Under the pieces are notes generated by a model. The model was not told the DNA's origin. It did no database searches and worked only from the letters and a program-made list of their open reading frames with translations. A DNA stretch of 64,000 nucleotides from Natrialba magadii ATCC 43099 (GTDB lineage Archaea > Halobacteriota > Halobacteria > Halobacteriales > Natrialbaceae). Below are positions 1 to 64,000 of the stretch, piece by piece. Positions within the stretch are counted from its first letter, which is position 1. Each line of letters begins with the position of its first letter. The translations under genes and the position numbers were made by a program. Location: the NCBI RefSeq assembly GCF_000025625.1, contig NC_013922.1:992001-1056000 (forward strand). Direction: 5' to 3'.

Positions 1-549
1 TTCGGCGACATTCTTTTCGTCCCGTTCGAGAACGTCCAGCTGATGGTTGGACTCACGTTGTTGGTAATCGGGGCGATCGCACTGACACACAAGCAACTGT
101 TGTTCATCACGTTCGACCGCGAGGCCGCACGTCTGGCACGAATCAACGTCCGATTCTACGACACACTGCTGATCGTCCTGACCGCACTTGTCGTCGTCGC
201 CGCGATGCAAATTATCGGCGCGATTCTCGTCGCCGGAATGCTCGTTATTCCCGTCGCAGCAGCGATGCAGGTCACGAACAGCTTTAACCGTGGTCTCCTT
301 CTCTCTATTCTTCTTGGACAGGTCGCGGTCTTCGTGGGTATTTTTCTCTCGGCCGAATGGAACATCGCAACCGGTGCGATGATCATCCTCGTTGCGATCG
401 CCCTCTATCTCTGGACGCTCAACGTCACGATCGGTTCGGTTATCATCCTCACCGCACTCTTCGCCTCGCTTGTGAGCTGGAATCTTGCACTCGGTGTTTC
501 CTTCCTCCTCGCTGTCGTTGCTGTCTTCTGTCTGGTTCGGTTCCGCTGA
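1..549 (+). CDS. ABC-3 family metal ABC transporter permease, 3' part
   Basis: This is the C-terminal part of an integral membrane permease of the ABC-3 (ZnuB/MntB-like) family, which moves Zn2+ or Mn2+ across the membrane together with an ATPase and a binding protein. The reading frame is open from base 1, so the start lies outside the window; the internal ATG at 43 is not the true start. About 180 residues are visible, with several hydrophobic helices (for example around LTLLVIGAIAL and VVVAAMQIIGAILVAGMLVI). The helix ending in an AAAM segment is typical of this family. The partner genes are presumably just upstream and cannot be seen. The metal specificity cannot be told from this fragment. 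Confidence 0.85.
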   Translation, partial: FGDILFVPFENVQLMVGLTLLVIGAIALTHKQLLFITFDREAARLARINVRFYDTLLIVLTALVVVAAMQIIGAILVAGMLVIPVAAAMQVTNSFNRGLLLSILLGQVAVFVGIFLSAEWNIATGAMIILVAIALYLWTLNVTIGSVIILTALFASLVSWNLALGVSFLLAVVAVFCLVRFR

Positions 550-1036
550 TCATCATTTGTCCGAATATTCCTGACCGATATCTCACCGTCCAACTGTCAC
601 TCAAACCGCTGCCTATGACCTGAGGGGCCCGCTTTAGCTACGTGAGTTCCACACCTGTTACCGGCCGAACTGGGTGAGAAAGGTGCGTTCTTGGCGGTTG
701 TTTCTCTAGATCACGTCTGCAAGCCCGATTTCATATATCGACGTACGGTGTATCTGTCCCCCACTTTTGGTGGCTAGACGACGTTTTGTGCGATACCTCT
801 CACATATGTGGTCGCTATCGAGACAGAAACGTCCCGAAAAACACCTCGTCACAGTAGTACTGGCCACTTGCCGGTGTCCCAGATTGCTTACCCCGGGAGT
901 AGCGACCCATGCAGAAGAGCCCGTCTTACCGTTGTCTCACCTCGGATCACGGTCTCCATTGCACTCTACCAGCGCATCCAACTCGCGTTCTCTCAAGCAC
1001 AGGAGCATACCACCGCGCGCCGCCGATGTCTCCGCC
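550..1036. other. Gene-free stretch between permease and rio2
   Basis: About 490 bp separate two convergent genes. Short open frames exist, but none has a family signature, a promoter box at the right distance or haloarchaeal composition. An AT-rich stretch near 729-737 looks like a TATA element but leads to no convincing gene. I see no RNA gene here. Confidence 0.5.
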
Positions 1037-1942
1037 TCACTCCTGACGAATCGTCTCGAACTCGCCGTCGATAATTTCGGTCGCGATCTCGTCGCCATCG
1101 AGTTCATCTGAAACGTGCTGTGGATACTTTCGCCGAAAGTACCCTACCGCGTTTCGGAGGTCGCGCCGGAGGAACTCCTCGGCGTTTTCGTGATCCGTCG
1201 GCACGGCCTGGGGCCAGTCGAAGATCGTGACGCCCCCTTCGTCCAAGAAGACGTTGTACTCGCTCATGTCGGCGTGGACGTAGCCGTGTTCGTACGCGCG
1301 TGCGATTTCGGAGACGAGCAGGTCGAGTACACCGAGTACCTGGTCGTCCTCGAGTTTCGTTCGCGAGAGCTCGACGCCGTCCATCTTCTCCATGACGATG
1401 GCGTGGCGGTTCTGGTCGATCGGCTGGGGAACCGCGACATCCGGGTACAGCTCTTCGAGAATCTCGTATTCGCGCTCGGCAGCCTTCCGGGCGGTGTACA
1501 TCCAGGAGACATGCTCCTTGTCGGACGTGTAGTCGCGTTCTTTCTGGACTTCGCGGAAGTTCGTATACCCCTCGCGGTGGTACTTCAGCGCGAGCGGTTT
1601 GTACGATCGAACCTCGTAGACGTCGCTCTCCTTGCCGACGCCCAGTGGCGAGCCAAACTCCGAGATCGTCTCGCGTTCGACGAGCGCCCGAAGCGCGAGG
1701 ATGTCGTAGCCCTCGAACTGCAGGGTGTACCCCTCGTACTGGATGGTTTTCTTCTCGACGAGCCCCCGTTTGAGACAGCGCTCGAGACGGTAGTCCACCT
1801 CCTCTTCGGTGAGACTCGAGAACTTTGGGAGCTTCTCGCGCTGGACCCACTCCGAGAAGCGCATCCCCTGTTCGACCCCCGAGAGGAGATAGAAATCCTG
1901 CTCCTCGAGCTCGGGCAACATTTCGGCGACGTTCCGCACCAT
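1037..1942 (-). CDS. rio2: Rio2-type serine/threonine protein kinase
   Basis: This is an atypical RIO-family kinase of the Rio2 type, implicated in small-subunit ribosome maturation in archaea and eukaryotes. The protein has 301 residues. An N-terminal winged-helix domain (about 1-85) starts MVRNVAEMLPELEEQDF. The kinase lobe has the RIO P-loop GVGKESDVYEV (about 97-107), the catalytic loop HADMSEYN and the metal-binding IFDWPQAV. A start 14 codons further upstream is open, but I chose the ATG at 1942. The family begins with MVRNV, and an A/T box lies about 28 bp upstream, as expected for a leaderless transcript. It is transcribed convergently with the upstream permease. Confidence 0.93.
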   Translation of the reverse strand: MVRNVAEMLPELEEQDFYLLSGVEQGMRFSEWVQREKLPKFSSLTEEEVDYRLERCLKRGLVEKKTIQYEGYTLQFEGYDILALRALVERETISEFGSPLGVGKESDVYEVRSYKPLALKYHREGYTNFREVQKERDYTSDKEHVSWMYTARKAAEREYEILEELYPDVAVPQPIDQNRHAIVMEKMDGVELSRTKLEDDQVLGVLDLLVSEIARAYEHGYVHADMSEYNVFLDEGGVTIFDWPQAVPTDHENAEEFLRRDLRNAVGYFRRKYPQHVSDELDGDEIATEIIDGEFETIRQE

Positions 1943-1965
1943 ATAGTCGGCGTAGCCGCCGTGTA

Positions 1966-1973
1966 CGTAAAAA
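1966..1973 (-). promoter_or_regulatory. Probable TATA box of rio2
   Basis: On the minus strand this reads TTTTTACG, about 28 bp before the ATG at 1942. This is the usual haloarchaeal leaderless spacing and supports the internal start. Confidence 0.55.
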
Positions 1974-2122
1974 CGTCGTGACACGGCACACCGCCGAGGT
2001 AAACTGGATAGAGCTATATCGAATGTGGACAGGTCTTCCGGATTCTGGCTGGGGCAAAACTCCCTACTCTCTCATACGAACCGAACCCATACCACTAACT
2101 CGACCGGCGGCAAGAAACAGGT

Positions 2123-2959
2123 ATGACTGCGCTTGCCGACCGCGAGTGGCGACTCATCACCGACGAGGCCCGCGACGGCGCGACACAGATGGCACTCGAG
2201 GAGGTCGCCGCTCGGACGGCACTTGAAGAGGACGTTCGAACGGTTCGCGTGTATTCGTGGGAGCCGAGCACCCTGTCGCTCGGGTACCGACAGGAGGCCG
2301 ACTCAGTGGACTGGGACTTTTGCGACCGCGAGGGAATCGACGTGACCCGTCGTCAGACGGGGGGTGGCGGGATCTATCACGACCGATACGCTGACATCTC
2401 CTACACGGTCGTCGCGCCGGCCGAGGAGGTGCCGGGCGATCTGATGGAGTGCTACGCGCTCTTTTGTGAGCCGATCCTCACAGCCTTCGAAGAGATGGGC
2501 GTCGACGCCGACTTCGCCGCCGCCGAGCAGTCGACGATCTACAAACCGTCGTGCTATCTGCGGGATATCAACCCGGCCCACGACGTGGTCGCGCCGGCGA
2601 GTTCGCCCACAGAGTCCCGGAAAATCAGCGGTAACGCCCAGTACCGCCAGCGCGATGTCGTCATCCAGCACGGCTCGCTCAGCTACGCCCGCGAACCCGA
2701 CAAGCACGTCGGCGTCTTCGACGAGGTACTCGAGACGGACACCTTCACCGACCGGGTGACGAGCATTCGCGAGGAGTCCGGAATCGACCGCGAGGAAGCG
2801 GTCGACACCCTTGCGGCGGCGCTCGGTGACTGGTGTGACGCGACGCCGGGCGAGTGGCGAAACGAGGAGCTAACGGCCGCTCGGGAACTCGCAGACCAGA
2901 AGTATGGATCGGAGGCGTGGATCCGAGACCGGGAGGTTCTCGAGGCGCACGAGCAGTAA
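2123..2959 (+). CDS. lplA: Lipoate--protein ligase A family protein
   Basis: This is a biotin/lipoate A/B ligase-fold protein of 278 residues, near the usual length for LplA. It is expected to adenylate lipoate or octanoate and attach it to lipoyl domains of 2-oxoacid dehydrogenase or glycine cleavage complexes. The binding motif RRQTGGGGIYHD is at about residues 75-86, and the catalytic lysine region RKISGNAQYR, followed by VVIQHGSL, is near 168-186. Neighbours are unrelated, so it is probably monocistronic. Some haloarchaeal members use other acyl substrates or act as one half of a two-protein ligase, so the precise substrate is open. Confidence 0.85.
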   Translation: MTALADREWRLITDEARDGATQMALEEVAARTALEEDVRTVRVYSWEPSTLSLGYRQEADSVDWDFCDREGIDVTRRQTGGGGIYHDRYADISYTVVAPAEEVPGDLMECYALFCEPILTAFEEMGVDADFAAAEQSTIYKPSCYLRDINPAHDVVAPASSPTESRKISGNAQYRQRDVVIQHGSLSYAREPDKHVGVFDEVLETDTFTDRVTSIREESGIDREEAVDTLAAALGDWCDATPGEWRNEELTAARELADQKYGSEAWIRDREVLEAHEQ

Positions 2960-3034
2960 CGCTTCAGGCGCTACCGACCGCTCGGCAGGTACCGAAAACG
3001 GACCGCTTTTGATCCGGCGGTCGTACCGCTCAGT

Positions 3035-4015
3035 ATGCGACTGACCGGACCGATCGGGATCGGTGTTCGAGCCCTGCTCGGTGCCGGCATCACTGCCGTC
3101 ACGTTGCTCGCGAGCGCGTACGTCATCACCGTCTTCGCTGCGGCTGTTCTCATCTTCGTCGCGATGCAACTCGGCCCACTCGAGTTCACGGAGACGGGAT
3201 TTCTGTGGGCGCTCGCCATCGGCGCGATTCCGGTGCTGCCCTGTTTTGCGATCGTCATCGCACACGCAATCCGGCTGGAGCGCGTTGAACTTCTCGAGGG
3301 GACCGTTCCAGCCGCGGAGATCGACGCGAACGGTGGGCGAACGCTTGAGGCGTCGGCGACGCGACTGGCGACGCAGTTCGACATTGCAACACCCGAAGTT
3401 CGGGTGCGTTCGGACACGACGCCGCTGGCGTACACGACCGCCCGGCCGACCGACCCGGTGCTCGCTGTCCGCCGCCGTAGTTCACCAGTCATCGTCGTTT
3501 CGAAGGGACTCGTGCAGACGCTCTCGAGTGCCGAACTCGAGGCCGTGCTGGCTCACGAGTGTGCCCATCTGGCGAACGACGATCTCCAACTCATCTCGTG
3601 GCTGCTCGTTCCGCTGTTTGCCGCTGAGTTCCTGTATGAAGCCCACGAAGACGACGAAGACAGCGAAGACAACGAAGACAAACAGTGGCAACTCGACCCG
3701 CTCGGCTGGACGCTCACATCGCTCTCGCTCGTCGGCCTTGGTGTCTTCTCCCGCGGGCGCGAACTCGCGGCGGACCGCGCGGCTGTCGAAGCCACCGGCG
3801 ATCCTGGCGCGCTCGCGTCGGCACTCGAGCGACTCGCGAATCGCCGTCACCGTCGCCGTCGCCGCCCATCGACGGACCTTCGTCACGCGCAGTCGACGAA
3901 CGCGATCAACATCATGCCGACGCTGGGTGAGGGTGGCGACTTGGGTGGTCTGCGATCGACGCATCCACCGCTCGAGGTACGACTCAGGGAACTTCGATCG
4001 GTGGCCGCCGCGTAG
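3035..4015 (+). CDS. M48 family membrane metalloprotease (HtpX-like)
   Basis: This is a membrane-bound zinc protease of the M48/HtpX type, which degrades damaged membrane proteins. The 326-residue protein has two N-terminal transmembrane helices (about 10-45 and 55-80). The zinc motif HECAH lies in LAHECAHLAND at about residue 171, and the third zinc ligand is the glutamate of RGRELAADR near 240. An acidic low-complexity loop (EDDEDSEDNEDK, about 202-213) interrupts the membrane-proximal region, and an RHRRRRR patch follows further on. The family assignment is firm; the physiological substrate is unknown. Confidence 0.9.
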   Translation: MRLTGPIGIGVRALLGAGITAVTLLASAYVITVFAAAVLIFVAMQLGPLEFTETGFLWALAIGAIPVLPCFAIVIAHAIRLERVELLEGTVPAAEIDANGGRTLEASATRLATQFDIATPEVRVRSDTTPLAYTTARPTDPVLAVRRRSSPVIVVSKGLVQTLSSAELEAVLAHECAHLANDDLQLISWLLVPLFAAEFLYEAHEDDEDSEDNEDKQWQLDPLGWTLTSLSLVGLGVFSRGRELAADRAAVEATGDPGALASALERLANRRHRRRRRPSTDLRHAQSTNAINIMPTLGEGGDLGGLRSTHPPLEVRLRELRSVAAA

Positions 4016-4032
4016 TGATCGCCGGTCGGAAC

Positions 4033-4099
4033 GTAGCGAGCGGACGGTCGGCTCGTAGTGAGCGAACGGTCTGATCGTCGAGGTAGCGAGCGAACGATC
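4033..4099. repeat. Three direct copies of a 17-bp intergenic repeat
   Basis: GTAGYGAGCGRACGRTC occurs at 4033-4049, 4055-4071 and 4083-4099, between the protease and nfo. The copies differ from each other at only one or two positions, and the spacers are 5 and 11 bp. The array ends about 47 bp before the nfo start. It could be a regulatory array or a mobile intergenic repeat; the sequence does not decide. Confidence 0.7.
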
Positions 4100-4145
4100 G
4101 GATTGGTCCGAAGTACCTATCACGAACCGGTACTGACGAGGATTC

Positions 4146-5033
4146 ATGACCATGAAGGTCGGCGCACACGTTTCGATCTCCGGTTCGCGCGTCTCCTCCG
4201 ACACCGAGACGCCGCCGTACGACGACGTTCGCAACGCAATCCCTCGCCAGCTCGCCTTCGGCGGCAACTGCGGACAGATCTTCACCACCTCGCCGCAGGT
4301 CTGGGCCCAGCCCGAGATCAGCGACGAGGCCGCCGCAGGCTTCCGCGAAGAAACCGACGCGGAACTCGAGGGACCGTGGGTTATCCACTCCTCGTACCTC
4401 GTCAACCTCTGTACTCCGAAGGACGACCTCCGCCGGAAGTCCAAAGAGAGCATGCAGGCCGAGCTCGACGCCGCCGACAAACTCGGCGTTCCGTACGTCA
4501 ACGTCCACCTCGGCGCACACACCGGGGCCGGCGTCGAGGGCGGCCTCGACAATGCAGCGAGCCTGATCGACGAACTCGACGTTCCCGAGGGCGTCGAGAT
4601 CCTGATCGAGTCCGACGCGGGCAGCGGGACCAAACTCGGCGGCGAGTTCTCCCACCTCGCGGGGATCATCGACCGCACCGAGACGGAGATCGGCATCTGT
4701 ATCGACACTGCCCACACGCTCGTCGCAGGCAACGACCTCACGACGGCCGAAGCCGTCGACGAGACCATCGGCCGATTCGACGACGAGGTCGGACTCGAGT
4801 ACCTGAAGTACATCCACCTGAACGACTCGAAGCACGACGTGGGCACGCACAAGGACGAACACGCCCACATCGGAGAGGGCTACATCGGCGAGGACGGTAT
4901 GCAGGCGATCGTCAACCACCCAGACCTGCGCGAGTTGCCGTTTGCACTCGAGACGCCGACCGAGGACGGCCGTGGCTTCGCCTGGAACATCGAGAAGGTC
5001 AAAGAGCTGCGAGAGGCGGAAGTAAAAGCCTGA
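4146..5033 (+). CDS. nfo: Endonuclease IV (AP endonuclease, TIM barrel)
   Basis: This is a deoxyribonuclease IV-family AP endonuclease acting in base excision repair at abasic sites. The 295-residue protein carries the expected metal-binding signatures in order: GAHVS near the start, [34 protein letters not shown] and [22 protein letters not shown]-type residues, ending with ALETPTEDG. The start could be 4146 ([10 protein letters not shown]) or 4152 (MKVGAHVS). Its last ~30 bp and the following ~95 bp recur in a diverged form at 6431-6575, flanking an insert (see the repeat and pseudogene entries). Confidence 0.93.
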
Positions 5034-5130
5034 GCATTGCAACGGATACGAAGGTAGTGTGGCACTCGGGAGTCACAGCCAGCTTCACTCCGACGCCACC
5101 CCGAAAATCGATCCGTTTTACCCGATACGG
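5001..5130 (+). repeat. Left copy of the duplicated nfo 3' end and flank
   Basis: This segment holds the last codons of nfo and its downstream flank, and it matches 6431-6575 in the same orientation. Shared stretches include GCGAGAGGCGGAAGTA, GTGTGGC-CTCGGG-GT and AAAATCGA-CCG-TTTTACCCGA. The part around 5115-5122 corresponds to the promoter box of the methyltransferase at the right copy, so here it is an orphan promoter. Confidence 0.75.
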
Positions 5131-5153
5131 TGGAAGATCGTTATTCGACGACT

Positions 5154-6038
5154 CTACCGAGGGTCTCCGGACGTGAAAGACGTCCCGTCAGGCGTCCAAG
5201 AAAGGCCTGTGTACGGCCATCCGTCGAAGTCGATCTCGTAGGGGAACGATATTTCGACGAATCCCTGTACGCCCTCGTCCTCGGGATCACCATCGTCGTT
5301 TTTCCAGTAGACCGCGTATTCGCCGCCAACACCAGGACTGTACTCGTCCTGCCCGTAATATCCCTCGTGCCACGATTGCGTCCAACTAAATCCGAAGCCG
5401 ACGTCTCCGTATTCCCCCGACATCGAAAGAGTCACCGGCTGGCTGTTGTACGAGTGGATCGAATCCGGATTCCGGTCGTGGAATTCGAGATCCGCAGACG
5501 CACTGTCCGGATTACACTCGACGTGGCTCATGAGGTGGTCCACATACGGCCCCGAACAACCTAAGCCCGAGTCTTCGAGACGCTGGGCCGATGCGTACAA
5601 CTCAATGACGTACCGGTAGTTCCCATCGCCATCGGTTGGCGGGTCGCCGGTTCCCTCATCTAACATCCACACGTAACAATGGTGGTCATACTCCACTGTC
5701 CCATCGGAGGCGAACGTACAGCCCAGTTCGCTCTGCCAATCATCTTCCCAGCCGGCAACGTACGTCAGATCTCCGTCCGGAGGGCTAGGGTTCGAAAGCG
5801 TGGCATCCGGAGCGATTGCACTTCGCGCTAGTGCTTGCTGCCTGTCAACCGTCGGTTCGTCTTTGTCTAAATCGATGGTTCGTTTCTGCTCACTCGGTCG
5901 ATTGTTGTCCTCTCCGGATTTTTCGGTTCCACGTCCCGAACCCGCACTCGCGACTCCGGAGGCAACGCCAACGGTGCCAACACTGCTCAGTGCTGCCAGT
6001 ACCGTTCGGCGCTGCCAGCTCGATGTCGAGTTGGACAT
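5154..6038 (-). CDS. Tat-exported protein of unknown function
   Basis: This is a predicted secreted protein of 294 residues. The N-terminus has a twin-arginine signal (QRRTVLAALSSVGTVGV) ending near SAGSGRG at about residue 36. A polar acidic linker and a roughly 200-residue beta-rich domain follow, containing four cysteines (in CTFAS, HHCYVW, LGCSG and VECNP) that could form disulfides outside the cell. I recognise no enzyme motif. Base composition is lower in GC than the neighbours, and the gene lies between two copies of the nfo 3' end, so it was probably acquired. It is divergently transcribed from the small membrane protein at 6142 across a very AT-rich promoter region. Confidence 0.75.
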   Translation of the reverse strand: MSNSTSSWQRRTVLAALSSVGTVGVASGVASAGSGRGTEKSGEDNNRPSEQKRTIDLDKDEPTVDRQQALARSAIAPDATLSNPSPPDGDLTYVAGWEDDWQSELGCTFASDGTVEYDHHCYVWMLDEGTGDPPTDGDGNYRYVIELYASAQRLEDSGLGCSGPYVDHLMSHVECNPDSASADLEFHDRNPDSIHSYNSQPVTLSMSGEYGDVGFGFSWTQSWHEGYYGQDEYSPGVGGEYAVYWKNDDGDPEDEGVQGFVEISFPYEIDFDGWPYTGLSWTPDGTSFTSGDPR

Positions 6039-6062
6039 CGTGAATTTAGTTTATTTCGATAG

Positions 6063-6070
6063 TATTAAAC
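6063..6070 (-). promoter_or_regulatory. TATA box of the Tat-exported protein
   Basis: The minus strand reads GTTTAATA, about 28 bp before the ATG at 6038. It lies in an AT-rich stretch (6040-6140) shared with the divergent gene. Confidence 0.6.
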
Positions 6071-6111
6071 CTAGTTAATCATCACTATTCACACATTATA
6101 GATCCTGATAT

Positions 6112-6120
6112 CTTAAATAT
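6112..6120 (+). promoter_or_regulatory. TATA box of the small membrane protein
   Basis: CTTAAATAT is centred about 26 bp before the ATG at 6142, the expected leaderless spacing. Confidence 0.6.
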
Positions 6121-6141
6121 AACTATCCATTAATAGAGTGT

Positions 6142-6330
6142 ATGAATGTGATCGGCCGGATTTACCTTGGAACAATAGCATTCGCTGCAATTGTTATCGC
6201 ATTTAGGGCCGCTTCCGAACTGGATATTGGGCCTACAGGGGGCTTCTTTATCGGGTGGACACTGATCGCGTTCGCCGTTCTGGTGCCAATGGTTATTCTC
6301 ATCGATGTGCTTCGAAGTATCCGAGAGTGA
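6142..6330 (+). CDS. Small two-helix membrane protein
   Basis: This 62-residue protein has two predicted transmembrane segments (about 8-24 and 33-53) separated by a short GPTGG turn and ending in a charged LRSIRE tail. No family is recognised. A good TATA box supports its reality. It is divergent from the Tat-exported protein, and both lie in the insert between the two nfo-derived segments. It might anchor or assist its neighbour, but that is inference from proximity alone. Confidence 0.6.
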   Translation: MNVIGRIYLGTIAFAAIVIAFRAASELDIGPTGGFFIGWTLIAFAVLVPMVILIDVLRSIRE

Positions 6331-6370
6331 CGACCCTCTTTGGAAGACGATTCGTCCCAGAATACGTCCG

Positions 6371-6475
6371 CGTCCACCTGTCATCGCAAACCAACCGCGC
6401 CACGGCATCGAGGACGGCCTCGACAATATGGGGAGTTGCGAGAGGCGGAAGTAGCGGTCCGAGCACTGCGCAGGG
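6371..6475 (+). pseudogene. Decayed nfo remnant
   Basis: Bases 6371-6427 resemble nfo 4501-4553 (shared CGTCCACCT and CGAGG-CGGCCTCGACAAT). They join directly to 6431 onward, which resembles the nfo 3' end from 5001. This looks like an nfo copy that lost about 445 internal bp. The position of the nfo stop codon (TGA) reads CGA here, and the frame is broken. It is a relic, not a gene. Confidence 0.65.
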
Positions 6476-6575
6476 GTGGAAGTGTGGCGCTCGGGGGTGT
6501 CTGTGGATTTCACCCGGGTTCCGTCCCGACACCACCCCAACCCTACCCGGAAAATCGACCCGCTTTTACCCGACA
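6431..6575 (+). repeat. Right copy of the duplicated nfo 3' end and flank
   Basis: This is the diverged counterpart of 5001-5130. It contains the promoter box CTTTTACC (6563-6570) that serves the methyltransferase starting at 6593. The two copies bracket the ~1.3 kb insert with the Tat-exported protein and the small membrane protein. Confidence 0.75.
6563..6570 (+). promoter_or_regulatory. TATA box of the methyltransferase
   Basis: CTTTTACC is centred 27 bp before the GTG at 6593. It fixes that start against a longer upstream reading frame which runs through the nfo relic. Confidence 0.6.
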
Positions 6576-6592
6576 CCCTTCTACAGGCGTCC

Positions 6593-7402
6593 GTGCGCGA
6601 GTTCTCCGAAGACTACCTTCACCGGACCCGCGAAGGCATGTGGGACGACTCCCGGGCGGCACTCGAGCCACTCGCACTCGAGTCCCGCGAGCGGATTCTC
6701 GACGTCGGCTGCGGGACCGGCGAACTGAGTCGCGTGCTCGCGGCGGAGTCGCCAGGCGAGGTCGTCGGCTGCGACGCCGATCCCGACCTGATTCGGGCTG
6801 CAGCGGCTCACGCGCCGGCGATCGCAACCGTTGCCGGGGACGCCCACCGCCTCCCGTTTCCCGACGACGCCTTTGACCTCGTCATCTGCCAGGCGCTGCT
6901 GATCAACCTGCCCGACCCGTCGGCTGCGCTCGACGAGTTCGCTCGCGTCTCGCGCGACCTCGTCGCAGCCGTCGAACCGGACAACGGCGCCGTCGAGGTG
7001 GACTCGAGTGTCGGTGCCGAGGACGCCCTCGAGCGGCGGGCTCGCGATGCCTACCTCGCCGGTGTCCAAACCGACGTTGCGCTCGGTGCTGACGCCCGTG
7101 AGGCGTTTGCAGCGGCGGATGCGGAGTTCGAGCTACTCGAGACGCGCCGGTACGATCACGTTCGGACCATCGAACCGCCCTACAGCGAGGGGGCAGTCGC
7201 TGCGGCGCGCCGGAAGGCGACGGGTGCGGGACTGGCCGACGACCGGGAGACGATGCTCGAGGGGACGCTGACGGCGGCGGAGTATGACGACCTGCGAAGC
7301 GAGTGGCGAGCGATGGGCCGTGACGTGATCGAACAGATGGAAGCGCGAGCGTATCGCCGGCGTGAGGCGGTTCCGTTTTTCGTTACCGTCGGTCGCGTTT
7401 GA
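6593..7402 (+). CDS. Class I SAM-dependent methyltransferase
   Basis: The protein has 269 residues starting from GTG at 6593 (VREFSEDYLHRTREGMW). The SAM-binding motif I is ILDVGCGTGELSRVL (about 32-46), followed by the acidic end of strand 2 (VGCDADP) and the motif IV/post region FDLVICQALLINLPDP. This is a UbiE/SmtA-like fold whose acceptor substrate cannot be read from the sequence. A longer frame from 6476 is open, but it would translate the nfo relic and the promoter, so I reject it. It was probably once adjacent to nfo. Confidence 0.85.
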   Translation: MREFSEDYLHRTREGMWDDSRAALEPLALESRERILDVGCGTGELSRVLAAESPGEVVGCDADPDLIRAAAAHAPAIATVAGDAHRLPFPDDAFDLVICQALLINLPDPSAALDEFARVSRDLVAAVEPDNGAVEVDSSVGAEDALERRARDAYLAGVQTDVALGADAREAFAAADAEFELLETRRYDHVRTIEPPYSEGAVAAARRKATGAGLADDRETMLEGTLTAAEYDDLRSEWRAMGRDVIEQMEARAYRRREAVPFFVTVGRV

Positions 7403-7439
7403 CGCGCTGTTTGACGGGTGGGCGCTGTCGGTTCGCTGG

Positions 7440-7649
7440 CTACTCCTCGTCGTCCTCACTGCGTTGCCCGAGTAACGACGCGTAGATTCCGATAAAACCG
7501 ATCGTGACGATAAGGAGTCCAGTGAGCAGGTCGACCATCGAAAGCAGCGCGAGTACGGAGCCGGTGAGCACGAGCGCGACATTCGCGAGCAGCGCGGCAC
7601 GCGGCGACTGAATCCGATCGAGAAGCGCAGACGGCGACAGCGAACTCAT
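7440..7649 (-). CDS. Small two-helix membrane protein, haloarchaeal
   Basis: This 69-residue protein begins MSSLSPSALLDRI. It has two hydrophobic segments (about 19-36 and 38-57) and an acidic C-terminal tail, RSEDDEE. I chose the ATG at 7649 over a longer frame to 7742 because an A/T box lies about 28 bp upstream and the extra N-terminus is basic and unlike a haloarchaeal protein. It converges with the methyltransferase. The function is unknown. Confidence 0.65.
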   Translation of the reverse strand: MSSLSPSALLDRIQSPRAALLANVALVLTGSVLALLSMVDLLTGLLIVTIGFIGIYASLLGQRSEDDEE

Positions 7650-7883
7650 ATCGGTGACCACCGACAGCAGCGACAAAATTCTTCGTATTACGTTCGAAAC
7701 AGCGAGTGGTCGATGCTGGGTCACTCCATAACTGCCCGCCAATCGGCCGGCCGATTCGCGATCACTATGCTACTCCTGTGATCTGTTCAGTCTGGTCGTA
7801 ATCGTCTCGCGAGACTGACGAAGGACTGCGGGTGGTGCTAGCCAACGACGACAATGTCACTTTTCCGTTGAGCGCACCGAACG

Positions 7884-8693
7884 TTAGACCACGTCGCCTC
7901 GAACTGTCACTCCATCCTGTTCCTCGCGCCAGGCGTGGAGCTCCCTGGCCGCGGTCGTCGCTTCCTCGTCCTCCATTCCAAGCATCTCCAGAGCCGCCGA
8001 CAGCGTCGGCAGCGCCAGTTCGCTCTCGCGGAGCTTTCGGAACGCCTCGTCGCTCCGTGTACCGTCAGCCCAGAGGCAGACGCCGCGGGGATCGAGCAGT
8101 TGGGTATAGTCCTCACGGAGTTTTGCACCTCGAAGCCGTTGTGTGACGTTGTCCTCGAAGGAGGCGTTGCAGACTTCGAGGTGGATTGGCTCGTCGCCGG
8201 CCCCGTGTTCGGTCCCGAGCAGGTGCGCTGCGAGACACTGCTCCGGTGCGGCGTGTCCGTTCGCGTTTGCACGCAGGAACTCGGGGTACTCCGCGGCCCA
8301 GTCCGCGCGGACGGATTTCCCGACACCTTCGATTCCGTGGGACTCCTGAAACCGCGCATCTGGGTCCTGCTCGTCTCCTTCTTCATCGCTGTCTCCAGCG
8401 GATGCGCTCTCGTCACGCAGCAGAATATCCTTGGTCAGGTAGATATCGAGCCGTTCGACCGGATCCAGCCCCAGTGCAACGTCACCGAAGGCCCAGACCT
8501 CGCGGACCGGAACCGGCATCCGTTCGTTCTCTACGGTGTCGACGAGGGACTCGAGTCGGTCGACTGCGTTGGCGCGGTTGAACCCGCTGGCGCTGCCGCT
8601 ACTGTTGCCGTTGTCGTTACCGTTCACGTCCCCGTTCCGACCCCCGCTCTCGCTCTCCGTCTCGCGCTCGCTATCGCCACCAGTGTCGCTCAT
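7884..8693 (-). CDS. Conserved haloarchaeal protein of unknown function
   Basis: This acidic soluble protein has 269 residues. The first ~38 are low-complexity (ESESGG, NGNDNGNSSGSASG) and probably disordered. The core starts at NRANAVDRLESLVDTVENERMP and includes the segment EVWAFGDVALGLDPVERLDIYLTKD. That segment resembles the strand-and-acidic-pair pattern of nucleotidyltransferase-like folds, but I cannot confirm one. A second acidic linker (SDEEGDEQDPD) interrupts the core. I cannot assign a reaction. Confidence 0.7.
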   Translation of the reverse strand: MSDTGGDSERETESESGGRNGDVNGNDNGNSSGSASGFNRANAVDRLESLVDTVENERMPVPVREVWAFGDVALGLDPVERLDIYLTKDILLRDESASAGDSDEEGDEQDPDARFQESHGIEGVGKSVRADWAAEYPEFLRANANGHAAPEQCLAAHLLGTEHGAGDEPIHLEVCNASFEDNVTQRLRGAKLREDYTQLLDPRGVCLWADGTRSDEAFRKLRESELALPTLSAALEMLGMEDEEATTAARELHAWREEQDGVTVRGDVV

Positions 8694-8744
8694 TGTTCAC
8701 GGTGGGTACTCGAGTTGCAAAACGGTTTCTCAGCCAATCCCTGC

Positions 8745-9218
8745 TCAGGCGCGCTTTGACCGATCCGTCGTCACGTACACGGTCTTTCGAATCGATGCGT
8801 GGACGGTACCCTCGGCATCGACGAGGTCGACGGTGTAGTGGCGGTCGATCGAGTCCGTTCCCTCGCGGTCGAGTTCGGCTCGAATTGCGTCGAGTTCCGC
8901 GTCGGACATTGTAAACCGCGCGTATAGCGTCTCAGTACCGGGTTTTTTGAAGCGAATCTCGGCTTCCTTGTCCCAGACGGTGTACTCGTCGCCAAGGTTC
9001 TGCAGGAGCATCATCATGTGGAACGGGTCTGTTGCGGCGTACATGCTGCCGCCGAAGGTCGTTCCAACGTAGTTGCGCGTCCGCCAGGTGTGTGGGAGTT
9101 TGATTCGGATCTCTTGCCAGTCGGGCGCGATGTAGGTGACTCGGCCGCCGGTACGGCGATACGCGGGAAAGAGGTTGAACCCGAGCCGGTAGAGTCGGGC
9201 GCGGAGGGAGTCGAACAT
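8745..9218 (-). CDS. DUF4442 hotdog-fold thioesterase-like protein
   Basis: This 157-residue protein starts MFDSLRARLYRLGFNLFPAY. The segment NYVGTTFGGSMYAATDPFHM is typical of DUF4442, a hotdog-fold family related to acyl-CoA thioesterases. The conserved VGTTFGGSM patch is where the catalytic helix of hotdog enzymes begins. I chose the ATG at 9218 over a longer frame to 9326, as it matches the family start. No acyl substrate can be inferred. It is divergent from the hydrolase at 9382. Confidence 0.8.
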   Translation of the reverse strand: MFDSLRARLYRLGFNLFPAYRRTGGRVTYIAPDWQEIRIKLPHTWRTRNYVGTTFGGSMYAATDPFHMMMLLQNLGDEYTVWDKEAEIRFKKPGTETLYARFTMSDAELDAIRAELDREGTDSIDRHYTVDLVDAEGTVHASIRKTVYVTTDRSKRA

Positions 9219-9351
9219 AGGTCGACTCACACGGGCGGTTTCAAAGCAGTTCCCAAACGCTGCGGTCGTGGCTGTGCGTTGTCTCTCCGCGGAGCCATTG
9301 TATCGCCACCGTCGATAGTCCGTCATCTCCCTGTCCTGTCAAGAGAGCAGG

Positions 9352-9359
9352 TTTTTATC
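9352..9359 (+). promoter_or_regulatory. TATA box of the alpha/beta hydrolase
   Basis: TTTTTATC is centred 27 bp before the ATG at 9382. It favours that start over the GTG at 9373. Confidence 0.6.
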
Positions 9360-9381
9360 TGATCCGCCCGAAGTGAACCGT

Positions 9382-10131
9382 ATGCGACACCGCGTCTTCA
9401 ACGAGGACGGCGAGACCGAACTCGTCTTCGTCATGGGCTGGGGCAACCGCTGGACCCACGAGAACGTCAGCTGGCTCATCGGGAAGCTCACCGAGGCCGG
9501 CTATCGGGTCCACGCCTTCGAACTCCCGACGAATATCGAGGACTTCAAAGCCGACTGGCTCGAGCCGGTCGCGGAGTACGTCCTCGACCTAGAGGAGTAC
9601 CAGCTACTCGCACACAGTGCGGGCGCACTCGTCGCGCAGGCACTCGACGGCGCGGACAACCACGTCTACCTGAGTCCATGGTGGGGGTTCAACGTCGACT
9701 TGCCCGAGCAGACGCTTGACCTCGTCTCGAACGTCCCGACGACGCTCCCGTGCATTCCCATTGGAGAGATGGGGCGCGACGTGCTCGGTGAGAAGGCGAC
9801 GGACCATCAGATTTCGACGAGCCCGCGCTGGGTCTCGCCGGCGTTCGTCCGGGAGATCCACCACGCCCAACAAAATCTCCTGACGATCGACCACGATGCG
9901 GTGGTCTTCTGTACGCTGCGTGACTCCCTCGTCGACCTCGAACCGATCGGTGAGCGCGTCCCTGCAGAACACGTCGTGCTCTATGACGGCGGCCACGAAC
10001 TGTTCTCCTCGCCGACGCGCGAGCGATACGTCGACCTGCTCCTCGACTCACTCCAGGACGGTGCTGAGGCCATCGAGGACCGTTCTGTCGTCCCGCCACG
10101 GACACCGGCTGCGCCAGGACCAGCCGAGTAG
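9382..10131 (+). CDS. Alpha/beta hydrolase
   Basis: The protein has 249 residues. Strand 3 and the oxyanion region are at VFVMGWGNRWTHENVSW. The nucleophile elbow is AHSAGALVAQ, with Ser at about residue 80, and a late DGGHELF segment supplies the likely catalytic His. A DSLVD acidic residue precedes it. The sequence fits small haloarchaeal serine hydrolases rather than a defined lipase or dehalogenase family. The C-terminal tail is proline-rich. The neighbouring ncsA is on the same strand 116 bp downstream, probably with its own promoter. Confidence 0.8.
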   Translation: MRHRVFNEDGETELVFVMGWGNRWTHENVSWLIGKLTEAGYRVHAFELPTNIEDFKADWLEPVAEYVLDLEEYQLLAHSAGALVAQALDGADNHVYLSPWWGFNVDLPEQTLDLVSNVPTTLPCIPIGEMGRDVLGEKATDHQISTSPRWVSPAFVREIHHAQQNLLTIDHDAVVFCTLRDSLVDLEPIGERVPAEHVVLYDGGHELFSSPTRERYVDLLLDSLQDGAEAIEDRSVVPPRTPAAPGPAE

Positions 10132-10247
10132 CGAGTCCAGCAGCGAGTTCAGTAGTGATCTCGGCAACGACTCCAGCAACGATCCCAGAAGCCACGCGCA
10201 CGCAGGAGACGAAACCGACATACGCGTCCGACGGCAACCTCACCGCG

Positions 10248-11207
10248 ATGGACTGCAATCGGTGTGACGAGGAGGCGGTCATGCACGCCGCCTACTCCGG
10301 GGCACACCTCTGTGCGGATCACTTCCGTGAATCGGTCGAGAAGCGGGTGCGCCGGCGGGTGCGTCGGGACGACCTCGTCCCGAAGGACGCAACACCTGAA
10401 AACCCGCAAACGTGGGTTATCGGCCTCTCCGGCGGCAAAGACAGCGTCGTCCTCACCCAGATTCTCCACGAAACGTTCGCCAAGGACCCGCGTATCGAAC
10501 TCGTCGGCCTGACGATTCACGAGGGGATCGAGGGCTACCGCGACAAGAGCCTCGACGCCTGCGTCGAACTGTCCGACGACCTCGACATCCGCCACGAGGT
10601 CGTCAGCTACGAAGACGAATTCGGCATCCAGATGGACGACGTAGTCGAGGACGACCCCGAAAACATGGCCGCCTGCGCCTACTGCGGCGTCTTCCGGCGC
10701 GATATCCTCTCACGCTACGCAGACGACCTCGGCGCAGATCTCCTGTTGACGGGCCACAACCTGGACGACGAAGCCCAGACCGCGTTGATGAACTTCCTCG
10801 AGGGCGACGTCGAACAGATCGCCAAACACTTCGATGCGAGCCTCGGGCCGCTCTCCGAGCGCGAGCAACAGGAGGAGTTCGTCCCGCGCGCCAAGCCGCT
10901 TCGTGACGTCCCCGAGAAGGAAGTCGCACTCTACGCCCACCTTAACGACCTACCGGCGCACATCACGGAGTGTCCACACGCGAGCGAGGCCTACCGTGGC
11001 GAGATCCAGCAGCTGTTGTACGAACTGGAAGAGAATCATCCCGGGACTCGTCACTCGATTCTCTCCGGCTACGAAGAACTCGCAGGCATCACGTCCGACG
11101 AATTCAGCGGCGAGAACGGCGCAGACCTCCAGGACTGTACCGAGTGTGGATCCACGACAACCCGTGAGGTCTGTCGGAAGTGCTCCCTGCTCGAGGCGCT
11201 GGTGTAG
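10248..11207 (+). CDS. ncsA: tRNA 2-thiolation protein NcsA (TtuA/Ncs6 type)
   Basis: This 319-residue ATP-pyrophosphatase-type enzyme is expected to adenylate tRNA uridine for 2-thiolation, using ubiquitin-like SAMP proteins as sulfur carriers. The N-terminal zinc finger is CNRC...HLCADHF. The PP-loop is SGGKDSVV at about residue 57, and the catalytic cysteine region is CAYCGVFRRDIL. The TGHNLDDEAQT motif is near 165. The C-terminal zinc ribbon is CTECGSTTTREVCRKC. The start at 10248 (MDCNRCDEEAVMHAAY) matches the family; an upstream extension is open but compositionally odd. Its stop directly abuts the stop of the convergent gene at 11208. Confidence 0.92.
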   Translation: MDCNRCDEEAVMHAAYSGAHLCADHFRESVEKRVRRRVRRDDLVPKDATPENPQTWVIGLSGGKDSVVLTQILHETFAKDPRIELVGLTIHEGIEGYRDKSLDACVELSDDLDIRHEVVSYEDEFGIQMDDVVEDDPENMAACAYCGVFRRDILSRYADDLGADLLLTGHNLDDEAQTALMNFLEGDVEQIAKHFDASLGPLSEREQQEEFVPRAKPLRDVPEKEVALYAHLNDLPAHITECPHASEAYRGEIQQLLYELEENHPGTRHSILSGYEELAGITSDEFSGENGADLQDCTECGSTTTREVCRKCSLLEALV

Positions 11208-11741
11208 CTACTCGAGTACCGTCTCGCAGTACGCACACGTTTCCTGTCCCGAATCGTTCGGTGAGCCACAGTGAGGACAGTTAATCGTGCCAGTGCGACC
11301 GGTCGCGTCCGTTTCGCCCGCCTCGAATCTCGAATCACTGTCGTCGACGGCGTCAAGCGGTGCACCACAGCCGGCACAGTAGTGTACACGCCATGGCTGC
11401 CCATCCGAACCCTCGCTGTCCGCGTGGCGATTGCTCTCGGGACCCGGACCGCATTTCTCGCCATCAACAGCGTCGGTAGCCGTAGCGTCGAGTACATCTT
11501 CCTCGACTGCCGTGCCACAGTTCGGACAGTAGTCCGGCAGTTCGTTGTCCGCCTCGCCGGTTTCGGGCCGATTTCGAGTTCGATACACCTGTACGGCCCC
11601 GATCATGAGCAACGGAACGAACACCACCATCCCGATCGGGCCCATCGCCAGCAGCGTGACGAACAGCAGATAACCGGCGGCGAGAGTTCCGAGGATCCGA
11701 AGCGCAAGCGAGACCGCCATTTCGTCCGGGTTCGGATTCAC
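11208..11741 (-). CDS. Membrane protein with zinc-ribbon modules
   Basis: This 177-residue protein has an N-terminal hydrophobic region with two membrane segments (about 10-32 and 34-50). Three CxxC pairs follow, CPNCG, CAGCGAP and CPHCG, plus a final CAYC, enough for two zinc ribbons. The central linker is acidic and low in complexity. Proteins of this layout are common in haloarchaea, and I know of no assigned role. The gene ends one base after the ncsA stop, in the convergent direction. Confidence 0.75.
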   Translation of the reverse strand: MNPNPDEMAVSLALRILGTLAAGYLLFVTLLAMGPIGMVVFVPLLMIGAVQVYRTRNRPETGEADNELPDYCPNCGTAVEEDVLDATATDAVDGEKCGPGPESNRHADSEGSDGQPWRVHYCAGCGAPLDAVDDSDSRFEAGETDATGRTGTINCPHCGSPNDSGQETCAYCETVLE

Positions 11742-11791
11742 GCCACGTACGTTTCAGGGATGATCACGGCCGCGTGTCATCGGCAGGTCGC

Positions 11792-12649
11792 TCACCACCT
11801 GCCGCCGTTTTCGCTTCGTTCCCCATCACTGGCCGCCCCCTCGAACCGTTCCCGCGCCCGCTGGAGGTCGGCCGGCGTGTTTACGTTCCGGTGCCAGCCC
11901 TCGAGTTCGACGCCGACGTACTGGGCACCGTCTGCGAGCAGGGACTCGAGTGCAGCCGTGAGTTCGAACTCGCCGCTGTCGGCGCGGTCGAGTGTCCGAC
12001 AGGCGTCGAGCAGGGCCGGTCCGTCGTGGGTCTGGACGCCGGCGGCCATGTAACCCGTCGTCTGCCCACGTTCGAGTGTCGACTCGACGGATCGAATACG
12101 GCCGTCGTCTGCGAGCGAACACAGTGCTGTCGCTTCGGCTTCGTTTCGCGAGACGCGGTCGAGTAGGAGTGCCCCGTCGACGCTGGGTTCGCGATGGCGG
12201 TCGACGAGCGCCGAGAGGTCACAGTCGAGGGCGTTGTCGCCGTTGATTATCAGTATGTCGTCCGGGAACGCGGTGTCTGACACGTTTGCGTTTTTGTCCT
12301 CTCCCTCGTCTTCGCCTTCGCCTTCGTTCTCGTCTACAGATTCGAGTGTGACACCGTAGCCGTCTTCGGCCGCCCGGCAAACAGCGTGTGCGAGGCCTTG
12401 ACGATTACGTTGCCACGCGTAAGACACCGGCACGCCGTCGAACGTGTCGCCGATGCAGTCGACGATTTCGTCGCCTCGGTAGCCGACGACGATAGTGAAC
12501 TGCTCGATTCCGGAAACGGTGTCAGCGACCGTTTGCAGGGTCCGACGAAGCAAGGGTTCCCCAGCGATTTCGAGCAGTGGCTTCGGCGTGTCGTCGGTGT
12601 ACGGCTGCAGTCGCGTGCCACGACCGGCAGCGAACACGAGTGCGTGCAT
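11792..12649 (-). CDS. Sugar-phosphate nucleotidyltransferase
   Basis: This 285-residue enzyme has the nucleotidyltransferase signature AAGRGTRLQPYTDDTPKPLL at its N-terminus, IINGDNALDCDL for the metal-binding aspartate and YMAAGVQ further on. The family (RmlA/GlmU-like) makes NDP-sugars for glycans or surface glycoproteins; the sugar here is unknown. I chose the ATG at 12649 because the signature begins immediately. An acidic low-complexity insert (ENEGEGEDEGEDKN, about residues 102-115) breaks the fold in a loop. A single GTAAGAC, matching the cdrS-ftsZ2 elements, lies 116 bp upstream. Confidence 0.85.
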   Translation of the reverse strand: MHALVFAAGRGTRLQPYTDDTPKPLLEIAGEPLLRRTLQTVADTVSGIEQFTIVVGYRGDEIVDCIGDTFDGVPVSYAWQRNRQGLAHAVCRAAEDGYGVTLESVDENEGEGEDEGEDKNANVSDTAFPDDILIINGDNALDCDLSALVDRHREPSVDGALLLDRVSRNEAEATALCSLADDGRIRSVESTLERGQTTGYMAAGVQTHDGPALLDACRTLDRADSGEFELTAALESLLADGAQYVGVELEGWHRNVNTPADLQRARERFEGAASDGERSENGGRW

Positions 12650-12836
12650 CGATGGTCGTCTCACACTGTCCGCGTGTGGCCTGTTGTACATTCCGGTTGG
12701 ATATCGCACGGGGCAGAATCATACGACACGCAGTCTGCACGCAGTATACAGCACCCACTATCAAGTAAGACACCCGAAAACGAGACGAACGAAAACGAAA
12801 CCGCACCGCAGTGACTATGCCGAAATCGTGCGTCAG

Positions 12837-14024
12837 TTAGCGGATAACGTCGACGCCGTTTTGCTTCTTGAGTTCGCTACGCCCGCCGTCACTCTGGGCA
12901 CCGAAGCTCTGTCCTGATTGTTCGACGTTGTTGCTTGCGTCGAAGTCAGTGTCGTTGAGCCCCTCGATGCTCGCGCGGGACTTGTCGGCCTGCTTCTGCG
13001 TCGTCGGACCCAGGACCTGCGCGCTCTGGACACCGGTCATGATCGCCATGACGCGGACCTTGCCCTTGTAGTTCTCCTGAATACGGGCACCCCAGATGAC
13101 GTTTGCAGACGCCTCGAGGCGCTCCGTGATGTTGTCCGCGATGCCCTCGGCCTCTTTGAGTGTGAGGTCCGGGCCACCCGTAATGTGGACAAGACCACCG
13201 GATGCACCACGGTAGTCGACGTCCAGCAGTGGGTGGTTCATCGCGTCCTTGACGACCTCGTCGGTCTTGTTCTTGTCCTGTGTCTCACCGACGAGCATCA
13301 CCGCGACGCCGCCCTGATTCATGATCGTGGACATGTCCGCGTAGTCCAGGTTGATCAGCGACGGCTGGGTGATCGTCTCCGAGATCCCTTTGACCGTTTC
13401 GGCGATGATCTGGTCCATGACCGAGAACGCCTTGCCGATCGGGAGGTTCGGGACGTAATCGAGCAGTCGATTGTTGTCGAGGACGATGATCGAGTCCGCC
13501 TGATCGCGAAGCTTCTCGAGTCCTTCCTCGGCCTTGACCGTGCGGGCACGTTCGACGTTGAACGGCGTCGAGACCATGCCGACGACGATCGCACCCTGCT
13601 CCTTGGCAATCTTCGAGACGACCGGGGCGGCACCCGTGCCGGTGCCACCACCCATACCTGCCGTCACGAAGACGAGGTCTGCGTCGCCGAGAACCTCTTT
13701 GACCGTACTCTGGGCCATCTCGGTCGCGCGTTCGCCCATCGAGGGATCGCCGCCAGCGCCGAGCCCGTTCGTGAGCGACTTGCCGACGAGGATCTTCGTG
13801 TCGGCTTCGATCATCTTCAGGTGCTGTTTGTCGGTGTTGATCGCGACGGTGTCAGCGCCGTCGACACCGATGTTGTACAGCCGGTTGATGGTGTTGTTCC
13901 CGGCACCGCCACAGCCGACGATGACGATTCGGGGGTCACCGAACTCGTCGTCGTCCATCGTGGCGTCCATCTCTCGGGCTTCCTGTTCCGCGTTCTCGAG
14001 GGCGTCCTGTACAATATCCTGCAT
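12837..14024 (-). CDS. ftsZ2: Tubulin-like cell division protein FtsZ2
   Basis: This 395-residue GTPase builds the division ring and, in haloarchaea, is needed for constriction. The GTP-binding signature [12 protein letters not shown], the upstream [14 protein letters not shown] and the T7-type segment [11 protein letters not shown] are all present. The C-terminal tail after residue ~330 is polar, with a terminal NGVDVIR peptide typical of archaeal FtsZ interaction tails. Assignment to FtsZ2 rather than FtsZ1 rests on the cdrS gene two bases upstream, an arrangement known from Haloferax and Halobacterium. Regulation is probably through the repeated GTCTTAC elements upstream of cdrS. Confidence 0.93.
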
Positions 14025-14026
14025 TG

Positions 14027-14206
14027 TTAGACCTTGGCCCAGTTGTGTTTCCCGGCCTGTTCGCTGTGGCCGTCGTACTGCTCGTTGATCATTTCGCGGA
14101 CGGCCGACCGGATTGCCTCACTCCGGTTCGGGAACTCGCCCGAGTCAACCAGCTGCTCTACCTCGTCAATCTGCTGTTTCGGAATTCGCAGTGTCACACG
14201 CTCCAT
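14027..14206 (-). CDS. cdrS: Ribbon-helix-helix regulator CdrS
   Basis: This 59-residue protein is a single ribbon-helix-helix domain: the strand [12 protein letters not shown], helix 1 [12 protein letters not shown] and helix 2 [14 protein letters not shown]. CdrS of Haloferax and Halobacterium is a global transcription regulator that controls division genes including ftsZ2. The stop codon and the ftsZ2 start are separated by two bases, so the two genes are almost certainly co-transcribed and translationally coupled. A longer frame to 14335 is open but would read through the operator region, so I reject it. Confidence 0.9.
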
Positions 14207-14224
14207 TGTTGTATTCCCCGTTGG

Positions 14225-14396
14225 GTAAGACGGTGGCGCGCCCCTGTCAGACGCACCGTGTCTTACACCGGATTGGGCGGTCGTCGGGCGTTTTTCGCCG
14301 ACTTCCGGCCGGTGTAAGACAATCGTCTTACGCAACTAAACGGAATACTGTCTTACATAATAAAACTATCGGCGAGAGAGATTTTCTGTGTCTTAC
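14225..14396. promoter_or_regulatory. Cluster of six GTCTTAC elements upstream of cdrS-ftsZ2
   Basis: The 7-mer GTCTTAC or its complement GTAAGAC occurs at 14225-14231, 14260-14266, 14314-14320, 14325-14331, 14350-14356 and 14390-14396. Four copies extend to TGTCTTACA. Copies three and four form a perfect inverted repeat with a 4-bp gap. An AT-rich TTTTATTA box (minus strand, near 14357-14364) lies among them. Short repeated sites of this kind suit dimeric ribbon-helix-helix proteins, so CdrL and/or CdrS are the obvious candidates to bind here. That is inference; the repeats themselves are plain in the sequence. Confidence 0.75.
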
Positions 14397-14426
14397 AACC
14401 GTCCGTCAGACGTGACTGTCACCGAC

Positions 14427-15167
14427 TTAGCGCGGCTCCAGAACGTCTGCTGCTGGTGTTCGTCTCCCACAGCCCGGGCAGAACGACCAGTCTGACCGAT
14501 ACTCGTCGCCACATTCACAGAACAGCCGCCGCGAGGCTTTCTCTCCACAGTTTGGGCAGTATACATGGTCCTCATCGACGCTTTCGCCACACTGTCCACA
14601 CGCGTGTGTCGTTTCCGAGGACTCCGTTTGCGGGCCCGACTGGGGCTGTTTACTGTGTGGCGACGGCTGATCCTGTCCGACATCCTCGCGGGACTGTGCA
14701 TGCGTCTGTTTCTGGTCCTCGTTCGTGGCCTGCGTAGCAGACGGCTGTACACCGATGTCTTCGCTGCCATCCGTCAGCGAAATCGTGACGTTTACATCCT
14801 GTGTCTCCCGCGTCGGTGGCCACATTTGACCGCCATTTCCGCGTCGCGTTCCGATGTCAGACATCGCCTTCGGTTGCTGTGAGTGACTGTGGCCGGCTCT
14901 CGCTGTTTCGCCACCGAGTCGTTCGTCAATCCGATCGTCTACGTGCTCGCGCACAAGCGACTCAATGAGACACTCGAGTTGTGATCCCACTCCCGCTGTC
15001 TCGCCGGCGGGACGTTCCGCGCGCTCCTCGCTCGTGGCCCCGGTCCTGTTCTCATCGTGACCGAGGTACGACCGAAGCGCCTGACGCATCGCCTCGCTCT
15101 TGGAAATCTCGAGGGACTCGAGTTCCTGCACGAGGTCGTCGTCAGCACGGAACGTGATCTTGCTCAT
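14427..15167 (-). CDS. cdrL: Ribbon-helix-helix / zinc-ribbon regulator CdrL
   Basis: This 246-residue protein has an N-terminal ribbon-helix-helix domain (MSKITFRADDDLVQELESLE, helix 2 SKSEAMRQALRSYL, residues 1-36). A long disordered linker rich in Q, T and S follows (about 40-190), and then two C-terminal zinc ribbons with the pairs CGQCG, CPNCG, FCECG and CPGCG. This layout and the position next to cdrS-ftsZ2 match CdrL, the long RHH regulator of the haloarchaeal division locus. A separate promoter region with an inverted repeat (15185-15207) precedes it, and the operator cluster lies between its 3' end and cdrS. Confidence 0.85.
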   Translation of the reverse strand: MSKITFRADDDLVQELESLEISKSEAMRQALRSYLGHDENRTGATSEERAERPAGETAGVGSQLECLIESLVREHVDDRIDERLGGETARAGHSHSQQPKAMSDIGTRRGNGGQMWPPTRETQDVNVTISLTDGSEDIGVQPSATQATNEDQKQTHAQSREDVGQDQPSPHSKQPQSGPQTESSETTHACGQCGESVDEDHVYCPNCGEKASRRLFCECGDEYRSDWSFCPGCGRRTPAADVLEPR

Positions 15168-15184
15168 GGCCGATATACAGGCAT

Positions 15185-15207
15185 ATTGATACGCATCCTA
15201 TATCAAT
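15185..15207. promoter_or_regulatory. Inverted repeat in the cdrL promoter
   Basis: ATTGATA and TATCAAT are separated by 9 bp, 18 bp upstream of the cdrL start at 15167. They lie in an AT-rich stretch where the promoter must be. This is a candidate operator, perhaps for autoregulation. Confidence 0.5.
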
Positions 15208-15290
15208 CATACTGTTGCGTGCTACCACACTTGGGCGAGAGCTGAAATAATAACCCTTATGTCTACCTCGGCGACTATGTTTGAGTGCGA

Positions 15291-15364
15291 CCGCCCTTAG
15301 CTCAGACTGGTAGAGCAGTCGACTGTAGATCGACTTGCCCCCCGTTCAAATCGGGGAGGGCGGA
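15291..15364 (+). tRNA. tRNA-Tyr (anticodon GUA)
   Basis: A 74-nt cloverleaf can be drawn. The acceptor stem is CCGCCCU (15291-15297) pairing with AGGGCGG (15357-15363), with discriminator A at 15364. The D-arm is GCUCAGACUGGUAGAGC. The anticodon stem is GUCGA/UCGAC with loop CUGUAGA (GUA at 15325-15327). The T-arm is CCCCG UUCAAAU CGGGG. The C1-G72 pair is the identity element of archaeal tRNA-Tyr. CCA is not encoded and there is no intron. Its 3' end is duplicated at 15475-15500. Confidence 0.95.
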
Positions 15365-15367
15365 CTT
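15342..15367 (+). repeat. att-like repeat, copy in the tRNA-Tyr 3' end
   Basis: A 26-bp stretch covering the T-loop, the 3' acceptor strand and three bases beyond the tRNA is identical to 15475-15500. Integrases of haloarchaeal viruses and plasmids commonly use tRNA 3' ends as attachment sites. Confidence 0.7.
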
Positions 15368-15903
15368 TTGCTGCGAACAACGTGAGCAGTCGAGAGTTTA
15401 TCCCGACACGATTTGAGCTTGTGAGTCCCAGCCCCGGAACAGCGCGTAGCGCTGCATGCCCGGAACGTCTCACTCCGTTCAAATCGGGGAGGGCGGACTT
15501 CTTCCCAAGCCGATACTGAATCGCAAGCGTCCAGCAATTTGCTTTTGTGCGCTCCCTCGTCCGTGGTAGTGTCCACCTCCGCCAATAGCGCTTCGCGGTG
15601 AAAGACAGCGGTACCAGTGATACCCAAAACGATTCACGGAGAACGTGAATACAGACCGGACGCGTACTGTTCCCTCCTCCAGGAGAGCTCTGGTGTTGGT
15701 CTTGGTGCGCCACTTGGACGCCACGGAATCGGCTCTACAGCCACCCTGTCACGGACATAATTTGTAAAAATGAACGTAATTAAACAACCACCAGACGAAT
15801 AGATGACTTTGATGAAAATAGTCAATGGATATTAAGATAATTGTTGGAAGATACCAAAGTGTGTTGGAACGGTGCTTTTTTCTCTACGTTCTCAAAACTT
15901 GAT
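15368..15903. other. Gene-poor stretch after tRNA-Tyr
   Basis: Apart from the second att-like repeat I find no gene here. The AT content rises sharply from about 15750. Short open frames on the minus strand merely translate the tRNA and its duplicate. This is consistent with the remains of an integrated element. Confidence 0.5.
15475..15500 (+). repeat. att-like repeat, downstream copy
   Basis: This is the exact 26-bp copy of 15342-15367, in the same orientation, 133 bp downstream. No integrase gene lies between the copies, so this is a scar or a tandem attachment site. The sequence after it (15500-15900) is AT-rich and without core genes. Confidence 0.7.
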
Positions 15904-16206
15904 ATGGTCCTGAACGACTACTGCCCTCCATTGGCGGACCAGCAAGCGGTTTCTCAGTCAGAGCGAACGGAAACAGAGTCAATAACACACACTGTTGTAA
16001 GAGCATTGGCAAGTGCCAAAAACGTCCCTGTGACTGAGATAGAACCATTGCACAAGCACGTGGATACAGAGGCCCTCAACAGTCTCTACGACGATGTGAC
16101 GCACTCCACGTCCAACGTAAAGACACGGTTCACGTTCCAGAACTATTGTGTCGTTATTCCGCACGGAGGTCACGTCTACATCTACAAACGACGAGACCGC
16201 GCTTAG
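15904..16206 (+). CDS. HalOD1 output-domain protein
   Basis: This small protein of 100 residues resembles the HalOD1 domain, a haloarchaeal output domain seen alone or behind receiver domains. It has the helix ITHTVVRALASAKN, the segment EIEPLHKHVDTEALNSLYDD and the strand pair TRFTFQNYCVVIPHGGHVYIYK-like residues. The ATG at 15904 is the best start; a TTG at 15841 is open but less likely. GC content is low for this genome and the gene lies just beyond the tRNA-Tyr scar, so transfer is likely. The function is presumed to be signalling or regulation. Confidence 0.65.
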   Translation: MVLNDYCPPLADQQAVSQSERTETESITHTVVRALASAKNVPVTEIEPLHKHVDTEALNSLYDDVTHSTSNVKTRFTFQNYCVVIPHGGHVYIYKRRDRA

Positions 16207-16567
16207 ACAAGCCAGCACCGTTCAAACCATCAAACAATCTGATCCAATAGGGTCGGGGGGACCGTCTGTTGCAACCAGTGAAGCCTGAGCAGTGACTCCC
16301 TCTTCTGGTTCGCAGCGACGACAACCGCCGACAGAACGCAATGTGCCCTGCGGTAGTGGTAGGTGGTGACGGTGGTAACTGACACTACCGCGGGCATCAG
16401 TGTCATCGTGGTGCCGAGAGTAAGCGCCTGTGGACGTGGCAAACGAGGTTTTCACGGCTTCGAAGTCGAAGGGTCTGCTGTGACTGGATACGTCACCCGC
16501 TAGCCTGCCGATCGGACACGCACGCGCCGGCCGACGGCTTTTGGTCGGCGTGATGATAGCGCCGCGT
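16207..16567. other. Gene-free stretch
   Basis: About 360 bp lie between the HalOD1 gene and the DUF5789 gene. Open frames on the minus strand are compositionally unlike haloarchaeal proteins. No RNA gene or clear repeat was seen. Confidence 0.45.
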
Positions 16568-17029
16568 ATGAGTGAGAACGGCCCTGGCGGAAACAACGAG
16601 AGCGGCGCCAACGGAAGTGAGAGAGCTTCCAGCCCAGAATCGAACACAGAACCGGAACCGGATGTCGATCGCGTACAGGACCGCGCCGAACAGCGCAAAT
16701 CCCAGCGTGCAAACACCACAGAGTCCGTCCTCGAGGACGTCGAGCAACAGCTCGGGGAACTCGAGTACCCGGTCACTGGCGAGGAGATCGCGACCGAGTA
16801 CGGGAGCGACCCGATCGATATGCCGAACGAGACGGAGTCGCTTGGCAGTGTGTTCGACCGTCTCGCGAACGAGGAATTCGAGAGCGAAGCGGCGGCACGG
16901 GAGGCGATTTATGGCGAAGTGACGGGCGAAGCGGGTGGTCGAGCAGAGGCGAATCCGGAGCGAGATCTGGACAGTCTCGACGACGAGACGCAGGGGTCGG
17001 CTAGCGACACGGGAAGCGAGTCGCTCTGA
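16568..17029 (+). CDS. DUF5789 family haloarchaeal protein
   Basis: This acidic protein has 153 residues. The first ~50 are disordered (ENGPGGNNESGANGSE). The conserved core is ESVLEDVEQQLGELEYPV, TGEEIATEYGSDPIDMPNE and SLGSVFDRLANEEFESEAAA, which is the DUF5789 pattern. The tail is acidic. No function is established. It lies just upstream of aIF2-beta on the same strand. Confidence 0.8.
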   Translation: MSENGPGGNNESGANGSERASSPESNTEPEPDVDRVQDRAEQRKSQRANTTESVLEDVEQQLGELEYPVTGEEIATEYGSDPIDMPNETESLGSVFDRLANEEFESEAAAREAIYGEVTGEAGGRAEANPERDLDSLDDETQGSASDTGSESL

Positions 17030-17120
17030 GGATACCGGGGGATACCGGGTTCCTGTCCCGGTTCCGTCGCCGGATCGTGATAGCAGAACGGATTTACGTC
17101 AGCGTCGTCTTTCATCGCAC

Positions 17121-17732
17121 ATGGATTACGAGTCGAGTCTCGACCGAGCGATGGAGGACGTTCCCGACATTGGGGGCGACGAAGAACGGTTACAGATCCC
17201 TGACGCACAGACACAGAAAGACGGCGCGTTCACCCGGTTTACGAACCTGGGCGAAATCGCTGACGTGCTCTCGCGCGAGGACGAGCACCTCCACCGCTTC
17301 GTCCAGCGGGAGATGGGGACCAGCGGCAAGTTCGAGGAAGGGCGCGGCCGGTACAACGGGACCTTCTCCGAGCAGGACTTCAACGCGGCGGTCGACGCGT
17401 ACGTCGACGAGTACGTCCTCTGTACGGAGTGTGGCCTGCCGGACACCCGCCTCGTTCGCGAGGATCGTACGCCAATGCTGCGCTGTGACGCCTGTGGTGC
17501 GTTCCGGCCGGTCACCAAGCGTTCGACGAGCGCCGCCCAGCAGCAACAGCAGGACGCCGTCGAGGAGGGCAAGACCTACACCGTCGAAATCACCGGCACT
17601 GGCCGCAAAGGCGACGGTGTCGCCGAGAAGGGAGAGTACACGATTTTCGTCCCCGGCGCGCAGGAGGGTGACGTCGTCGATATCTACATCAAGAACATCT
17701 CGGGCAACCTCGCGTTCGCGCGACTCGACTGA
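17121..17732 (+). CDS. Translation initiation factor aIF2 subunit beta, with TRAM domain
   Basis: This 203-residue protein is the beta subunit of archaeal initiation factor 2, which delivers initiator tRNA to the small ribosomal subunit. The central alpha-beta domain (NLGEIADVLSREDEHLHRFV) and a zinc ribbon (CTECGLPDTRLV...LRCDACGAFRPV, about 100-128) are clear. Unlike most archaeal aIF2-beta, it carries a C-terminal TRAM domain (YTVEITGTGRKGDGVAEKGE to NLAFARLD), as in other haloarchaea; a QQQQQ linker joins them. The start MDYESSLDRAM at 17121 fits the family. Confidence 0.9.
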   Translation: MDYESSLDRAMEDVPDIGGDEERLQIPDAQTQKDGAFTRFTNLGEIADVLSREDEHLHRFVQREMGTSGKFEEGRGRYNGTFSEQDFNAAVDAYVDEYVLCTECGLPDTRLVREDRTPMLRCDACGAFRPVTKRSTSAAQQQQQDAVEEGKTYTVEITGTGRKGDGVAEKGEYTIFVPGAQEGDVVDIYIKNISGNLAFARLD

Positions 17733-17766
17733 ATCGCTGGCTTCGACCGAATGCGTGCGGAGCGGG

Positions 17767-17807
17767 TTCTGTTTCTGTTTCTGTTTCTGTTTCTGTTTCT
17801 GTTTCTG
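17767..17807 (+). repeat. Hexanucleotide tandem repeat (TTCTGT)n
   Basis: Nearly seven perfect copies of TTCTGT lie 34 bp after the aIF2-beta stop, in non-coding DNA. This is one of several slippage-prone arrays in the window. Confidence 0.9.
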
Positions 17808-17965
17808 ACCACCCGTTTCTCTTCGCTTCTTCCGACTCACTGTCTCCGCCATCGCCGTTGTCGCTCTGGTACGATACTTCAGTCGCTGCCCCTCTGACGT
17901 GCCGATACCGGTCGATACTGGTTCGCTGGAATCGGTTCCGAAGCGACGATTCGCGGGAACCGCGA

Positions 17966-17973
17966 AGATAAAG
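17966..17973 (+). promoter_or_regulatory. TATA box of the HAD hydrolase / cobamide operon
   Basis: AGATAAAG is centred 28 bp before the GTG at 17998. It supports that start and may drive the whole downstream cobamide operon. Confidence 0.5.
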
Positions 17974-17997
17974 TTGACTTGGGGTAATCACACGAGC

Positions 17998-18738
17998 GTG
18001 GGAGTTTCGTTCGACCTCTTCGATACGCTCGTTACCGCCGACTACCCGGCCGACCCCGCTGCAGCCGTCGCGACCGAACTCGCCGAGCGCGGCGTTTCGG
18101 TGCCTGACGACTGGGCGGACGCGTACACGGAGGTTCACATCGACGCTCCCGACGGCGCAGAAGTCCCGCTTCCCGCACACGTCTCTCGCGCGCTCGCGAG
18201 TCGTGACGTTGCAGTCAAGGGAAACGCAGCCAGACGAGCGGTCGTTGCCGCGTTTGACCCTACTGTCGAAACCAGACCGGGTGCACGGGCGGCGATCGAC
18301 GCCGCTCGCGACCGCGGCCACGAAGTCGCGCTCTGCTCGAACTGCAGCGTTCCCGAACTCGTCGGACGGGCGCTCGTCCGATCTTCACTCTCGCGCGATG
18401 ACTTCGACGGGATCGTCACGAGCGTCGGCTGTGGCTGGCGAAAACCCGCACCCGAAATCTTCGAACAAACCGCGGCCGAACTCGGCGTTTCCGCCACAGA
18501 CCTCGTCCACGTCGGCGACGACCCGCGAACTGACGGCGGTCTCGCGTCCGTTGGCGGAACCGCGCTCTTGCTCGCCGACGACCGTATGACAGACGGCAGC
18601 AGCGTGTCAGCCGAGGGTCCCAGTGGTGAGCCGGGAGACACACACGTACTCGAGTCCCTCGCTGAACTCCCCGACGCACTCGACGCACTCCCCGACACAC
18701 TCGACAAGACCGAGTCCGGAGGTGACCGACTGCGATGA
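17998..18738 (+). CDS. HAD-family hydrolase at the head of the cobamide operon
   Basis: This is a haloacid dehalogenase-superfamily phosphatase of 246 residues. Motif I is FDLFDTL (nucleophile Asp at about residue 6), motif II is ALCSNCS, motif III is the lysine of WRKPAPEIF, and motif IV is HVGDDPRTD. The start is the GTG at 17998 (VGVSFDLFDTL), supported by a TATA box. It is followed by cbiB after 46 bp and then by cobS, cobY, cobT, cobD and cbiZ. No CobC or CobZ homologue is seen in the cluster. This enzyme is therefore a reasonable candidate for the phosphatase that removes the phosphate from alpha-ribazole or adenosylcobalamin-5'-phosphate. That role is inferred from context. Confidence 0.75.
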   Translation: MGVSFDLFDTLVTADYPADPAAAVATELAERGVSVPDDWADAYTEVHIDAPDGAEVPLPAHVSRALASRDVAVKGNAARRAVVAAFDPTVETRPGARAAIDAARDRGHEVALCSNCSVPELVGRALVRSSLSRDDFDGIVTSVGCGWRKPAPEIFEQTAAELGVSATDLVHVGDDPRTDGGLASVGGTALLLADDRMTDGSSVSAEGPSGEPGDTHVLESLAELPDALDALPDTLDKTESGGDRLR

Positions 18739-18784
18739 CGATCACTGTTTCTGGCCATCTCATCGAACGCGCGAGGGCTGACCC

Positions 18785-19810
18785 GTGGTGACCACGGCCT
18801 TCCTCCTCGCCGTCGCCCTCGGCCTCGATCACATCGTTGGCGAGCCGCGAAACGCGTTCCATCCGGTCGCCTGGCTCGGTCGTCTCATCGCACCACTTGA
18901 CCGTGAGTGGAGCGACCGCGACCGGTACCAGCGCCTCGCTGGCGTTCCAATCGCGCTCGTCGTCCCGCTCGTGCCCGCCGCTGCGGCCGCCGGGTTCGTT
19001 CTCGCTGCAGCCGCCCTCTCGCCGCTCGTCGGCATCGCGGCTGCCGCTCTCGTTCTCTGGCTGACGATCAGTTTGCGATCCCTACTCGAGTTGACCGACG
19101 AGGTCGTCCGCGCGACGGCTGGTTCCGCGGCGGAACTCGAGACGGCTCGCGACCGCGTACGCGGTCTCGTTGGCCGGGACACAGCATCGCTTTCGCCGGC
19201 CGAACTTCGCAGTGGGGCACTCGAGAGCGCGGCGGAGAATCTCGCGGACGGTCTCGTCGCGACGCTCCTGCCGTTCGCGCTGCTCGCCCCGTTTTCGTTG
19301 CCCGCTGCCGCAGCGGCTGCGGCGTGGGTGAAGGGCGTCAACACGCTCGATTCGATGCTTGGCTATCCGTCGAAGCCCCACGGGACCGCGAGCGCGCGCC
19401 TCGATGATTTCGTGATGTGGATCCCCGCTCGTCTCTCCGCAGTGTCGATCGCTCTCGCCGCAGGTGCGCCGCTTGCACTCCGACGCGCGGCAGCGTGGGC
19501 TCGGACACCGCCGTCGCCGAACTCGGGGTGGCCGATGGCGACGCTCGCGTGCGCGCTCTCGGTTCGCCTCCGCAAACGGAACGTGTACGACCTCAACCCC
19601 GATGCGGAATTGCCGGCACCCGAGGACGGCGAGCGCGCGACGAGCGTGATTCGCGTCGCTGCTATCGTCTCGGCCGTGATTTCGCTGGCGCTCGCGACGG
19701 GGGTGGCCGTTCTCGCAGCCGAGTTTGGCACTGTGGACGGACCGTTTATCGCTGACAGCATCCTACTGGAGCCACTGCTTGCTCTCCCGGAGGTGGTGCA
19801 GTGGTCGTAA
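18785..19810 (+). CDS. cbiB: Adenosylcobinamide-phosphate synthase CbiB
   Basis: This 341-residue integral membrane enzyme attaches aminopropanol phosphate to adenosylcobyric acid. The N-terminal ALGLDHIVGEPRNAFHPVAWLG segment, the ESAAENLADGLVATLLPF region and WVKGVNTLDSMLGYPS are characteristic of CbiB. Several hydrophobic helices are present. The start is one of two adjacent GTG codons (18785 or 18788). Its 3' end overlaps cobS by 10 bp, so the genes are translationally coupled. Confidence 0.93.
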   Translation: MVTTAFLLAVALGLDHIVGEPRNAFHPVAWLGRLIAPLDREWSDRDRYQRLAGVPIALVVPLVPAAAAAGFVLAAAALSPLVGIAAAALVLWLTISLRSLLELTDEVVRATAGSAAELETARDRVRGLVGRDTASLSPAELRSGALESAAENLADGLVATLLPFALLAPFSLPAAAAAAAWVKGVNTLDSMLGYPSKPHGTASARLDDFVMWIPARLSAVSIALAAGAPLALRRAAAWARTPPSPNSGWPMATLACALSVRLRKRNVYDLNPDAELPAPEDGERATSVIRVAAIVSAVISLALATGVAVLAAEFGTVDGPFIADSILLEPLLALPEVVQWS

Positions 19811-20562
19811 GACGCTGGCTTCGGGCAACCCGCGGCGCGCTCGGCTTCCTGACGCGACTGCCGGTTCACCACCGTGATGGCGACTGGGAGGCGTTCCGAT
19901 CCACGCCGGCCGCGTTCCCGCTCGTCGGACTCGTCGCTGGCACACTCGCCGCAGTGCCGCTGCTCGCGGCCGATGTACTCACACCGCCGGTCGTCGCCTT
20001 CGGCTACCTGCTCGCCGTTTACGCGGTGACCGGCATTCACCACCTCGACGGCGTCGCCGACCTCGGCGACGCGCTCGTCGTCCACGGCGACGCCGACCGC
20101 CGGCGCGAGGTCCTGAAAGACACGACGACCGGCGTCGGTGCGATCCTCGCCGTCGCGATTACGATTTCGGGACTTGCACTCGGCGGGCTCGGTCTCGCCG
20201 CGCTTCCGGCGCTGACGGCCGTCACGGTCGCCATCGGTACCGAAGTCGGCTCGAAGTTCGGGATGGCGACGATGGCCTGCTTCGGCCGCGCGCCGTACGA
20301 AGGCATGGGTCGACAGTTCACCGAGGCGTCGACGCCTGGCGGCTGGCTCGTCCCCGCAGCGCTCGTCCTCTCGGCGGCGGCGTTCACCTGGCCGCGCCCG
20401 GTCGCGCTCGCCGTCGCTGGCGGCGTCGCCGGCGTCTGTCTCCCCTGGTACTGGGCGACTCGCCACCTCGGCGGGATCAACGGCGACATCTTCGGCGCGG
20501 CGAACGAACTCGGCCGCGTCGCAGGACTGCACGCGGGGGTGATCGCGTGGACGCTCTTGTGA
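19801..20562 (+). CDS. cobS: Adenosylcobinamide-GDP ribazoletransferase CobS
   Basis: This is a membrane enzyme of 253 residues that joins adenosylcobinamide-GDP with alpha-ribazole (phosphate), the last assembly step of cobamides. The N-terminal ALGFLTRLPV, the motif GIHHLDGVADLGDAL, the acidic D..DRRREVLKD segment and KFGMATMACFGRAPYEGMG are diagnostic. It starts with GTG at 19801 inside cbiB, and its stop lies inside cobY (16-bp overlap). Confidence 0.93.
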   Translation: MVVRRWLRATRGALGFLTRLPVHHRDGDWEAFRSTPAAFPLVGLVAGTLAAVPLLAADVLTPPVVAFGYLLAVYAVTGIHHLDGVADLGDALVVHGDADRRREVLKDTTTGVGAILAVAITISGLALGGLGLAALPALTAVTVAIGTEVGSKFGMATMACFGRAPYEGMGRQFTEASTPGGWLVPAALVLSAAAFTWPRPVALAVAGGVAGVCLPWYWATRHLGGINGDIFGAANELGRVAGLHAGVIAWTLL

Positions 20563-21293
20563 TGTGCGGCGGGAAAGGCACCCGACTCGAGAGCGATCAC
20601 GAAAAGCCGCTCCACCCCATCGCGGGGGTTCCGATGGTCGACCGCGTCGTGGGTGCACTCGAGTCCAGCCAGATCGAGACGATCTACGCTGCAGTTTCTC
20701 CGAACGCACCGAAAACGCACGCACACCTTTCTGAATCAGACCGAGATGTCAATCTCGTCGAGACGGCGGGCGAGGGTTACGTCGCGGACTTGCTGACTAC
20801 GCTCGACCGGCCGGAGATTTCCCAGCCACTACTCACAGTCGCAGCGGACCTCCCGTTGCTCTCCGCAGCCGCCGTCGACCAGGTGGTTACAGCGTATGAC
20901 GAGCGCGGTGGTGCCGGATCGATGACCATTTGCATTCCCGAAGCTCGGAAGCGAGAACTCGGGGTCAGCATCGACTCGCGGCTCGAACAGGCGGATCATG
21001 ACGCTGGCACTGCCTCTGACGATACCGCTCTTGTCCCGACCGGCGTCAACGTCGTCGGCGAGTCGACTGCTGACGACACGACCGACCAAGACACCACAGA
21101 CGACACCCAACCATCCATGACCTACGTAACCGACGACCCGCGACTCGCGGTCAACGTGAACCAACGCGAAGACGCTCGCATTGCTACCGCGTACATCCGG
21201 GATCCGGAAACGCGAGCAATGCGAGAAACGAAAGAAGCGCACGAAACGCACGAAACGCACGAAACGGACGGCAGACACGGTGACAAACAATGA
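20547..21293 (+). CDS. cobY: GTP:adenosylcobinamide-phosphate guanylyltransferase CobY
   Basis: This is the archaeal non-orthologous replacement of the guanylyltransferase activity of bacterial CobU. It has 248 residues. The nucleotidyltransferase signature MCGGKGTRLESDHEKPLHPI is at the N-terminus, and VAADLPLLSA supplies the metal-binding aspartate. The gene starts with GTG within cobS and ends four bases into cobT. The C-terminus is a low-complexity tail made of a 9-bp repeat unit (HETHETHET), beyond the enzyme fold. Confidence 0.9.
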   Translation: MDALVMCGGKGTRLESDHEKPLHPIAGVPMVDRVVGALESSQIETIYAAVSPNAPKTHAHLSESDRDVNLVETAGEGYVADLLTTLDRPEISQPLLTVAADLPLLSAAAVDQVVTAYDERGGAGSMTICIPEARKRELGVSIDSRLEQADHDAGTASDDTALVPTGVNVVGESTADDTTDQDTTDDTQPSMTYVTDDPRLAVNVNQREDARIATAYIRDPETRAMRETKEAHETHETHETDGRHGDKQ

Positions 21294-22456
21294 CTCGTCC
21301 GCGTCTCATCCTCCCAGCAGGGACCACCGAAACCGCGCTCATCGACGGCATCAGCGCCGCCGGCGCGGCTCCCGAACTGATGGCGCACACTCCCTCCGCC
21401 GACGTCGAGATACTCGAGTTCGGCGCGCCCGCGCGCTCGCCGGTGACGCCGGTCAGTCCGACTGGCTGCCCGACGCCGGCGGCGGTCACGCGGGCCGTCC
21501 GCGAGGTATGCGGATTCGACGTGACGGTGGTCGACGCCGGACTGGCCAAGCCGACGAGCGTTCCCACGGTCGACCTCGGTGTCGAGCCAGGGAACGATAT
21601 CCGCGAGCCCGCAGCCGTCCCGGACGCAACGGCGATTTTCGACCGCGCGCACGGCTACGGAGCGAGCTTTCCCGACGGCGAGGACGACATCGTCATCGGC
21701 GAGACGATTCCCGGCGGCACGACGACCGCACTCGGTGTGCTCACCGCGCTCGGCGAGCCGACCAGCGTCTCCTCGTCGCTCCCGGAGAATCCCGTTGAGC
21801 GAAAGCGCCGCGTCGTCGACGAGGCCCTCGCCGCGAGCGACCTCGCAGCCGGCGACTGCGAGTCCGCACCGTTCGACGCGATTCGGGCCGTCGGTGATCC
21901 AGTTCAGCCGACCGTCGCCGGTATTGTGGCGGGGATACTCGAGTCCACACCCACTGCGAGCGTCACCCTCGCTGGCGGGACGCAGATGGTTGCCGTAGCC
22001 GCAATCCTCCGTCACGCGGGTGTCGACGCACCGCTCGAGATTGCGACGACCTCGTTCGTCGCGGCCGAGCAGGGCGAGCAACTCGAGTCGGCCTGCGCTG
22101 CGCTCGACTGTGAACTGACGGTGACCGATCCCGGCTTCGCCGACCACGAGCGCGAGCACGTCGCGATGGACCGCTACTGCGCCGGTGAGGCAAAGGAGGG
22201 CGTCGGCATGGGTGGTGCGCTCTCCCTGGTTCCAGCGGGCGAGTTGGCGGCAGTCAGAGACCAGTTCGAGATGGTTTGTCGGCGGCTGGGAATCGAATCT
22301 GACGGGTCTGGAGAGCGTTCTGGCCTCGACACCGACCCCGACCCCGACACCGACATCGACACCGACCCCGACACCGACCCCGACCCCGACACCGACATCG
22401 ACACACCTTCCAGAACCGACCCGGAACCAGCACCCAACGTCGATCATGGACCCTGA
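21290..22456 (+). CDS. cobT: Archaeal CobT-type nicotinate-nucleotide:base phosphoribosyltransferase
   Basis: This 388-residue protein is expected to activate the lower-ligand base (for example dimethylbenzimidazole) to alpha-ribazole phosphate. It belongs to the archaeal CobT family, with GCPTPAAVTRAV, PGNDIREPAAVPDA, GETIPGGTTTALGVL and LAGGTQMVAVAAILRHAG segments. The enzyme fold ends near residue 340. The last ~45 residues are a D-P/D-T repeat encoded by a hexanucleotide array (about 22328-22404). The start overlaps the cobY stop by four bases, and the end overlaps the cobD start by 11. Confidence 0.88.
   Translation: MTRPRLILPAGTTETALIDGISAAGAAPELMAHTPSADVEILEFGAPARSPVTPVSPTGCPTPAAVTRAVREVCGFDVTVVDAGLAKPTSVPTVDLGVEPGNDIREPAAVPDATAIFDRAHGYGASFPDGEDDIVIGETIPGGTTTALGVLTALGEPTSVSSSLPENPVERKRRVVDEALAASDLAAGDCESAPFDAIRAVGDPVQPTVAGIVAGILESTPTASVTLAGGTQMVAVAAILRHAGVDAPLEIATTSFVAAEQGEQLESACAALDCELTVTDPGFADHEREHVAMDRYCAGEAKEGVGMGGALSLVPAGELAAVRDQFEMVCRRLGIESDGSGERSGLDTDPDPDTDIDTDPDTDPDPDTDIDTPSRTDPEPAPNVDHGP
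22328..22404 (+). repeat. Coding hexamer array GAC-CCC / GAC-ACC in cobT
   Basis: About 13 hexamers of the form GACNYC encode an alternating Asp-Pro/Asp-Thr/Asp-Ile tail of CobT. Unit length six preserves frame on slippage. The array lies just before the cobD start. Confidence 0.9.
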
Positions 22457-23597
22457 CTCGATCCACACCACCGGCCGCGTTCCTCACGGCGGTGAGCCCG
22501 ACCCGGCCGTCGTCGATGCCTCGGCGAACACCAACGCGAACACACCCGACGGCGTCGACGAGGTGTACCGCAACGCACTCGAGGAGTCCCGACGCTATCC
22601 CGACGACGAGTACGCCGAGTTCCGGGCCGCGGCAGCCGACTTCGTGGGCTGTGAACCCGAACAGGTAATTTCGACGCCCGGCGGGCTAGCCGCGATTCGA
22701 CTGGCGATGGAACTCGCGCTCGAGCCCGGCGACGAGGCACTCGTCCCCTACCCCAGTTTCGGCGAGTACGCCCGCGAAGTCCGCCTGCAGGGTGCGACGC
22801 CGCAGTTCGTCCGCTACGACGACATGCCGTCGCTGCGCGCGGCTGCACTCGAGTCCGCTTCGCTCGCGATTATCTGTACGCCGAACAATCCGACGGGTGA
22901 CGCGGTCGACCCGGCCGACCTCGTCGCCTTTGCGAACCGCTGTGCGGAGGCGGGGACGACGCTGCTCGTCGACGAGGCGTTTCTCGGCTTTACTGACCTG
23001 CCCTCCGCGGCAGCCGTTGCACTCGAGTCCGACTACGCGTACGGCCGGGAGCACGTTATCGTCGCCCGCTCGCTCACCAAACTGTTCGGCCTGCCGGGTC
23101 TACGCGCTGGCTTCGCCATCGGATTCGGCGAGAACAGACGGGCACTCGAGTCGGCCCGCCGCGCGTGGTCGCTCGGAACGCCGGCCGCGCGCGTCGGTGC
23201 ACACTGTCTTCGGCAGGACGAGTTCGTCCGTGAGACACGCGAGCGGGTTGCCGAGGAGCGCGCGCGAGTTCGCGAGCGGGTGGAAACCGAGCCCGAGTCC
23301 GAGCCCGAGTCCGAGCCCGAGTCCGAGCCCGAGCCCGAATCCGAATCCGAACTCGGGTTCGACGTCGCGCCGTCGGACGCACCGTATCTGCTGTGTGACG
23401 TAGGCGACCGCAACGTCGACGACGTGATCGAGACGGCGCGCGAGCGCGGGGTGGCCATCCGCGACGCCCGCACGTTCCGGGCGCTCGACTCGCACGTTCG
23501 AATCGCGATCAAAGATCGGGAGACGAACGACCGGGTGCTCGCGGCACTCGGTGCTGGCGGGCCGGAGGAGTCGGAAGGTGGTAGTGGTGGTGGCTGA
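22446..23597 (+). CDS. cobD: L-threonine-phosphate decarboxylase-like aminotransferase CobD
   Basis: This is a PLP-dependent class I/II aminotransferase-fold protein of 383 residues, related to HisC. In this operon it should make (R)-1-aminopropan-2-yl phosphate for CbiB. The motifs CTPNNPTGDAV, VDEAFLGF and the PLP-lysine motif ARSLTKLFGLPGLRAGF are present. An E-S/E-P repeat (about residues 283-301), encoded by hexamers, interrupts the C-terminal domain. The ATG at 22446 overlaps the end of cobT; longer upstream readings would translate cobT in another frame. The stop overlaps the cbiZ start. Confidence 0.85.
   Translation: MDPDSIHTTGRVPHGGEPDPAVVDASANTNANTPDGVDEVYRNALEESRRYPDDEYAEFRAAAADFVGCEPEQVISTPGGLAAIRLAMELALEPGDEALVPYPSFGEYAREVRLQGATPQFVRYDDMPSLRAAALESASLAIICTPNNPTGDAVDPADLVAFANRCAEAGTTLLVDEAFLGFTDLPSAAAVALESDYAYGREHVIVARSLTKLFGLPGLRAGFAIGFGENRRALESARRAWSLGTPAARVGAHCLRQDEFVRETRERVAEERARVRERVETEPESEPESEPESEPEPESESELGFDVAPSDAPYLLCDVGDRNVDDVIETARERGVAIRDARTFRALDSHVRIAIKDRETNDRVLAALGAGGPEESEGGSGGG
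23287..23350 (+). repeat. Coding hexamer array GAGTCC/GAGCCC in cobD
   Basis: About ten hexamers alternate between GAGTCC and GAGCCC, drifting to GAATCC, and encode a Glu-Ser/Glu-Pro linker inside CobD. Frame is preserved. Confidence 0.9.
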
Positions 23598-24463
23598 TGA
23601 CCGCTGACGAACCAGCTTTCCAGGCCGTTCGTCGCGACGGCGTGCTTCGGGTGTCACGATCCGAAACCGAGTGGCTCTCGAGTGGCTGGAACGGCGGCCG
23701 CTGGCAGTCCGAGGCTGCGTACAACATCTCGGTGCCGGAGGAGTGGGGTCACCAGGATCTCGGCGCGTACGTTTCGTCGCGACTCGAGCGGGCAGGATTC
23801 CAGGACGTGGCGTTTCCCGAGCGCGATGGCCGGTCGAACTCGCACGCACAGCAGCCAGGACCGGCCCTCCTCACTGGTGTCGACATGACCGACGCCCGCG
23901 GCGCACACTGCGGCCCCGTTACAGCCTACGCGACCGCCGGCATCTCGAACCCCGCCGCGCTTCCGATGGATCCCGCAGGTGGTTCGCTGCCTCCCACGGA
24001 CGCTCAGACTAGCGAGACAGATGAAACAGAGACCACCATCGGCACCGTCAACGTCATCGTCGGAACCACGCGCGCACTCGAGTCCGGCGCGCTCGCGAAC
24101 CTCCTGGCAGTCGCTGTCGAGGCCAAGACCGCGACGCTCCTCGCCGAAACTGGCTTCCCGGGGACCACGAGCGACGCGGTGATCGTCGGCCACGATCCGG
24201 CAGGTACGCCTGCGGCGTTCACCGGCAGCGCGACCCGCGTCGGCGCGGCGACGCGGGCCTGTGTCCGCGAGGCGGTTCGGTCCTCACTTCACGCGCACTA
24301 CGAGGACGGGACGTACACACTCCCCGATTCTGTGGCGGACGCGACCTACGGTGTGTCGACTGCTGTCGAGGCAACGGTGTTCGAACCGACGGTTGGTGAG
24401 TTTCCGGCTGATGATTCAGTCGCCAGTCAGGACGCAACGACCGTCCCCGACAGCCAGGATTAA
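23597..24463 (+). CDS. cbiZ: Adenosylcobinamide amidohydrolase CbiZ
   Basis: This 288-residue enzyme cleaves the aminopropanol arm of salvaged cobinamide, giving cobyric acid that re-enters the pathway at CbiB. The family segments RVSRSETEWLSSGWNGG, TGVDMTDARG, TAGISNPAA, VNVIVGTTRALESGALANLL and GTTSDAVIVG are clear. An acidic variable loop separates them. Presence of cbiB, cobY and cbiZ together shows that the organism can salvage incomplete corrinoids. The gene starts on the last base of the cobD stop codon. Confidence 0.92.
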   Translation: MTADEPAFQAVRRDGVLRVSRSETEWLSSGWNGGRWQSEAAYNISVPEEWGHQDLGAYVSSRLERAGFQDVAFPERDGRSNSHAQQPGPALLTGVDMTDARGAHCGPVTAYATAGISNPAALPMDPAGGSLPPTDAQTSETDETETTIGTVNVIVGTTRALESGALANLLAVAVEAKTATLLAETGFPGTTSDAVIVGHDPAGTPAAFTGSATRVGAATRACVREAVRSSLHAHYEDGTYTLPDSVADATYGVSTAVEATVFEPTVGEFPADDSVASQDATTVPDSQD

Positions 24464-24489
24464 CTCCCCCCGAACCGAAGCCACCGCCG

Positions 24490-24987
24490 ATGGGTGTCGA
24501 CTCCGATCCGGCAGCGATTCGCTCGATTGCCGTCTCGCCAGCGGATGTCGTCGACGCCTACGCCTACACGCAGGAGAACCCCGGCGAGGCCGTCCTTCGG
24601 ATCACACCGCCGTTCCACGGCCGAATGCGGGCCCGTATCCACGTCTACCGACACGACGATGCCGAACTGACCGGTGCCGTTCACGTTCGCCCGGCGGACG
24701 TACTCGAGTCCGACGTGATCGAGGCCTACCCGGCGTTCGACGAGGTGGCGACCGGTGGGAGATCGGCCGATGGAGAGGGAAGCGTAGACGGTTCGGATGA
24801 TGCGGATGGGGCGGCGAATGAGAGTGATTCTACTACTGCTACTGATGCTGTCTCCGACGACCGCCGCAAACATCACGCCGAGGCTGTCGAGCGGTGGCAG
24901 GAACGTGCGCGTGAGGCACTTCTCGATGAGGTGCAGATCGATACCGAAAGCGGCCAGCGACCGGTCGACGTCAAGTCACTCGGCTGA
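24490..24987 (+). CDS. Unknown protein at the end of the cobamide operon
   Basis: This 165-residue protein has a conserved-looking N-terminal half (SPADVVDAYAYTQENPGEAV, RITPPFHGRMRARIHVY, VHVRPADVLESDVIEAYP). It also has an acidic low-complexity linker (about 105-130) and a short C-terminal helix, HAEAVERWQERAREALLDEV. I recognise no family. The gene lies 26 bp after cbiZ on the same strand and is probably the last gene of the operon, but whether it works in corrinoid metabolism is unknown. Confidence 0.65.
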   Translation: MGVDSDPAAIRSIAVSPADVVDAYAYTQENPGEAVLRITPPFHGRMRARIHVYRHDDAELTGAVHVRPADVLESDVIEAYPAFDEVATGGRSADGEGSVDGSDDADGAANESDSTTATDAVSDDRRKHHAEAVERWQERAREALLDEVQIDTESGQRPVDVKSLG

Positions 24988-25122
24988 TCGGACAGCGTTG
25001 CCGACCAGTATAGCGTACCGACAGTGAATTTCCCCGGGGGAATTCGAGCGAGAGAGGTTCGGAACCGACTACTTTCACTTTCACCACGGACGGGTCGGAT
25101 TGACATACTGTCAGTCCAAGTG

Positions 25123-25347
25123 ATGAGTATGACACTGATCGTCGACCGAAGTGATGACCGCTCCCGTAGCGACCTCACCGAGGACGAAGCCAGCCATAGC
25201 GAAGCCACGCAGCGCGAACGAATCGAAGTCACCGAACTGCACGCGGCCGGCGTCGAGGAGTTCATCCACGACCAGACTGACGTCGACACCGATCAGGTCT
25301 CACTCGAGCACCGAGGTGCGCGTACGTACCTCGTCCTCGAGGAGTAA
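25123..25347 (+). CDS. Small acidic haloarchaeal protein
   Basis: This is a protein of 74 residues (73 if the second ATG at 25129 is used), beginning MSMTLIVDRSDDRS. It is very acidic, with no cysteine motif or membrane helix. The C-terminal half (EFIHDQTDVDTDQVSLEHRGARTYLVLEE-like residues) has regular strand-turn-strand character. The function is unknown. A 10-bp repeat array starts 13 bp after its stop. Confidence 0.55.
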   Translation: MSMTLIVDRSDDRSRSDLTEDEASHSEATQRERIEVTELHAAGVEEFIHDQTDVDTDQVSLEHRGARTYLVLEE

Positions 25348-25360
25348 GTCGGCTGTCGGC

Positions 25361-25478
25361 GGGCAGTCGCGGGCAGTCGCGGGCAGTCGCGGGCAGTCGC
25401 GGGCAGTCGCGGGCAGTCGCGGGCAGTCGCGGGCAGTCGCGGGCAGTCGCGGGCAGTCGCGGGCAGTCGCGGGCAGTC
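25361..25478 (+). repeat. Perfect 10-bp tandem repeat GGGCAGTCGC, about 11.8 copies
   Basis: Eleven full identical copies and one partial copy lie in non-coding DNA between two genes. No spacer sequences occur, so it is not a CRISPR. A second short repeat (CCCCACCAAACACACCAA type, about 25543-25576) follows. The perfect identity implies recent expansion. Confidence 0.95.
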
Positions 25479-25580
25479 AGCCAGCAAAGACGGTTCTGAC
25501 GGAGCCACACGCAGTCACGTCACACGATTGCTCCACCCACACTAACCCCACCAAACACACCAACCCCACCAAACACACTC

Positions 25581-26471
25581 TCACCCCGACTCGCCGCGCT
25601 CAATCGGCGCGCGGACGAGATTCCCCCACTCCGTCCAGGAGCCGTCGTAGTTGTGCACGTCGTCGTACTCGAGTAACTCGTGGAGCGCGAACCACGCGAT
25701 CGCAGAGCGCTCGCCGACGCGACAGTAGGTGACGACGGATTCGTCGCCGTCAATGCCTTCGTCTGCGTACAGCTCCTCGAGTTCGTCCGGCTCTTTGAAC
25801 CGGCCGTCGTCGCGCAGGTTAGTCTTCACCGGGACGTTCGACGCGCCGGGGATGTGCCCGCCCCGCTGGGCGGTCTCCTGGAGCCCCTCGGGCGCGATAA
25901 TCTCGCCGGAGAACTCCGCGGGTGAGCGAACGTCGACCATCGGGATGCCGGCCTCGCGGGCCTTGTCCACGTCGTCCTTGTAGGCGCGAATACTCTCGAA
26001 TGGTCCTTTCGCGGTGTACTCGACGGCGTCGAAGTTGGGTTCGTCCTCAGTTAGTGGATACTCCTCGTTCACCCAGTAGTCCTTGCCGCCGTCGAGGACG
26101 CGTGCGTCGTCGTGGCCGTAGTATTTGAATTCCCAGTAGGCGAAGAGGGCGAACCAGTTCGGGATCCAGCCGTTGCCGTAGAAGACGACCGTGGAGTCCT
26201 CGCTGATACCGTGTTCGCCGACTGTCGCCTCGAAATCGTCTTTCTTCAGGATGTCTCGCTGGTCCTGATCGGAGAGGTCTTCGTCCCACTGCATCCTGAC
26301 TGCGCCGGGGATGTGGCCTTCATCGTACCGCGAGGGAAAGTCGCCTTTGTCGGGGGATTCAGGGCTGTTGACCTCCACGAGCCGGTACTCCGATTCGGCT
26401 GCCTGAAACTCGTTCAGGTGGTCTTCGACCCAGTCCGCCGAAACCAGTACGTCGGTGTCGTAGTCGGACAT
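25581..26471 (-). CDS. Thiosulfate sulfurtransferase (two-domain rhodanese)
   Basis: This 296-residue enzyme has two rhodanese domains. The N-terminal domain (about 1-135) lacks the cysteine and has VVFYGNGWIP at that position. The C-terminal domain carries the active-site cysteine in VTYCRVGERSAIAWFAL. PAEFSGE and HIPGASNVP motifs are typical. It transfers sulfane sulfur, for example from thiosulfate to cyanide or another acceptor. The start at 26471 (MSDYDTDVLVSADWVEDHL) matches the family; the open frame upstream to 26645 overlaps the divergent promoter region. Confidence 0.9.
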   Translation of the reverse strand: MSDYDTDVLVSADWVEDHLNEFQAAESEYRLVEVNSPESPDKGDFPSRYDEGHIPGAVRMQWDEDLSDQDQRDILKKDDFEATVGEHGISEDSTVVFYGNGWIPNWFALFAYWEFKYYGHDDARVLDGGKDYWVNEEYPLTEDEPNFDAVEYTAKGPFESIRAYKDDVDKAREAGIPMVDVRSPAEFSGEIIAPEGLQETAQRGGHIPGASNVPVKTNLRDDGRFKEPDELEELYADEGIDGDESVVTYCRVGERSAIAWFALHELLEYDDVHNYDGSWTEWGNLVRAPIERGESG

Positions 26472-26576
26472 GCGGCGACTACTCCGACGAGCACCGTCAA
26501 AAGCGTAACACGCGGTTGTCGGACACGTCCGAAACCGAACCGGTAGGCCTACTTCGATCGGTTCACGACCCCCTGT

Positions 26577-27335
26577 ATGCGACTCGCACGGATCGAGACC
26601 GAGAGCGGACCTGTAGTTGGACGATATGAGGACGGCGTCGTTCACCCGATAGACGGGAGCGGCGATACCGACGACACCGACGACAGCACGTACGAGGTCG
26701 GCGTCGACGGCGACCTGCTCCCACCCTGCGAGCCGACGGCGCTCTACTGCGTCGGTCGAAACTATGCCGAGACGCTCGAGCAGATGGAGTACGAACGTCC
26801 CGAGGAGCCGGACTTTTTCATCAAACCACCGGCATCGCTACTGGCCCACGAGGAACCGATTCCGTACCCTGACTTTACCGACGAACTCACGTACGCCGGC
26901 GAACTTGCGGCCGTCATCGACGAGGAGTGTCACGATGTGGCCGAGGACGAAGTCTCCGAGGTCGTCCGCGGCTACACGATCATGAACGACGTGGACGCGC
27001 TCGACCAGCAGGGCCGCACCGCGCGGAAGGCATTCGATGGCTCCGGCCCGCTCGGTCCGTGGATCGAAACCGAACTCGACGCGACGGAGACGGAACTCGA
27101 GATGCACACCGACGTGGCGGGCGAACGCCGCCAGGAAGCGACGACGAATCTGATGTTGTTCGGTGTTGCCGAGGTCGTTTCCTATCTTTCGAAGCGATTT
27201 ACGTTCCAGCCGGGCGATGTCGTCGCCTTCGGCAGCCCCGCAAACCCTGGCCTCGTCGAACCGGGTGATACGATCGAAATTACGTACGAAGGTGTCGGTA
27301 CATTGCGGAACACGGTTGCCGAGACGACCGACTAG
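26577..27335 (+). CDS. Fumarylacetoacetate hydrolase family protein
   Basis: This 252-residue enzyme of the FAH superfamily includes acylpyruvases, 2-hydroxyhepta-diene-dioate isomerases and oxaloacetate decarboxylases. Family features are YCVGRNYAETLEQM, PDFFIKPPASLLAHEEPI, LTYAGELAAVID (metal-binding E) and GYTIMNDVDALDQQ. C-terminally comes VVAFGSPANPGLVEPGDTIEI. A short acidic insert (DTDDTDDST) sits near residue 30. It is divergent from the rhodanese. The precise substrate is not determinable. Confidence 0.85.
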   Translation: MRLARIETESGPVVGRYEDGVVHPIDGSGDTDDTDDSTYEVGVDGDLLPPCEPTALYCVGRNYAETLEQMEYERPEEPDFFIKPPASLLAHEEPIPYPDFTDELTYAGELAAVIDEECHDVAEDEVSEVVRGYTIMNDVDALDQQGRTARKAFDGSGPLGPWIETELDATETELEMHTDVAGERRQEATTNLMLFGVAEVVSYLSKRFTFQPGDVVAFGSPANPGLVEPGDTIEITYEGVGTLRNTVAETTD

Positions 27336-27341
27336 CTGTCC

Positions 27342-27602
27342 TCATCTGGAGGTACTCGACCGTCGGCCGCTCCCACTATCAAGGCGTTCGCCGCCCGTTG
27401 CGCCGAGACCGAATCCGATCAGGAACAAGACGCCCAGAAGGATGTGCACCGGGCTGTCGAACGGTCCCGTGGTCACCTCGAGGTAGCCCCACCAGGCGAG
27501 GTAGACGAAGAATCCACCGACAAGGAGAGAATCGGTGCGCACCCCGGTGAACCGCGAGAACAGTGCGCCGGAGACAGCGCAGATGAGTACCAGTGAGAGC
27601 AT
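27342..27602 (-). CDS. Small membrane protein, unknown
   Basis: This 86-residue protein has three hydrophobic segments (about 1-15, 25-43 and 50-70) and a charged C-terminal tail. It begins three bases after the stop of the upstream small gene (27606-27758), so the two form an operon. No family is recognised. It converges with the FAH-family gene. Confidence 0.6.
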   Translation of the reverse strand: MLSLVLICAVSGALFSRFTGVRTDSLLVGGFFVYLAWWGYLEVTTGPFDSPVHILLGVLFLIGFGLGATGGERLDSGSGRRSSTSR

Positions 27603-27605
27603 CAG

Positions 27606-27758
27606 TCACAGTTCGCCGATCCAGGCTTCGACCGTCGACCAGGTGACACGCGCTAGCACCGTGAGAACGTACGAGACGAGGAAGACGAAGCCAGCCCCGC
27701 CGAGAATTTCGGTGAATCGGTCGGATATTTCTTGCTCGTTATGCGGTTGGTCGGGCAT
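27606..27758 (-). CDS. Small single-helix membrane protein, unknown
   Basis: This 50-residue protein starts MPDQPHNEQEISDRF. It has one membrane helix (about 18-38) and ends in AWIGEL. The start at 27758 is preferred over a long basic extension to 27902. It is the first gene of a two-gene operon with the downstream small membrane protein. Confidence 0.5.
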   Translation of the reverse strand: MPDQPHNEQEISDRFTEILGGAGFVFLVSYVLTVLARVTWSTVEAWIGEL

Positions 27759-27888
27759 CTGTTGCTTGGTATGCAGTTTTCTGTCGACGACTATACGTTT
27801 TCGTCTCGAACAGTTGTCCGCAGACGACTCCGGTTCGCACCCGGTACCGGTAGAAAGGCACTTCAGCGCGAACCGTCTCCACGAACAC

Positions 27889-28401
27889 GTGAGCGCTGAC
27901 ACGACACGACGTGTCGAAGTCTACCCCGACCGCGAGGCCGTCGTCGAGTTCGATCCCAATCTCACTTTCGAGTGTGTCGACGACTGCACCTGGTGCTGTC
28001 ACCACGGCGTCCTCCTCTACGATCGGGACCTTCTCGAACTCGCCCAGCGGGCGAACCTCGCCGAGACGACGACCGACTTCCGCGGCGAGAAGTTCGTCAC
28101 GCGCGAGGCAAAAGACCGAGAGGAACACGTCGCAGACGACGGCTCCGCCTGCGCGTTTCTCCGTGAGGACGGCCTCTGCTCGTTGCATCTGGAGGAGGAC
28201 TGGAAGCCGGCGCGGTGTTCTGTCTTCCCGCTCGGCGTCTGGCTCGAGGACGGCGACCTCCACGTTGACATCCGCGAATCTGCCCACGACCACTGTGACG
28301 GCCTGAACGTCAGCGAGCGCCGCGTCATCGACAATCTCGAGGCCTTCCTGCCGGAACTGTTGTGGGAACTCCAGAACCCTGATTCAGAGCGCGAGCTCTA
28401 A
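27889..28401 (+). CDS. YkgJ-family cysteine cluster protein
   Basis: This 170-residue protein has the cysteine pattern CVDDCTWCCHHG, then SACAFLREDGLCSLH and ARCSVFP. This is the Fe-S or zinc-binding signature of the YkgJ (CxxxCxxCC) family. A GTG at 27889 (VSADTTRRVEVYPDREA) is the likely start; a much longer frame to 27535 would cross the divergent gene. The function of the family is unsettled. Confidence 0.75.
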   Translation: MSADTTRRVEVYPDREAVVEFDPNLTFECVDDCTWCCHHGVLLYDRDLLELAQRANLAETTTDFRGEKFVTREAKDREEHVADDGSACAFLREDGLCSLHLEEDWKPARCSVFPLGVWLEDGDLHVDIRESAHDHCDGLNVSERRVIDNLEAFLPELLWELQNPDSEREL

Positions 28402-28480
28402 TACACTTGATACAAATACGCTGAAACGACCGATTTCCCCACACCAGGGCCGTGGTGCGTGGTACCACGACTTTCCGATG

Positions 28481-28488
28481 ATTTAAAC
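28481..28488 (+). promoter_or_regulatory. TATA box of the aIF1A gene
   Basis: ATTTAAAC is centred 27 bp before the GTG at 28511. It confirms a leaderless GTG start. Confidence 0.65.
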
Positions 28489-28510
28489 GTCTGCCGAACG
28501 TAGGTCAGGT

Positions 28511-28795
28511 GTGACAGAAGAATCCGGGCGACGGAATCTCCGTATGCCCAACAGCGATGAAGTATTCGCCGTCGTAACCGAACACCTCGGTGGCAACCAT
28601 GTGCAACTGCGGTGTGAGGACGGCGAGGAACGTCTCGGCCGTATTCCAGGCCGAATGAAATACCGAACCTGGATCGAGCAAGACGACATCGTCGTCGCCG
28701 AGCCCTGGGACTGGCAGGACGAGAAGGCCACGATCGAGTGGCGCTACACCAGCCAGGACGCCGACCAGCTCCGCCGCGAAGGCCACATCGACTGA
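28511..28795 (+). CDS. eif1A: Translation initiation factor aIF1A
   Basis: This 94-residue protein has the OB-fold of aIF1A, which binds the ribosomal A site during initiation. Features are [50 protein letters not shown] and a C-terminal [18 protein letters not shown]. The start is a GTG supported by the TATA box. The length is normal for the family. Confidence 0.93.
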
Positions 28796-29084
28796 TTTTA
28801 CTTCGGTGGCAGTAGCGCTGCGCTGACCCCTATACCTATATCCACGTTAGGCCCATAGCTCCTGCCACGTTCACATCCGTCCTTTAACCCACAGAGCCGC
28901 CGGTCACGCACTTGTAACGCCGATCACGCACTCGCAAACGTGTCTTATAGGAAGGGTGATGACATCACACCGTGGTCGTGGTTCGTTTTCATCGCTCGAC
29001 TCCCCATCGGACCGGCCACAGCAGCAGCTATTCTCCCAGCAGGCGTCCCGCTATTTCCTTGCGCCCCACACTGTCAGGACCTAG
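28796..29084. other. Non-coding stretch between eif1A and crtD
   Basis: No gene is seen. Two imperfect direct copies of GATCACGCACTYGYAA (around 28906-28936) and a TGTCTTATAGG element near 28941 stand out. A reading frame joins in from 28940 to crtD, but the crtD promoter box at 29085-29091 makes the later start more likely. Confidence 0.45.
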
Positions 29085-29091
29085 GTTTTTC
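29085..29091 (+). promoter_or_regulatory. TATA box of crtD
   Basis: GTTTTTC is centred about 28 bp before the ATG at 29117. Confidence 0.55.
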
Positions 29092-29116
29092 ACTACACCA
29101 AGAGTCAGTGTCGACT

Positions 29117-30700
29117 ATGCAACCACTATCCGGGAACTCCGTCGTCATCGTCGGGGGCGGTGTCGGCGGCCTCTCGACCGCCTGTTATCTCGCCGACGCC
29201 GGCGCTGACGTCCGCGTCGTCGAGCAAAACGACCAACTCGGCGGCCGCGCGAGCCGTCTCGAACGCGACGGGTTCCGGTTCGACATGGGACCATCCTGGT
29301 ATCTGATGCCCGATGTCTTCGAGCGGTTTTTCGCTAACTTCGACCGAACGCCAACGGACTACTACGACCTGACACACCTCGACCCCCACTACCGAATTTT
29401 CTTCAAAGACAGCACGAACCCAGATCTCGAATCAGCAGGGACTCGAGTACGCACGGATGGCGACACCCCAGCGACAACCACGATGACGGCCTCGTCTCAG
29501 ATACCGGGCGACCGGATCGACATCACACCGGATCTGGAGCGAACGAAGGAACTGTTCGAGATGTACGAGGAGGGCGCTGGTGAGGCACTCGAGCGCTATC
29601 TCGAAAAATCTCGGGAGAACTACGAGGTCGGCATGGAGCACTTCGTCTACAAGGATCGGCCACGGCTGCGAGATTACATCGACCCGGCCGTTGCGCGACA
29701 GGCGCGCGGGCTCTCGTTGCTCGGATCGATGCAGGGCCACGTCGAGAACTACTTCGACCATCCGCAGTTGCAACAGATCATGCAGTACACGCTGGTCTTT
29801 TTGGGCGGGTCGCCGTCGAACACGCCGGCGCTGTACAACCTGATGAGCCACGTCGATTTCAACCTCGGCGTCTGGTATCCCGACGGCGGTATCGGGGCCG
29901 TTATCGACGCCTTCGTCGACCTCGGACGAGAACTCGGCGTCGAATACGACACCGGGCGACCGGTGACGAAAATCAAGGGCCGGACGGGCGCGTTCCTCGT
30001 CGAAACGACCGACGGTGCGCTCCGACCGGATCTGGTGGTGAGCAACACTGATTACGCACACGCCGAACAGGACCTGCTCGCGCCCGAACGACGCGGCTAC
30101 GACGCCGACTACTGGGAGTCCCGAACCTACGCCCCCTCTGCGTTCTTGCTCTATCTCGGCGTCGAGGGCGACGTCGACGACCTCGCCCACCACACGCTCG
30201 TTCTCCCGACCGACTGGGAGGAGCACTTCGATCAGATCTTCGAGGATCCGCAGTGGCCCGAGGACCCGGCGTACTACCTCTGTGTGCCCTCCGAAACCGA
30301 TGATACTGTCGCACCCGACGGCCACAGCGCGCTGTTCGTCCTCGTTCCGATCGCACCGGGACTCGAGGACACCCCCGAAATGCGCGACCAGTACCGAGAA
30401 CTCATCCTCGACGATATCGAGACGTATACGGGAACCAGCCTCCGGGATCGGATCGTCTTCGAGGAGGACTTCTGTGTCTCCGACTTCGCCAGTCGGTACA
30501 ACAGCTACGACGGGACCGCACTCGGGCTCGCCCACACGCTCAGACAGACGGCCCTGTTCCGGCCACCACACCGCTCGAAGCAGGTTGACGGACTCTATTT
30601 CACCGGGGCCGACACGACGCCGGGGATCGGCGTCCCGATGTGTCTGATCAGCGGCGAGCTGACGGCTGAGGCCGTGCTGGGGGACCATGGCGGTGCCTGA
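29117..30700 (+). CDS. crtD: Carotenoid 3,4-desaturase CrtD (CrtI-type)
   Basis: This 527-residue FAD-dependent desaturase is of the phytoene desaturase superfamily. The N-terminal dinucleotide motif is VVIVGGGVGGLSTACYLADA, followed by VVEQNDQLGGRASRL and FDMGPSWYLMPDVFE. The C-terminal FAD motif is LYFTGADTTPGIGVPMCLI. A polar insert (about 115-140) is unusual. Linked to lyeJ and cruF, it most likely performs the 3,4-desaturation of C50 carotenoid (bacterioruberin) synthesis rather than phytoene desaturation. The motifs alone cannot separate the two, and the assignment rests on the cluster. Confidence 0.85.
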   Translation: MQPLSGNSVVIVGGGVGGLSTACYLADAGADVRVVEQNDQLGGRASRLERDGFRFDMGPSWYLMPDVFERFFANFDRTPTDYYDLTHLDPHYRIFFKDSTNPDLESAGTRVRTDGDTPATTTMTASSQIPGDRIDITPDLERTKELFEMYEEGAGEALERYLEKSRENYEVGMEHFVYKDRPRLRDYIDPAVARQARGLSLLGSMQGHVENYFDHPQLQQIMQYTLVFLGGSPSNTPALYNLMSHVDFNLGVWYPDGGIGAVIDAFVDLGRELGVEYDTGRPVTKIKGRTGAFLVETTDGALRPDLVVSNTDYAHAEQDLLAPERRGYDADYWESRTYAPSAFLLYLGVEGDVDDLAHHTLVLPTDWEEHFDQIFEDPQWPEDPAYYLCVPSETDDTVAPDGHSALFVLVPIAPGLEDTPEMRDQYRELILDDIETYTGTSLRDRIVFEEDFCVSDFASRYNSYDGTALGLAHTLRQTALFRPPHRSKQVDGLYFTGADTTPGIGVPMCLISGELTAEAVLGDHGGA

Positions 30701-31709
30701 GAGCGTACTCGGACTCGTGAGGTCGGGGTTGCGTTTGGTGGGGGACTCGAGTACCGCGCTGTCTTCTCCACCCTCTCACGCCGACGGCGTCTCGGACGAT
30801 AGTGCCCCTGCAGCCAGTGCTGACAGCGGTGAAACCAGCGGAGCCAGCGAGACCGCTGGCCGAGGCGGCTTCGAGTCGCTCTCGTACCTGTTCACCCTCT
30901 CGCGTCCGCGATTCTGGTTCTACCTCGCCGGTCCGGTGCTAGTGGGCATCGCCTACGCGGCCGAGAGCACCGGTGACCTGATCACGCTCGCGACGGTCGC
31001 ACTGTTCGCGTACTTCCTCGTGCCGGCGAACGTGTTCCTCTACGGGATTAACGACATCTACGACCGCGAGATAGATGCGAAGAACCCGAAGAAAGCGGCC
31101 GACGAACGGGAAGCGCGTTACCGCGGTCAGGGGTACGTACCAGTCGCGGTTGCGCTCTGTGCGTCGCTGGCAGTGGTACTCGTTCCGCTCGTGCCGAGCG
31201 CGGCGTGGCCCTGGATCGCCGTCTTCCTCGTTCTCGGCGCAGCCTACAGCGCGCCGCCGGTCCGATTCAAGACGACGCCGTTCCTCGACTCGGTCTCGAA
31301 CGGCCTCTACATCGCGCCGGGTGCGGCGGCCTATGCCGCGGTTGCCGGCACGCAGCCCCCTGTACTCGCCGTCGTGGGTGCCTGGCTCTGGGCGATGGGG
31401 ATGCACACGTTCTCCGCGATTCCCGATATCGTACCCGACCGGGAGACTGGAATCCGTACGACTGCAACCGTTCTCGGTGAGACGCGGACGTACGGCTACT
31501 GTGCTGCCTGCTGGCTGGGCAGTGCGCTCGCGTTCGCCGCGCTCGATGTCCGACTCGGCGCGCTGTTGTTGGTCTATCCGGCACTCATCGCCACTATTGT
31601 CGCGACGCGAATCGACGTCGACCGCGCCTACTGGTGGTTCCCGGCGATCAATACTGTCGTCGGCGCGGCGATGACCATGGGTGGCCTCTGGGTGGTGCTC
31701 TATGGATAG
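30687..31709 (+). CDS. lyeJ: Lycopene elongase/1,2-hydratase LyeJ (UbiA family)
   Basis: This 340-residue membrane prenyltransferase adds C5 units to lycopene on the way to C50 bacterioruberin. The UbiA aspartate motifs are NDIYDREIDAKNPKK and DIVPDRETGIRTTATVLGE. About eight membrane helices are present. The first ~60 residues are a low-complexity Ser/Ala/Asp-rich extension not needed for the fold. The start overlaps the crtD stop, and the end overlaps the cruF start, so the three genes form one operon. Confidence 0.88.
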   Translation: MAVPESVLGLVRSGLRLVGDSSTALSSPPSHADGVSDDSAPAASADSGETSGASETAGRGGFESLSYLFTLSRPRFWFYLAGPVLVGIAYAAESTGDLITLATVALFAYFLVPANVFLYGINDIYDREIDAKNPKKAADEREARYRGQGYVPVAVALCASLAVVLVPLVPSAAWPWIAVFLVLGAAYSAPPVRFKTTPFLDSVSNGLYIAPGAAAYAAVAGTQPPVLAVVGAWLWAMGMHTFSAIPDIVPDRETGIRTTATVLGETRTYGYCAACWLGSALAFAALDVRLGALLLVYPALIATIVATRIDVDRAYWWFPAINTVVGAAMTMGGLWVVLYG

Positions 31710-32637
31710 TCCGGACTCGGGCTCCGAAGCGGACTCGTCACCAGAATCCGCTTCTGGCTCTGGTTCCGCCTCTGCCTCGACTTCGACTACCCCAACTCGA
31801 ACCAGCGAGGGGTCACGCGCTGTGCTCCAGCACCGACTCGAGTCCATCATCCGTGAGAACCGGTTCACCATCGCGGTGGTGTTCCCGGTCATCGGTGCGG
31901 TGACGCTCGTGGCGAGTGATCTCGGGCTGTTGCCGGAACCCCTCGCGTACAACCCGCTGTTGTTGCTGTTCGGGACCGCCGTGATGCGTTCGCCGCTGCT
32001 CGTCGGCCTCTTGCCCCGAATCGGCTGGTGGGCGCTCGGCTGTCTCGGCGTGTTGACTGCGTACACATATGCAATCGAAATCGTCGGCGTACGGACCGAC
32101 TGGCCCTACGGCGCGTTCGAGTATACGATCCAGCTCGGGCCGATGCTCCTCGGCGAGGTGCCACTGGCGCTGCCGCTGTTTTTCATCCCGCTGGTGCTCA
32201 ACGCTTATCTGTTGACGCTGCTGGTGCTCGGCGAGCGCCACCGGAATCCCGTCCTCAGGCTGGCTGGTGCCGTCACGGCGGTGATCGCCGTCGACCTCGT
32301 TCTCGATCCAGCGGCCGTCGCAATCGGCTTTTGGGAGTTCACGCCTGCGGGTGTCTACTACGGGGTTCCGGTGTCGAACTACCTCGGCTGGCTGCTCTCG
32401 GGGACCATCGCAGTCGTGCTCGTCGACCTGGCGTTCGACCGCGAGGCGCTGCTCGAGCGCGTCCGCTCCTGTGAGTTCATCCTCGACGATCTGGTGAGCT
32501 TCGTCCTGCTGTGGGGGTCGATCAACCTGCTCTACGGCAACTGGATCCCCGCTGCCATCGCCGGCCTGTTCTGTCTCGGCCTGTTCAGCACGGGCCGGTA
32601 CGATCGTGATCTGCTTCGAACGGCCGTTCCGGCGTGA
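31702..32637 (+). CDS. cruF: Bisanhydrobacterioruberin hydratase CruF
   Basis: This 311-residue membrane protein of the CruF carotenoid hydratase family hydrates the C50 intermediate to bacterioruberin. It has about seven hydrophobic helices. Signature segments are TAYTYAIEIVGVRTDWPYG, AFEYTIQLGPMLLGEVPLAL and DLVLDPAAVAIGFWEF. The N-terminal ~30 residues are a Ser/Ala/Asp repeat (SASGSGSASASTS). The ATG at 31702 overlaps the lyeJ stop; a GTG at 31681 is also open. It converges on crtB. Confidence 0.88.
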   Translation: MDSPDSGSEADSSPESASGSGSASASTSTTPTRTSEGSRAVLQHRLESIIRENRFTIAVVFPVIGAVTLVASDLGLLPEPLAYNPLLLLFGTAVMRSPLLVGLLPRIGWWALGCLGVLTAYTYAIEIVGVRTDWPYGAFEYTIQLGPMLLGEVPLALPLFFIPLVLNAYLLTLLVLGERHRNPVLRLAGAVTAVIAVDLVLDPAAVAIGFWEFTPAGVYYGVPVSNYLGWLLSGTIAVVLVDLAFDREALLERVRSCEFILDDLVSFVLLWGSINLLYGNWIPAAIAGLFCLGLFSTGRYDRDLLRTAVPA

Positions 32638-32685
32638 ACCGGAATTGCCGTCTCGACGGTCAGTGAACCGGCACTCACTTACCAG

Positions 32686-33642
32686 TCATTGAATTGGCGT
32701 CCGTTCACCGTGTTCGTTATGTCTCGTCCCCCTGCTCGCGTCAGCAGCGGGAACGGCCGAAACACGTTGAAACACGGCCTCCGGGTCGCGATTCCACTGC
32801 CAGTGCCAGCGCGTCTGGAGCACACACCGAAGCTTTCGTGCCGTCGACAGCGACGGCTCCGACGTGAGCACGTCGTAGCCTTGCGCACGAATCAGCGCGT
32901 GGTGCTCCGCGTAGAGCACTGCTGCAACGAGCACCGGGAACTGGCAATCGTCCGGCAGGTAGCGAATCCCAGCCACTCCCGCCCGGTACCGGGCCTCCGT
33001 CCGCTGTAACTCCTCTGCCATCGCCGCCGCGAACGAGTCGTCGAACTCGAGTGCCTCGATCTGAGCGTCGGACACACCGTGTTTACGGAGGGTTTCTTCC
33101 GGGAGGTAGATCCGGTCGCGGTCGAGAATATCCTCGCGCACGTCGCGCAAAAAGTTGGTCAACTGGAAGGCTTCGCCGAGTTTGATGGCATGCGGACGGG
33201 CCGTTTCCGGGAACTCGGGTTCCATAATCGCGGTCATCATGACGCCGACGGCGGCCGCGGAGCCGCGCATATAGTCGTCGAGTTCGGCGGCAGTTTCGTA
33301 GCGGCTCTTCGTAATGTCGGTCGCCATCGCGTCGATGAAGACGTTGATCTCTTCGTCCGGAATCTCGTAGCGCTCGCAGAGCGTCCGGAACGCCTCGAGG
33401 ACCGGGTCCTCGGGCTCGGTCTCGCCGAGTGCCTGTGCGCGGAGGGACTCGAGTTCGGCCCGCTGGGTTTCGGGGGGCACGCCGTCAGCGTCGTCGACGA
33501 TTTCGTCGGCGATGCGGAAGAAGGCGTACAAGACGTGCGTCGCGTGGCGGACGCGCTGGGGCAGGAATTTGGTTGCGAGGTAAAATGTCTTTCCGGTCCG
33601 TCTCTGAATCTGCTTGCTGGCGTCGATGTGTTCCTGTTGCAT
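32686..33642 (-). CDS. crtB: Phytoene synthase CrtB
   Basis: This 318-residue enzyme condenses two geranylgeranyl diphosphates to phytoene, the first committed step of carotenoid synthesis. The aspartate-rich motifs are DEIVDD and DVREDILDRDRIYLP, with the family segments YAFFRIADEI and KLGEAFQLTNFLRD. The C-terminal ~30 residues are variable. The gene faces the crtD-lyeJ-cruF operon tail to tail, so the region encodes both the entry step and the C50 branch. Its promoter region is AT-rich and contains a palindrome (33749-33763). Confidence 0.93.
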   Translation of the reverse strand: MQQEHIDASKQIQRRTGKTFYLATKFLPQRVRHATHVLYAFFRIADEIVDDADGVPPETQRAELESLRAQALGETEPEDPVLEAFRTLCERYEIPDEEINVFIDAMATDITKSRYETAAELDDYMRGSAAAVGVMMTAIMEPEFPETARPHAIKLGEAFQLTNFLRDVREDILDRDRIYLPEETLRKHGVSDAQIEALEFDDSFAAAMAEELQRTEARYRAGVAGIRYLPDDCQFPVLVAAVLYAEHHALIRAQGYDVLTSEPSLSTARKLRCVLQTRWHWQWNRDPEAVFQRVSAVPAADASRGTRHNEHGERTPIQ

Positions 33643-33839
33643 CCTCCCTCCGTATCACAATCACTGGTATCGGTGCCGGCCCGCTGACCGCTGCCGAGTG
33701 ATGGATACGGGATACCACACAACGATATAAAATACCTTGCCCTGACTACAATTTGATAAATTGATCGGGGCGAATGGGCGTTCTGGGCGTGCTGTCCCAC
33801 CTGACTCTCCCAGTGACGCTGTTTCGGACGCGATGGTGC
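33643..33839 (-). promoter_or_regulatory. crtB upstream region
   Basis: This roughly 200-bp region is AT-rich between 33715 and 33765. A TTTTATATC box (minus strand, about 33724-33732) would give a 5' leader of about 60 nt, and a GGAGG stretch (33645-33652, minus strand) lies just before the ATG. A perfect palindrome CAATTT-GAT-AAATTG is at 33749-33763, upstream of the box, where an activator or repressor could bind. Confidence 0.5.
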
Positions 33840-35099
33840 TCACGTCGAGTCGGACTCGAGTAACTCGTCGGTGAGCATTGGGAGGAACGCGCCGATGTCG
33901 GTGACGAGGCCGATTGCCTGTGCGCTGCCGCGGTCGAGCAGTTGGGTGACGGTTGCAGGGTTGATGTCGACGCAGACGGTCTTGGTTGTCGACGGCAGGC
34001 AGTTGCCGACGGCGACGGAGTGCAAGAGCGTCGAGAGCATGAGCACGAGGTCGGCGTCTTGGGCCTGCTTGCGGATCGCATCCTGTGCCTCGATCGCGTC
34101 GGTGATGGTGTCCGGCAGCGGGCCGTCGTCGCGGATCGAGCCAGCAAGTACGTAGGGGACATCGTTTCGGACGCACTCGTACATCACGCCCTCGTCGACG
34201 ACGCCGGCGTCGACGGCCTCGGGGATGCCGCCGTGGCGGACGATCTCGCTGATCGTGTAGATGTGGTGTTTGTGGCCCTTCCGCGGATGTTCGAGGCTCT
34301 CGGTGTCGACGCCGAGGGAGGTACCGTAGAGGTCTCGTTCCAGGTCGTGGACGGCGAAGCCGTTGCCCGCGCTGATCGCATCGACGTACCCCTCCTGAAC
34401 GAGTTCAGCAAGGGCGTTGCGTCCTCCCGAGTGGACGATCGCGGGGCCACAGACAGCGAGGACGGTGCCGTCGTTCTCGCGTACGTCGCGCATCTCGTCG
34501 GCGATTTCCTCGATTAGCGATTTGGACGGCCGTTCGCTGGAGACGCCGCCCTGCATGAATCCGAAGGAGCCGCCGCCGTTGCGCGGGCGCTCGGGTGGTT
34601 CGACGCGGATACCACTCTCGCCGGTGACGACGAGGTCGCCTTCCTCGACGGCGTTTAGGACTTTGGTGTAGACACGTGGCTTCGTGTCGCCTTCCTCAGT
34701 ACCAGACTCCTGTTTCTCGACGACGAGCGCACAATCCATCTCGATATCCTCGACTGCCACCCAGTCGCCGTTGACGCGGACGTAGGTGGGGTGGTTCGTC
34801 GTCGAGTAGAAGTCGACCGGGACGACCTGGTCGTCCGGTGCGGGTTCGATGGTCGCATCCCGCGGGTCGGTGACAGTCGCACCCTGCTGGTTGAGTTCGT
34901 GGAGGATCGCGCGGAGGTCCTCTGGCGTTTCCGCGGTGACAGTCATCCGGCAGTACGTCTCGTCGTGTTTGTGGCGTCCAACCTCGAACTCCTCGACTTC
35001 GAACTCGCCGCCCATCTCCATGACGGCCCCGAAACAGTGACCCATCGACCCGGAGTCGATGATGTGGCCCTCGAGTTCGACGGTCTGGGAAACAGTCAT
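33840..35099 (-). CDS. Archaeal ornithine cyclodeaminase-like protein (LOR/SDH domain)
   Basis: This 419-residue protein belongs to the TIGR00300 family, with an N-terminal LOR/SDH-type domain (VELEGHIIDSGSMG, about 5-110). A C-terminal Rossmann-like domain (TVLAVCGPAIVHSGGRNAL, YVDAISAGNGFAVHDLERD, TVCVDINPATVTQLLDRG) follows. Characterised archaeal members convert ornithine to proline with release of ammonia. The start at 35099 (MTVSQTVELEGHI) fits the family. The gene is divergent from a small zinc-finger gene. Confidence 0.8.
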   Translation of the reverse strand: MTVSQTVELEGHIIDSGSMGHCFGAVMEMGGEFEVEEFEVGRHKHDETYCRMTVTAETPEDLRAILHELNQQGATVTDPRDATIEPAPDDQVVPVDFYSTTNHPTYVRVNGDWVAVEDIEMDCALVVEKQESGTEEGDTKPRVYTKVLNAVEEGDLVVTGESGIRVEPPERPRNGGGSFGFMQGGVSSERPSKSLIEEIADEMRDVRENDGTVLAVCGPAIVHSGGRNALAELVQEGYVDAISAGNGFAVHDLERDLYGTSLGVDTESLEHPRKGHKHHIYTISEIVRHGGIPEAVDAGVVDEGVMYECVRNDVPYVLAGSIRDDGPLPDTITDAIEAQDAIRKQAQDADLVLMLSTLLHSVAVGNCLPSTTKTVCVDINPATVTQLLDRGSAQAIGLVTDIGAFLPMLTDELLESDST

Positions 35100-35220
35100 T
35101 AGGACGTGTTGGCGGTCGACCACCGTGAAGGTGTGTGTCTTCGACCAGCATTGCGCACCGGGTTGGTGTACAGCGCTGTTGCCTTTCCTCTGTATCAGTG
35201 TGCGAGAGAGTGCCAACCTA

Positions 35221-35239
35221 TATGGCAGCTTTTGCCATA
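35221..35239. promoter_or_regulatory. Inverted repeat overlapping the zinc-finger gene promoter
   Basis: TATGGCA-N5-TGCCATA, a perfect 7-bp inverted repeat, lies 10 bp before the ATG at 35249. It overlaps the CTATATGG box at 35217-35224 and the predicted transcription start. This is the position of a repressor operator. Confidence 0.6.
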
Positions 35240-35248
35240 CTGTCACAC

Positions 35249-35410
35249 ATGGCAAGCACACCAACATCCCACGGCCAGTCGCGATGCCGGCGGTGTGGCT
35301 TCGAAGCCCCTGGCGGGGACGAACAGTGGCACCGAATCGATGTCCCAAAACTCGGCCGAATGACGCAGTGTCCGGACTGTGAGAGCACGGACGTCATCAC
35401 GAGCAGGTAG
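35249..35410 (+). CDS. Small zinc-finger protein
   Basis: This 53-residue protein has two CxxC knuckles, CRRCGFEAPGG and CPDCESTDV, typical of the small zinc-finger proteins of haloarchaea. The start at 35249 (MASTPTSHGQ) is 28 bp from a CTATATGG box and directly follows an inverted repeat, which suggests tight regulation. The role is unknown; it might be DNA, RNA or protein binding. Confidence 0.7.
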   Translation: MASTPTSHGQSRCRRCGFEAPGGDEQWHRIDVPKLGRMTQCPDCESTDVITSR

Positions 35411-35477
35411 CCGGGGACGTACGTTGAGGCGCACAAGAGTCGATTCAGAACTGTCCCACTCGCGAGCATTGAACCGG

Positions 35478-35509
35478 CGTACCGACGTACCGACGTACCG
35501 ACGTACCGA
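35478..35509 (+). repeat. Four tandem copies of CGTACCGA
   Basis: A perfect 8-bp repeat ends 48 bp before the msrB start, in its upstream region. Copy-number change would alter promoter spacing. Confidence 0.9.
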
Positions 35510-35556
35510 TGTCGTGTTACAACAGACTCTTGGCCGTCTCAGTTCTTGGTATTCCC

Positions 35557-36000
35557 ATGGGAAACGACGACCACGAGCGCGCAACAGCGTCGGAACAGCA
35601 GTCGCCGGTCGACAAAACCGACGCAGAGTGGCGCGCGGAACTCGACGAGGAGGAGTACCGAATCCTTCGGGAAGCGGGCACCGAGGCTCCCTTCAGCGGC
35701 GAGTACGTCGACCACAAGGCTGACGGTAGTTACGAGTGTGCCGGCTGTGGGGCCGAACTGTTCGACGGCGACACGAAGTACGACTCCGGTTGTGGCTGGC
35801 CAAGCTTCTACGACGTCGACGACGACCGGATCGAGACACGACTCGACACCAGCCACGGGATGCAACGAACGGAAGTGCTCTGTGCTAACTGCGGCGGCCA
35901 CCTCGGCCACGTCTTCGAGGATGGGCCAGAGCCGACCGGCAAGCGCTACTGTATCAACTCCGTCGCGCTGGATTTCGAGGACGAGGAGACCGAGGACTAG
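35557..36000 (+). CDS. msrB: Peptide-methionine (R)-S-oxide reductase MsrB
   Basis: This 147-residue enzyme reduces methionine-R-sulfoxide in proteins. The two zinc CxxC motifs are [11 protein letters not shown] and [13 protein letters not shown]. The conserved [11 protein letters not shown] and the catalytic cysteine in [11 protein letters not shown] are present. The start [11 protein letters not shown] at 35557 follows a tandem repeat; an upstream ATG at 35509 is open but lies in the repeat-rich region. The length is normal for MsrB. Confidence 0.93.
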
Positions 36001-36012
36001 GGACTGTCGGTC

Positions 36013-36072
36013 GAGATGCGAGATGCGAGACGTGAGACGTGAGACGCGAGACGTGGGACGTGAGACGCGAGA
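36013..36072 (+). repeat. 7-bp tandem repeat GAGACGY, about 8.5 copies
   Basis: Degenerate heptamers (GAGATGC, GAGACGT, GAGACGC, GGGACGT) follow each other directly after the msrB stop codon. They are in non-coding DNA; the unit of seven would not keep a reading frame. Confidence 0.85.
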
Positions 36073-36132
36073 ACTGAAGACTGAGCCGTTTCACTCTGTC
36101 CTGGCGACGCGAACGCAAACGCAGGCACCACC

Positions 36133-36139
36133 CTTTTCG
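36133..36139 (+). promoter_or_regulatory. TATA box of the frameshifted ywbE-like gene
   Basis: CTTTTCG is centred 27 bp before the ATG at 36163, so the promoter of this broken gene appears intact. Confidence 0.5.
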
Positions 36140-36162
36140 AGCGACCTGCCCCATCATCGCCC

Positions 36163-36368
36163 ATGTCTAGTGACCGACCAACCGCGGAGGAACTCCGTCA
36201 GGGATCACCGTCGAAATCGTCCAGGGCGACCAAGATGTCGAATCGACGGATCAGGAACCGATCGTCGGCGAGGTCGGGACGGTCTACGAGGACGATCCGT
36301 CTGGCCCGAAGGTCGAACTGAAAAGCGGCGTCGTCGGCCACGTCCAGTCAGTCGTTCACGACGAGTGA
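36163..36368 (+). pseudogene. YwbE-family gene (DUF2196) with a -1 frameshift
   Basis: From the ATG at 36163 the frame reads MSSDRPTAEELRQG and then goes wrong. Dropping into the next frame at about 36204 restores ITVEIVQGDQDVES, IVGEVGTVYEDD and GPKVELKSGVVGHVQSVV to a TGA at 36368. Together these make a complete ~68-residue YwbE/DUF2196 protein. One base is missing at about 36202-36203 (after CAGGG). The rest of the gene and its promoter look healthy, so this is either a very recent mutation, a sequencing error or a recoding site. The function of the family is not known to me. Confidence 0.75.
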
Positions 36369-36420
36369 GTTCCGTCTTCAGCTACGGACGGTCAGTCCGC
36401 ATCTCAGCGCCAGTCCGCGT

Positions 36421-36632
36421 CTCAGCATCAACACCAGCGCCAGCGCCTGAACCAACATCAGCACCAGCGCCAGCATCAGCACCAGCGCCAACACCAACAT
36501 CAGCACCAGCGCTAACACCAACATCAGCACCAGCACCAGCGCCAACACCAACATCAGCACCAGCGCCAGCACCAGCGCCAGCGCCTGAACCAGCATCAGC
36601 ACCAGCGCCAACACCAACATCAGCACCAGCAC
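36421..36632 (+). repeat. Hexamer-based array (CAGCAC/CAGCGC/CAACAC/CAACAT)
   Basis: About 210 bp are made of variants of CARCRY with a longer unit (AACACCAACATCAGCACC) recurring four or more times. Both strands are open in several frames, but the translations are pure low complexity. It lies between the ywbE-like pseudogene and the YihY gene. I treat it as non-coding. Confidence 0.85.
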
Positions 36633-36687
36633 CCACTGTCGCCACCAACAACCACTTCCGACCCACCGTTGTCTCCTTCTGACAGTC

Positions 36688-37593
36688 ATGTCCTCCGGCA
36701 GCGACTCGAGTGCACCCGCATCCGAATCGACACCCAGCCCCGGAGCCACCTCGCTCCCAGCACTCGCTCGCTCCGTCGCTGCCGTCGCGCGCAAACGCCA
36801 GATCAGCGTCACCGCCGCAGGGCTCGCCTACCACGCGTTCAACACACTCGTTCCGCTGGTCATCCTCCTGCTCGTCGGCATGTCGCTCGTCGACGCACTC
36901 GAGCCGCTACTCGAGACGATCGAGGAGGCGGCCGGACTCGAGGGGATGCTCACGTCTGATGCAAGCGAGGTGACTGGCGGTGCAGGTATCGATCTCGCTC
37001 GGGCTGGCGTGCTCGCTCTGGCGATCTTGCTGTGGAGTGGCGCGCGGCTCTTCCAGGCCGTCAACAGTGCGTTTACGGATATCTATGGCTCTCGGAAGGA
37101 CCAGTCCTACGTCGGGAGTGCGGTGACGGTGACGATTGTGACGGCGTTCAACACTGCGTTGCTGACTGTGACGGTCGCCCTCGGGGTTGCACTGATCAGT
37201 ATCGTCGGCGTCAGCGCTTCCGTGTTCCTCGGCGGCGTGGCGGCAGCGGCCGTCAGCAGCGTCGTCCTCCTTGTGCTTCTCACTGCGCTCTTCTTCCCGA
37301 TGTACTACCTCTTTCCGCAGGCGGACGTTTCGGCCCGCGAGGTCCTGCCGGGGACGGCGTTCGCGGCGCTCTCGTGGACGGTGCTGGCGCTTGGCTTCCG
37401 GCTTTACGTCGCAACGTCCGAGAGTGTCGCGTTGTTCGGCATCGCCGGGGCGATCCTGTTAATTCTCACGTGGGTTTACTTCGGCGGCTTCTGCTTGTTG
37501 CTCGGGGCGATCCTCAACGCCGTCCGCGCAGGTCGAGTCGACCCCGACGAGGAGTGGAAGCCGGCACAGGGTGCAATGGCGTCGGATGCGTAG
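36688..37593 (+). CDS. YihY/BrkB family membrane protein
   Basis: This is a 301-residue polytopic membrane protein. Family features are ARKRQISVTAAGLAYHAFNT, LVPLVILLLVG, WSGARLFQAVNSAFTDIYG and AGAILLILTWVYFGGFCLLLGA. Six hydrophobic helices are apparent. The N-terminal ~22 residues are a Ser/Ala/Pro tail. The family, once annotated as ribonuclease BN, has no firmly established transport or enzymatic role. Confidence 0.88.
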   Translation: MSSGSDSSAPASESTPSPGATSLPALARSVAAVARKRQISVTAAGLAYHAFNTLVPLVILLLVGMSLVDALEPLLETIEEAAGLEGMLTSDASEVTGGAGIDLARAGVLALAILLWSGARLFQAVNSAFTDIYGSRKDQSYVGSAVTVTIVTAFNTALLTVTVALGVALISIVGVSASVFLGGVAAAAVSSVVLLVLLTALFFPMYYLFPQADVSAREVLPGTAFAALSWTVLALGFRLYVATSESVALFGIAGAILLILTWVYFGGFCLLLGAILNAVRAGRVDPDEEWKPAQGAMASDA

Positions 37594-37866
37594 CGCGTCC
37601 GACTCTCATGCGACCGTCTGCCGGAGACGAACCGCTTGCTGCGGTTCTCACTTTCTGCCGTTCTCCGCCTTTGAACTGTTCGCGTACGAGCCAGTGAGAC
37701 GGATCCTGTGAGGGTGTGAGTAGGATGCTGTAGGGGGGAATCGTTATATGCCTCACCGCCTGAGTAAAGCCACAATCTGTTGACCTGCGACCAACGGGAT
37801 GTGACCCGCGACTCTCCCCTGTTCACGGGTCTTCCGTGGTCTCCACCGTGAGATTCGCTCTCAACC

Positions 37867-38652
37867 ATGAAAATCCTCTCCTGTAACGCTGGCTATCTGC
37901 TCGGCTACGAAAACGTCCTTGGCGGCTACGTCCCACCGCCGATCGGTGCCACCCTCGGCGACACCATCACTGAGCGACAGGCGTTCAGACGACTCGTCTC
38001 GCTCATCGAGCGCGAACGCCCCGACGTCGTCTCGCTGCTCGAGGTCGACCGTGGCTCTCACCGTACGATCACGGACGGACAGTTCCAGACGCTTCGCGAC
38101 TCGCTCCAGCGACGTGGCCTCGCCTACGACGGTGACGTTGCGAACAAGTACGGCGATAGCGGCCTCGTCCAGTCGCTACCGTTCTTCGGCCAACTCGGCA
38201 ACGCTGTGCTCTCGCGTGCCAACCGGAACCGCACGATCGTTCCGCACTACCTCTCGGCCGGTCGCAAACGACTCGTCCTCGAAGTGGAACTCGCCGCCGA
38301 CGTCGTCCTGTTCATGGTCCACCTCTCGCTGGGCACTCGCAGCAGAGGACGTCAGCTCGCCGAACTCGCAACGCTGATCCGCGACCGCGCTGGCGGCCGG
38401 GAGGTCGTCGTCACCGGCGACTTCAACACCTTCGCCGCGACCGACGAACTGCACGAGTTCACAGATCAGGCTGCACTCGAGTTACAGGTACCAGGCGAGA
38501 CGGTGCCGGCGCGTCCGTTCGACGACTGGCTCGTCGGCTCGAGAAGTCTCGATCTGTTCTGTTGTTCACCGTCACTCGACGTGGGGCGGTGTGACGTTCT
38601 CGACGTGCAGCTGTCGGATCATCGGCCGATTGTGCTGGAACTGGATCGCTGA
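37867..38652 (+). CDS. Endonuclease/exonuclease/phosphatase family protein
   Basis: This 261-residue protein has the metal-dependent nuclease/phosphatase fold. MKILSCNAGYLLG supplies the N-terminal Asn, VVSLLEVDRGS the metal-binding Glu, VVTGDFNTF the Asp/Asn pair and VQLSDHRPIVLEL the C-terminal catalytic His. Substrates of the fold range from DNA to phospholipids and inositol phosphates. The next gene is a phospholipase D-like protein on the same strand, 64 bp downstream and with its own TATA box. Functional linkage is possible but not shown. Confidence 0.85.
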   Translation: MKILSCNAGYLLGYENVLGGYVPPPIGATLGDTITERQAFRRLVSLIERERPDVVSLLEVDRGSHRTITDGQFQTLRDSLQRRGLAYDGDVANKYGDSGLVQSLPFFGQLGNAVLSRANRNRTIVPHYLSAGRKRLVLEVELAADVVLFMVHLSLGTRSRGRQLAELATLIRDRAGGREVVVTGDFNTFAATDELHEFTDQAALELQVPGETVPARPFDDWLVGSRSLDLFCCSPSLDVGRCDVLDVQLSDHRPIVLELDR

Positions 38653-38687
38653 GTGCGCTGGCAGTGACTGCGTTCGATACCTGTATT

Positions 38688-38695
38688 CAATATAC
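38688..38695 (+). promoter_or_regulatory. TATA box of the phospholipase D-like gene
   Basis: CAATATAC is centred 26 bp before the ATG at 38717 and supports that start over longer frames. Confidence 0.55.
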
Positions 38696-38716
38696 CTGAC
38701 CATCGTTGCGGTACGC

Positions 38717-39367
38717 ATGATCGACGCCGAACCTGCTGTCCGGCTGTTGAATACGACTGACAGCACACGCCGGTTCGAGGACGCGCTGATCGATCTATTC
38801 GACGACAACGGCACGGTCTACCTCATCAGCGGCTACTTCACTTACCAGGGCTACAGTCGAATTCGAGACGCCATCGTCTCGTTTCTCGAGCGCTCGCGGG
38901 AGAACGAACTGATCGTCATCGTCGGCCCCGCCTCGGACCAGTTCTCCGCGCGAATCGCCAGGGACCTCTGGGCGCACGACGACCACGAACAGGTGTCGCT
39001 GTACAAGCACACACGCGGCCTTCATGTGAAGCTCTACCTCCGCGATGGGCCGGACCCGGTCTGTATCATCGGCTCCGCGAATATCACACAGGTCGCCTTC
39101 GAGTACAACGTCGAGTTGAGTGTCGAACTCGTCCGGGACAGCATCGACCACCCGGATCTACAACCGTTCTTCGAGTGGGTCACCGAGCTAATGGCAGCCG
39201 CCACACCGTTGCGACGGCGCGACATCTTCGGACCGGTTCAGGTCGGCTGCGCTGTCATCAACTGGTCGAACAAGGCGAGACTGCTTCCGATCCGAAACGT
39301 CGTGCTCAGAGCCGTGCCGGTACTCGTCTTGCTCGTTATCCTGGCTGGGCTGTTCCGGTTCGTCTGA
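38717..39367 (+). CDS. Phospholipase D-like protein with C-terminal membrane anchor
   Basis: This 216-residue protein contains a single HKD motif: HVKLYLRD (His-x-Lys-x4-Asp, about 111-118) followed by IIGSANIT. The upstream strand YLISGYFTYQGYSRI is typical of the PLD-nuclease subgroup. Active enzymes need two HKD motifs, so it should work as a dimer, like Nuc-type nucleases. The last ~22 residues form a hydrophobic helix (VLVLLVILAGLF) that would tether it to the membrane. The preceding gene also has a nuclease/phosphatase fold. Confidence 0.78.
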   Translation: MIDAEPAVRLLNTTDSTRRFEDALIDLFDDNGTVYLISGYFTYQGYSRIRDAIVSFLERSRENELIVIVGPASDQFSARIARDLWAHDDHEQVSLYKHTRGLHVKLYLRDGPDPVCIIGSANITQVAFEYNVELSVELVRDSIDHPDLQPFFEWVTELMAAATPLRRRDIFGPVQVGCAVINWSNKARLLPIRNVVLRAVPVLVLLVILAGLFRFV

Positions 39368-39452
39368 GCTGTCCCTACTTCCGTTTCGGGTTCTCGTTCG
39401 TCGAGACTGTGAACCGATGCTTTCACTCACCCCTGTCACATATTCCCACTGA

Positions 39453-42400
39453 ATGGATACCGCACGGACTGTCGACGCTCCCCCGCCGCAACTGCTCGTC
39501 GTCGGGGCTACACTTGCGGACGAGTTCGCTTCTCTCTCCGCCGAGAACGGCGGACGGCTCGCCGGTGCCGACATCGAGTCGGTCCCGTCGTCGTCGGCTG
39601 CACTCGAGTGGCTCGACCAGCAGCCGAACGCCGACAGGGTCGACTGCGTGGTGACAGCGGCCGATCTTCCCGACGGGTCGGGACTGGCGCTACTCGAGGC
39701 GATTCGGGGGCGCAGCACAGGAGCCGGAGAGGGAGTGGGAAGGGGAGACTCGATAAGTAGCAGGCGAGACGCAACGAGTGGAGACCACAGCGAGATCCCC
39801 ATCGTCCTCTCGCCGGCGGCAGGTGACGGGAGTGATGCGCTGGCGCGAGCAGCCGCCGCTGCCGGTAGTACCGAGTACGTCCCACGTGTCGGTGAGACGA
39901 GAGCGGGCGAAGATACGGAGACAGATTCAGCTCCTGCTGTGGATACCAGCTCGGTCCAGAATGACCCACTCCTGGCAGCCGTCGAGCGGGTACTGTCGCG
40001 GGTTGAGCGACGAGACCGACACCGAGAGCAGGCTCGCCAGTTCGAGGCAATCTTCGACGATCCCTCGGCGTACGCCTGGGTGCTCGATTCCGACGGAATC
40101 GTCCGACGGGCGAACGAGGGTGCGCTCGCCGACCTCGACGCGACGCCGTCCGACGTTCGCGGGCGCGAACTCTGGTCGCTCGCCTCGTGGGGCCGATTCG
40201 ATACCTGTCGCGACACGATCGAACAGGCCGTCGAGACGGCTGCGAGCGGCCGGGTGGTACGTCGGGAGATAACGCGCGAGCGGCCGAATAACGAGGTCGA
40301 GAGAACCGGAGGTGATGACGAGGCGACAGGAAACGACCGCCAGACGCTCGATCTGACCGTCCGACCAGTCACCGACGGCGACCGCGTCACGACGATCCTC
40401 GTCCGCGCAACGGATGTCACCGAGCGCGCGGCACTCGAGTCCGATCTGCGCGAGTCCGAGGAACTTCATCGGGTGACGCTCAATCACATGACCGATACGG
40501 TCCTCATCACGAACGACGAGGGTGAGTTTACCTACGTCTGCCCGAACGTGCACTTCATTTTCAGCTACACGGACGAGGAGATCCACGAGATGGGGTCGAT
40601 CGACGAACTCCTCGGTGCGGACCTGTTCGACCGTGCGGAACTCGCCGAGGACGGCGTGCTCACGGATATTGAGTGTACGGCGACGGACAAGGCGGGTCGC
40701 GAGCATACCCTGCTGGTCAACGTCCGCGAGGTCTCGATTCAGGACGGAACGCATCTCTACAGCTGTCGCGATATTACGACCCGCAAGCGCCGTGAGGAGG
40801 CGTTGACGGCGCTTCACCGCACCGCTCGCGAGTTGCTGTACGCCGAGACGGATCGCGAAATCGCGGCCATCACTGTCGACGACGCGACGGACGTGCTCGA
40901 CCTCGAGGCGAGTGCGATCTACCTGTTCGACACCGACGAGAACGTGCTTCGTCCGGCCGCTCGTTCGGAGTCGATGGCGGCGCTTCACGGTCCGCTCTCA
41001 GCCCAGCAGGTTGGTCAGGGTATCGTCGGCGACGTCTTCGTCGACGGCGAGAGCCGCCTCCTGGCGGACGTTCACGACTCGCCGCTACTCGCCGAGCCGA
41101 CGACGGAGATCAGAAGCGCCGCGTTCGTCCCGCTCGGCGATCACGGCGTCTTCGTCGCCGGCTCGCCCGAGGTGGGTGTCTTCGACGAGGTCTCTGGCGA
41201 GGTGACTGACCTGCTTGCAACGACAGCGGAGGCGGCGCTCGACCGCGTCGAACGCGAGCGCACGCTTCGGGAGCGCGACCGCGAACTCAAGCGTCAGAAC
41301 CGCCAGCTGACCAGTCTCAACCAGATCAACGAGATCATCCGCGAGATCGACCAGGAACTCGTCCAGGCCGAAACGCGCGACGAGATCGAACACGGCGTCT
41401 GCGACCGGTTGACGGCCACCGACCGCTTCTCGTTCGCCTGGATCGGTACTGACGATCCATCCGGGGAGCGACTCGAGTCTCGTACCCACGGCGGGACGGA
41501 TCGCGGTCGGGACTACCTCGACAGCGTCTCGCTCTCGCTTCCCGAACAGCCCGCAGAGTCCGCAGCGTCCGTACAGCCCGCAGAGTCCGCAGAGCCCGCA
41601 GACGCTGCACAGCCAGCTGACGGAGCCACAGGAGACGAATCGACAGCGACAACAGAAACCGCAACTGCAACCGCACCATCCGTCCACGGCCGCGAACCCG
41701 CCGTCAGAACTGCCGTCACACGCGAGGGAACGGTCGTCGCAAACGTCGTCGACGACCTGCGCGAGCAGCCCTGGCGGAGCGAGGCCCTCGCTCGCGAGTA
41801 TCAGTCGGTCATCAGCGTCCCACTCTCTTACGACGAGTTCTCATACGGTGTCCTGACCGTCTACGCGGACCGACCCGACGCCTTCGACGAGGTCACCCGC
41901 GCTGTCCTCACCGAACTCGGCGAAACGATCGCCTCGGCCATCGCTGCGGTCGACCGCAAGCGCGCACTTCTCTCGAACGCGAACACGCGACTCGAGTTCG
42001 ACGTCGCAGACGAGAACTTCGTTTTCACCCGTCTCGCGACACGCGTAGACTGTACGATCTCGTTCGACGGCGGCGTTCGCCAGCACGAGGACGGGGCGAC
42101 GGTGTTCGCCTCGGTCGAGGGCGCGCCGGCAGCCGATGTGGCCGCTGCCGCGACAGAACTCGTCGCGGTCACCGATGCACAGGTCGTCAGTGACCATCGA
42201 CGAGGGGGGTACGGGAGTGTAAACGCGAACGCGAGCGCAACTGTGAGCGCGGACGCGAACTCGAACTCGAACCCGAACCCGGACGCGAACTCGAACTCGA
42301 ACTCGAACCCGAACCCGGACGCGAACTCGAACTCGAACTCGAACCCGAACCCGGTCTCGAACTCGAACACGAGTACCGACCTATCCGAGTCCGACAGGGC

Positions 42401-42917
42401 CAACGCCGACGAAACCGACAGCAACGCGAACGGTGAGCGCGGTGGGACGATCAGGCTCGAACTCGCTCGGCCGTTTCCGGCACTCACGCTCGCAGATCAT
42501 GGCGCGATTCTCCGGAGTGTCCGGGCGACACCGGAGTCGACTCGCGTCGTCGTCGACGTTCCGGCGGATGTCGAGACAGGTAGTGGCGCTGCTGGCGGTG
42601 TCGGCACCGGTGCGAGCACCGATATCGTGACAACCGCCTTTTCCGATATCGAACTCCGTTCGAAACGTCGCGTTGACCGGACGACGCCGCGTGATATTCG
42701 GGCAGAACTACTCGAGCGCCTAACCGACAGGCAACTCGAGGTGGTCCAGCACGCATACTACAGCGGTTACTTCGAGTCGCCGCGCGAGCGCTCCGGTGAG
42801 GAGATTTCGTCGACACTTTCGATTTCGCCGGCCGCGTTCTATCGGCACCATCGGACGGTCCAGCGAAAGCTCTTCACTGTGTTGTTCGACGATCTTGGTA
42901 TTTCGACACACACGTAG
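39453..42917 (+). CDS. Bat-like PAS/GAF sensor with HTH-10 DNA-binding domain
   Basis: This is a large 1154-residue haloarchaeal sensor-regulator. Domains in order: a receiver-like domain (about 10-150), two PAS domains (QFEAIFDDPSAYAWVLDSDG, about 190-325; ESEELHRVTLNHMTDTVLIT, about 335-450), two GAF domains (about 450-615 and 620-850), a Bat output domain interrupted by a repeat linker, and a C-terminal HTH-10 domain (ELLERLTDRQLEVVQHAYY). The receiver-like domain reads CVVTAADLPDGSG, so the usual phosphoacceptor aspartate appears to be alanine. Relatives of Bat respond to light or oxygen and control bop and carotenoid genes; crtB lies ~6 kb away, but no direct link is shown. The start MDTARTVDAPPPQ was chosen as the first ATG. 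Confidence 0.85.
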   Translation: MDTARTVDAPPPQLLVVGATLADEFASLSAENGGRLAGADIESVPSSSAALEWLDQQPNADRVDCVVTAADLPDGSGLALLEAIRGRSTGAGEGVGRGDSISSRRDATSGDHSEIPIVLSPAAGDGSDALARAAAAAGSTEYVPRVGETRAGEDTETDSAPAVDTSSVQNDPLLAAVERVLSRVERRDRHREQARQFEAIFDDPSAYAWVLDSDGIVRRANEGALADLDATPSDVRGRELWSLASWGRFDTCRDTIEQAVETAASGRVVRREITRERPNNEVERTGGDDEATGNDRQTLDLTVRPVTDGDRVTTILVRATDVTERAALESDLRESEELHRVTLNHMTDTVLITNDEGEFTYVCPNVHFIFSYTDEEIHEMGSIDELLGADLFDRAELAEDGVLTDIECTATDKAGREHTLLVNVREVSIQDGTHLYSCRDITTRKRREEALTALHRTARELLYAETDREIAAITVDDATDVLDLEASAIYLFDTDENVLRPAARSESMAALHGPLSAQQVGQGIVGDVFVDGESRLLADVHDSPLLAEPTTEIRSAAFVPLGDHGVFVAGSPEVGVFDEVSGEVTDLLATTAEAALDRVERERTLRERDRELKRQNRQLTSLNQINEIIREIDQELVQAETRDEIEHGVCDRLTATDRFSFAWIGTDDPSGERLESRTHGGTDRGRDYLDSVSLSLPEQPAESAASVQPAESAEPADAAQPADGATGDESTATTETATATAPSVHGREPAVRTAVTREGTVVANVVDDLREQPWRSEALAREYQSVISVPLSYDEFSYGVLTVYADRPDAFDEVTRAVLTELGETIASAIAAVDRKRALLSNANTRLEFDVADENFVFTRLATRVDCTISFDGGVRQHEDGATVFASVEGAPAADVAAAATELVAVTDAQVVSDHRRGGYGSVNANASATVSADANSNSNPNPDANSNSNSNPNPDANSNSNSNPNPVSNSNTSTDLSESDRANADETDSNANGERGGTIRLELARPFPALTLADHGAILRSVRATPESTRVVVDVPADVETGSGAAGGVGTGASTDIVTTAFSDIELRSKRRVDRTTPRDIRAELLERLTDRQLEVVQHAYYSGYFESPRERSGEEISSTLSISPAAFYRHHRTVQRKLFTVLFDDLGISTHT
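42252..42372 (+). repeat. Coding hexamer array in the Bat-like regulator
   Basis: Hexamers AACTCG and AACCCG, with GACGCG interruptions, form higher-order units of about 36-42 bp repeated three times. They encode an Asn-Ser/Asn-Pro linker inside the Bat domain. Frame is preserved on slippage. Confidence 0.9.
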
Positions 42918-43035
42918 CGGGTTGAATAGTGAACCACTACCTCCAGGTGGTGCTAGATACTCAACGAATACCTTCAACCTATTATCCCTAATATTCCTGA
43001 ATGTGGCGACTGGTGCGTCACGGCTACCCATAACA

Positions 43036-43176
43036 ATGAAAGACGTCAAACTCGACCCAAGTGAGGAATCGGTTTACGAGTGTTTCGCCTGCGGAACCGT
43101 CGTGACGGCGGTTGCACCCGGCTCCTGTCCCGACTGCAGCGACGACATGCGAAATCGCGGAACACCGATCGAGTAG
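43036..43176 (+). CDS. Small rubrerythrin-like zinc/iron-knuckle protein
   Basis: This 46-residue protein starts MKDVKLDPSEESVYECF and has two CxxC knuckles, CFACGTVV and CPDCSDDM, ending RNRGTPIE. This is the haloarchaeal family annotated as rubrerythrin-like domain proteins, though without the diiron four-helix part. It probably binds zinc or iron. AT-rich DNA with a CTATTATC element precedes it (about 42979-42986), further away than the usual spacing, so a short leader is likely. Confidence 0.75.
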   Translation: MKDVKLDPSEESVYECFACGTVVTAVAPGSCPDCSDDMRNRGTPIE

Positions 43177-43302
43177 GGTCGTTTCACGGCCGCCAGTCCT
43201 CGTCAGTCGGACCCACTCACCACACTCACCCATCGAGAGCACCTGCTTCAACCGGAACACGCCTGCCGAATCCCCAACCCGCCGTGACGACGTACACTCT
43301 GT

Positions 43303-44079
43303 ATGGGTCGCCTGCAACGAACGCTCTCGAACATTTCCGAGGAGAGCGACACCGACAACGGCCGCGTCGCGGTCGTCGGCGGTAGCATCGAGTATCCAAA
43401 CCAACCTGCACTCGTCGGACGTGCAGCACTCCGAACTGGAACGGATCACGTTCGAACGCTGGTCCCGGAAGCGCTCTACGCACCCGTCGCCGGTTCGTCG
43501 CCAAATCTGCTCGTGAGCCCCTACGACGGCGATCAGTTCGATCAGGACGCAGCAGCCGACGCGGTCGATATCTGCGAGTGGGCCGACGCACTCGTCATCG
43601 GCCCCGGCCTCGTCGACGCCGAGGCGGACGCGATCCGTGATGTCCTCGAGCGAACCGACATCCCCGTCGTCGTCGACGCGCTCGCGATCGAACCCGCACT
43701 CGAGTCGGATCTTTCGAGGGCCGTGCTCACGCCGAGTGGGTCGGAGGACGGTCCGATCTACGAGGCCTACGGCTCGCTCAGGGCGTTCACCGAAGAAACA
43801 GGGGCAGTCATCACGCTGACTGGTGGCGTGGACGTAATCGTGACGACGGGTGAGCGACTCGAGAACGACACCGGCACGTCGGCGCTGACCGTCGCGGGAA
43901 CGGGCGATACACTGGCCGGCATCACGGCGTCGTTGCTGGGTCAGGAGATGGATCGTCAGGACGCAGCGGAGCTCGGTGCCTGGATTCTCGGCAAGAGTGG
44001 CGAACTCGCGACGGCCGAGTACGGGCCGGGCGTGGTTGCGACGGACGTGATCGAGTGTATTCCGAAGACGATCCGATGA
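43303..44079 (+). CDS. nnrD: ADP-dependent NAD(P)H-hydrate dehydratase
   Basis: This ribokinase-like fold enzyme of 258 residues repairs hydrated NAD(P)H using ADP (NnrD/CARKD type). The N-terminal RVAVVGGSIEYPNQPALVGRAAL, the ADALVIGPGLVDAEADAI region and the catalytic VAGTGDTLAGITASLL motif are diagnostic. The usual epimerase (NnrE) domain is not fused here and is not nearby. The gene precedes a methyltransferase on the same strand. Confidence 0.88.
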   Translation: MGRLQRTLSNISEESDTDNGRVAVVGGSIEYPNQPALVGRAALRTGTDHVRTLVPEALYAPVAGSSPNLLVSPYDGDQFDQDAAADAVDICEWADALVIGPGLVDAEADAIRDVLERTDIPVVVDALAIEPALESDLSRAVLTPSGSEDGPIYEAYGSLRAFTEETGAVITLTGGVDVIVTTGERLENDTGTSALTVAGTGDTLAGITASLLGQEMDRQDAAELGAWILGKSGELATAEYGPGVVATDVIECIPKTIR

Positions 44080-44141
44080 ATCGTAGCCGCTGCCCCGGAG
44101 GCCGACCGAATCGATATCACGCCGGCTACCATGGATAGAAT

Positions 44142-44783
44142 ATGGGCGCATCTGCCGACACGAGCGACATTTCACATCCGCTAGTCGCGACAGTGTACGA
44201 CCTCGTCGTGCCGGATCGACTCCTGTTCGAATCCCACCGGCGGTATCTAACCCGAGACCTCTCGGGTCGCGTACTCGACATCGGGGCAGGGACAGGCGCG
44301 AACTTCCCGTACCTCGCGGAGGCCGCTCCGTCGGTCGAGATTCACGCGATCGAACCGGACCGATACATGCGCCGCCAGGCGGTTACCAAGGCGAGAAACT
44401 CCGGGTGCGCGGTCGACCTTCGAGCTGCTCGCGCCGAGTCACTTCCCTACCCGGACGACGCCTTCGACGTCGTGCTCGCCAGTCTCGTCTTCTGTACGAT
44501 CCAGGAGCCTGACGCTGCACTCGAGGAGGTCGCGCGCGTGCTCAAACCTGGCGGCGAACTTCGCTTTCTCGAGCACGTTCATGCCGACGGCTGGCGCGGG
44601 ACTGGACAGCACGTCTTGAATCCGCTCTGGGAGCGCGTCGCCGGCGGCTGTCAACTGACTCGCGACACCGTCGAGCGGTTCGTCTGTCACGACGCCTTCG
44701 CCGTCGAGCAGATCGAACGGATCGACCGCGGCATCTTCCCGGCGACGCCGATCGTTCGCGGGACGCTGCGGCGACGCCAGTGA
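44142..44783 (+). CDS. Class I SAM-dependent methyltransferase
   Basis: This 213-residue methyltransferase has motif I VLDIGAGTGANFPYL, motif II EIHAIEPDRYM, and the later LPYPDDAFDVVLASLVF and ARVLKPGGELRFLEHV segments. It resembles UbiE/phosphatidylethanolamine-type methyltransferases of haloarchaea. The substrate is unknown. It starts 63 bp after nnrD. Confidence 0.83.
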   Translation: MGASADTSDISHPLVATVYDLVVPDRLLFESHRRYLTRDLSGRVLDIGAGTGANFPYLAEAAPSVEIHAIEPDRYMRRQAVTKARNSGCAVDLRAARAESLPYPDDAFDVVLASLVFCTIQEPDAALEEVARVLKPGGELRFLEHVHADGWRGTGQHVLNPLWERVAGGCQLTRDTVERFVCHDAFAVEQIERIDRGIFPATPIVRGTLRRRQ

Positions 44784-44877
44784 CGCGGGAGCACTCCGGA
44801 TCAGTTGGAGTCACCACTGTTTCACTTTCGCTCCGGTGGGCAAACCCTCTTACACGCCGGTCCCCCAGACGGAGGTG

Positions 44878-47800
44878 ATGGATGGGTCCGCGCGCCGCGA
44901 GTTGCCGATCGACGACGACGCTCTCCCCTTCGATCCCGAGACTGCGACGGTCGACGACCGGGATGTCTTCGACCTGCTCGAACCCGCCGTCCAGGAGTGG
45001 TGGCTCGCGGAGTTCGGCGAGTTCGTCCCCGAGAACGACGGTTTCTTTACGCCACCACAGCAGGGGGCGATCCCGAAGATTCACGAAGGACAGAACACGC
45101 TGATCTGTGCGCCGACCGGTAGCGGAAAGTGTGTCAAACCGGATACGCCGATTATCGTTCGAGACGATGGAGAGGCAACAGTCCTTCGAGCAACTGAGCT
45201 TCTCGAACGACGGAATCGAAAAGTCACGGATGTCGACGAAGACGGAGAACTGTACACGAGTTCAGTCGAGGCGTATTCGCTTGACGAAGACGAACTCACA
45301 CTCCAGCAGTCGATGGTCTATTCGGAGACCTACGACGGACCGATCCATCGAATTCAAACGTCGTACGGGAGAGAGATCGAAGTCACACCGAACCATCCGC
45401 TTCTTGTCGAGACATCGTCGGGTCCCGAGTGGCGATCCGCAAGCAAGATTGAAGACGGAGACCGGATCGGGATTCCTCAACATATCAATCTCCCCGAACG
45501 TGATATCGAGCTTGACGTTAGTGCAGCACACGATCAGCTTCGATCGGAATTTCCGCTTGTTGCGACCGAGGCTGAGTCGGATCGCGTCCTCGCTCATCTC
45601 GAGGATGAGGCACCTATTTCGGCGTTTGCCGAGTACGAACGACGGCTTGCGCTTGCACTCGCAGGCCTTTCTTTTTCAGACGTCGCAGACAGACTGTCGA
45701 TTAGCCTCGCATCTGTCTCAAATCTCGTACACGGTAGAAGCGAGTACTGTTCTGAAGAATTTCTCCAGATAATTCGAGAATCGTATACGCCGCTTCGGTC
45801 CGGTGAGGTACTTGTTAAAACAGACAACGGTCGCGTTTCCCGATTTTGCTATCCTACCACGCTCGATTCCGAACTCGCAGAACTGGCAGCATTTGTCCTC
45901 GCAGAGGGCTTGATCGGCGAGTATGAACGGAGCCGGTTTGTACTGATCTCGCAGAAGAATCGGACCGAACTTCTCGAACGCACGATAGAGACCATGCGAG
46001 ACCGATTCGGTATCGAATTCGAACAAAAGTCAGAGAGTGACTACATCATCTCCGATTCGGCGTTTTCCGTGTTCTTTGCAGAATTACTCGATATCGAACC
46101 CGGTCCGGGACGAGACGTCCCGCTTCCGAACTGGGTATTGAACGCGTCGAAACCAATCAAACGGTCGTTCCTTTCGACATTTCTGTCGGTAGAGGCCGAG
46201 GCTCGATACAATGAAATCCGTCTCGGACAAGCTAACGAGCTAAAGATAGAGCAATTGATATACCTTCTCCTCTCGTTCGGAATTATCCCGGCCCGCAGCA
46301 GACGGGAGAAATACGCAGCGAACACGGACGAACAAACGCGGCGAACGTACTATTCGCTCACGATTCGTGGAATCGACAATCTGTCAACGCTCCTCACGGA
46401 GTGTTCGATCGTCCATCCAAACCTTGAGGAGATAGAAGCACACGTCTCAAAGGAGCGTAACGGAAATCACATTGGACGACACGCGTTCGACTATCGGGAC
46501 ATTCGTGCACTGTCGAAATATTTCGAGAATGATCGGGAGTTCAACGCCGAACTCGGCAATATCTACGAAGTGGCCAGACGAAGTGGATATCTTACAGAAC
46601 GGGCGTTGGGGAAACTATCTACGACGCTCCAGTCACTCCCATCCGACGAGACGACACGCAAACTCGCTGCAAAGATTGACGATATCCAATCCCAAAATAT
46701 TGCCTGGGTATCTGTCGAATCGAACGAGGCCTCCTCATACAGCGGTCAGATCGTTGACCTCAGTGTGCCGGATACACACAACTACGTCGGCGGTCGTGGC
46801 GGGCTATATCTCCATAACACGCTCGCAGCGTTCACATCAATTATCGATGAACTCTACCGATGTGACCGCAAATCCAAAGACGGCCTCGAAAACTCCGTTT
46901 ACTGTCTCTACATCTCCCCGCTCAAATCCCTCGCGAACGACATTCACCGCAATCTCGAGGTGCCACTCGAGGGAATCGAATCGATCGTCGACGACCGGGA
47001 CGACGGGGAATCGATGGGCGAAATACGCCACGCCATCCGCCACGGCGACACGTCCTCGAGCGACCGCCAGAAGATGCTCGAGGAGACGCCACATATCCTC
47101 AATACGACGCCCGAGACGCTGGCCATCCTGCTGAACTCGCCGAAGTTCCGCGAGAAGCTTCGGACGGTGGAGTACATCATCGTCGACGAAATTCACTCAC
47201 TCGCAGCGGGCAAGCGAGGCACCCACCTGTCAGTCAGTCTCGAACGACTCGCGGCAATGACCGACCACGAAATCACCAGAATCGGCTGTTCGGCGACCAT
47301 CGAACCACTTTCGGAGGTTGCGGAGTTTCTGGTCGGGCGCGAGGAGCCGAGCATGCCAACGGGCGGCGACGCAGCTGCTAACGGCTCGTCGGCCGCTGAC
47401 GCAGCGGCTGGCGACGCGACGAGCGCCGACACAGCACCAGCGCCTTCCGAAGCCGAACCGAAAAGCGAACCACGCGACTACGACATCGTCGACGCCCGCT
47501 TCGCCCGCGAGTTCGACATCGAACTCGAGTGCCCCACCGACGACCTGATCAACACCTCCCGCGAGGTCGTCCAGGACCGGTTCTACCGAATGCTCCACGA
47601 GCACATCCAGGACCACACAAACACGCTCGTCTTCACGAACACCAGATCCGGCGCGGAACGAGTGTTGCACACCCTTCGCGAGCAGTTCGACGCCTACACC
47701 GAGGACAACTCGGGCTGTCACCACGGCAGCCTCTCGAAGGACGTCCGACAGAATATCGAGTCCCGGCTGAAGGAAGGCAGCCTCGACGTCGTCACCTCCT

Positions 47801-49449
47801 CGACGAGCCTCGAACTGGGAATCGACATGCCCCACGTCGACCTCGTCGTGCAGGTCGGCTCACCCAAATCCGTCGCCGCGCTCCTCCAGCGCGTCGGCCG
47901 CGCGGGCCACCGCGTCGGACAGACCGTGACGGGCCGGGTGATCGCCCTCGACCGGGACGAGCTACTCGAGTGCGCGGTCATGCTGAAGAAGGCCGAAGAC
48001 GGGTTCGTCGACTCCGTCTCGATTCCCGAGAACGCCCAGGACGTGGCGGCCCAGCACGTCTACGGGATGGCAATCGCGGAGATTCGACCGGAGGCCGAGA
48101 TCACGGAGATTCTCCGCCGGGCCTACCCGTACCGCAACTACTCCGAAGCCGAGTTCGAGTCGCTCATGCGCTATCTGACTGCCGAGTACGCGGGCATGGA
48201 GGAGAAGAACGTCTACGCGAAAGTCTGGCGTGATACGAACGACGCGCCAGATGGGGAGCACCACTACGAGGAGTTCCCCGTCGGCAAACCGCTGATCGGC
48301 AAGCGCGGTCGGCTGGCGCGGGTGATCTACATGACCAACATCGGGACGATTCCGGACTCGTTCACCTGCGACGTCTCCACCCGCGCCGGCGACGAGTGGG
48401 TCGGCCAACTCGACGAGAACTACCTCGACACCCTGGAGAAGGGCGATGTCTTCGTGCTCGGTGGTGACCACTTCGAGTTCCGCTATCGGCGTGGCTCGAA
48501 GGTCTACGTCGACCGCACGAGTGCCCGCCCAACAGTTCCGTCGTGGTACTCCGAGCGACTCCCGCTCTCCTACGACCTCGGCTGTGAGATCCTCGACTTT
48601 CAGGCAGAACTGCTCGCCCACTACGAAGCGGGTGGCCCGCCGCGCGTTCGTGCCTGGCTCCGCGAGTTCCCGCTGGACGACGACAGCGTCCGTGCGATCG
48701 CACGGCTGTTCGACCACCAGCTTCGGTACGCCGGCGCGGAGAGCGTGAGCACACCAGACCGGCTCGCGATCGAGGTCGAACGCGACCGTCAGGAGTACGA
48801 GCGCCACTACTACGTCCACTCCGCGTACGGGCGCAAATTCAACGACGGTCTCTCGCGGCTGCTCGCCTACTACTGCGCCCAGGAGGCGACGGCCAACGTC
48901 CGCGTCGCGGTCGCAGACAACGGCTTCGTGCTCTCGATGCCGCTCAACCGGAAGGTCGACGTGGAAGGCATCTTCGACGACCTCGATCCCGAGCGGGTCC
49001 GCGAAGACCTACGGGCTGCCATCGACGGCACCGACCTCCTCCAGCGCTACTTCCGAATCAACGCAACCCGGTCGCTGATGATCCTCAAACGCTACAAGGG
49101 CTACGAGAAGTCCGCCAGCGAACAGCAAGTCTCGAGCGAGATGCTCCTCGGATTTGCGCAGGATCTGGAGGAGTTCGCCGTCATTGAGGAGACCTACCGC
49201 GAAATTCTCGAAGACAAACTCAACGTGGACGCACTCGAGTCGTTCGTCGCTGCACTCGAGTCCGACGAAATCGAGGTCGAGCGTACGCTGCTCGATTCCC
49301 CGACGCCGCGGGCGTTCGGGCTGGCGACGCTTTCGGCGAGCGACGTGGTGCTCGCGGAGGATGAGAGTGCGGCACTCCAGGCGTTTCACGAGCACGTCCT
49401 CGACGAGATTGGGGACGAGTCGATTCGGGAACTCTCGTCTGGTTCGTAG
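44878..49449 (+). CDS. Lhr-type DEAD/DEAH helicase interrupted by an intein
   Basis: This is a large superfamily 2 helicase of 1523 residues before splicing and about 960 after it, the size of archaeal Lhr2 proteins. The Walker A motif CAPTGSGK is followed by the intein and then TLAAFTSIIDELYR. The helicase motifs are YISPLKSLAND (Ia), VDEIHSL (II), GCSATI (III), LVFTNTRSGAERVL (IV), SSTSLELGIDMPHVD (V) and QRVGRAGHRVGQ (VI). A Ser/Ala/Asp/Glu-rich insert lies between motifs III and IV. I prefer the ATG at 44878 (MDGSARRELPID) because of a CCTCTTAC box about 28 bp upstream; a GTG at 44836 is also open. Lhr helicases act in DNA repair and recombination. Confidence 0.88.
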   Translation: MDGSARRELPIDDDALPFDPETATVDDRDVFDLLEPAVQEWWLAEFGEFVPENDGFFTPPQQGAIPKIHEGQNTLICAPTGSGKCVKPDTPIIVRDDGEATVLRATELLERRNRKVTDVDEDGELYTSSVEAYSLDEDELTLQQSMVYSETYDGPIHRIQTSYGREIEVTPNHPLLVETSSGPEWRSASKIEDGDRIGIPQHINLPERDIELDVSAAHDQLRSEFPLVATEAESDRVLAHLEDEAPISAFAEYERRLALALAGLSFSDVADRLSISLASVSNLVHGRSEYCSEEFLQIIRESYTPLRSGEVLVKTDNGRVSRFCYPTTLDSELAELAAFVLAEGLIGEYERSRFVLISQKNRTELLERTIETMRDRFGIEFEQKSESDYIISDSAFSVFFAELLDIEPGPGRDVPLPNWVLNASKPIKRSFLSTFLSVEAEARYNEIRLGQANELKIEQLIYLLLSFGIIPARSRREKYAANTDEQTRRTYYSLTIRGIDNLSTLLTECSIVHPNLEEIEAHVSKERNGNHIGRHAFDYRDIRALSKYFENDREFNAELGNIYEVARRSGYLTERALGKLSTTLQSLPSDETTRKLAAKIDDIQSQNIAWVSVESNEASSYSGQIVDLSVPDTHNYVGGRGGLYLHNTLAAFTSIIDELYRCDRKSKDGLENSVYCLYISPLKSLANDIHRNLEVPLEGIESIVDDRDDGESMGEIRHAIRHGDTSSSDRQKMLEETPHILNTTPETLAILLNSPKFREKLRTVEYIIVDEIHSLAAGKRGTHLSVSLERLAAMTDHEITRIGCSATIEPLSEVAEFLVGREEPSMPTGGDAAANGSSAADAAAGDATSADTAPAPSEAEPKSEPRDYDIVDARFAREFDIELECPTDDLINTSREVVQDRFYRMLHEHIQDHTNTLVFTNTRSGAERVLHTLREQFDAYTEDNSGCHHGSLSKDVRQNIESRLKEGSLDVVTSSTSLELGIDMPHVDLVVQVGSPKSVAALLQRVGRAGHRVGQTVTGRVIALDRDELLECAVMLKKAEDGFVDSVSIPENAQDVAAQHVYGMAIAEIRPEAEITEILRRAYPYRNYSEAEFESLMRYLTAEYAGMEEKNVYAKVWRDTNDAPDGEHHYEEFPVGKPLIGKRGRLARVIYMTNIGTIPDSFTCDVSTRAGDEWVGQLDENYLDTLEKGDVFVLGGDHFEFRYRRGSKVYVDRTSARPTVPSWYSERLPLSYDLGCEILDFQAELLAHYEAGGPPRVRAWLREFPLDDDSVRAIARLFDHQLRYAGAESVSTPDRLAIEVERDRQEYERHYYVHSAYGRKFNDGLSRLLAYYCAQEATANVRVAVADNGFVLSMPLNRKVDVEGIFDDLDPERVREDLRAAIDGTDLLQRYFRINATRSLMILKRYKGYEKSASEQQVSSEMLLGFAQDLEEFAVIEETYREILEDKLNVDALESFVAALESDEIEVERTLLDSPTPRAFGLATLSASDVVLAEDESAALQAFHEHVLDEIGDESIRELSSGS
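45130..46818 (+). other. Intein in the helicase P-loop, with homing-endonuclease and HTH regions
   Basis: This 563-residue intein begins at the cysteine after TGSGK (CVKPDTPIIV, block A) and ends in LYLHN before Thr of TLAAF (block G). Block B is TPNHPLLV, and block F is VDLSVPDTHNYV. In between are a helix-turn-helix segment (LSFSDVADRLSISLASVSNL) and two LAGLIDADG-like motifs, LAAFVLAEGLI and FLSTFLSVEA. Both keep the catalytic glutamate, so splicing and perhaps homing look intact. Codons are visibly more AT-rich than in the helicase, which points to separate origin. Confidence 0.93.
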
Positions 49450-49799
49450 CTATATGTCTGATAAGAAGATATGTCTGTCATAGTATTGGTTTGGTGAGGG
49501 ACATTCGGTACTGGATACTTCGGGTATGCTAGCATATTGCCCACACGTGCCGTAAGAGCGGCGAACTCTCTCACCCTGAAGTGATTGTGAACACAGGACA
49601 GACCTGAGTATAGGGCGACACTCTCGGACTGCAAACGGCCATTATACGAACTATGCCCTCGAGATGGGATTTGGGTAGTGACGGTGGCCGACAATATAAC
49701 CTTCTGGTATGATTTAGATACTATCGGATTTCATACTGTTCGGTCGACGGCAGTACATTCGTCCGAAGCTACATGTAGACGCACGTTGTCAATCCACAC
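49450..49799. other. Gene-free stretch between helicase and amidohydrolase
   Basis: About 350 bp, AT-rich in parts (49450-49490 and 49690-49740). I find no convincing gene, RNA or terminator. Confidence 0.45.
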
Positions 49800-50681
49800 A
49801 TGGACTTGCCGACGGTGCTCGACGCTGACGAGCCACGCGCAATCGACATGCACGCCCACCAGCCGACCAGCGAGTTCCTCCACGATGCCGGCGGCCAGAT
49901 GATGCGCGACGCCGCCGACCGCTTCGGCGCTGATCTCGAGACGGACACCTACGAGAATATGCGCGCGGAGTATCACGACGCCGGCGTCGGGAGAGCAATC
50001 CTGCTTGGCTGGGACGCCGAGACCAACACCGGCAACCCGCCCGTCCCGAACGACTACGTCGCCGACGTCCGCGACGAGTTCGACGATTTCTTTATCGGCT
50101 TCGGCTCCGTCGACCCGCTCAAGGACGACTGCGTCGAGGAGGCGATCCGTTGCGTCGAGGACCTCGAGCTGTCGGGATTCAAGTTCCAGCAAATCGCCCA
50201 GGGATTCGATCCCTCCGACCCCGAACACGACGAGCTCTGGGCGACCATCGAGGACCTCGGCGTGCCCGTCGTCTTCCACGGCGGAAACTCGACGCTCGGC
50301 GTGTGCTCGCCCGGCGGTCGCGGGCTGAAGATCAAGTACGGCAATCCGATGCTGATCGACGACGTGGCGGCCGAGTACCCCGACCTGCAGATTCTCATCG
50401 CCCACCCGGCCTACCCCTGGGAGAAAGAACAACTCGCTATCTGCCAGCAGAAGGGCAACGTCTACATGGACCTCTCGGGCTGGATGCCGCGCTATATCGA
50501 CGATCAGGTGCTGCACTACGCCAAGACGCTGCTCTCAGACACAGTCATGTTCGGCACTGACTATCCGATGCTCGAACCCAAACCGTGGCTCGAGCAGTTC
50601 GCTGAACTGGAGTTCGACGGGGAAACCCAGCGCAAGATTCTCTGGGAAAACGCAGAAGAATTCCTCGGACTGGATGAGTGA
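49800..50681 (+). CDS. Amidohydrolase-2 family enzyme (ACMSD-like)
   Basis: This 293-residue metal-dependent TIM-barrel enzyme is of the amidohydrolase 2 family. The N-terminal metal motif is IDMHAHQ. Then follow SVDPLKDDCVEEA, LSGFKFQQIAQGFDPSD, VPVVFHGGNSTLG, LIAHPAYPWEKEQL (metal His) and VMFGTDYPMLEP (catalytic Asp). Members decarboxylate or hydrolyse carboxylated aromatic or ring-cleavage products, for example 2-amino-3-carboxymuconate semialdehyde and hydroxybenzoates. It is the first gene of the catabolic island and close to IclR-type operator sequences, so a role in an aromatic or related acid pathway is likely. Confidence 0.83.
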   Translation: MDLPTVLDADEPRAIDMHAHQPTSEFLHDAGGQMMRDAADRFGADLETDTYENMRAEYHDAGVGRAILLGWDAETNTGNPPVPNDYVADVRDEFDDFFIGFGSVDPLKDDCVEEAIRCVEDLELSGFKFQQIAQGFDPSDPEHDELWATIEDLGVPVVFHGGNSTLGVCSPGGRGLKIKYGNPMLIDDVAAEYPDLQILIAHPAYPWEKEQLAICQQKGNVYMDLSGWMPRYIDDQVLHYAKTLLSDTVMFGTDYPMLEPKPWLEQFAELEFDGETQRKILWENAEEFLGLDE

Positions 50682-50754
50682 GGTTGTGGTAGGGGTACTC
50701 GAGTCCCCTCTATCCATTCCCCTCCATCTTTCTCACCACCACACCATCCCGTCC

Positions 50755-50773
50755 TGTTCGAATAGTGGGAACA
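50755..50773. promoter_or_regulatory. IclR-type operator candidate, copy 1
   Basis: TGTTC-GAATAGTGG-GAACA. Its reverse complement differs from copy 3 (51816-51834, upstream of iclR) at a single base out of 19. Confidence 0.65.
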
Positions 50774-50847
50774 GCAATATGGCGAAATCACGAGTAACCG
50801 GCAGTGTCGGCACACAGTTCCAGTTACGTACACGGAACAGCACAGCA

Positions 50848-50871
50848 TATTACGGGTGTACACCTGTAATA
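50848..50871. promoter_or_regulatory. 24-bp near-perfect palindrome
   Basis: The arms TATTAC and GTAATA flank a GGGTGTACACCT core with only one mismatched pair over 24 bp. It lies between IclR-type operator copies 1 and 2. It could be an operator for a dimeric regulator or a stem-loop in RNA; no U-tract follows. Confidence 0.55.
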
Positions 50872-50909
50872 CGTGGGTGATTAACCGTCAGTTCTCGCGC
50901 GTAGACCCC

Positions 50910-50928
50910 TGTTCGATCTGTTCGAACA
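50910..50928. promoter_or_regulatory. IclR-type operator candidate, copy 2
   Basis: TGTTC-GATCTGTTC-GAACA keeps the arms and 9-bp spacing of the other two copies. It also contains the perfect palindrome TGTTCGAACA at its right end. Confidence 0.6.
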
Positions 50929-51009
50929 CAGTTACAGAATTGGCGATAATAGGGCTCTAACCCAATTTTGTTACGAGTAGTGGCGAAGAGGATCCCTGAC
51001 GAGGCCTGC

Positions 51010-51783
51010 TCAGACGTGAGCCAGATTGACCTCGACCTCGTTGACCGCACCGAGCAGGAGATCAGGCAGGTCCTGCGTGAGCAACTCACCGCGAAGCCGG
51101 TTTGCGGGACCGGCGATGCTGATGGCCCCTATGGCGTGCCCGTTTTCGTCTCGGACTGGCGCACCCACAGCGTGGACGCCCGGGACGGACTCTTCCCGGT
51201 TGAGTGCGTAGCCCTGCTCGCGGATGGACTCGAGTTCGGCCCGCAATTCGCCCGGGTCCGTAATCGTCTGCGGCGTCCGTTCGTTCAGCCCGTGGCCGTC
51301 GATGATCCGGTCGATCTGTCCGTCCGGGAGGTTCGCGAGGATCGCTTTGCCGGCGGCGAACTGGTGTAGGGGCGTGCGATTGCCGACGCGAGCGTGGGTC
51401 GTAACCGAGTGTTTTCCCGTTGCGCCGTAGAGGTGGACCCCGATGTCGTCCTCTTCGATCACACACCAGACCTTCTCGTCGGTTTCGGCGGCGAGTTCGT
51501 CCACCTTCGGTCTAGCGAGGTCGTACAGTGGGTGTTGGTTCCGGACGTGAATCCCGTAGTCGAGAAACCAGGAACTGAGGCGGTAGCTGTCGCCCGCACG
51601 GACGATCAGGCCGCGGTCGGCGAGCGTCTGGAGGTGGCGATGTGCGGTGCTCTTTGCGAGTCCCAGTTCGGTTGCGACCTCGGTAACGCCCATGCCTGTC
51701 CGTCCGGCCTGTTTGAGCACGCCGAGCAGGTCAATCGCCGTCTCGACGGTTTCGACGGGTCGGTGATCCGAGTGTGTTGTCAT
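51010..51783 (-). CDS. IclR family transcriptional regulator
   Basis: This 257-residue protein has an N-terminal winged helix (VETAIDLLGVLKQA, VTEVATELGLAKSTAHRHLQTLADRG) and a C-terminal IclR effector domain. Segments such as TPLHQFAAGKAILANLP, ESVPGVHAVGAPVRDENGHAIGAISIAGP are typical. IclR proteins usually control catabolic genes in response to the pathway substrate. An almost perfect palindrome sits just upstream of its TATA box, and its sister copies lie beyond its 3' end. It is divergent from nothing nearby; the HD gene on the same strand ends 88 bp upstream. Confidence 0.9.
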   Translation of the reverse strand: MTTHSDHRPVETVETAIDLLGVLKQAGRTGMGVTEVATELGLAKSTAHRHLQTLADRGLIVRAGDSYRLSSWFLDYGIHVRNQHPLYDLARPKVDELAAETDEKVWCVIEEDDIGVHLYGATGKHSVTTHARVGNRTPLHQFAAGKAILANLPDGQIDRIIDGHGLNERTPQTITDPGELRAELESIREQGYALNREESVPGVHAVGAPVRDENGHAIGAISIAGPANRLRGELLTQDLPDLLLGAVNEVEVNLAHV

Positions 51784-51805
51784 AGATCCACTCTCACGTG
51801 GAACT

Positions 51806-51814
51806 GTAAAAAGT
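51806..51814 (-). promoter_or_regulatory. TATA box of the iclR gene
   Basis: The minus strand reads ACTTTTTAC, centred 27 bp before the ATG at 51783. It directly abuts operator copy 3. Confidence 0.65.
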
Positions 51815-51815
51815 G

Positions 51816-51834
51816 TGTTCCCGCTATTCGAACA
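51816..51834. promoter_or_regulatory. IclR-type operator candidate, copy 3
   Basis: TGTTC-CCGCTATTC-GAACA lies immediately upstream of the iclR TATA box, where binding would block TFB/TBP. This is the layout of autorepression. Confidence 0.7.
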
Positions 51835-51871
51835 CAAGCTGTCTGTCCGCTCATGTGCCGCTATGACGTCG

Positions 51872-52459
51872 TCAGGACGTTTGCGAGTACTCCTCGACCC
51901 ACTCCTGCAGCGTGATCCCCATCGCGGACTGCGTAATCGCGTTCGAGGACGCCGAGTTGGCACTTTTGACGAGTTCGGCCTCGAGCGTCCGCGTCGGAAC
52001 TTCTCCCAGGAAGTGCGGAATCGCCCGCTGCACTGCGAGCGGACAGCCGACCTCGTGGGCGAGCGCATAGCCCGAAATCGAGTGGGGAATCTCCTCGCTG
52101 ACGTAGCGCGGGTCGGGGTCGTCGAGCAGGTCGTCCGCGACGAACGGCGGGTACTCGTAGCACTTGCCCACGTCGTGGAGAAGACACGCCGCGACGATGG
52201 TGTCCAGATCGGGGGCAGCGCCGTGGAACTCACGCTGTTGTGCGGCGGCGTCGATCGCGATCCGTGCCACACCGCGGACGTGCTCGACGTTGGTCACCTC
52301 GTCGATATTCCAGGCGTAGGGAATATCCGAAATATCCTGCCAGCCGCCGCGCTCGAGTCCGAGCACCCACGCCTCGACGACCTGCTCGCGGAGGCCCTCG
52401 TCCTCGATGGACTCGAGTTCGGGGAAGGCGTCGCGGACCTGTGTTTCGAAGTCAGTCAT
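51872..52459 (-). CDS. HD-domain protein
   Basis: This 195-residue protein is of the HD metal-dependent phosphohydrolase superfamily. VEHVRGVARIAIDA supplies the first His, and CLLHDVGKCYEYP the HD pair. A later PHSISGYALAHE adds further ligands. The start at 52459 (MTDFETQVRDAFPEL) is seven bases after the stop of the EthD gene, so the two are co-transcribed. HD enzymes usually cleave nucleotides or phosphate esters, and why one sits in this catabolic set is unclear. Confidence 0.78.
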   Translation of the reverse strand: MTDFETQVRDAFPELESIEDEGLREQVVEAWVLGLERGGWQDISDIPYAWNIDEVTNVEHVRGVARIAIDAAAQQREFHGAAPDLDTIVAACLLHDVGKCYEYPPFVADDLLDDPDPRYVSEEIPHSISGYALAHEVGCPLAVQRAIPHFLGEVPTRTLEAELVKSANSASSNAITQSAMGITLQEWVEEYSQTS

Positions 52460-52466
52460 CAGCTCG

Positions 52467-53183
52467 TCACCCCTCGTCTGTGACGAGTCGTTCGCGGCCA
52501 ATGAGCCGCGGGCGTTCGTCGATCGCGAGGAAGTTGTTCACGTCTTCGCGGGCCTCCTTTGCCTTGCCGCGGTCCGGATCGTAGTCCCGTGAGCCCTCGC
52601 TGCCGAGCGCATCGTACAGCTTCTCCAGATCGTCGAAGTAGAGTTCGGCGACACCGTCGAACTCGGCGTTTTCGGGGTCGGTCGGAAGCACCGTGTTGTA
52701 CTTCACGACGCCCTCGATCTCGCGGGCAATGGGCGTGTGGTTCTCCTGCCAGTAGTCGACGAACTCCTCGTGGCTCATCCCGTTCTGGCGGACGAGGAAC
52801 GCCGAGTGCTTGTAGAGACCGTCAGTATCGCCGCTGACCTCGTCTTTCTGGACGATTTCCTCGCCGATGAGGCGCGGTCGCTCGTCGATCGCGAGGAAGT
52901 TGTCCACGTCTCGCCGGGCCTCTGCGGCAACATCCTTTGTCGGATCGTAGTCGCGCGAACCGGGACTGCCAAGCGCGGCGTGCAAGTCCTCGAGCGTCTC
53001 GAAGTAGAGTTCGGCAATGCCGTCGAATTCGGCGTTCTCGGGGTCGGTCGGGAGCACCTGCTGGTAGCGAACGACGCCCTCGATTTCCTTCGCGATGGGG
53101 GTGTGATTGGTCTGCCAGTAGTCGACGAACTCCTCGTGAGAGCGGTCATCCTGACGGACCAGGAGTGCGACGTGCTTGTACAT
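52467..53183 (-). CDS. Tandem EthD-domain protein
   Basis: This 238-residue protein is made of two EthD-like (dimeric alpha-beta barrel) repeats, about 1-115 and 122-235. Each copy contains SHEEFVDYWQ-NHTPIA-EIEGVV followed by VLPTDPENAEFDG-AELYF and ends DNFLAIDERPRLIG or NNFLAIDERPRLIG. The two halves are very similar, so the duplication is internal and fairly recent. EthD-like barrels serve in degradation of ethers, aromatics and muconolactone-type intermediates. The start at 53183 (MYKHVALLVRQ) mirrors the start of the second repeat. Confidence 0.85.
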   Translation of the reverse strand: MYKHVALLVRQDDRSHEEFVDYWQTNHTPIAKEIEGVVRYQQVLPTDPENAEFDGIAELYFETLEDLHAALGSPGSRDYDPTKDVAAEARRDVDNFLAIDERPRLIGEEIVQKDEVSGDTDGLYKHSAFLVRQNGMSHEEFVDYWQENHTPIAREIEGVVKYNTVLPTDPENAEFDGVAELYFDDLEKLYDALGSEGSRDYDPDRGKAKEAREDVNNFLAIDERPRLIGRERLVTDEG

Positions 53184-53427
53184 CACGTGATCACGGTTCT
53201 TTTTCACACACAGTGTCATAAATCGTACCGGCGCGTTTCGTCTCGCGGTTGGGCTTCACTACCGGTCGATCGTCGGCCCAGGTCTCTCCGGGTGCACCCC
53301 ACCGGTAGAGCAAAGTCACTAGCCAGCGACAGTGAGACTGTATGACAGAACCCCTCGCGCACAGCGGCTGTTCCGTTCGTGGGCTACTCCGCACAGACCG
53401 CACTCGAGATGGCGTGGTGAGCGAGCG

Positions 53428-54402
53428 ATGACGAGCGAGCACGCCGACGCCACCGTCCTGGTGACCGGCGGCACCGGCTTTATCGGCTCCTACGTCGCTC
53501 GCGACCTACTCGAGTACGGCCACGATGTGGTCGCCTACGATCTCTCGACGGACACGGAGATTCTCGAGAAACTCGGCGTCGCGGACGACGTCGAGGTCCG
53601 CCGCGGCGACATCTCGGAGCCGACGGAAGTCATCCGAGCGGTCAAGGAGACTGGCGCGACGCACATCATCCACCTCGCTGCGCTTCTGACGACGACGGCG
53701 CGGGAGAACCCGCGCGCGGCGGCCGACGTGAATATCCTGGGGACGAACAACGTCTTCGAGGCCGCGCGTACGCTCGACGAGCAGGTCGAGCGCGTCGCCT
53801 GGGCCTCTTCCGCGGCGGCCTACGCCCCGCCGCACAACTACGACGCCGACTGGGTCGACGAAGGCGAACTCGTCTACCCGGATACGCTCTACGGCGCGAC
53901 GAAGGAGTACAACGAGCACCAGGCACGAGTCTACCACGAGGAGTACGGCCTTGACCACGTTGCACTCCGGCCGACCGTCGCCTACGGTCCGTACCGCGAA
54001 ACCGGCGGCTCGGCGTTCCTCGCGAACATCATCGAGAAGCCGGCGCTCGGCGAGCCTTACAGCGTCGACTACGGCGACCAGGCCATCGACTGGCAACACG
54101 TCGCGGACATCGCCCAGGCGTTCCGGAAGGCGGCCTTTACACCCGAGGACGAGCTCACCCAGCGCGTGTACAACGTCCGGGGCGTCCTCGCGACGGTTCG
54201 CGAGGCTGCTGAGGCGGTCGAAACCGTGCTCCCGGACGCCGACATCGACGTCTCCGACGACGGCGAACTTCCCTGGACGCAGAATCTGGATATGACGGCT
54301 GCTCAGTCCGATCTGGGGTACGACCCCGAGTACGATCTCGAATCCGGCTTCCGCCAGTACATCAACGTGCTTCGGGAGGAGCACGGACTCGAGTCGGTCT
54401 GA
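53428..54402 (+). CDS. NAD-dependent epimerase/dehydratase (extended SDR)
   Basis: This extended short-chain dehydrogenase has 324 residues. The Rossmann motif is VTGGTGFIGSYVARDLL, with DISEP and IIHLAALLTTTARENP following. The catalytic YxxxK is YGATKEYNEHQARVYH. It looks like a UDP-sugar epimerase, but members of this family also act on small acids and threonine-type substrates. Being embedded in the catabolic island, it may be a dehydrogenase for an intermediate. It is divergent from the EthD-HD pair. Confidence 0.8.
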   Translation: MTSEHADATVLVTGGTGFIGSYVARDLLEYGHDVVAYDLSTDTEILEKLGVADDVEVRRGDISEPTEVIRAVKETGATHIIHLAALLTTTARENPRAAADVNILGTNNVFEAARTLDEQVERVAWASSAAAYAPPHNYDADWVDEGELVYPDTLYGATKEYNEHQARVYHEEYGLDHVALRPTVAYGPYRETGGSAFLANIIEKPALGEPYSVDYGDQAIDWQHVADIAQAFRKAAFTPEDELTQRVYNVRGVLATVREAAEAVETVLPDADIDVSDDGELPWTQNLDMTAAQSDLGYDPEYDLESGFRQYINVLREEHGLESV

Positions 54403-54441
54403 GGCTTCGAGTTTGATTTTGGCTGTTTCTGCTGTCGCGCG

Positions 54442-54828
54442 CTATCCCGTCTTATACACGCCACGCGCATCGGCGATGTGCGTCTCGTCTTCAGCCGCGT
54501 ACACGTCGACATCGACGACGCCCACGTCGCTGCCACAGCGGACGACCTCGGCCTCGGCATAGAGATCTCCCGTCCCGGCCGACAGGTAGTCGATCCGCAT
54601 GTCGATCGTCGGCACCGGCTGGTCGACCAGCGAGACGAGTGCAGCCCCGCCGACAGTATCCGCTAGCGTGAACGTGACGCCGCCGTGGGCCATCAACTGA
54701 TCTTCGTTCCAGGAGAGGTCCTCGGTCATCTCGAGTTCCCCTTCGGCGTGACCGTCGGCGCACTCCGTGACGTCGATGCCAAGCAGCGATGCGAAGGGCA
54801 TACCCTCGAAGAAGGCTTCGGTGTCCAT
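54442..54828 (-). CDS. paaI: PaaI-type hotdog thioesterase
   Basis: This 128-residue hotdog-fold acyl-CoA thioesterase has the motif MAHGGVTFTLADTVGGAA with the catalytic acid, and MRIDYLSAGTGDLYAEAEV. PaaI removes CoA from dead-end phenylacetyl-CoA derivatives and protects the CoA pool. It is downstream of the paaABCD genes on the same strand, after a gap of 138 bp. Confidence 0.85.
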   Translation of the reverse strand: MDTEAFFEGMPFASLLGIDVTECADGHAEGELEMTEDLSWNEDQLMAHGGVTFTLADTVGGAALVSLVDQPVPTIDMRIDYLSAGTGDLYAEAEVVRCGSDVGVVDVDVYAAEDETHIADARGVYKTG

Positions 54829-54966
54829 GCCTCACAGTGTCGCACGATCGATAATAAATGTGGCAGTCGGGTGGCTAGTTCTGCAGGTCGTTGACGATGA
54901 CTTGCACCGTTCGCACTGTCAGCGAACGGGTCCGAACGGACGGCGTGGACGGTCGGTCTTTGCCAG

Positions 54967-55143
54967 TCACCCGAACGCTTCGAAGGGCTGCTCGCACTCG
55001 TTACAGTAGTGCATCGATCGACAGAGCGACGGCCCTTTCGGGTGCTCGCGGACGGTGTTCGTCGACTCGCAGTACGGACACGACGCGCCCGTCGTCTCGC
55101 CGCTCGTCGTGGTGCTCGGGTCCGGGTTGGTGTGTCTCCTCAT
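54967..55143 (-). CDS. Stand-alone zinc ribbon corresponding to the PaaD C-terminus
   Basis: This is a 58-residue protein. After a Thr/Ser-rich N-terminus comes a zinc ribbon: CPYCESTNTVREHPKGPSL, then CRSMHYCNECEQPFEAFG. In bacterial PaaD this ribbon is the C-terminal part of a single protein. Here it is a separate gene starting 16 bp after the stop of the DUF59-type paaD gene. Start ATG at 55143, stop TGA at 54967. It probably acts with the DUF59 protein to mature the PaaA diiron oxygenase. Confidence 0.8.
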   Translation of the reverse strand: MRRHTNPDPSTTTSGETTGASCPYCESTNTVREHPKGPSLCRSMHYCNECEQPFEAFG

Positions 55144-55159
55144 GGGTTCACGCTCACTG

Positions 55160-55588
55160 TCAGATGCTTAGGCCGAACTCCCGCAGATCTTCTTTCCCCT
55201 GTTCGGTTACCAGATCGACCGTCCACGGCGGATTCCAGACGAGCCGAAGCTCGGCGTCGTCGACGCCCTCGACCGCCGCTGCCGTCTCCTCGACCTCCTC
55301 GGTTAGCATTTCTCGCGCCGGACAGCCCGAGTAGGTGAGCGTCATGTCGACGGTCGCGACGCCCTCAGCAACGTTGACGCCGTAGATCAGCCCGAGGTCG
55401 ACGATGCTGATCGGCATCTCCGGATCTTCGATTTCGTAGAGGGCCTCCCAGATATCGGACTCGAGTCCGGTCGCGTCCGCACCAGTTGCTGGGAGCTCTG
55501 CGGCAACGTCGCCATCGGCCGATCGGTACTCGGTGTAGGCGCAGGGCGTTGCATCGGTCTCGGTCGATTCTGGACGATTGCTACTCAT
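55160..55588 (-). CDS. paaD: Phenylacetyl-CoA epoxidase maturation factor PaaD (DUF59 part)
   Basis: This 142-residue protein has the DUF59/MIP18 domain: YEIEDPEMPISIVDLGLIYGVNV and DMTLTYSGCPAREMLTEEV (with the conserved Cys), ending in LVWNPPWTVDLVTEQGKEDL. PaaD is needed to mature the epoxidase, probably by metal cluster assembly. It lacks the C-terminal zinc ribbon, which is encoded by the next gene. An N-terminal polar extension of ~40 residues is present. It begins six bases after the paaC stop. Confidence 0.88.
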   Translation of the reverse strand: MSSNRPESTETDATPCAYTEYRSADGDVAAELPATGADATGLESDIWEALYEIEDPEMPISIVDLGLIYGVNVAEGVATVDMTLTYSGCPAREMLTEEVEETAAAVEGVDDAELRLVWNPPWTVDLVTEQGKEDLREFGLSI

Positions 55589-55594
55589 TCTGAT

Positions 55595-56527
55595 TCACTC
55601 CGGAGTTTCCATGATTTTCGTTGGCTCGCTGCGCCCCAGTTCGCGGTAGGTGTGCGTGAAGTCGTCGTAGAGGTCGACCCACGCGTCGGTGTGGGTGCCG
55701 TCCCGGCCGCGTTCGTCGGGGAGCGTCTCCTGGGTGACCTCGAATTCGAACTCGCCGTCACCTGTCTGCCCGCTCTCGGGAACGTCGAGGCCGAGCGACT
55801 CGAGGTATGGAACGACGATCGCGAGCCACTCCTCACCGAGCTCCTCGAGTGTCGCGGTTCGGAGACCGAGGTCGACGATGTCTGCCTCGATGTCGGAGCC
55901 GGCTGCTCGCGGCTCGTCGCCGCTCGCGTCGCTCGCGTCGCGTGGCGGCGCACACGGCTCGAAGATCGTCAGCGCATGCGGAAACAGCCGGTCGAGCGCT
56001 GCCTGCAGTCGCTCGTGGCCTTCTCCACTGTCGCTCTCGCCCTCGGCCAGCCGTTCGAGCCAGTTCTGGGCATGCTCGCGGTGATACCCCTCTTCCTGCT
56101 GAATCTTCGCGACTCGGTTCGCAATTTTCGGTGACGACGAGTCTTCGAGTGCTTCCAGTCGAAGCTCCTCGGCCACGTCGTAGAGATACGACCGGAGCAC
56201 TGCGTCCGCCCAGTCGCCCTCTTCGAAGGGAAGCTCGACGAGCGTACTGTGACGGAACTCCGCCGGATCGCGCTCGTAGACGAGTTCTCGCTCCGTGTAT
56301 CCGAGGTCTCCAAGCACGTCGTACCAGAGCCGGGCGTGTCCGAGTTCGTCCTGTGCGTTGTTCGCCAGCGCGAGGTCGGACTCGAGTGTCGGCGCGCGGA
56401 CCTGCCACTCGGTGTAGCGCTCGGCGAGGACGAACTCGTCGTCGGCGAGCCGTTTGATCAGGGACTCGAGTGCCTGGCGTTCGCGAGCGCTCAGGTTCTC
56501 GGGGTCACTGAAATCTGATGTCGCCAT
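55595..56527 (-). CDS. paaC: 1,2-phenylacetyl-CoA epoxidase subunit PaaC
   Basis: This 310-residue structural subunit pairs with PaaA. It keeps a ferritin-like fold with LANNAQDELGHARLWYDVLG and QQEEGYHREHAQNWLERL. The insert around 195-215 (ASDASGDEPRAAGSD) is longer than in bacterial PaaC. The start overlaps the paaB stop by one base. Confidence 0.92.
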   Translation of the reverse strand: MATSDFSDPENLSARERQALESLIKRLADDEFVLAERYTEWQVRAPTLESDLALANNAQDELGHARLWYDVLGDLGYTERELVYERDPAEFRHSTLVELPFEEGDWADAVLRSYLYDVAEELRLEALEDSSSPKIANRVAKIQQEEGYHREHAQNWLERLAEGESDSGEGHERLQAALDRLFPHALTIFEPCAPPRDASDASGDEPRAAGSDIEADIVDLGLRTATLEELGEEWLAIVVPYLESLGLDVPESGQTGDGEFEFEVTQETLPDERGRDGTHTDAWVDLYDDFTHTYRELGRSEPTKIMETPE

Positions 56528-56844
56528 CAGTCGTCACCTCGTTGTTTCTCGGCGGTCGCTTGCTCGTCTTCGGATTCGACGACCTCGCGGGCGTCGGTGC
56601 CGGTCGTGTTGTAGGCGGTCGCCCAGCGGTAGCTCTTGTCCGTTGTGCCGCCGAAGGCGACTTCGTCGCTGCCGACTTCGCCGATTTCTTCGCGTGGGAC
56701 GACCCAGAGGCTGTTCGTTGGTTTGCGCCGGCCGTGCTGGATGGCGGCGAACTGTTTGGCCATCTCGCGGTCGGGTGCGTGGACGTTGCCACAGTGGGTG
56801 TGGTACTCACCGGTCTTCGCCTGGCGGAAGACTTCCCAGATCAT
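56527..56844 (-). CDS. paaB: 1,2-phenylacetyl-CoA epoxidase subunit PaaB
   Basis: This 105-residue protein starts MIWEVFRQAKTGEYHTHCG, followed by NVHAPDREMAKQFAAIQHGR and LWVVPREEI. This is the PaaB pattern. PaaB bridges the PaaAC heterodimers in the complex. The tail is acidic. It lies two bases after the paaA stop. Confidence 0.92.
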   Translation of the reverse strand: MIWEVFRQAKTGEYHTHCGNVHAPDREMAKQFAAIQHGRRKPTNSLWVVPREEIGEVGSDEVAFGGTTDKSYRWATAYNTTGTDAREVVESEDEQATAEKQRGDD

Positions 56845-56846
56845 GA

Positions 56847-57791
56847 TTAGTCGGCCGCCTGTGGCTCGTGGCCACCGGCGGTGGGTGTGTCTGCTTCGAT
56901 CGTTTCACGGACCCAGTCGACGGCCTCCTGCGCGTGCTTGCGGCCGTTGATCTGGCCCAGTCCCGGTTCGTACTCGTTCTTCGCGATGGTGAAGAACTCG
57001 TCCCAGTCGAGGTCGTCCTCCTCGACGGCGTAGGTGCCGTCGTCGCGCTCGCGAATGCGTGGCTCGTCGGGAATCTCGAGGCCGTACTTGCGCGCCTTCG
57101 GAATGTACTGATCGAGGAAGGCGTTTCGCAGGTCGTCGTTGGACTGCTGTTTTAACCCGACTGCGGACGCGAAGTCGTGGTGGGTGCTCTTGTCGTCAGT
57201 TGGGCCGAAGAACTGGATGATACGCGGCCACCACTCTTCGAAGGCTTCCTGGGTCAACTGCTGTTCTTTTCGGGAGCCAGTCATCAGCTCCTTCAGGATA
57301 TCCTCGCCGTGTTTGACGTGGAAGCCTTCCTCGAAGCACACCTTATCCATGGCGTGGGCGTAGGGCTCCCAACTGGTCCGGCGCAGGGTCGCCTGCCGGC
57401 GCATGGCCGCACCGTCGACGAAGAACGAGATCATCGGCACTTCGACCCAGCTTTTGAGTGGGTAGTGAAAGCAGTTGAGGAACTTGCCGTCGCCGTTTGC
57501 GAGGTCGTCGAGCATCTCCTCGCGAGTCTTCACGCCGAGCGATTCCGCCGCGCGGTAGAGCAACTGCCCGTGGCCGATTTCGTCCTGGACCTTCGCGGAG
57601 AACGCCAGTTTGCGGTCGATGCTCGGCGACTGGCGGATGAACGGCCGCTCGAGGTACGCCCCCATGATCTCGCTGTTGGCGTGGAACTCGATCATCCGGG
57701 TCGCCGCCTCCCGGTACTCCCTGGGAAGGTCGTCCGCGGGGCTGAACTCCCGCGGCCCCGCGCGCTCCTTCACTGTGTTAAGATCCATCAT
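56847..57791 (-). CDS. paaA: 1,2-phenylacetyl-CoA epoxidase catalytic subunit PaaA
   Basis: This 314-residue diiron monooxygenase subunit forms the ring epoxide from phenylacetyl-CoA. The iron ligands lie in EFHANSEIMGAYLE, KVQDEIGHGQLLY and EEGFHVKHGEDIL. The start is one of two adjacent ATG codons (57791 or 57788). It is the first gene of paaA-paaB-paaC-paaD-zinc ribbon, all within a few bases of each other. No PaaE reductase gene is seen in the window, so an unlinked ferredoxin or flavoprotein must donate electrons. It is divergent from the HTH-10 regulator. Confidence 0.93.
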   Translation of the reverse strand: MMDLNTVKERAGPREFSPADDLPREYREAATRMIEFHANSEIMGAYLERPFIRQSPSIDRKLAFSAKVQDEIGHGQLLYRAAESLGVKTREEMLDDLANGDGKFLNCFHYPLKSWVEVPMISFFVDGAAMRRQATLRRTSWEPYAHAMDKVCFEEGFHVKHGEDILKELMTGSRKEQQLTQEAFEEWWPRIIQFFGPTDDKSTHHDFASAVGLKQQSNDDLRNAFLDQYIPKARKYGLEIPDEPRIRERDDGTYAVEEDDLDWDEFFTIAKNEYEPGLGQINGRKHAQEAVDWVRETIEADTPTAGGHEPQAAD

Positions 57792-57843
57792 ACCACACTA
57801 GTGGCTAGAAACGCCCTTAGCGGTTCACTGCCATATACACGGG

Positions 57844-57851
57844 CTTTAAAT
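57844..57851 (+). promoter_or_regulatory. TATA box of the HTH-10 regulator
   Basis: CTTTAAAT is centred about 36 bp before the ATG at 57884, giving a leader of roughly 10 nt. The TTTAAA core is symmetrical and could also serve paaA on the other strand. Confidence 0.5.
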
Positions 57852-57857
57852 AGCACA

Positions 57858-57876
57858 GTGGTGTCCGGTACACCAC
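57858..57876. promoter_or_regulatory. Palindrome in the paaA / regulator intergenic region
   Basis: GTGGTGT-CCGGT-ACACCAC, perfect 7-bp arms, lies between the TATA box and the ATG of the HTH-10 gene. This suits a repressor site acting on the regulator itself and possibly on paaA. Confidence 0.6.
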
Positions 57877-57883
57877 AGGTACC

Positions 57884-58528
57884 ATGATCGAGGAGTGTCT
57901 CGCCGTCGAATTTCGCGTCCACGACGACGACTGCCCGCTCGCCGAGGCAACCCGCGCCGTCGGCGACGGAATCGACGTCGACGCCCGTCCACCACAGCGG
58001 CGCGACGACGGCTACGACCTCCTCCAGTTCAGTTCCGCCCAGTCCGACGCGCTCGTCGACCAACTCGAGTCCGATGACCGCATTCGCTACCTCCACGTCT
58101 CCCGAACGAACGGGCGCTCTCGGTACCGCTGTCTCTCGAAACAGCCCTGCGTGGTCCACCGGCTCGTCGATGCCGGCCTGATTGTCGAAACCCTCCAGTA
58201 CCGCGACGGTGCGGCTATGATCTTTGGTGCTGTGGTTGGCCGAGACGTTCTCAAGGGCGTCATGGAAGCCGCGGGGGAGACGGTCGGTGTCCGACTCGAA
58301 CGCGTCTACCCGCTCCAGGCCGAAGCCAGGGAGACGCCGACCCAGCGGTGGGACCTCACCCCAGCCCAGGAGGAGTGTATCCGGACGGCACTCGAGATGG
58401 GCTACTTCGCGATTCCTCGTGAGACGTCCTCGGAGTCGGTCGCGGCGGAACTGGGGATCAGCAAGTCGGCATTTCTGGAACGGCTTCGGCGGGCAGAAGA
58501 GGCACTGTTCCGCCAGATTTTCAGTTGA
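57884..58528 (+). CDS. HTH-10 (Bat-type) regulator of the paa cluster
   Basis: This 214-residue protein has an N-terminal Bat-like sensing or dimer domain and a C-terminal HTH-10 domain: LTPAQEECIRTALEMGYFAI, ETSSESVAAELGISKSAF, ERLRRAEEALFRQIFS. It sits between paaA (divergent) and paaK (same strand) and is therefore the probable pathway regulator. Operator-like palindromes lie before its own start and before paaK. Confidence 0.85.
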   Translation: MIEECLAVEFRVHDDDCPLAEATRAVGDGIDVDARPPQRRDDGYDLLQFSSAQSDALVDQLESDDRIRYLHVSRTNGRSRYRCLSKQPCVVHRLVDAGLIVETLQYRDGAAMIFGAVVGRDVLKGVMEAAGETVGVRLERVYPLQAEARETPTQRWDLTPAQEECIRTALEMGYFAIPRETSSESVAAELGISKSAFLERLRRAEEALFRQIFS

Positions 58529-58591
58529 ACTCCGGTGTCGGTTCGTCGCTGTACTGTCGGTCCTCACCACCTCTTTCACTCACTAAACAGT

Positions 58592-58607
58592 GGTGTGTTC
58601 TCACACC
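58592..58607. promoter_or_regulatory. Inverted repeat upstream of paaK
   Basis: GGTGTG-TTCT-CACACC lies just upstream of the ACTTTTGTTT box of paaK (about 58613-58622), ending some 40 bp before the ATG at 58647. The arms resemble those at 57858-57876 (GGTGT...ACACC), so the same regulator may bind both. Confidence 0.55.
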
Positions 58608-58646
58608 CCACCACTTTTGTTTACTGCCGTAGATGTTCGATCGAAG

Positions 58647-59936
58647 ATGGGTTACACGCAGCGAGAGACGGTCCCACGGACGGAGATCAGGGAGTTACAG
58701 AACGAACGGCTCCGAGAGACGGTTCGAACCGCCTACGAGAACGTCGACTTCTACCGCGACGAACTCGAGGCGGCCGGTGTCGCGCCAGCGGATATCCAGA
58801 CCGTCGAAGACATTCACGCCCTGCCGTTTACCACGAAGGAGGACTTTCGTGACGAGTATCCGGACGGCCTCTTTGCCGTCGGTGACGAGGATGTGCAACG
58901 AATTCACGCCTCCTCGGGGACGACCGGAAAGCCGAAAATCGTCCCCTACACCGAGGGCGATATCGACGTCTGGAGCGAGGTCGTCGCCCGCTCGCTCGCC
59001 GCAGCGGGCGTCGAACCGGGTGACACTGTCCAGAACGCCTACGGCTACGGGCTGTTCACCGGTGGTCTCGGCCTCCACTACGGCATCGAGGAACTCGGCG
59101 CGACGGTGATCCCAGTCGGCGGCGGTCAGACCCAGCGCCAGATCGAACTCCTCCAGGATCTGGAGAGCGATTCGCTCTGCTGTACGCCGTCGTACTCGCT
59201 GTATCTCGCGGAGACGGCGGCCGAGATGGGTATCGACGTGGCAGACCTCCCCGTTTCGACCGTCATCTTTGGTGCTGAGCCCTGTACCGATCCGATGCGC
59301 GAGGAAATCGAAGCGCGCCTCGGCGTCACCGGTATCGACCTCTACGGCCTCTCGGAGATCATCGGCCCCGGGGTCTCGATCGAGTGTCACGAGGCCCAGG
59401 ACGGCCTGCACATCTGGGAGGACCACTTCTATCCCGAAGTGATCGACCCGACGACCGGCGAGGTGCTGCCCGAGGGCGAGGAGGGCGAACTCGTCCTCAC
59501 GACGCTCTCGAAAGCGGCGCTCCCGGTCTTGCGCTATCGGACGGGCGATCTGACGACGCTGACCACCGACGAATGCGACTGTGGCCGAACGATGGTCCGC
59601 ATGGACAACGTCACCGGCCGCGCCGACGACCTCATCATCGTCCGCGGCGTCAACTGCTACCCGAGCGAAATCGAGGACGTGGTACTCGAGTTCGATGCCG
59701 TCGAGCCGTACTATCGGATCGATCTTACGCGGGAGGACGGCCTCGACAGGATGGCGGTGACGGTCGAGCACGAGGCTGGGCTGAGTGGGGCTGAGCGTAA
59801 GACGTTGCGGGACCGACTGCTGACGCGACTCGAGAACGTGCTTTCGTTCACGCCGGACGAGTTGACGCTCGTCGGGCCTGGTGAGATCGAACGGACGGAG
59901 GTCGGGAAGGTGAAACGGGTGTACGACCACCGGTAG
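58647..59936 (+). CDS. paaK: Phenylacetate--CoA ligase PaaK
   Basis: This 429-residue AMP-forming ligase activates phenylacetate to phenylacetyl-CoA, the entry step of the pathway. The P-loop is ASSGTTGKPKIVPYT. YGYGLFTGGLGLHYG and GLSEIIGPGVSIEC are PaaK family features, as are RTGDLTTL and GRADDLIIVRGVNCYPS. The start at 58647 (MGYTQRETVPRTEI) is supported by the upstream box. The length is normal. Confidence 0.93.
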   Translation: MGYTQRETVPRTEIRELQNERLRETVRTAYENVDFYRDELEAAGVAPADIQTVEDIHALPFTTKEDFRDEYPDGLFAVGDEDVQRIHASSGTTGKPKIVPYTEGDIDVWSEVVARSLAAAGVEPGDTVQNAYGYGLFTGGLGLHYGIEELGATVIPVGGGQTQRQIELLQDLESDSLCCTPSYSLYLAETAAEMGIDVADLPVSTVIFGAEPCTDPMREEIEARLGVTGIDLYGLSEIIGPGVSIECHEAQDGLHIWEDHFYPEVIDPTTGEVLPEGEEGELVLTTLSKAALPVLRYRTGDLTTLTTDECDCGRTMVRMDNVTGRADDLIIVRGVNCYPSEIEDVVLEFDAVEPYYRIDLTREDGLDRMAVTVEHEAGLSGAERKTLRDRLLTRLENVLSFTPDELTLVGPGEIERTEVGKVKRVYDHR

Positions 59937-60043
59937 CGGTTGCGGCTGTTGGGCGGGTCGTCGCGGTTGGCGTTGAAGCCGAACCCCTCGCCGTCGGCGA
60001 TATCAATCCACCGGTGCGTTGCGCCGACCCGTCTTCGTGACAA

Positions 60044-60051
60044 ACTATTTG
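60044..60051 (+). promoter_or_regulatory. TATA box of the maoC-like gene
   Basis: ACTATTTG is centred 27 bp before the ATG at 60075, so this gene has its own leaderless promoter. Confidence 0.55.
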
Positions 60052-60074
60052 TAGACTGGTTCGAAGCTCTAGGT

Positions 60075-60548
60075 ATGGCATACAGTTACGAGCCACACTA
60101 CTTCGAGGATTTCGAAGAAGGCCAGGAGTTCGAAAGCGTCGGTCGGACCGTCACCGAGGCCGATTTCGTCATGCACTCGGCGCTGTCGGGCGACTGGACC
60201 GAACTGCACACGAACAAACACTACGCCGAGGACGGCCCCTTCGAGGGGCGCATCGCCCACGGCCCGATGACGTTCGTCCAGGCGACCGGCTTCGTCTACC
60301 GGACCGGCATCGTCGAGCGGACCGCCTTCGCCTTCCTCGGGATGAACTACATGGACCTCCCGAACCCGGTCTACATCGGCGACACGCTCTCGCTCGAGAT
60401 GGAGGTCACCGAGAAGAAGGACGTCAGCAGCCGTGACGACGCCGGCCTCGTCGTCCTCGATACCGTGATGACGAACCAGGACGACACTGTCGTCTTCGAG
60501 GGCGACATGAAGTTCCTCATCAAGACCACAAGCGGCGAGTCGGCCTAG
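60075..60548 (+). CDS. MaoC-like (R)-specific hydratase
   Basis: This 157-residue hotdog hydratase starts MAYSYEPHYFEDFEEGQ. The catalytic hydratase segment is HSALSGDWTELHTNKHYAED and GRIAHGPMTFVQATGFVYRT (Asp/His pair). In bacteria the C-terminal MaoC domain of PaaZ is the oxepin-CoA hydrolase. Placed between paaK and an enoyl-CoA hydratase/isomerase, this stand-alone MaoC could supply that ring-opening step. That is inference. Confidence 0.83.
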   Translation: MAYSYEPHYFEDFEEGQEFESVGRTVTEADFVMHSALSGDWTELHTNKHYAEDGPFEGRIAHGPMTFVQATGFVYRTGIVERTAFAFLGMNYMDLPNPVYIGDTLSLEMEVTEKKDVSSRDDAGLVVLDTVMTNQDDTVVFEGDMKFLIKTTSGESA

Positions 60549-60553
60549 AACAG

Positions 60554-61351
60554 ATGCGGGTTCACGACGACAACGCCGTCCGCTACCTCACGTTCGACCG
60601 CCCCGACAGCCGGAACGCGTTCACCGCCGAGGTCGCCCGCGAGCTGGCGGCCGAACTCGAGTCCCTCGACCCGAACGACCTCGACGCCGTCGTTTTGACG
60701 GGCGAGGGACAGGCCTTCAGCGCCGGCGGCGACATCGAGGCGATGGCCGAGCGCGACGAGACGCCACAGGAAGCCGCCGACCGGGTTCGGGAAACCGTCG
60801 GCCGGGTCGCCGAACAGCTGCTAACGAGTTCGGTGCCGATCATCGCGAAGGTCAACGGCGACGCCGTCGGCGCGGGTCTCTCGCTCGTCGCCGCCGCGGA
60901 CTTCGCTTACGCCGCCGACTCCGCCAGATTCGGCGCGACGTTCATCAACGTCGGCCTCGTCCCCGACATGGGCGGCTCGGTCACGCTCCCGCAACTCGTC
61001 GGGCTGCGCACCGCAAAGGACCTCGTGCTCACCGGCCGACTGATCGACGCCGAGACGGCCGCAGACCTCGATCTGGTCAACGAAACGGTCTCCGACGACG
61101 ATCTCGACGACCGCGTTGCGGATTGCATCGAAACACTCGCTGCAAAGCCGACCGCCAACATCGGCCTCGCAAAGCGCGCCATCCACGACAACCTGGGCCG
61201 GTCGTGGTCGGATGGACTCGAGTACGAGGCACTCACCCAGTCACTGGCGTACGGGACGCCGGCACACGAGGAGGGCGTGGATGCGTTCCTGAATCGGCGG
61301 ACGCCGTCGTTCGACGGGAGTGCTCGTGAGGACACGGACCAAAATAACTGA
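60554..61351 (+). CDS. Enoyl-CoA hydratase/isomerase (PaaG/PaaF-like)
   Basis: This 265-residue crotonase-fold protein has the oxyanion-hole segments GEGQAFSAGGDIEAMAERD and KVNGDAVGAGLSLVAAAD, then GATFINVGLVPDMGGSVTLP. The D in VPDMGG at the catalytic position fits isomerase-type members, so PaaG (epoxide to oxepin isomerisation) is the best guess in this context. It starts five bases after the maoC stop and is probably co-transcribed. Confidence 0.85.
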   Translation: MRVHDDNAVRYLTFDRPDSRNAFTAEVARELAAELESLDPNDLDAVVLTGEGQAFSAGGDIEAMAERDETPQEAADRVRETVGRVAEQLLTSSVPIIAKVNGDAVGAGLSLVAAADFAYAADSARFGATFINVGLVPDMGGSVTLPQLVGLRTAKDLVLTGRLIDAETAADLDLVNETVSDDDLDDRVADCIETLAAKPTANIGLAKRAIHDNLGRSWSDGLEYEALTQSLAYGTPAHEEGVDAFLNRRTPSFDGSAREDTDQNN

Positions 61352-61721
61352 GGTCTGATATACATTCCTATCTGATTGTTCATACCGATACCGGCTGAAC
61401 GAGCGGCAGTGACACTCGCTCTGGGAACGGATCTCGAGTGAGCCGAAACCACTGCGTAGTGATTCGTTCATCGGGACCAATCACGACTGTTATCTCTTGT
61501 ATCTGCGTCTGGTTCGGCTTCCGGTAGAACACTCACCCAGAACGGAGCAGGCCCTGGTCTGTCACAGGGCGTCTGCGTTTCACGCCACGTGGTGTTCGTT
61601 TGGCTCACGTTATCCTTCGCTGCAGTTGCTGAGTTCGCCACTCTTCCCACAATATTTCTTACTAATTCGGTAACCCATCATTTCGGGTTCTCTTCTTGAC
61701 TACTCCCAAAGTGACTTTACA
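61352..61721. other. Gene-free stretch after the crotonase gene
   Basis: About 370 bp. No gene, RNA or repeat is evident. AT content rises near 61645-61700, where a promoter for the following regulator may lie. Confidence 0.4.
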
Positions 61722-61913
61722 ATGGAAACGAAACAGAGTCACCGTCTGAACGATCGGGCTGATCAACGGGCGACTGTGAAGCCCCTCTGGCCACACGTCA
61801 CCCTGGATCAGCTTTCGACTGCAGTCACAGCCGGCACGGCCGACGTGGCCAGTACGTTCGGCCCTGACGATACCCAACGGCCCCTACCGACCCACGACAC
61901 AGACCACAGATGA
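61722..61913 (+). CDS. Possible small upstream reading frame overlapping the wHTH gene
   Basis: A 63-codon frame from ATG 61722 ends in a TGA that overlaps the next ATG (ATGA at 61910-61913), the usual sign of translational coupling. The translated protein (METKQSHRLNDRADQRATV) is not acidic and has no recognised motif. It may be a leader peptide, a small protein or chance. Confidence 0.25.
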   Translation: METKQSHRLNDRADQRATVKPLWPHVTLDQLSTAVTAGTADVASTFGPDDTQRPLPTHDTDHR

Positions 61914-62449
61914 CATACGAATCCACGAACGACGACGCACCGAGCTGGGAGTTCAAAGACCGCGACATCGCCATCCTCTGTGAACTCTCGAACGACCCGC
62001 AACTCTCCTCGCGCGAACTCACGACCGTACTCGAGGAGCAGTACGACATCGACGTCTCTCACGTCACCGTCAGCGAGTCCATTCGCCGGATGCGTGACGA
62101 GGGCGTGTTCCGTGAGGCAATCATCCCGAACGAGGAGTACTACATTTTTGCGCTCTTCGAGTTCAAGTTCAACGCGGAGAACTTCGCTGACCGCTGGCGG
62201 GACGCGATGGAGCACATCAAGCAGGACAAGCACACGCTGTTTTTCTTCCTCTCGGACGGCGAGTACCAGTGGAAGACGGTGATGATGTTCCGCAACCGCG
62301 AGGAGGTCTCGCGGTGGATTCACGACTGTTACACGGAGTACGGTGATGTAATCGCGAACGTGCGCAACTCGGCGGTGCACAACGTCCTCAAGTTCAAGAC
62401 GGATCCGCGAATCTACGAGGATCTGGGAGAGGAGCGAGCTGACGAGTAA
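61910..62449 (+). CDS. Winged-helix (Lrp/AsnC-like) regulator
   Basis: This 179-residue protein has an N-terminal winged helix: FKDRDIAILCELSNDPQLSSREL, TTVLEEQYDIDVSHVTVSESI, RRMRDEGVFREAII. A roughly 110-residue C-terminal domain with alternating hydrophobic strands (YYIFALFEFKF, HTLFFFLSDGEYQWKTVMMF) follows, perhaps an effector-binding alpha-beta domain. It is close to the catabolic genes and convergent with the dehydrogenase at 62465. Confidence 0.75.
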   Translation: MTYESTNDDAPSWEFKDRDIAILCELSNDPQLSSRELTTVLEEQYDIDVSHVTVSESIRRMRDEGVFREAIIPNEEYYIFALFEFKFNAENFADRWRDAMEHIKQDKHTLFFFLSDGEYQWKTVMMFRNREEVSRWIHDCYTEYGDVIANVRNSAVHNVLKFKTDPRIYEDLGEERADE

Positions 62450-62464
62450 CAAGTAACGAGTCCG

Positions 62465-64000
62465 TTACTTTCCGTCGAACTCAGGCTCGCGATCCTCCGC
62501 GAACGCAGCCGTCCCCTCACGCATGTCCTCGGTCGTAAACAGGAGTCCAAAGCCCTGGCTCTCCATCGCGAGCGCAGCCTCCAGACTCGCGTCCTGGCCC
62601 TCGTTCATCACCTTCTTTGCGACCTTGAGGCCGATCGGCGGGCCGGTTCGCAAGTCGTCGAGGAACTCGCCGACCACGTCGTCGAACTCCTCGCGAGCGA
62701 CCGCGCGGTTGACCAGCCCCCACTGCTCGGCGCGGTCGGCGTCGATGTGGTTCCCACGGAAGACGAGTTCCTTTGCCCGCGTTTCGCCGAGTACGCGCAT
62801 AAGGCGCTGCGTGCCGCCCCCGCCGGGAATCAGTCCGAGACCAATCTCTGGCGCGCCGAACGACGAGCGCTCGGTCGCAAGGCGCAGGTCACAGGCAAGT
62901 GCGAGCTCGAGTCCAGCCCCAAGGCAGTAGCCGTCGATCTTGGCCACGACGGGCCGCGGGAAGTCGTTGACCGTCTCGAAGGCGGGCGTCACGTCCATCA
63001 TGTCAGTTGGCTCCGTCCCGCCGAAGCCACCGATGTCCGCACCGGCGCTGAACGCGCGGTCGCCGACGCCCTCGATGGTGACACAGCGCACGTCGTCGGT
63101 GTCGACCGTCGAGAACAGGTCGTCGACCTCCTCGAGTAGGTCGCCTGAGATGGCGTTCATCCGGGAGGGGCGGTCGAGTTCGAGTGCGAGCACGCCGTCC
63201 GCGAGGTCGACATTGATGTTGTGGTACGAATCCAGCGCGCCGTCGTCGGTGTCGTACTCGTAGAAGCCCTGTCCGGCGTCTTCGCCGGTTTTGTCCTCCT
63301 CGACGAGGTCCTCGAGATAGGAGTGTGGTTCGAATCGGTCTGCGCCGGTCTCCTCGTGGAGCGTTTCGAGTTTCCCGAGAACGGTGTCCAGTCCGATCTT
63401 GTCCGCGCGGCGGCAGATCCCCTCAGGGAAGCCAAGGCCAAGCTGGACGCCGGTGTCGACCTCCTCGGGTTTGGCGACGCCCTCGCCGACGAGGAACGCG
63501 GCGCGGTTGACCATGCGCGCTTCGACGCGGAGCCAGTCGAAGTCGCCCGCGTCCTCGGGCTGGTAGTCCGCGCCGTCGCCGTTTGCGTAGTCGTAGAATC
63601 CCTTCCCGGTCTTCTGGCCGAGTTCCTCGGCCTCGACTTTCTCCTCGGTGATCGGCGGGATCGGGCTTCCGCCCTCCTTGCGGACGTGGTAACCCACGTC
63701 GATCCCGGTCAGGTCAGCGAGTTCGAACGGTCCCATCGGGTAGCCGCGCTCGTGAGCCATCGTGGCGTCGGCCCCTCGGATGGTCGCCTCGCCCTCCGAG
63801 ACCATGAACGCGGGCTCGCCGCCGAACGGACCGACGATGGTGTTGACGACGAAACCGCGGACGTCCTTGCGGACGTAGATCGGCGTCTTGTCGATCGACT
63901 CGACCCACTCGTAGCCGGCGTCAGCGACCTCGTCCGTCGTCTCCTGACCGTAGATGACCTCGACCAGGTCCATTTTCACCGGCGGATTGAAGAAGTGCAG
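62465..64000 (-). CDS. 3-hydroxyacyl-CoA dehydrogenase / enoyl-CoA hydratase fusion, 3' part
   Basis: This bifunctional FadB-like enzyme runs off the window edge; the NAD-binding N-terminus is missing. The visible part starts in LHFFNPPVKMDLVEVIYG, which is typical of 3-hydroxyacyl-CoA dehydrogenases. Two dehydrogenase C-terminal domains follow (RGFVVNTIVGPFGGEPAF and RVEARMVNRAAFLVGEGV). A crotonase domain comes last (FSAGADIGGFGG, KIDGYCLGAGLELALACD, GLGLIPGGGGTQRL). In the context of paa genes it could act as PaaH plus PaaF (3-hydroxyadipyl-CoA dehydrogenase and dehydroadipyl-CoA hydratase), though a general beta-oxidation role is equally possible. Confidence 0.85.
   Translation of the reverse strand: MHFFNPPVKMDLVEVIYGQETTDEVADAGYEWVESIDKTPIYVRKDVRGFVVNTIVGPFGGEPAFMVSEGEATIRGADATMAHERGYPMGPFELADLTGIDVGYHVRKEGGSPIPPITEEKVEAEELGQKTGKGFYDYANGDGADYQPEDAGDFDWLRVEARMVNRAAFLVGEGVAKPEEVDTGVQLGLGFPEGICRRADKIGLDTVLGKLETLHEETGADRFEPHSYLEDLVEEDKTGEDAGQGFYEYDTDDGALDSYHNINVDLADGVLALELDRPSRMNAISGDLLEEVDDLFSTVDTDDVRCVTIEGVGDRAFSAGADIGGFGGTEPTDMMDVTPAFETVNDFPRPVVAKIDGYCLGAGLELALACDLRLATERSSFGAPEIGLGLIPGGGGTQRLMRVLGETRAKELVFRGNHIDADRAEQWGLVNRAVAREEFDDVVGEFLDDLRTGPPIGLKVAKKVMNEGQDASLEAALAMESQGFGLLFTTEDMREGTAAFAEDREPEFDGK

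Follow-up and report, generated by a model that had tools for sequence, protein, structure and literature searches.

How FtsZ-based cell division is controlled in archaea is largely open. In Natrialba magadii ATCC 43099, cdrL lies upstream of the cdrS-ftsZ2 operon, and the 220-bp gap between cdrL and cdrS is filled by an array of a single 7-base word, GTCTTAC, which raises the question of what reads this word and how. We addressed it in a window of 64,000 nucleotides (the whole stretch of DNA analysed; NC_013922.1, positions 992,001 to 1,056,000) and in the corresponding loci of other Halobacteriales and of outgroups. From the sequence comparisons, the repeats are likely to provide dual-layer control of cdrS-ftsZ2: an operator for a ribbon-helix-helix (RHH) protein near the start site, together with a leader RNA to which the same repeats contribute the stem strands.

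Six copies of GTCTTAC between cdrL and cdrS

The initial annotation had placed six copies of GTCTTAC or its complement in the 172 bp from 14225 to 14396, and all six were found there (Table 1). Four of them, as it had also noted, are exact matches to TGTCTTACA (14259–14267, 14313–14321, 14349–14357 and 14389–14397), and the segment 14314–14331 is a perfect 7-N4-7 inverted repeat with a 4-bp gap. Two one-base variants, GTCTGAC, lie inside the array. In a pattern search the whole genome (4.44 Mb, 4 contigs) contains only 119 copies of GTCTTAC, and hence chance is excluded for the six-copy array: the Poisson probability of six copies in 172 bp is ~1e-17, or ~4e-11 when multiplied by all genome positions. 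The earlier contention that so many copies cannot be accidental was therefore sound. A functionless array produced by chance or repeat slippage has the shortness of the word in its favour and nothing else; given the ~1e-17 probability and conservation in 90 of 90 species, we rejected this origin as already refuted and give it virtually no credence.

Lone copies of GTCTTAC also occur at 12765–12771, just past ftsZ2, and at 12419–12425, within the next predicted gene, with a spacing unlike that of the array. On the other side of cdrL there is a tRNA-Tyr gene (15291–15365); 133 bp downstream of this gene, at 15475–15500, the last 26 nt of its 3' end recur exactly, like the trace of an integrated element. 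A perfect hexanucleotide tandem repeat, TTCTGT in 6.8 copies, is present at 17767–17807.

Table 1. Features of the cdrL-cdrS-ftsZ2 region, with positions in the window; the coding strand is the minus strand.
Feature	Position	Strand	Strand reading GTCTTAC	Remarks
cdrL, 246 aa	14427..15167	-		N-terminal RHH, strand K-I-T-F-R; C-terminal double zinc ribbon
GTCTGAC variant	14405..14411	-		same as CdrS-type half-box of ftsZ1 and outgroup cdrS promoters
Upstream untranscribed box	14390..14396	-	+	beyond TATA element
TATA-like element	14358..14366	-		
Extra box	14350..14356	-	+	adjoins TATA element, downstream side; outside predicted transcript; not general among relatives
Predicted transcription start	14333	-		2 nt before box A; from TATA spacing and pyrimidine-purine step
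Predicted structured 5' leader	14207..14333	-		P1 (A:D), P2 (B:C, variable extension), hairpin between C and D
Box A, left half of core inverted repeat	14325..14331	-	+	reads GTAAGAC on coding strand; +3 to +9 of predicted transcript; RNA partner in leader is D (A:D covariation)
Box B, right half of core inverted repeat	14314..14320	-	-	GTCTTAC in coding orientation; RNA partner in leader is C (B:C covariation)
Box C	14260..14266	-	+	GTAAGAC in coding orientation; 5' leader, 47 nt after B
GTCTGAC variant	14246..14252	-		between C and D; present in most sampled same-family members
Box D	14225..14231	-	-	GTCTTAC in coding orientation; 18 nt before cdrS ATG
cdrS, 59-aa RHH protein	14027..14206	-		strand R-V-T-L-R
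ftsZ2	12837..14024	-		

Conservation of the array in Halobacteriales

We found cdrS in 187 of 195 members of the order, and counts for its upstream region were made at 90 Halobacteriales loci, the species set being a drawn sample. The repeat that the initial annotation expected in close relatives is present at every one of them: all 90 loci carry three to six copies of GTCTTAC within 450 bp upstream of cdrS, 401 in total compared to 2.25 in shuffled sequences. The common layout consists of a GTAAGAC-N4-GTCTTAC inverted repeat (boxes A and B, 11 bp centre to centre in most species; gap of 2 or 5 in some), a next copy about 46–50 bp downstream of it, another ~18 bp before the ATG, and another upstream of the TATA box. 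In 89 of 90 species the A-B unit, GTAAGAC-n-GTCTTAC, is perfect; the two boxes do not vary, and their flanks vary freely. Box C is degenerate in part of the species, and some single changes in C or D preserve pairing via G-U. In a pattern search of 146 genomes, GTAAGAC-N2-5-GTCTTAC occurred exactly once per genome in 132, and the same pattern read backwards was present in 2. In families f9 and f11 boxes C and D are missing, but all or most of A-B is retained, one f9 member having a changed B. Their leader (L265, L291–L293) differs, that of f9 having a hairpin around a GTGTGACACTGGGTCAAGTCACGC-like sequence. Literature searches, including GTCTTAC together with Halobacterium, found no publication on a GTCTTAC site.

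Promoter geometry and probable recognition as DNA

In 85 of 89 species the TATA element is centred 27–30 bp before box A, mostly at 29 or 30, and all 89 have a pyrimidine-purine step 3 and 2 nt before A; this spacing and step predict a start 2 nt before A. Transcripts beginning there would include A, B, C and D but neither the box at 14350 nor that at 14390. Upstream of the TATA element, an exact box is present in 63 of 89 species and a one-base variant in 15 (78 together), clustering at 52 or 62–65 bp before A, and boxes at such preferred positions point to recognition as DNA. What would be expected of an RHH operator, short repeated promoter boxes at helical spacing and their retention at the same operon across relatives, is found here: A and B are 11 bp apart, outgroup boxes have gaps of 4 and 15 bp, and all 90 loci have the array, with GTCnGAC in its place in outgroups. 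The proposal that an operator array lies upstream of cdrS-ftsZ2 is thus supported by its conservation, its single target per genome, its untranscribed copies upstream of TATA and its place in the region bound by CdrL-FLAG in Halobacterium. We take the array to be a putative DNA operator for an RHH protein of the CdrL/CdrS type.

The transcribed boxes and a predicted structured leader RNA

The four boxes of the predicted transcript are ordered < > < >. The N. magadii leader folds with a z-score of -7.3, and z was below -2 in 54 of 59 dissimilar leaders (median about -3.8), usually with A paired to D and B to C. After removal of the 7-mers, the median z was -2.0 for the B-C insert (n=42) and -1.0 for the C-D insert (n=38), compared to values near zero for upstream and coding control segments. 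Covariation between bases next to the boxes supports A:D and B:C but neither A:B nor C:D. For A:D and B:C in alignment A4, 89.0% of cells are paired compared to 84.3 in shuffles, 67 cells are compensatory compared to 35.3, and the covariation score is 0.137 compared to 0.073, none of these values being reached in 500 shuffles. Shuffles ignore relatedness; the internal control is provided by A:B and C:D, tested on this same set of sequences. Slid controls gave far lower numbers (9–29 compensatory cells), and hence compensatory changes of the kind expected in a structured leader are in excess of all these controls. The 7-mers themselves do not covary, but the neighbouring stem pairs do.

We rejected A:B with C:D as the leader structure for its lack of covariation excess; a MAFFT/RNAalifold consensus had given only A:B, a pairing without covariation support. 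Degeneration of C without changes in D was at first read as evidence against RNA pairing, but it concerns C:D and is superseded by the tests of B:C and A:D. Of 59 genomes, 48 gave a covariance-model match to the leader, located at the cdrS locus in all cases where its position could be compared; second matches fell on the other strand at that position. No Rfam family matched the leader, tRNA being the sole match at E up to 0.1. Outgroup leaders also have low z, which palindromic operator boxes alone can cause, and the absence of C and D in f9 and f11 indicates that the RNA layer is not universal. In treating the array purely as an operator, the initial annotation was well founded for the DNA part but missed that four copies lie in the predicted transcript and form the covarying stems A:D and B:C.

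Could base pairing in the leader, perhaps within an RNA switch, be the sole reason for the repeats, with no protein binding to them as DNA? The nested pairing with covariation and the median z of about -3.8 are in line with this, as is the divergence between cdrS-ftsZ2 mRNA and ribosome occupancy in Halobacterium, which suggests post-transcriptional control (PMC8303175). We consider it very improbable, however, given the copies that 78 of 89 species have outside the transcript, upstream of TATA, the covariation of neighbouring pairs rather than of the 7-mers, the retention of A-B where C and D are absent, the 11-bp phasing of outgroup boxes, and the occupancy of the region by CdrL in vivo (PMC7439475). 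Within dual-layer control, a structured leader could explain why ribosome occupancy of cdrS-ftsZ2 is reported not to follow its mRNA.

CdrS-type boxes at ftsZ1, hisB and outgroup cdrS promoters

A different word marks other promoters of the CdrS regulon. In 75 of 80 loci a 7-N4-7 inverted repeat with the half-box GTCnGAC lies just before the ftsZ1 promoter, and Haloferax denitrificans has two perfect GTCAGAC-N4-GTCTGAC sites, one before ftsZ1 and one before hisB; CdrS ChIP-seq in H. volcanii lists both genes as targets (PMC8406309). At ftsZ1, 149 of 150 half-sites have G at position 5 and none has T, whereas the cdrS arrays have T there in 401 sites and G in 34. The array word hence has T where a CdrS-type site has G, although the N. 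magadii array includes the two GTCTGAC variants, and the GTCTTAC code sets the cdrS-ftsZ2 site apart from the rest of the CdrS regulon. N. magadii itself has a CdrS-type site just upstream of its ftsZ1 promoter, the inverted repeat GTCAGCC-AGGT-GGCTGAC (L133, about 2633–2650). Five ftsZ1 promoters of Natronococcus and relatives (L168, L173, L175, L177, L178) have no good left CdrS-type box, several of them retaining the right box wholly or partly.

GTCTTAC is absent from 24 outgroup cdrS promoters, from other families of the phylum. The commonest 7-mer there is GTCTGAC/GTCAGAC, with 46 copies in 22 species compared to 0.33 in shuffles, and the gaps between boxes are nearly all of two lengths, 4 bp (24 cases) and 15 bp (28 cases), equivalent to 11- or 22-bp phasing. 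These arrays occupy the same place, and hence the array is older than haloarchaea; an ancestral GTCnGAC array at the cdrS promoter would have changed its word to GTCTTAC no later than the base of Halobacteriales.

Candidate readers of the array

In Halobacterium, CdrL-FLAG gave a single reproducible ChIP-seq site genome-wide, upstream of cdrS-ftsZ2 (PMC7439475); that report gives no sequence for the site, and the word "motif" is absent from its text. An inverted repeat present once per genome (132/146) fits this single peak. The recognition strand of CdrL (K3-T5-R7) is invariant in 84 of 84 proteins and that of CdrS (R-T-R) in 90 of 90.

Whole-protein, zinc-ribbon and RHH profile searches found no cdrL in five genomes (G104, G038, G026, G101 and G191), whose assemblies are 93–99% complete in 1–6 contigs; they represent at least four lineages with CdrL-bearing relatives in the same genus or family. 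This apparent loss (loci L054, L080, L081, L082, L086) is at variance with the published statement that all sequenced Halobacteria encode cdrL. In most comparisons of these genomes with CdrL-bearing relatives the 7-mers are kept in 21 of 21 or 28 of 28 columns and the flanks are 59–74% identical, the more distant pair G038–G010 having 16 of 21 columns and 49% identity, and G104 retains two untranscribed copies. CdrL is hence not needed to maintain the array, which, for an operator dedicated to CdrL, would be expected only where CdrL is present; we therefore rejected CdrL as an obligatory reader. Replacement by another KITFR-type RHH protein was also considered, and none was seen in the five genomes.

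A DNA operator read by CdrL alone, with RNA pairing as a by-product of inverted boxes in the leader, would agree with the confinement of CdrL-FLAG to the cdrS-ftsZ2 upstream region in Halobacterium (PMC7439475), with the single-copy inverted repeat, with the invariant K3-T5-R7 strand, and with the absence of the cdrS promoter from the table of CdrS ChIP sites in Haloferax (PMC8406309). It is nonetheless unlikely, as the CdrL-less genomes keep the 7-mers with no other KITFR-type RHH protein seen in them, and RNA structure and covariation persist outside the 7-mers.

A rather better case, though still one that we hold less probable than its converse, can be made for an operator read mainly by CdrS in autoregulation and modulated in haloarchaea by CdrL. 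All genomes in which the array was examined, CdrL-less ones included, have CdrS, and its recognition strand is invariant; in outgroups, which lack GTCTTAC, the corresponding position holds CdrS-type GTCnGAC arrays, and GTCTGAC boxes are also found within the N. magadii array. On the other hand, the ftsZ1 half-sites, with G and never T at position 5, differ from the array, and the cdrS promoter is missing from the ChIP table, although the FLAG tag in that experiment was N-terminal, beside the DNA-contacting strand.

The best-matching solved structure for the CdrS profile is NikR. The NikR operator is GTATGA-N16-TCATAC, and we rejected it as a description of the array because both words and spacings differ.

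The initial annotation had named CdrL and/or CdrS as the probable reader. Occupancy of the region by CdrL in Halobacterium (PMC7439475) favours the claim, but as stated it is not supported: five genomes have the array without CdrL, the CdrS ChIP table omits the cdrS promoter, and position 5 differs at ftsZ1. On balance, CdrL is the more likely reader where it is present, with CdrS as an alternative or additional one.

A proposed model for dual-layer control of cdrS-ftsZ2

At the DNA layer of the reading that we prefer, the array would serve as an operator for an RHH protein of the CdrS/CdrL type, with the inverted repeat A-B as the core site: two 7-bp boxes 11 bp centre to centre, beginning 2 bp after the predicted start. 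We infer that the protein would bind the boxes directly and that occupancy of A-B would repress at the start, by blocking initiation or promoter escape; upstream boxes may add cooperativity or a second input. At the RNA layer, the four transcribed boxes would fold into the nested stems A:D and B:C, whose final strand, D, ends about 10–25 nt before the start codon and may thus act in translation or mRNA stability. Given that A-B is invariant amid covarying neighbours and persists in families without C and D, one straightforward interpretation would be that protein binds A-B and the upstream boxes as DNA, and that C and D are probably kept mainly as RNA pairing partners of B and A. The weights that we give to the alternatives overlap with that of dual-layer control because the latter accommodates CdrL, CdrS or both as reader.

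The array provides a precise, conserved, single-copy candidate DNA site for the CdrS/CdrL system, and lineages that have naturally lost CdrL are test cases for it. In a broader scenario, to which we attach a chance slightly short of even, a single 7-base word serves twice, once in DNA as boxes for the Cdr RHH proteins and once in the leader as the strands of nested stems, and so couples transcription and translation of the FtsZ2 operon; its recoding from GTCnGAC to GTCTTAC in the haloarchaeal ancestor would have separated the operon's own operator from the CdrS regulon.

Comparison with known systems

RHH dimers such as Arc and MetJ bind short boxes near one-helical-turn spacing and repress cooperatively at promoters. 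The array resembles their operators in its short boxes and near one-turn spacing, but differs in box sequence and in that its boxes also sit in a structured leader. Structured leaders of regulatory operons are a known general class, to which the cdrS leader compares as a conserved, covarying 5' leader before a regulatory operon; unlike those, it matches no Rfam family and its stems are made of operator boxes. The CdrL target region of Halobacterium salinarum, for which PMC7439475 gives no site sequence and in which no mention of a leader RNA was found, has the same locus and gene order and a single peak, as expected of a once-per-genome repeat. Finally, the CdrS motif of H. volcanii (PMC8406309) differs in its box, GTCnGAC instead of GTCTTAC, and in that the cdrS promoter is outside its 18 sites, but it too is symmetric, and its targets ftsZ1 and hisB carry, in a close relative, related 7-N4-7 boxes.
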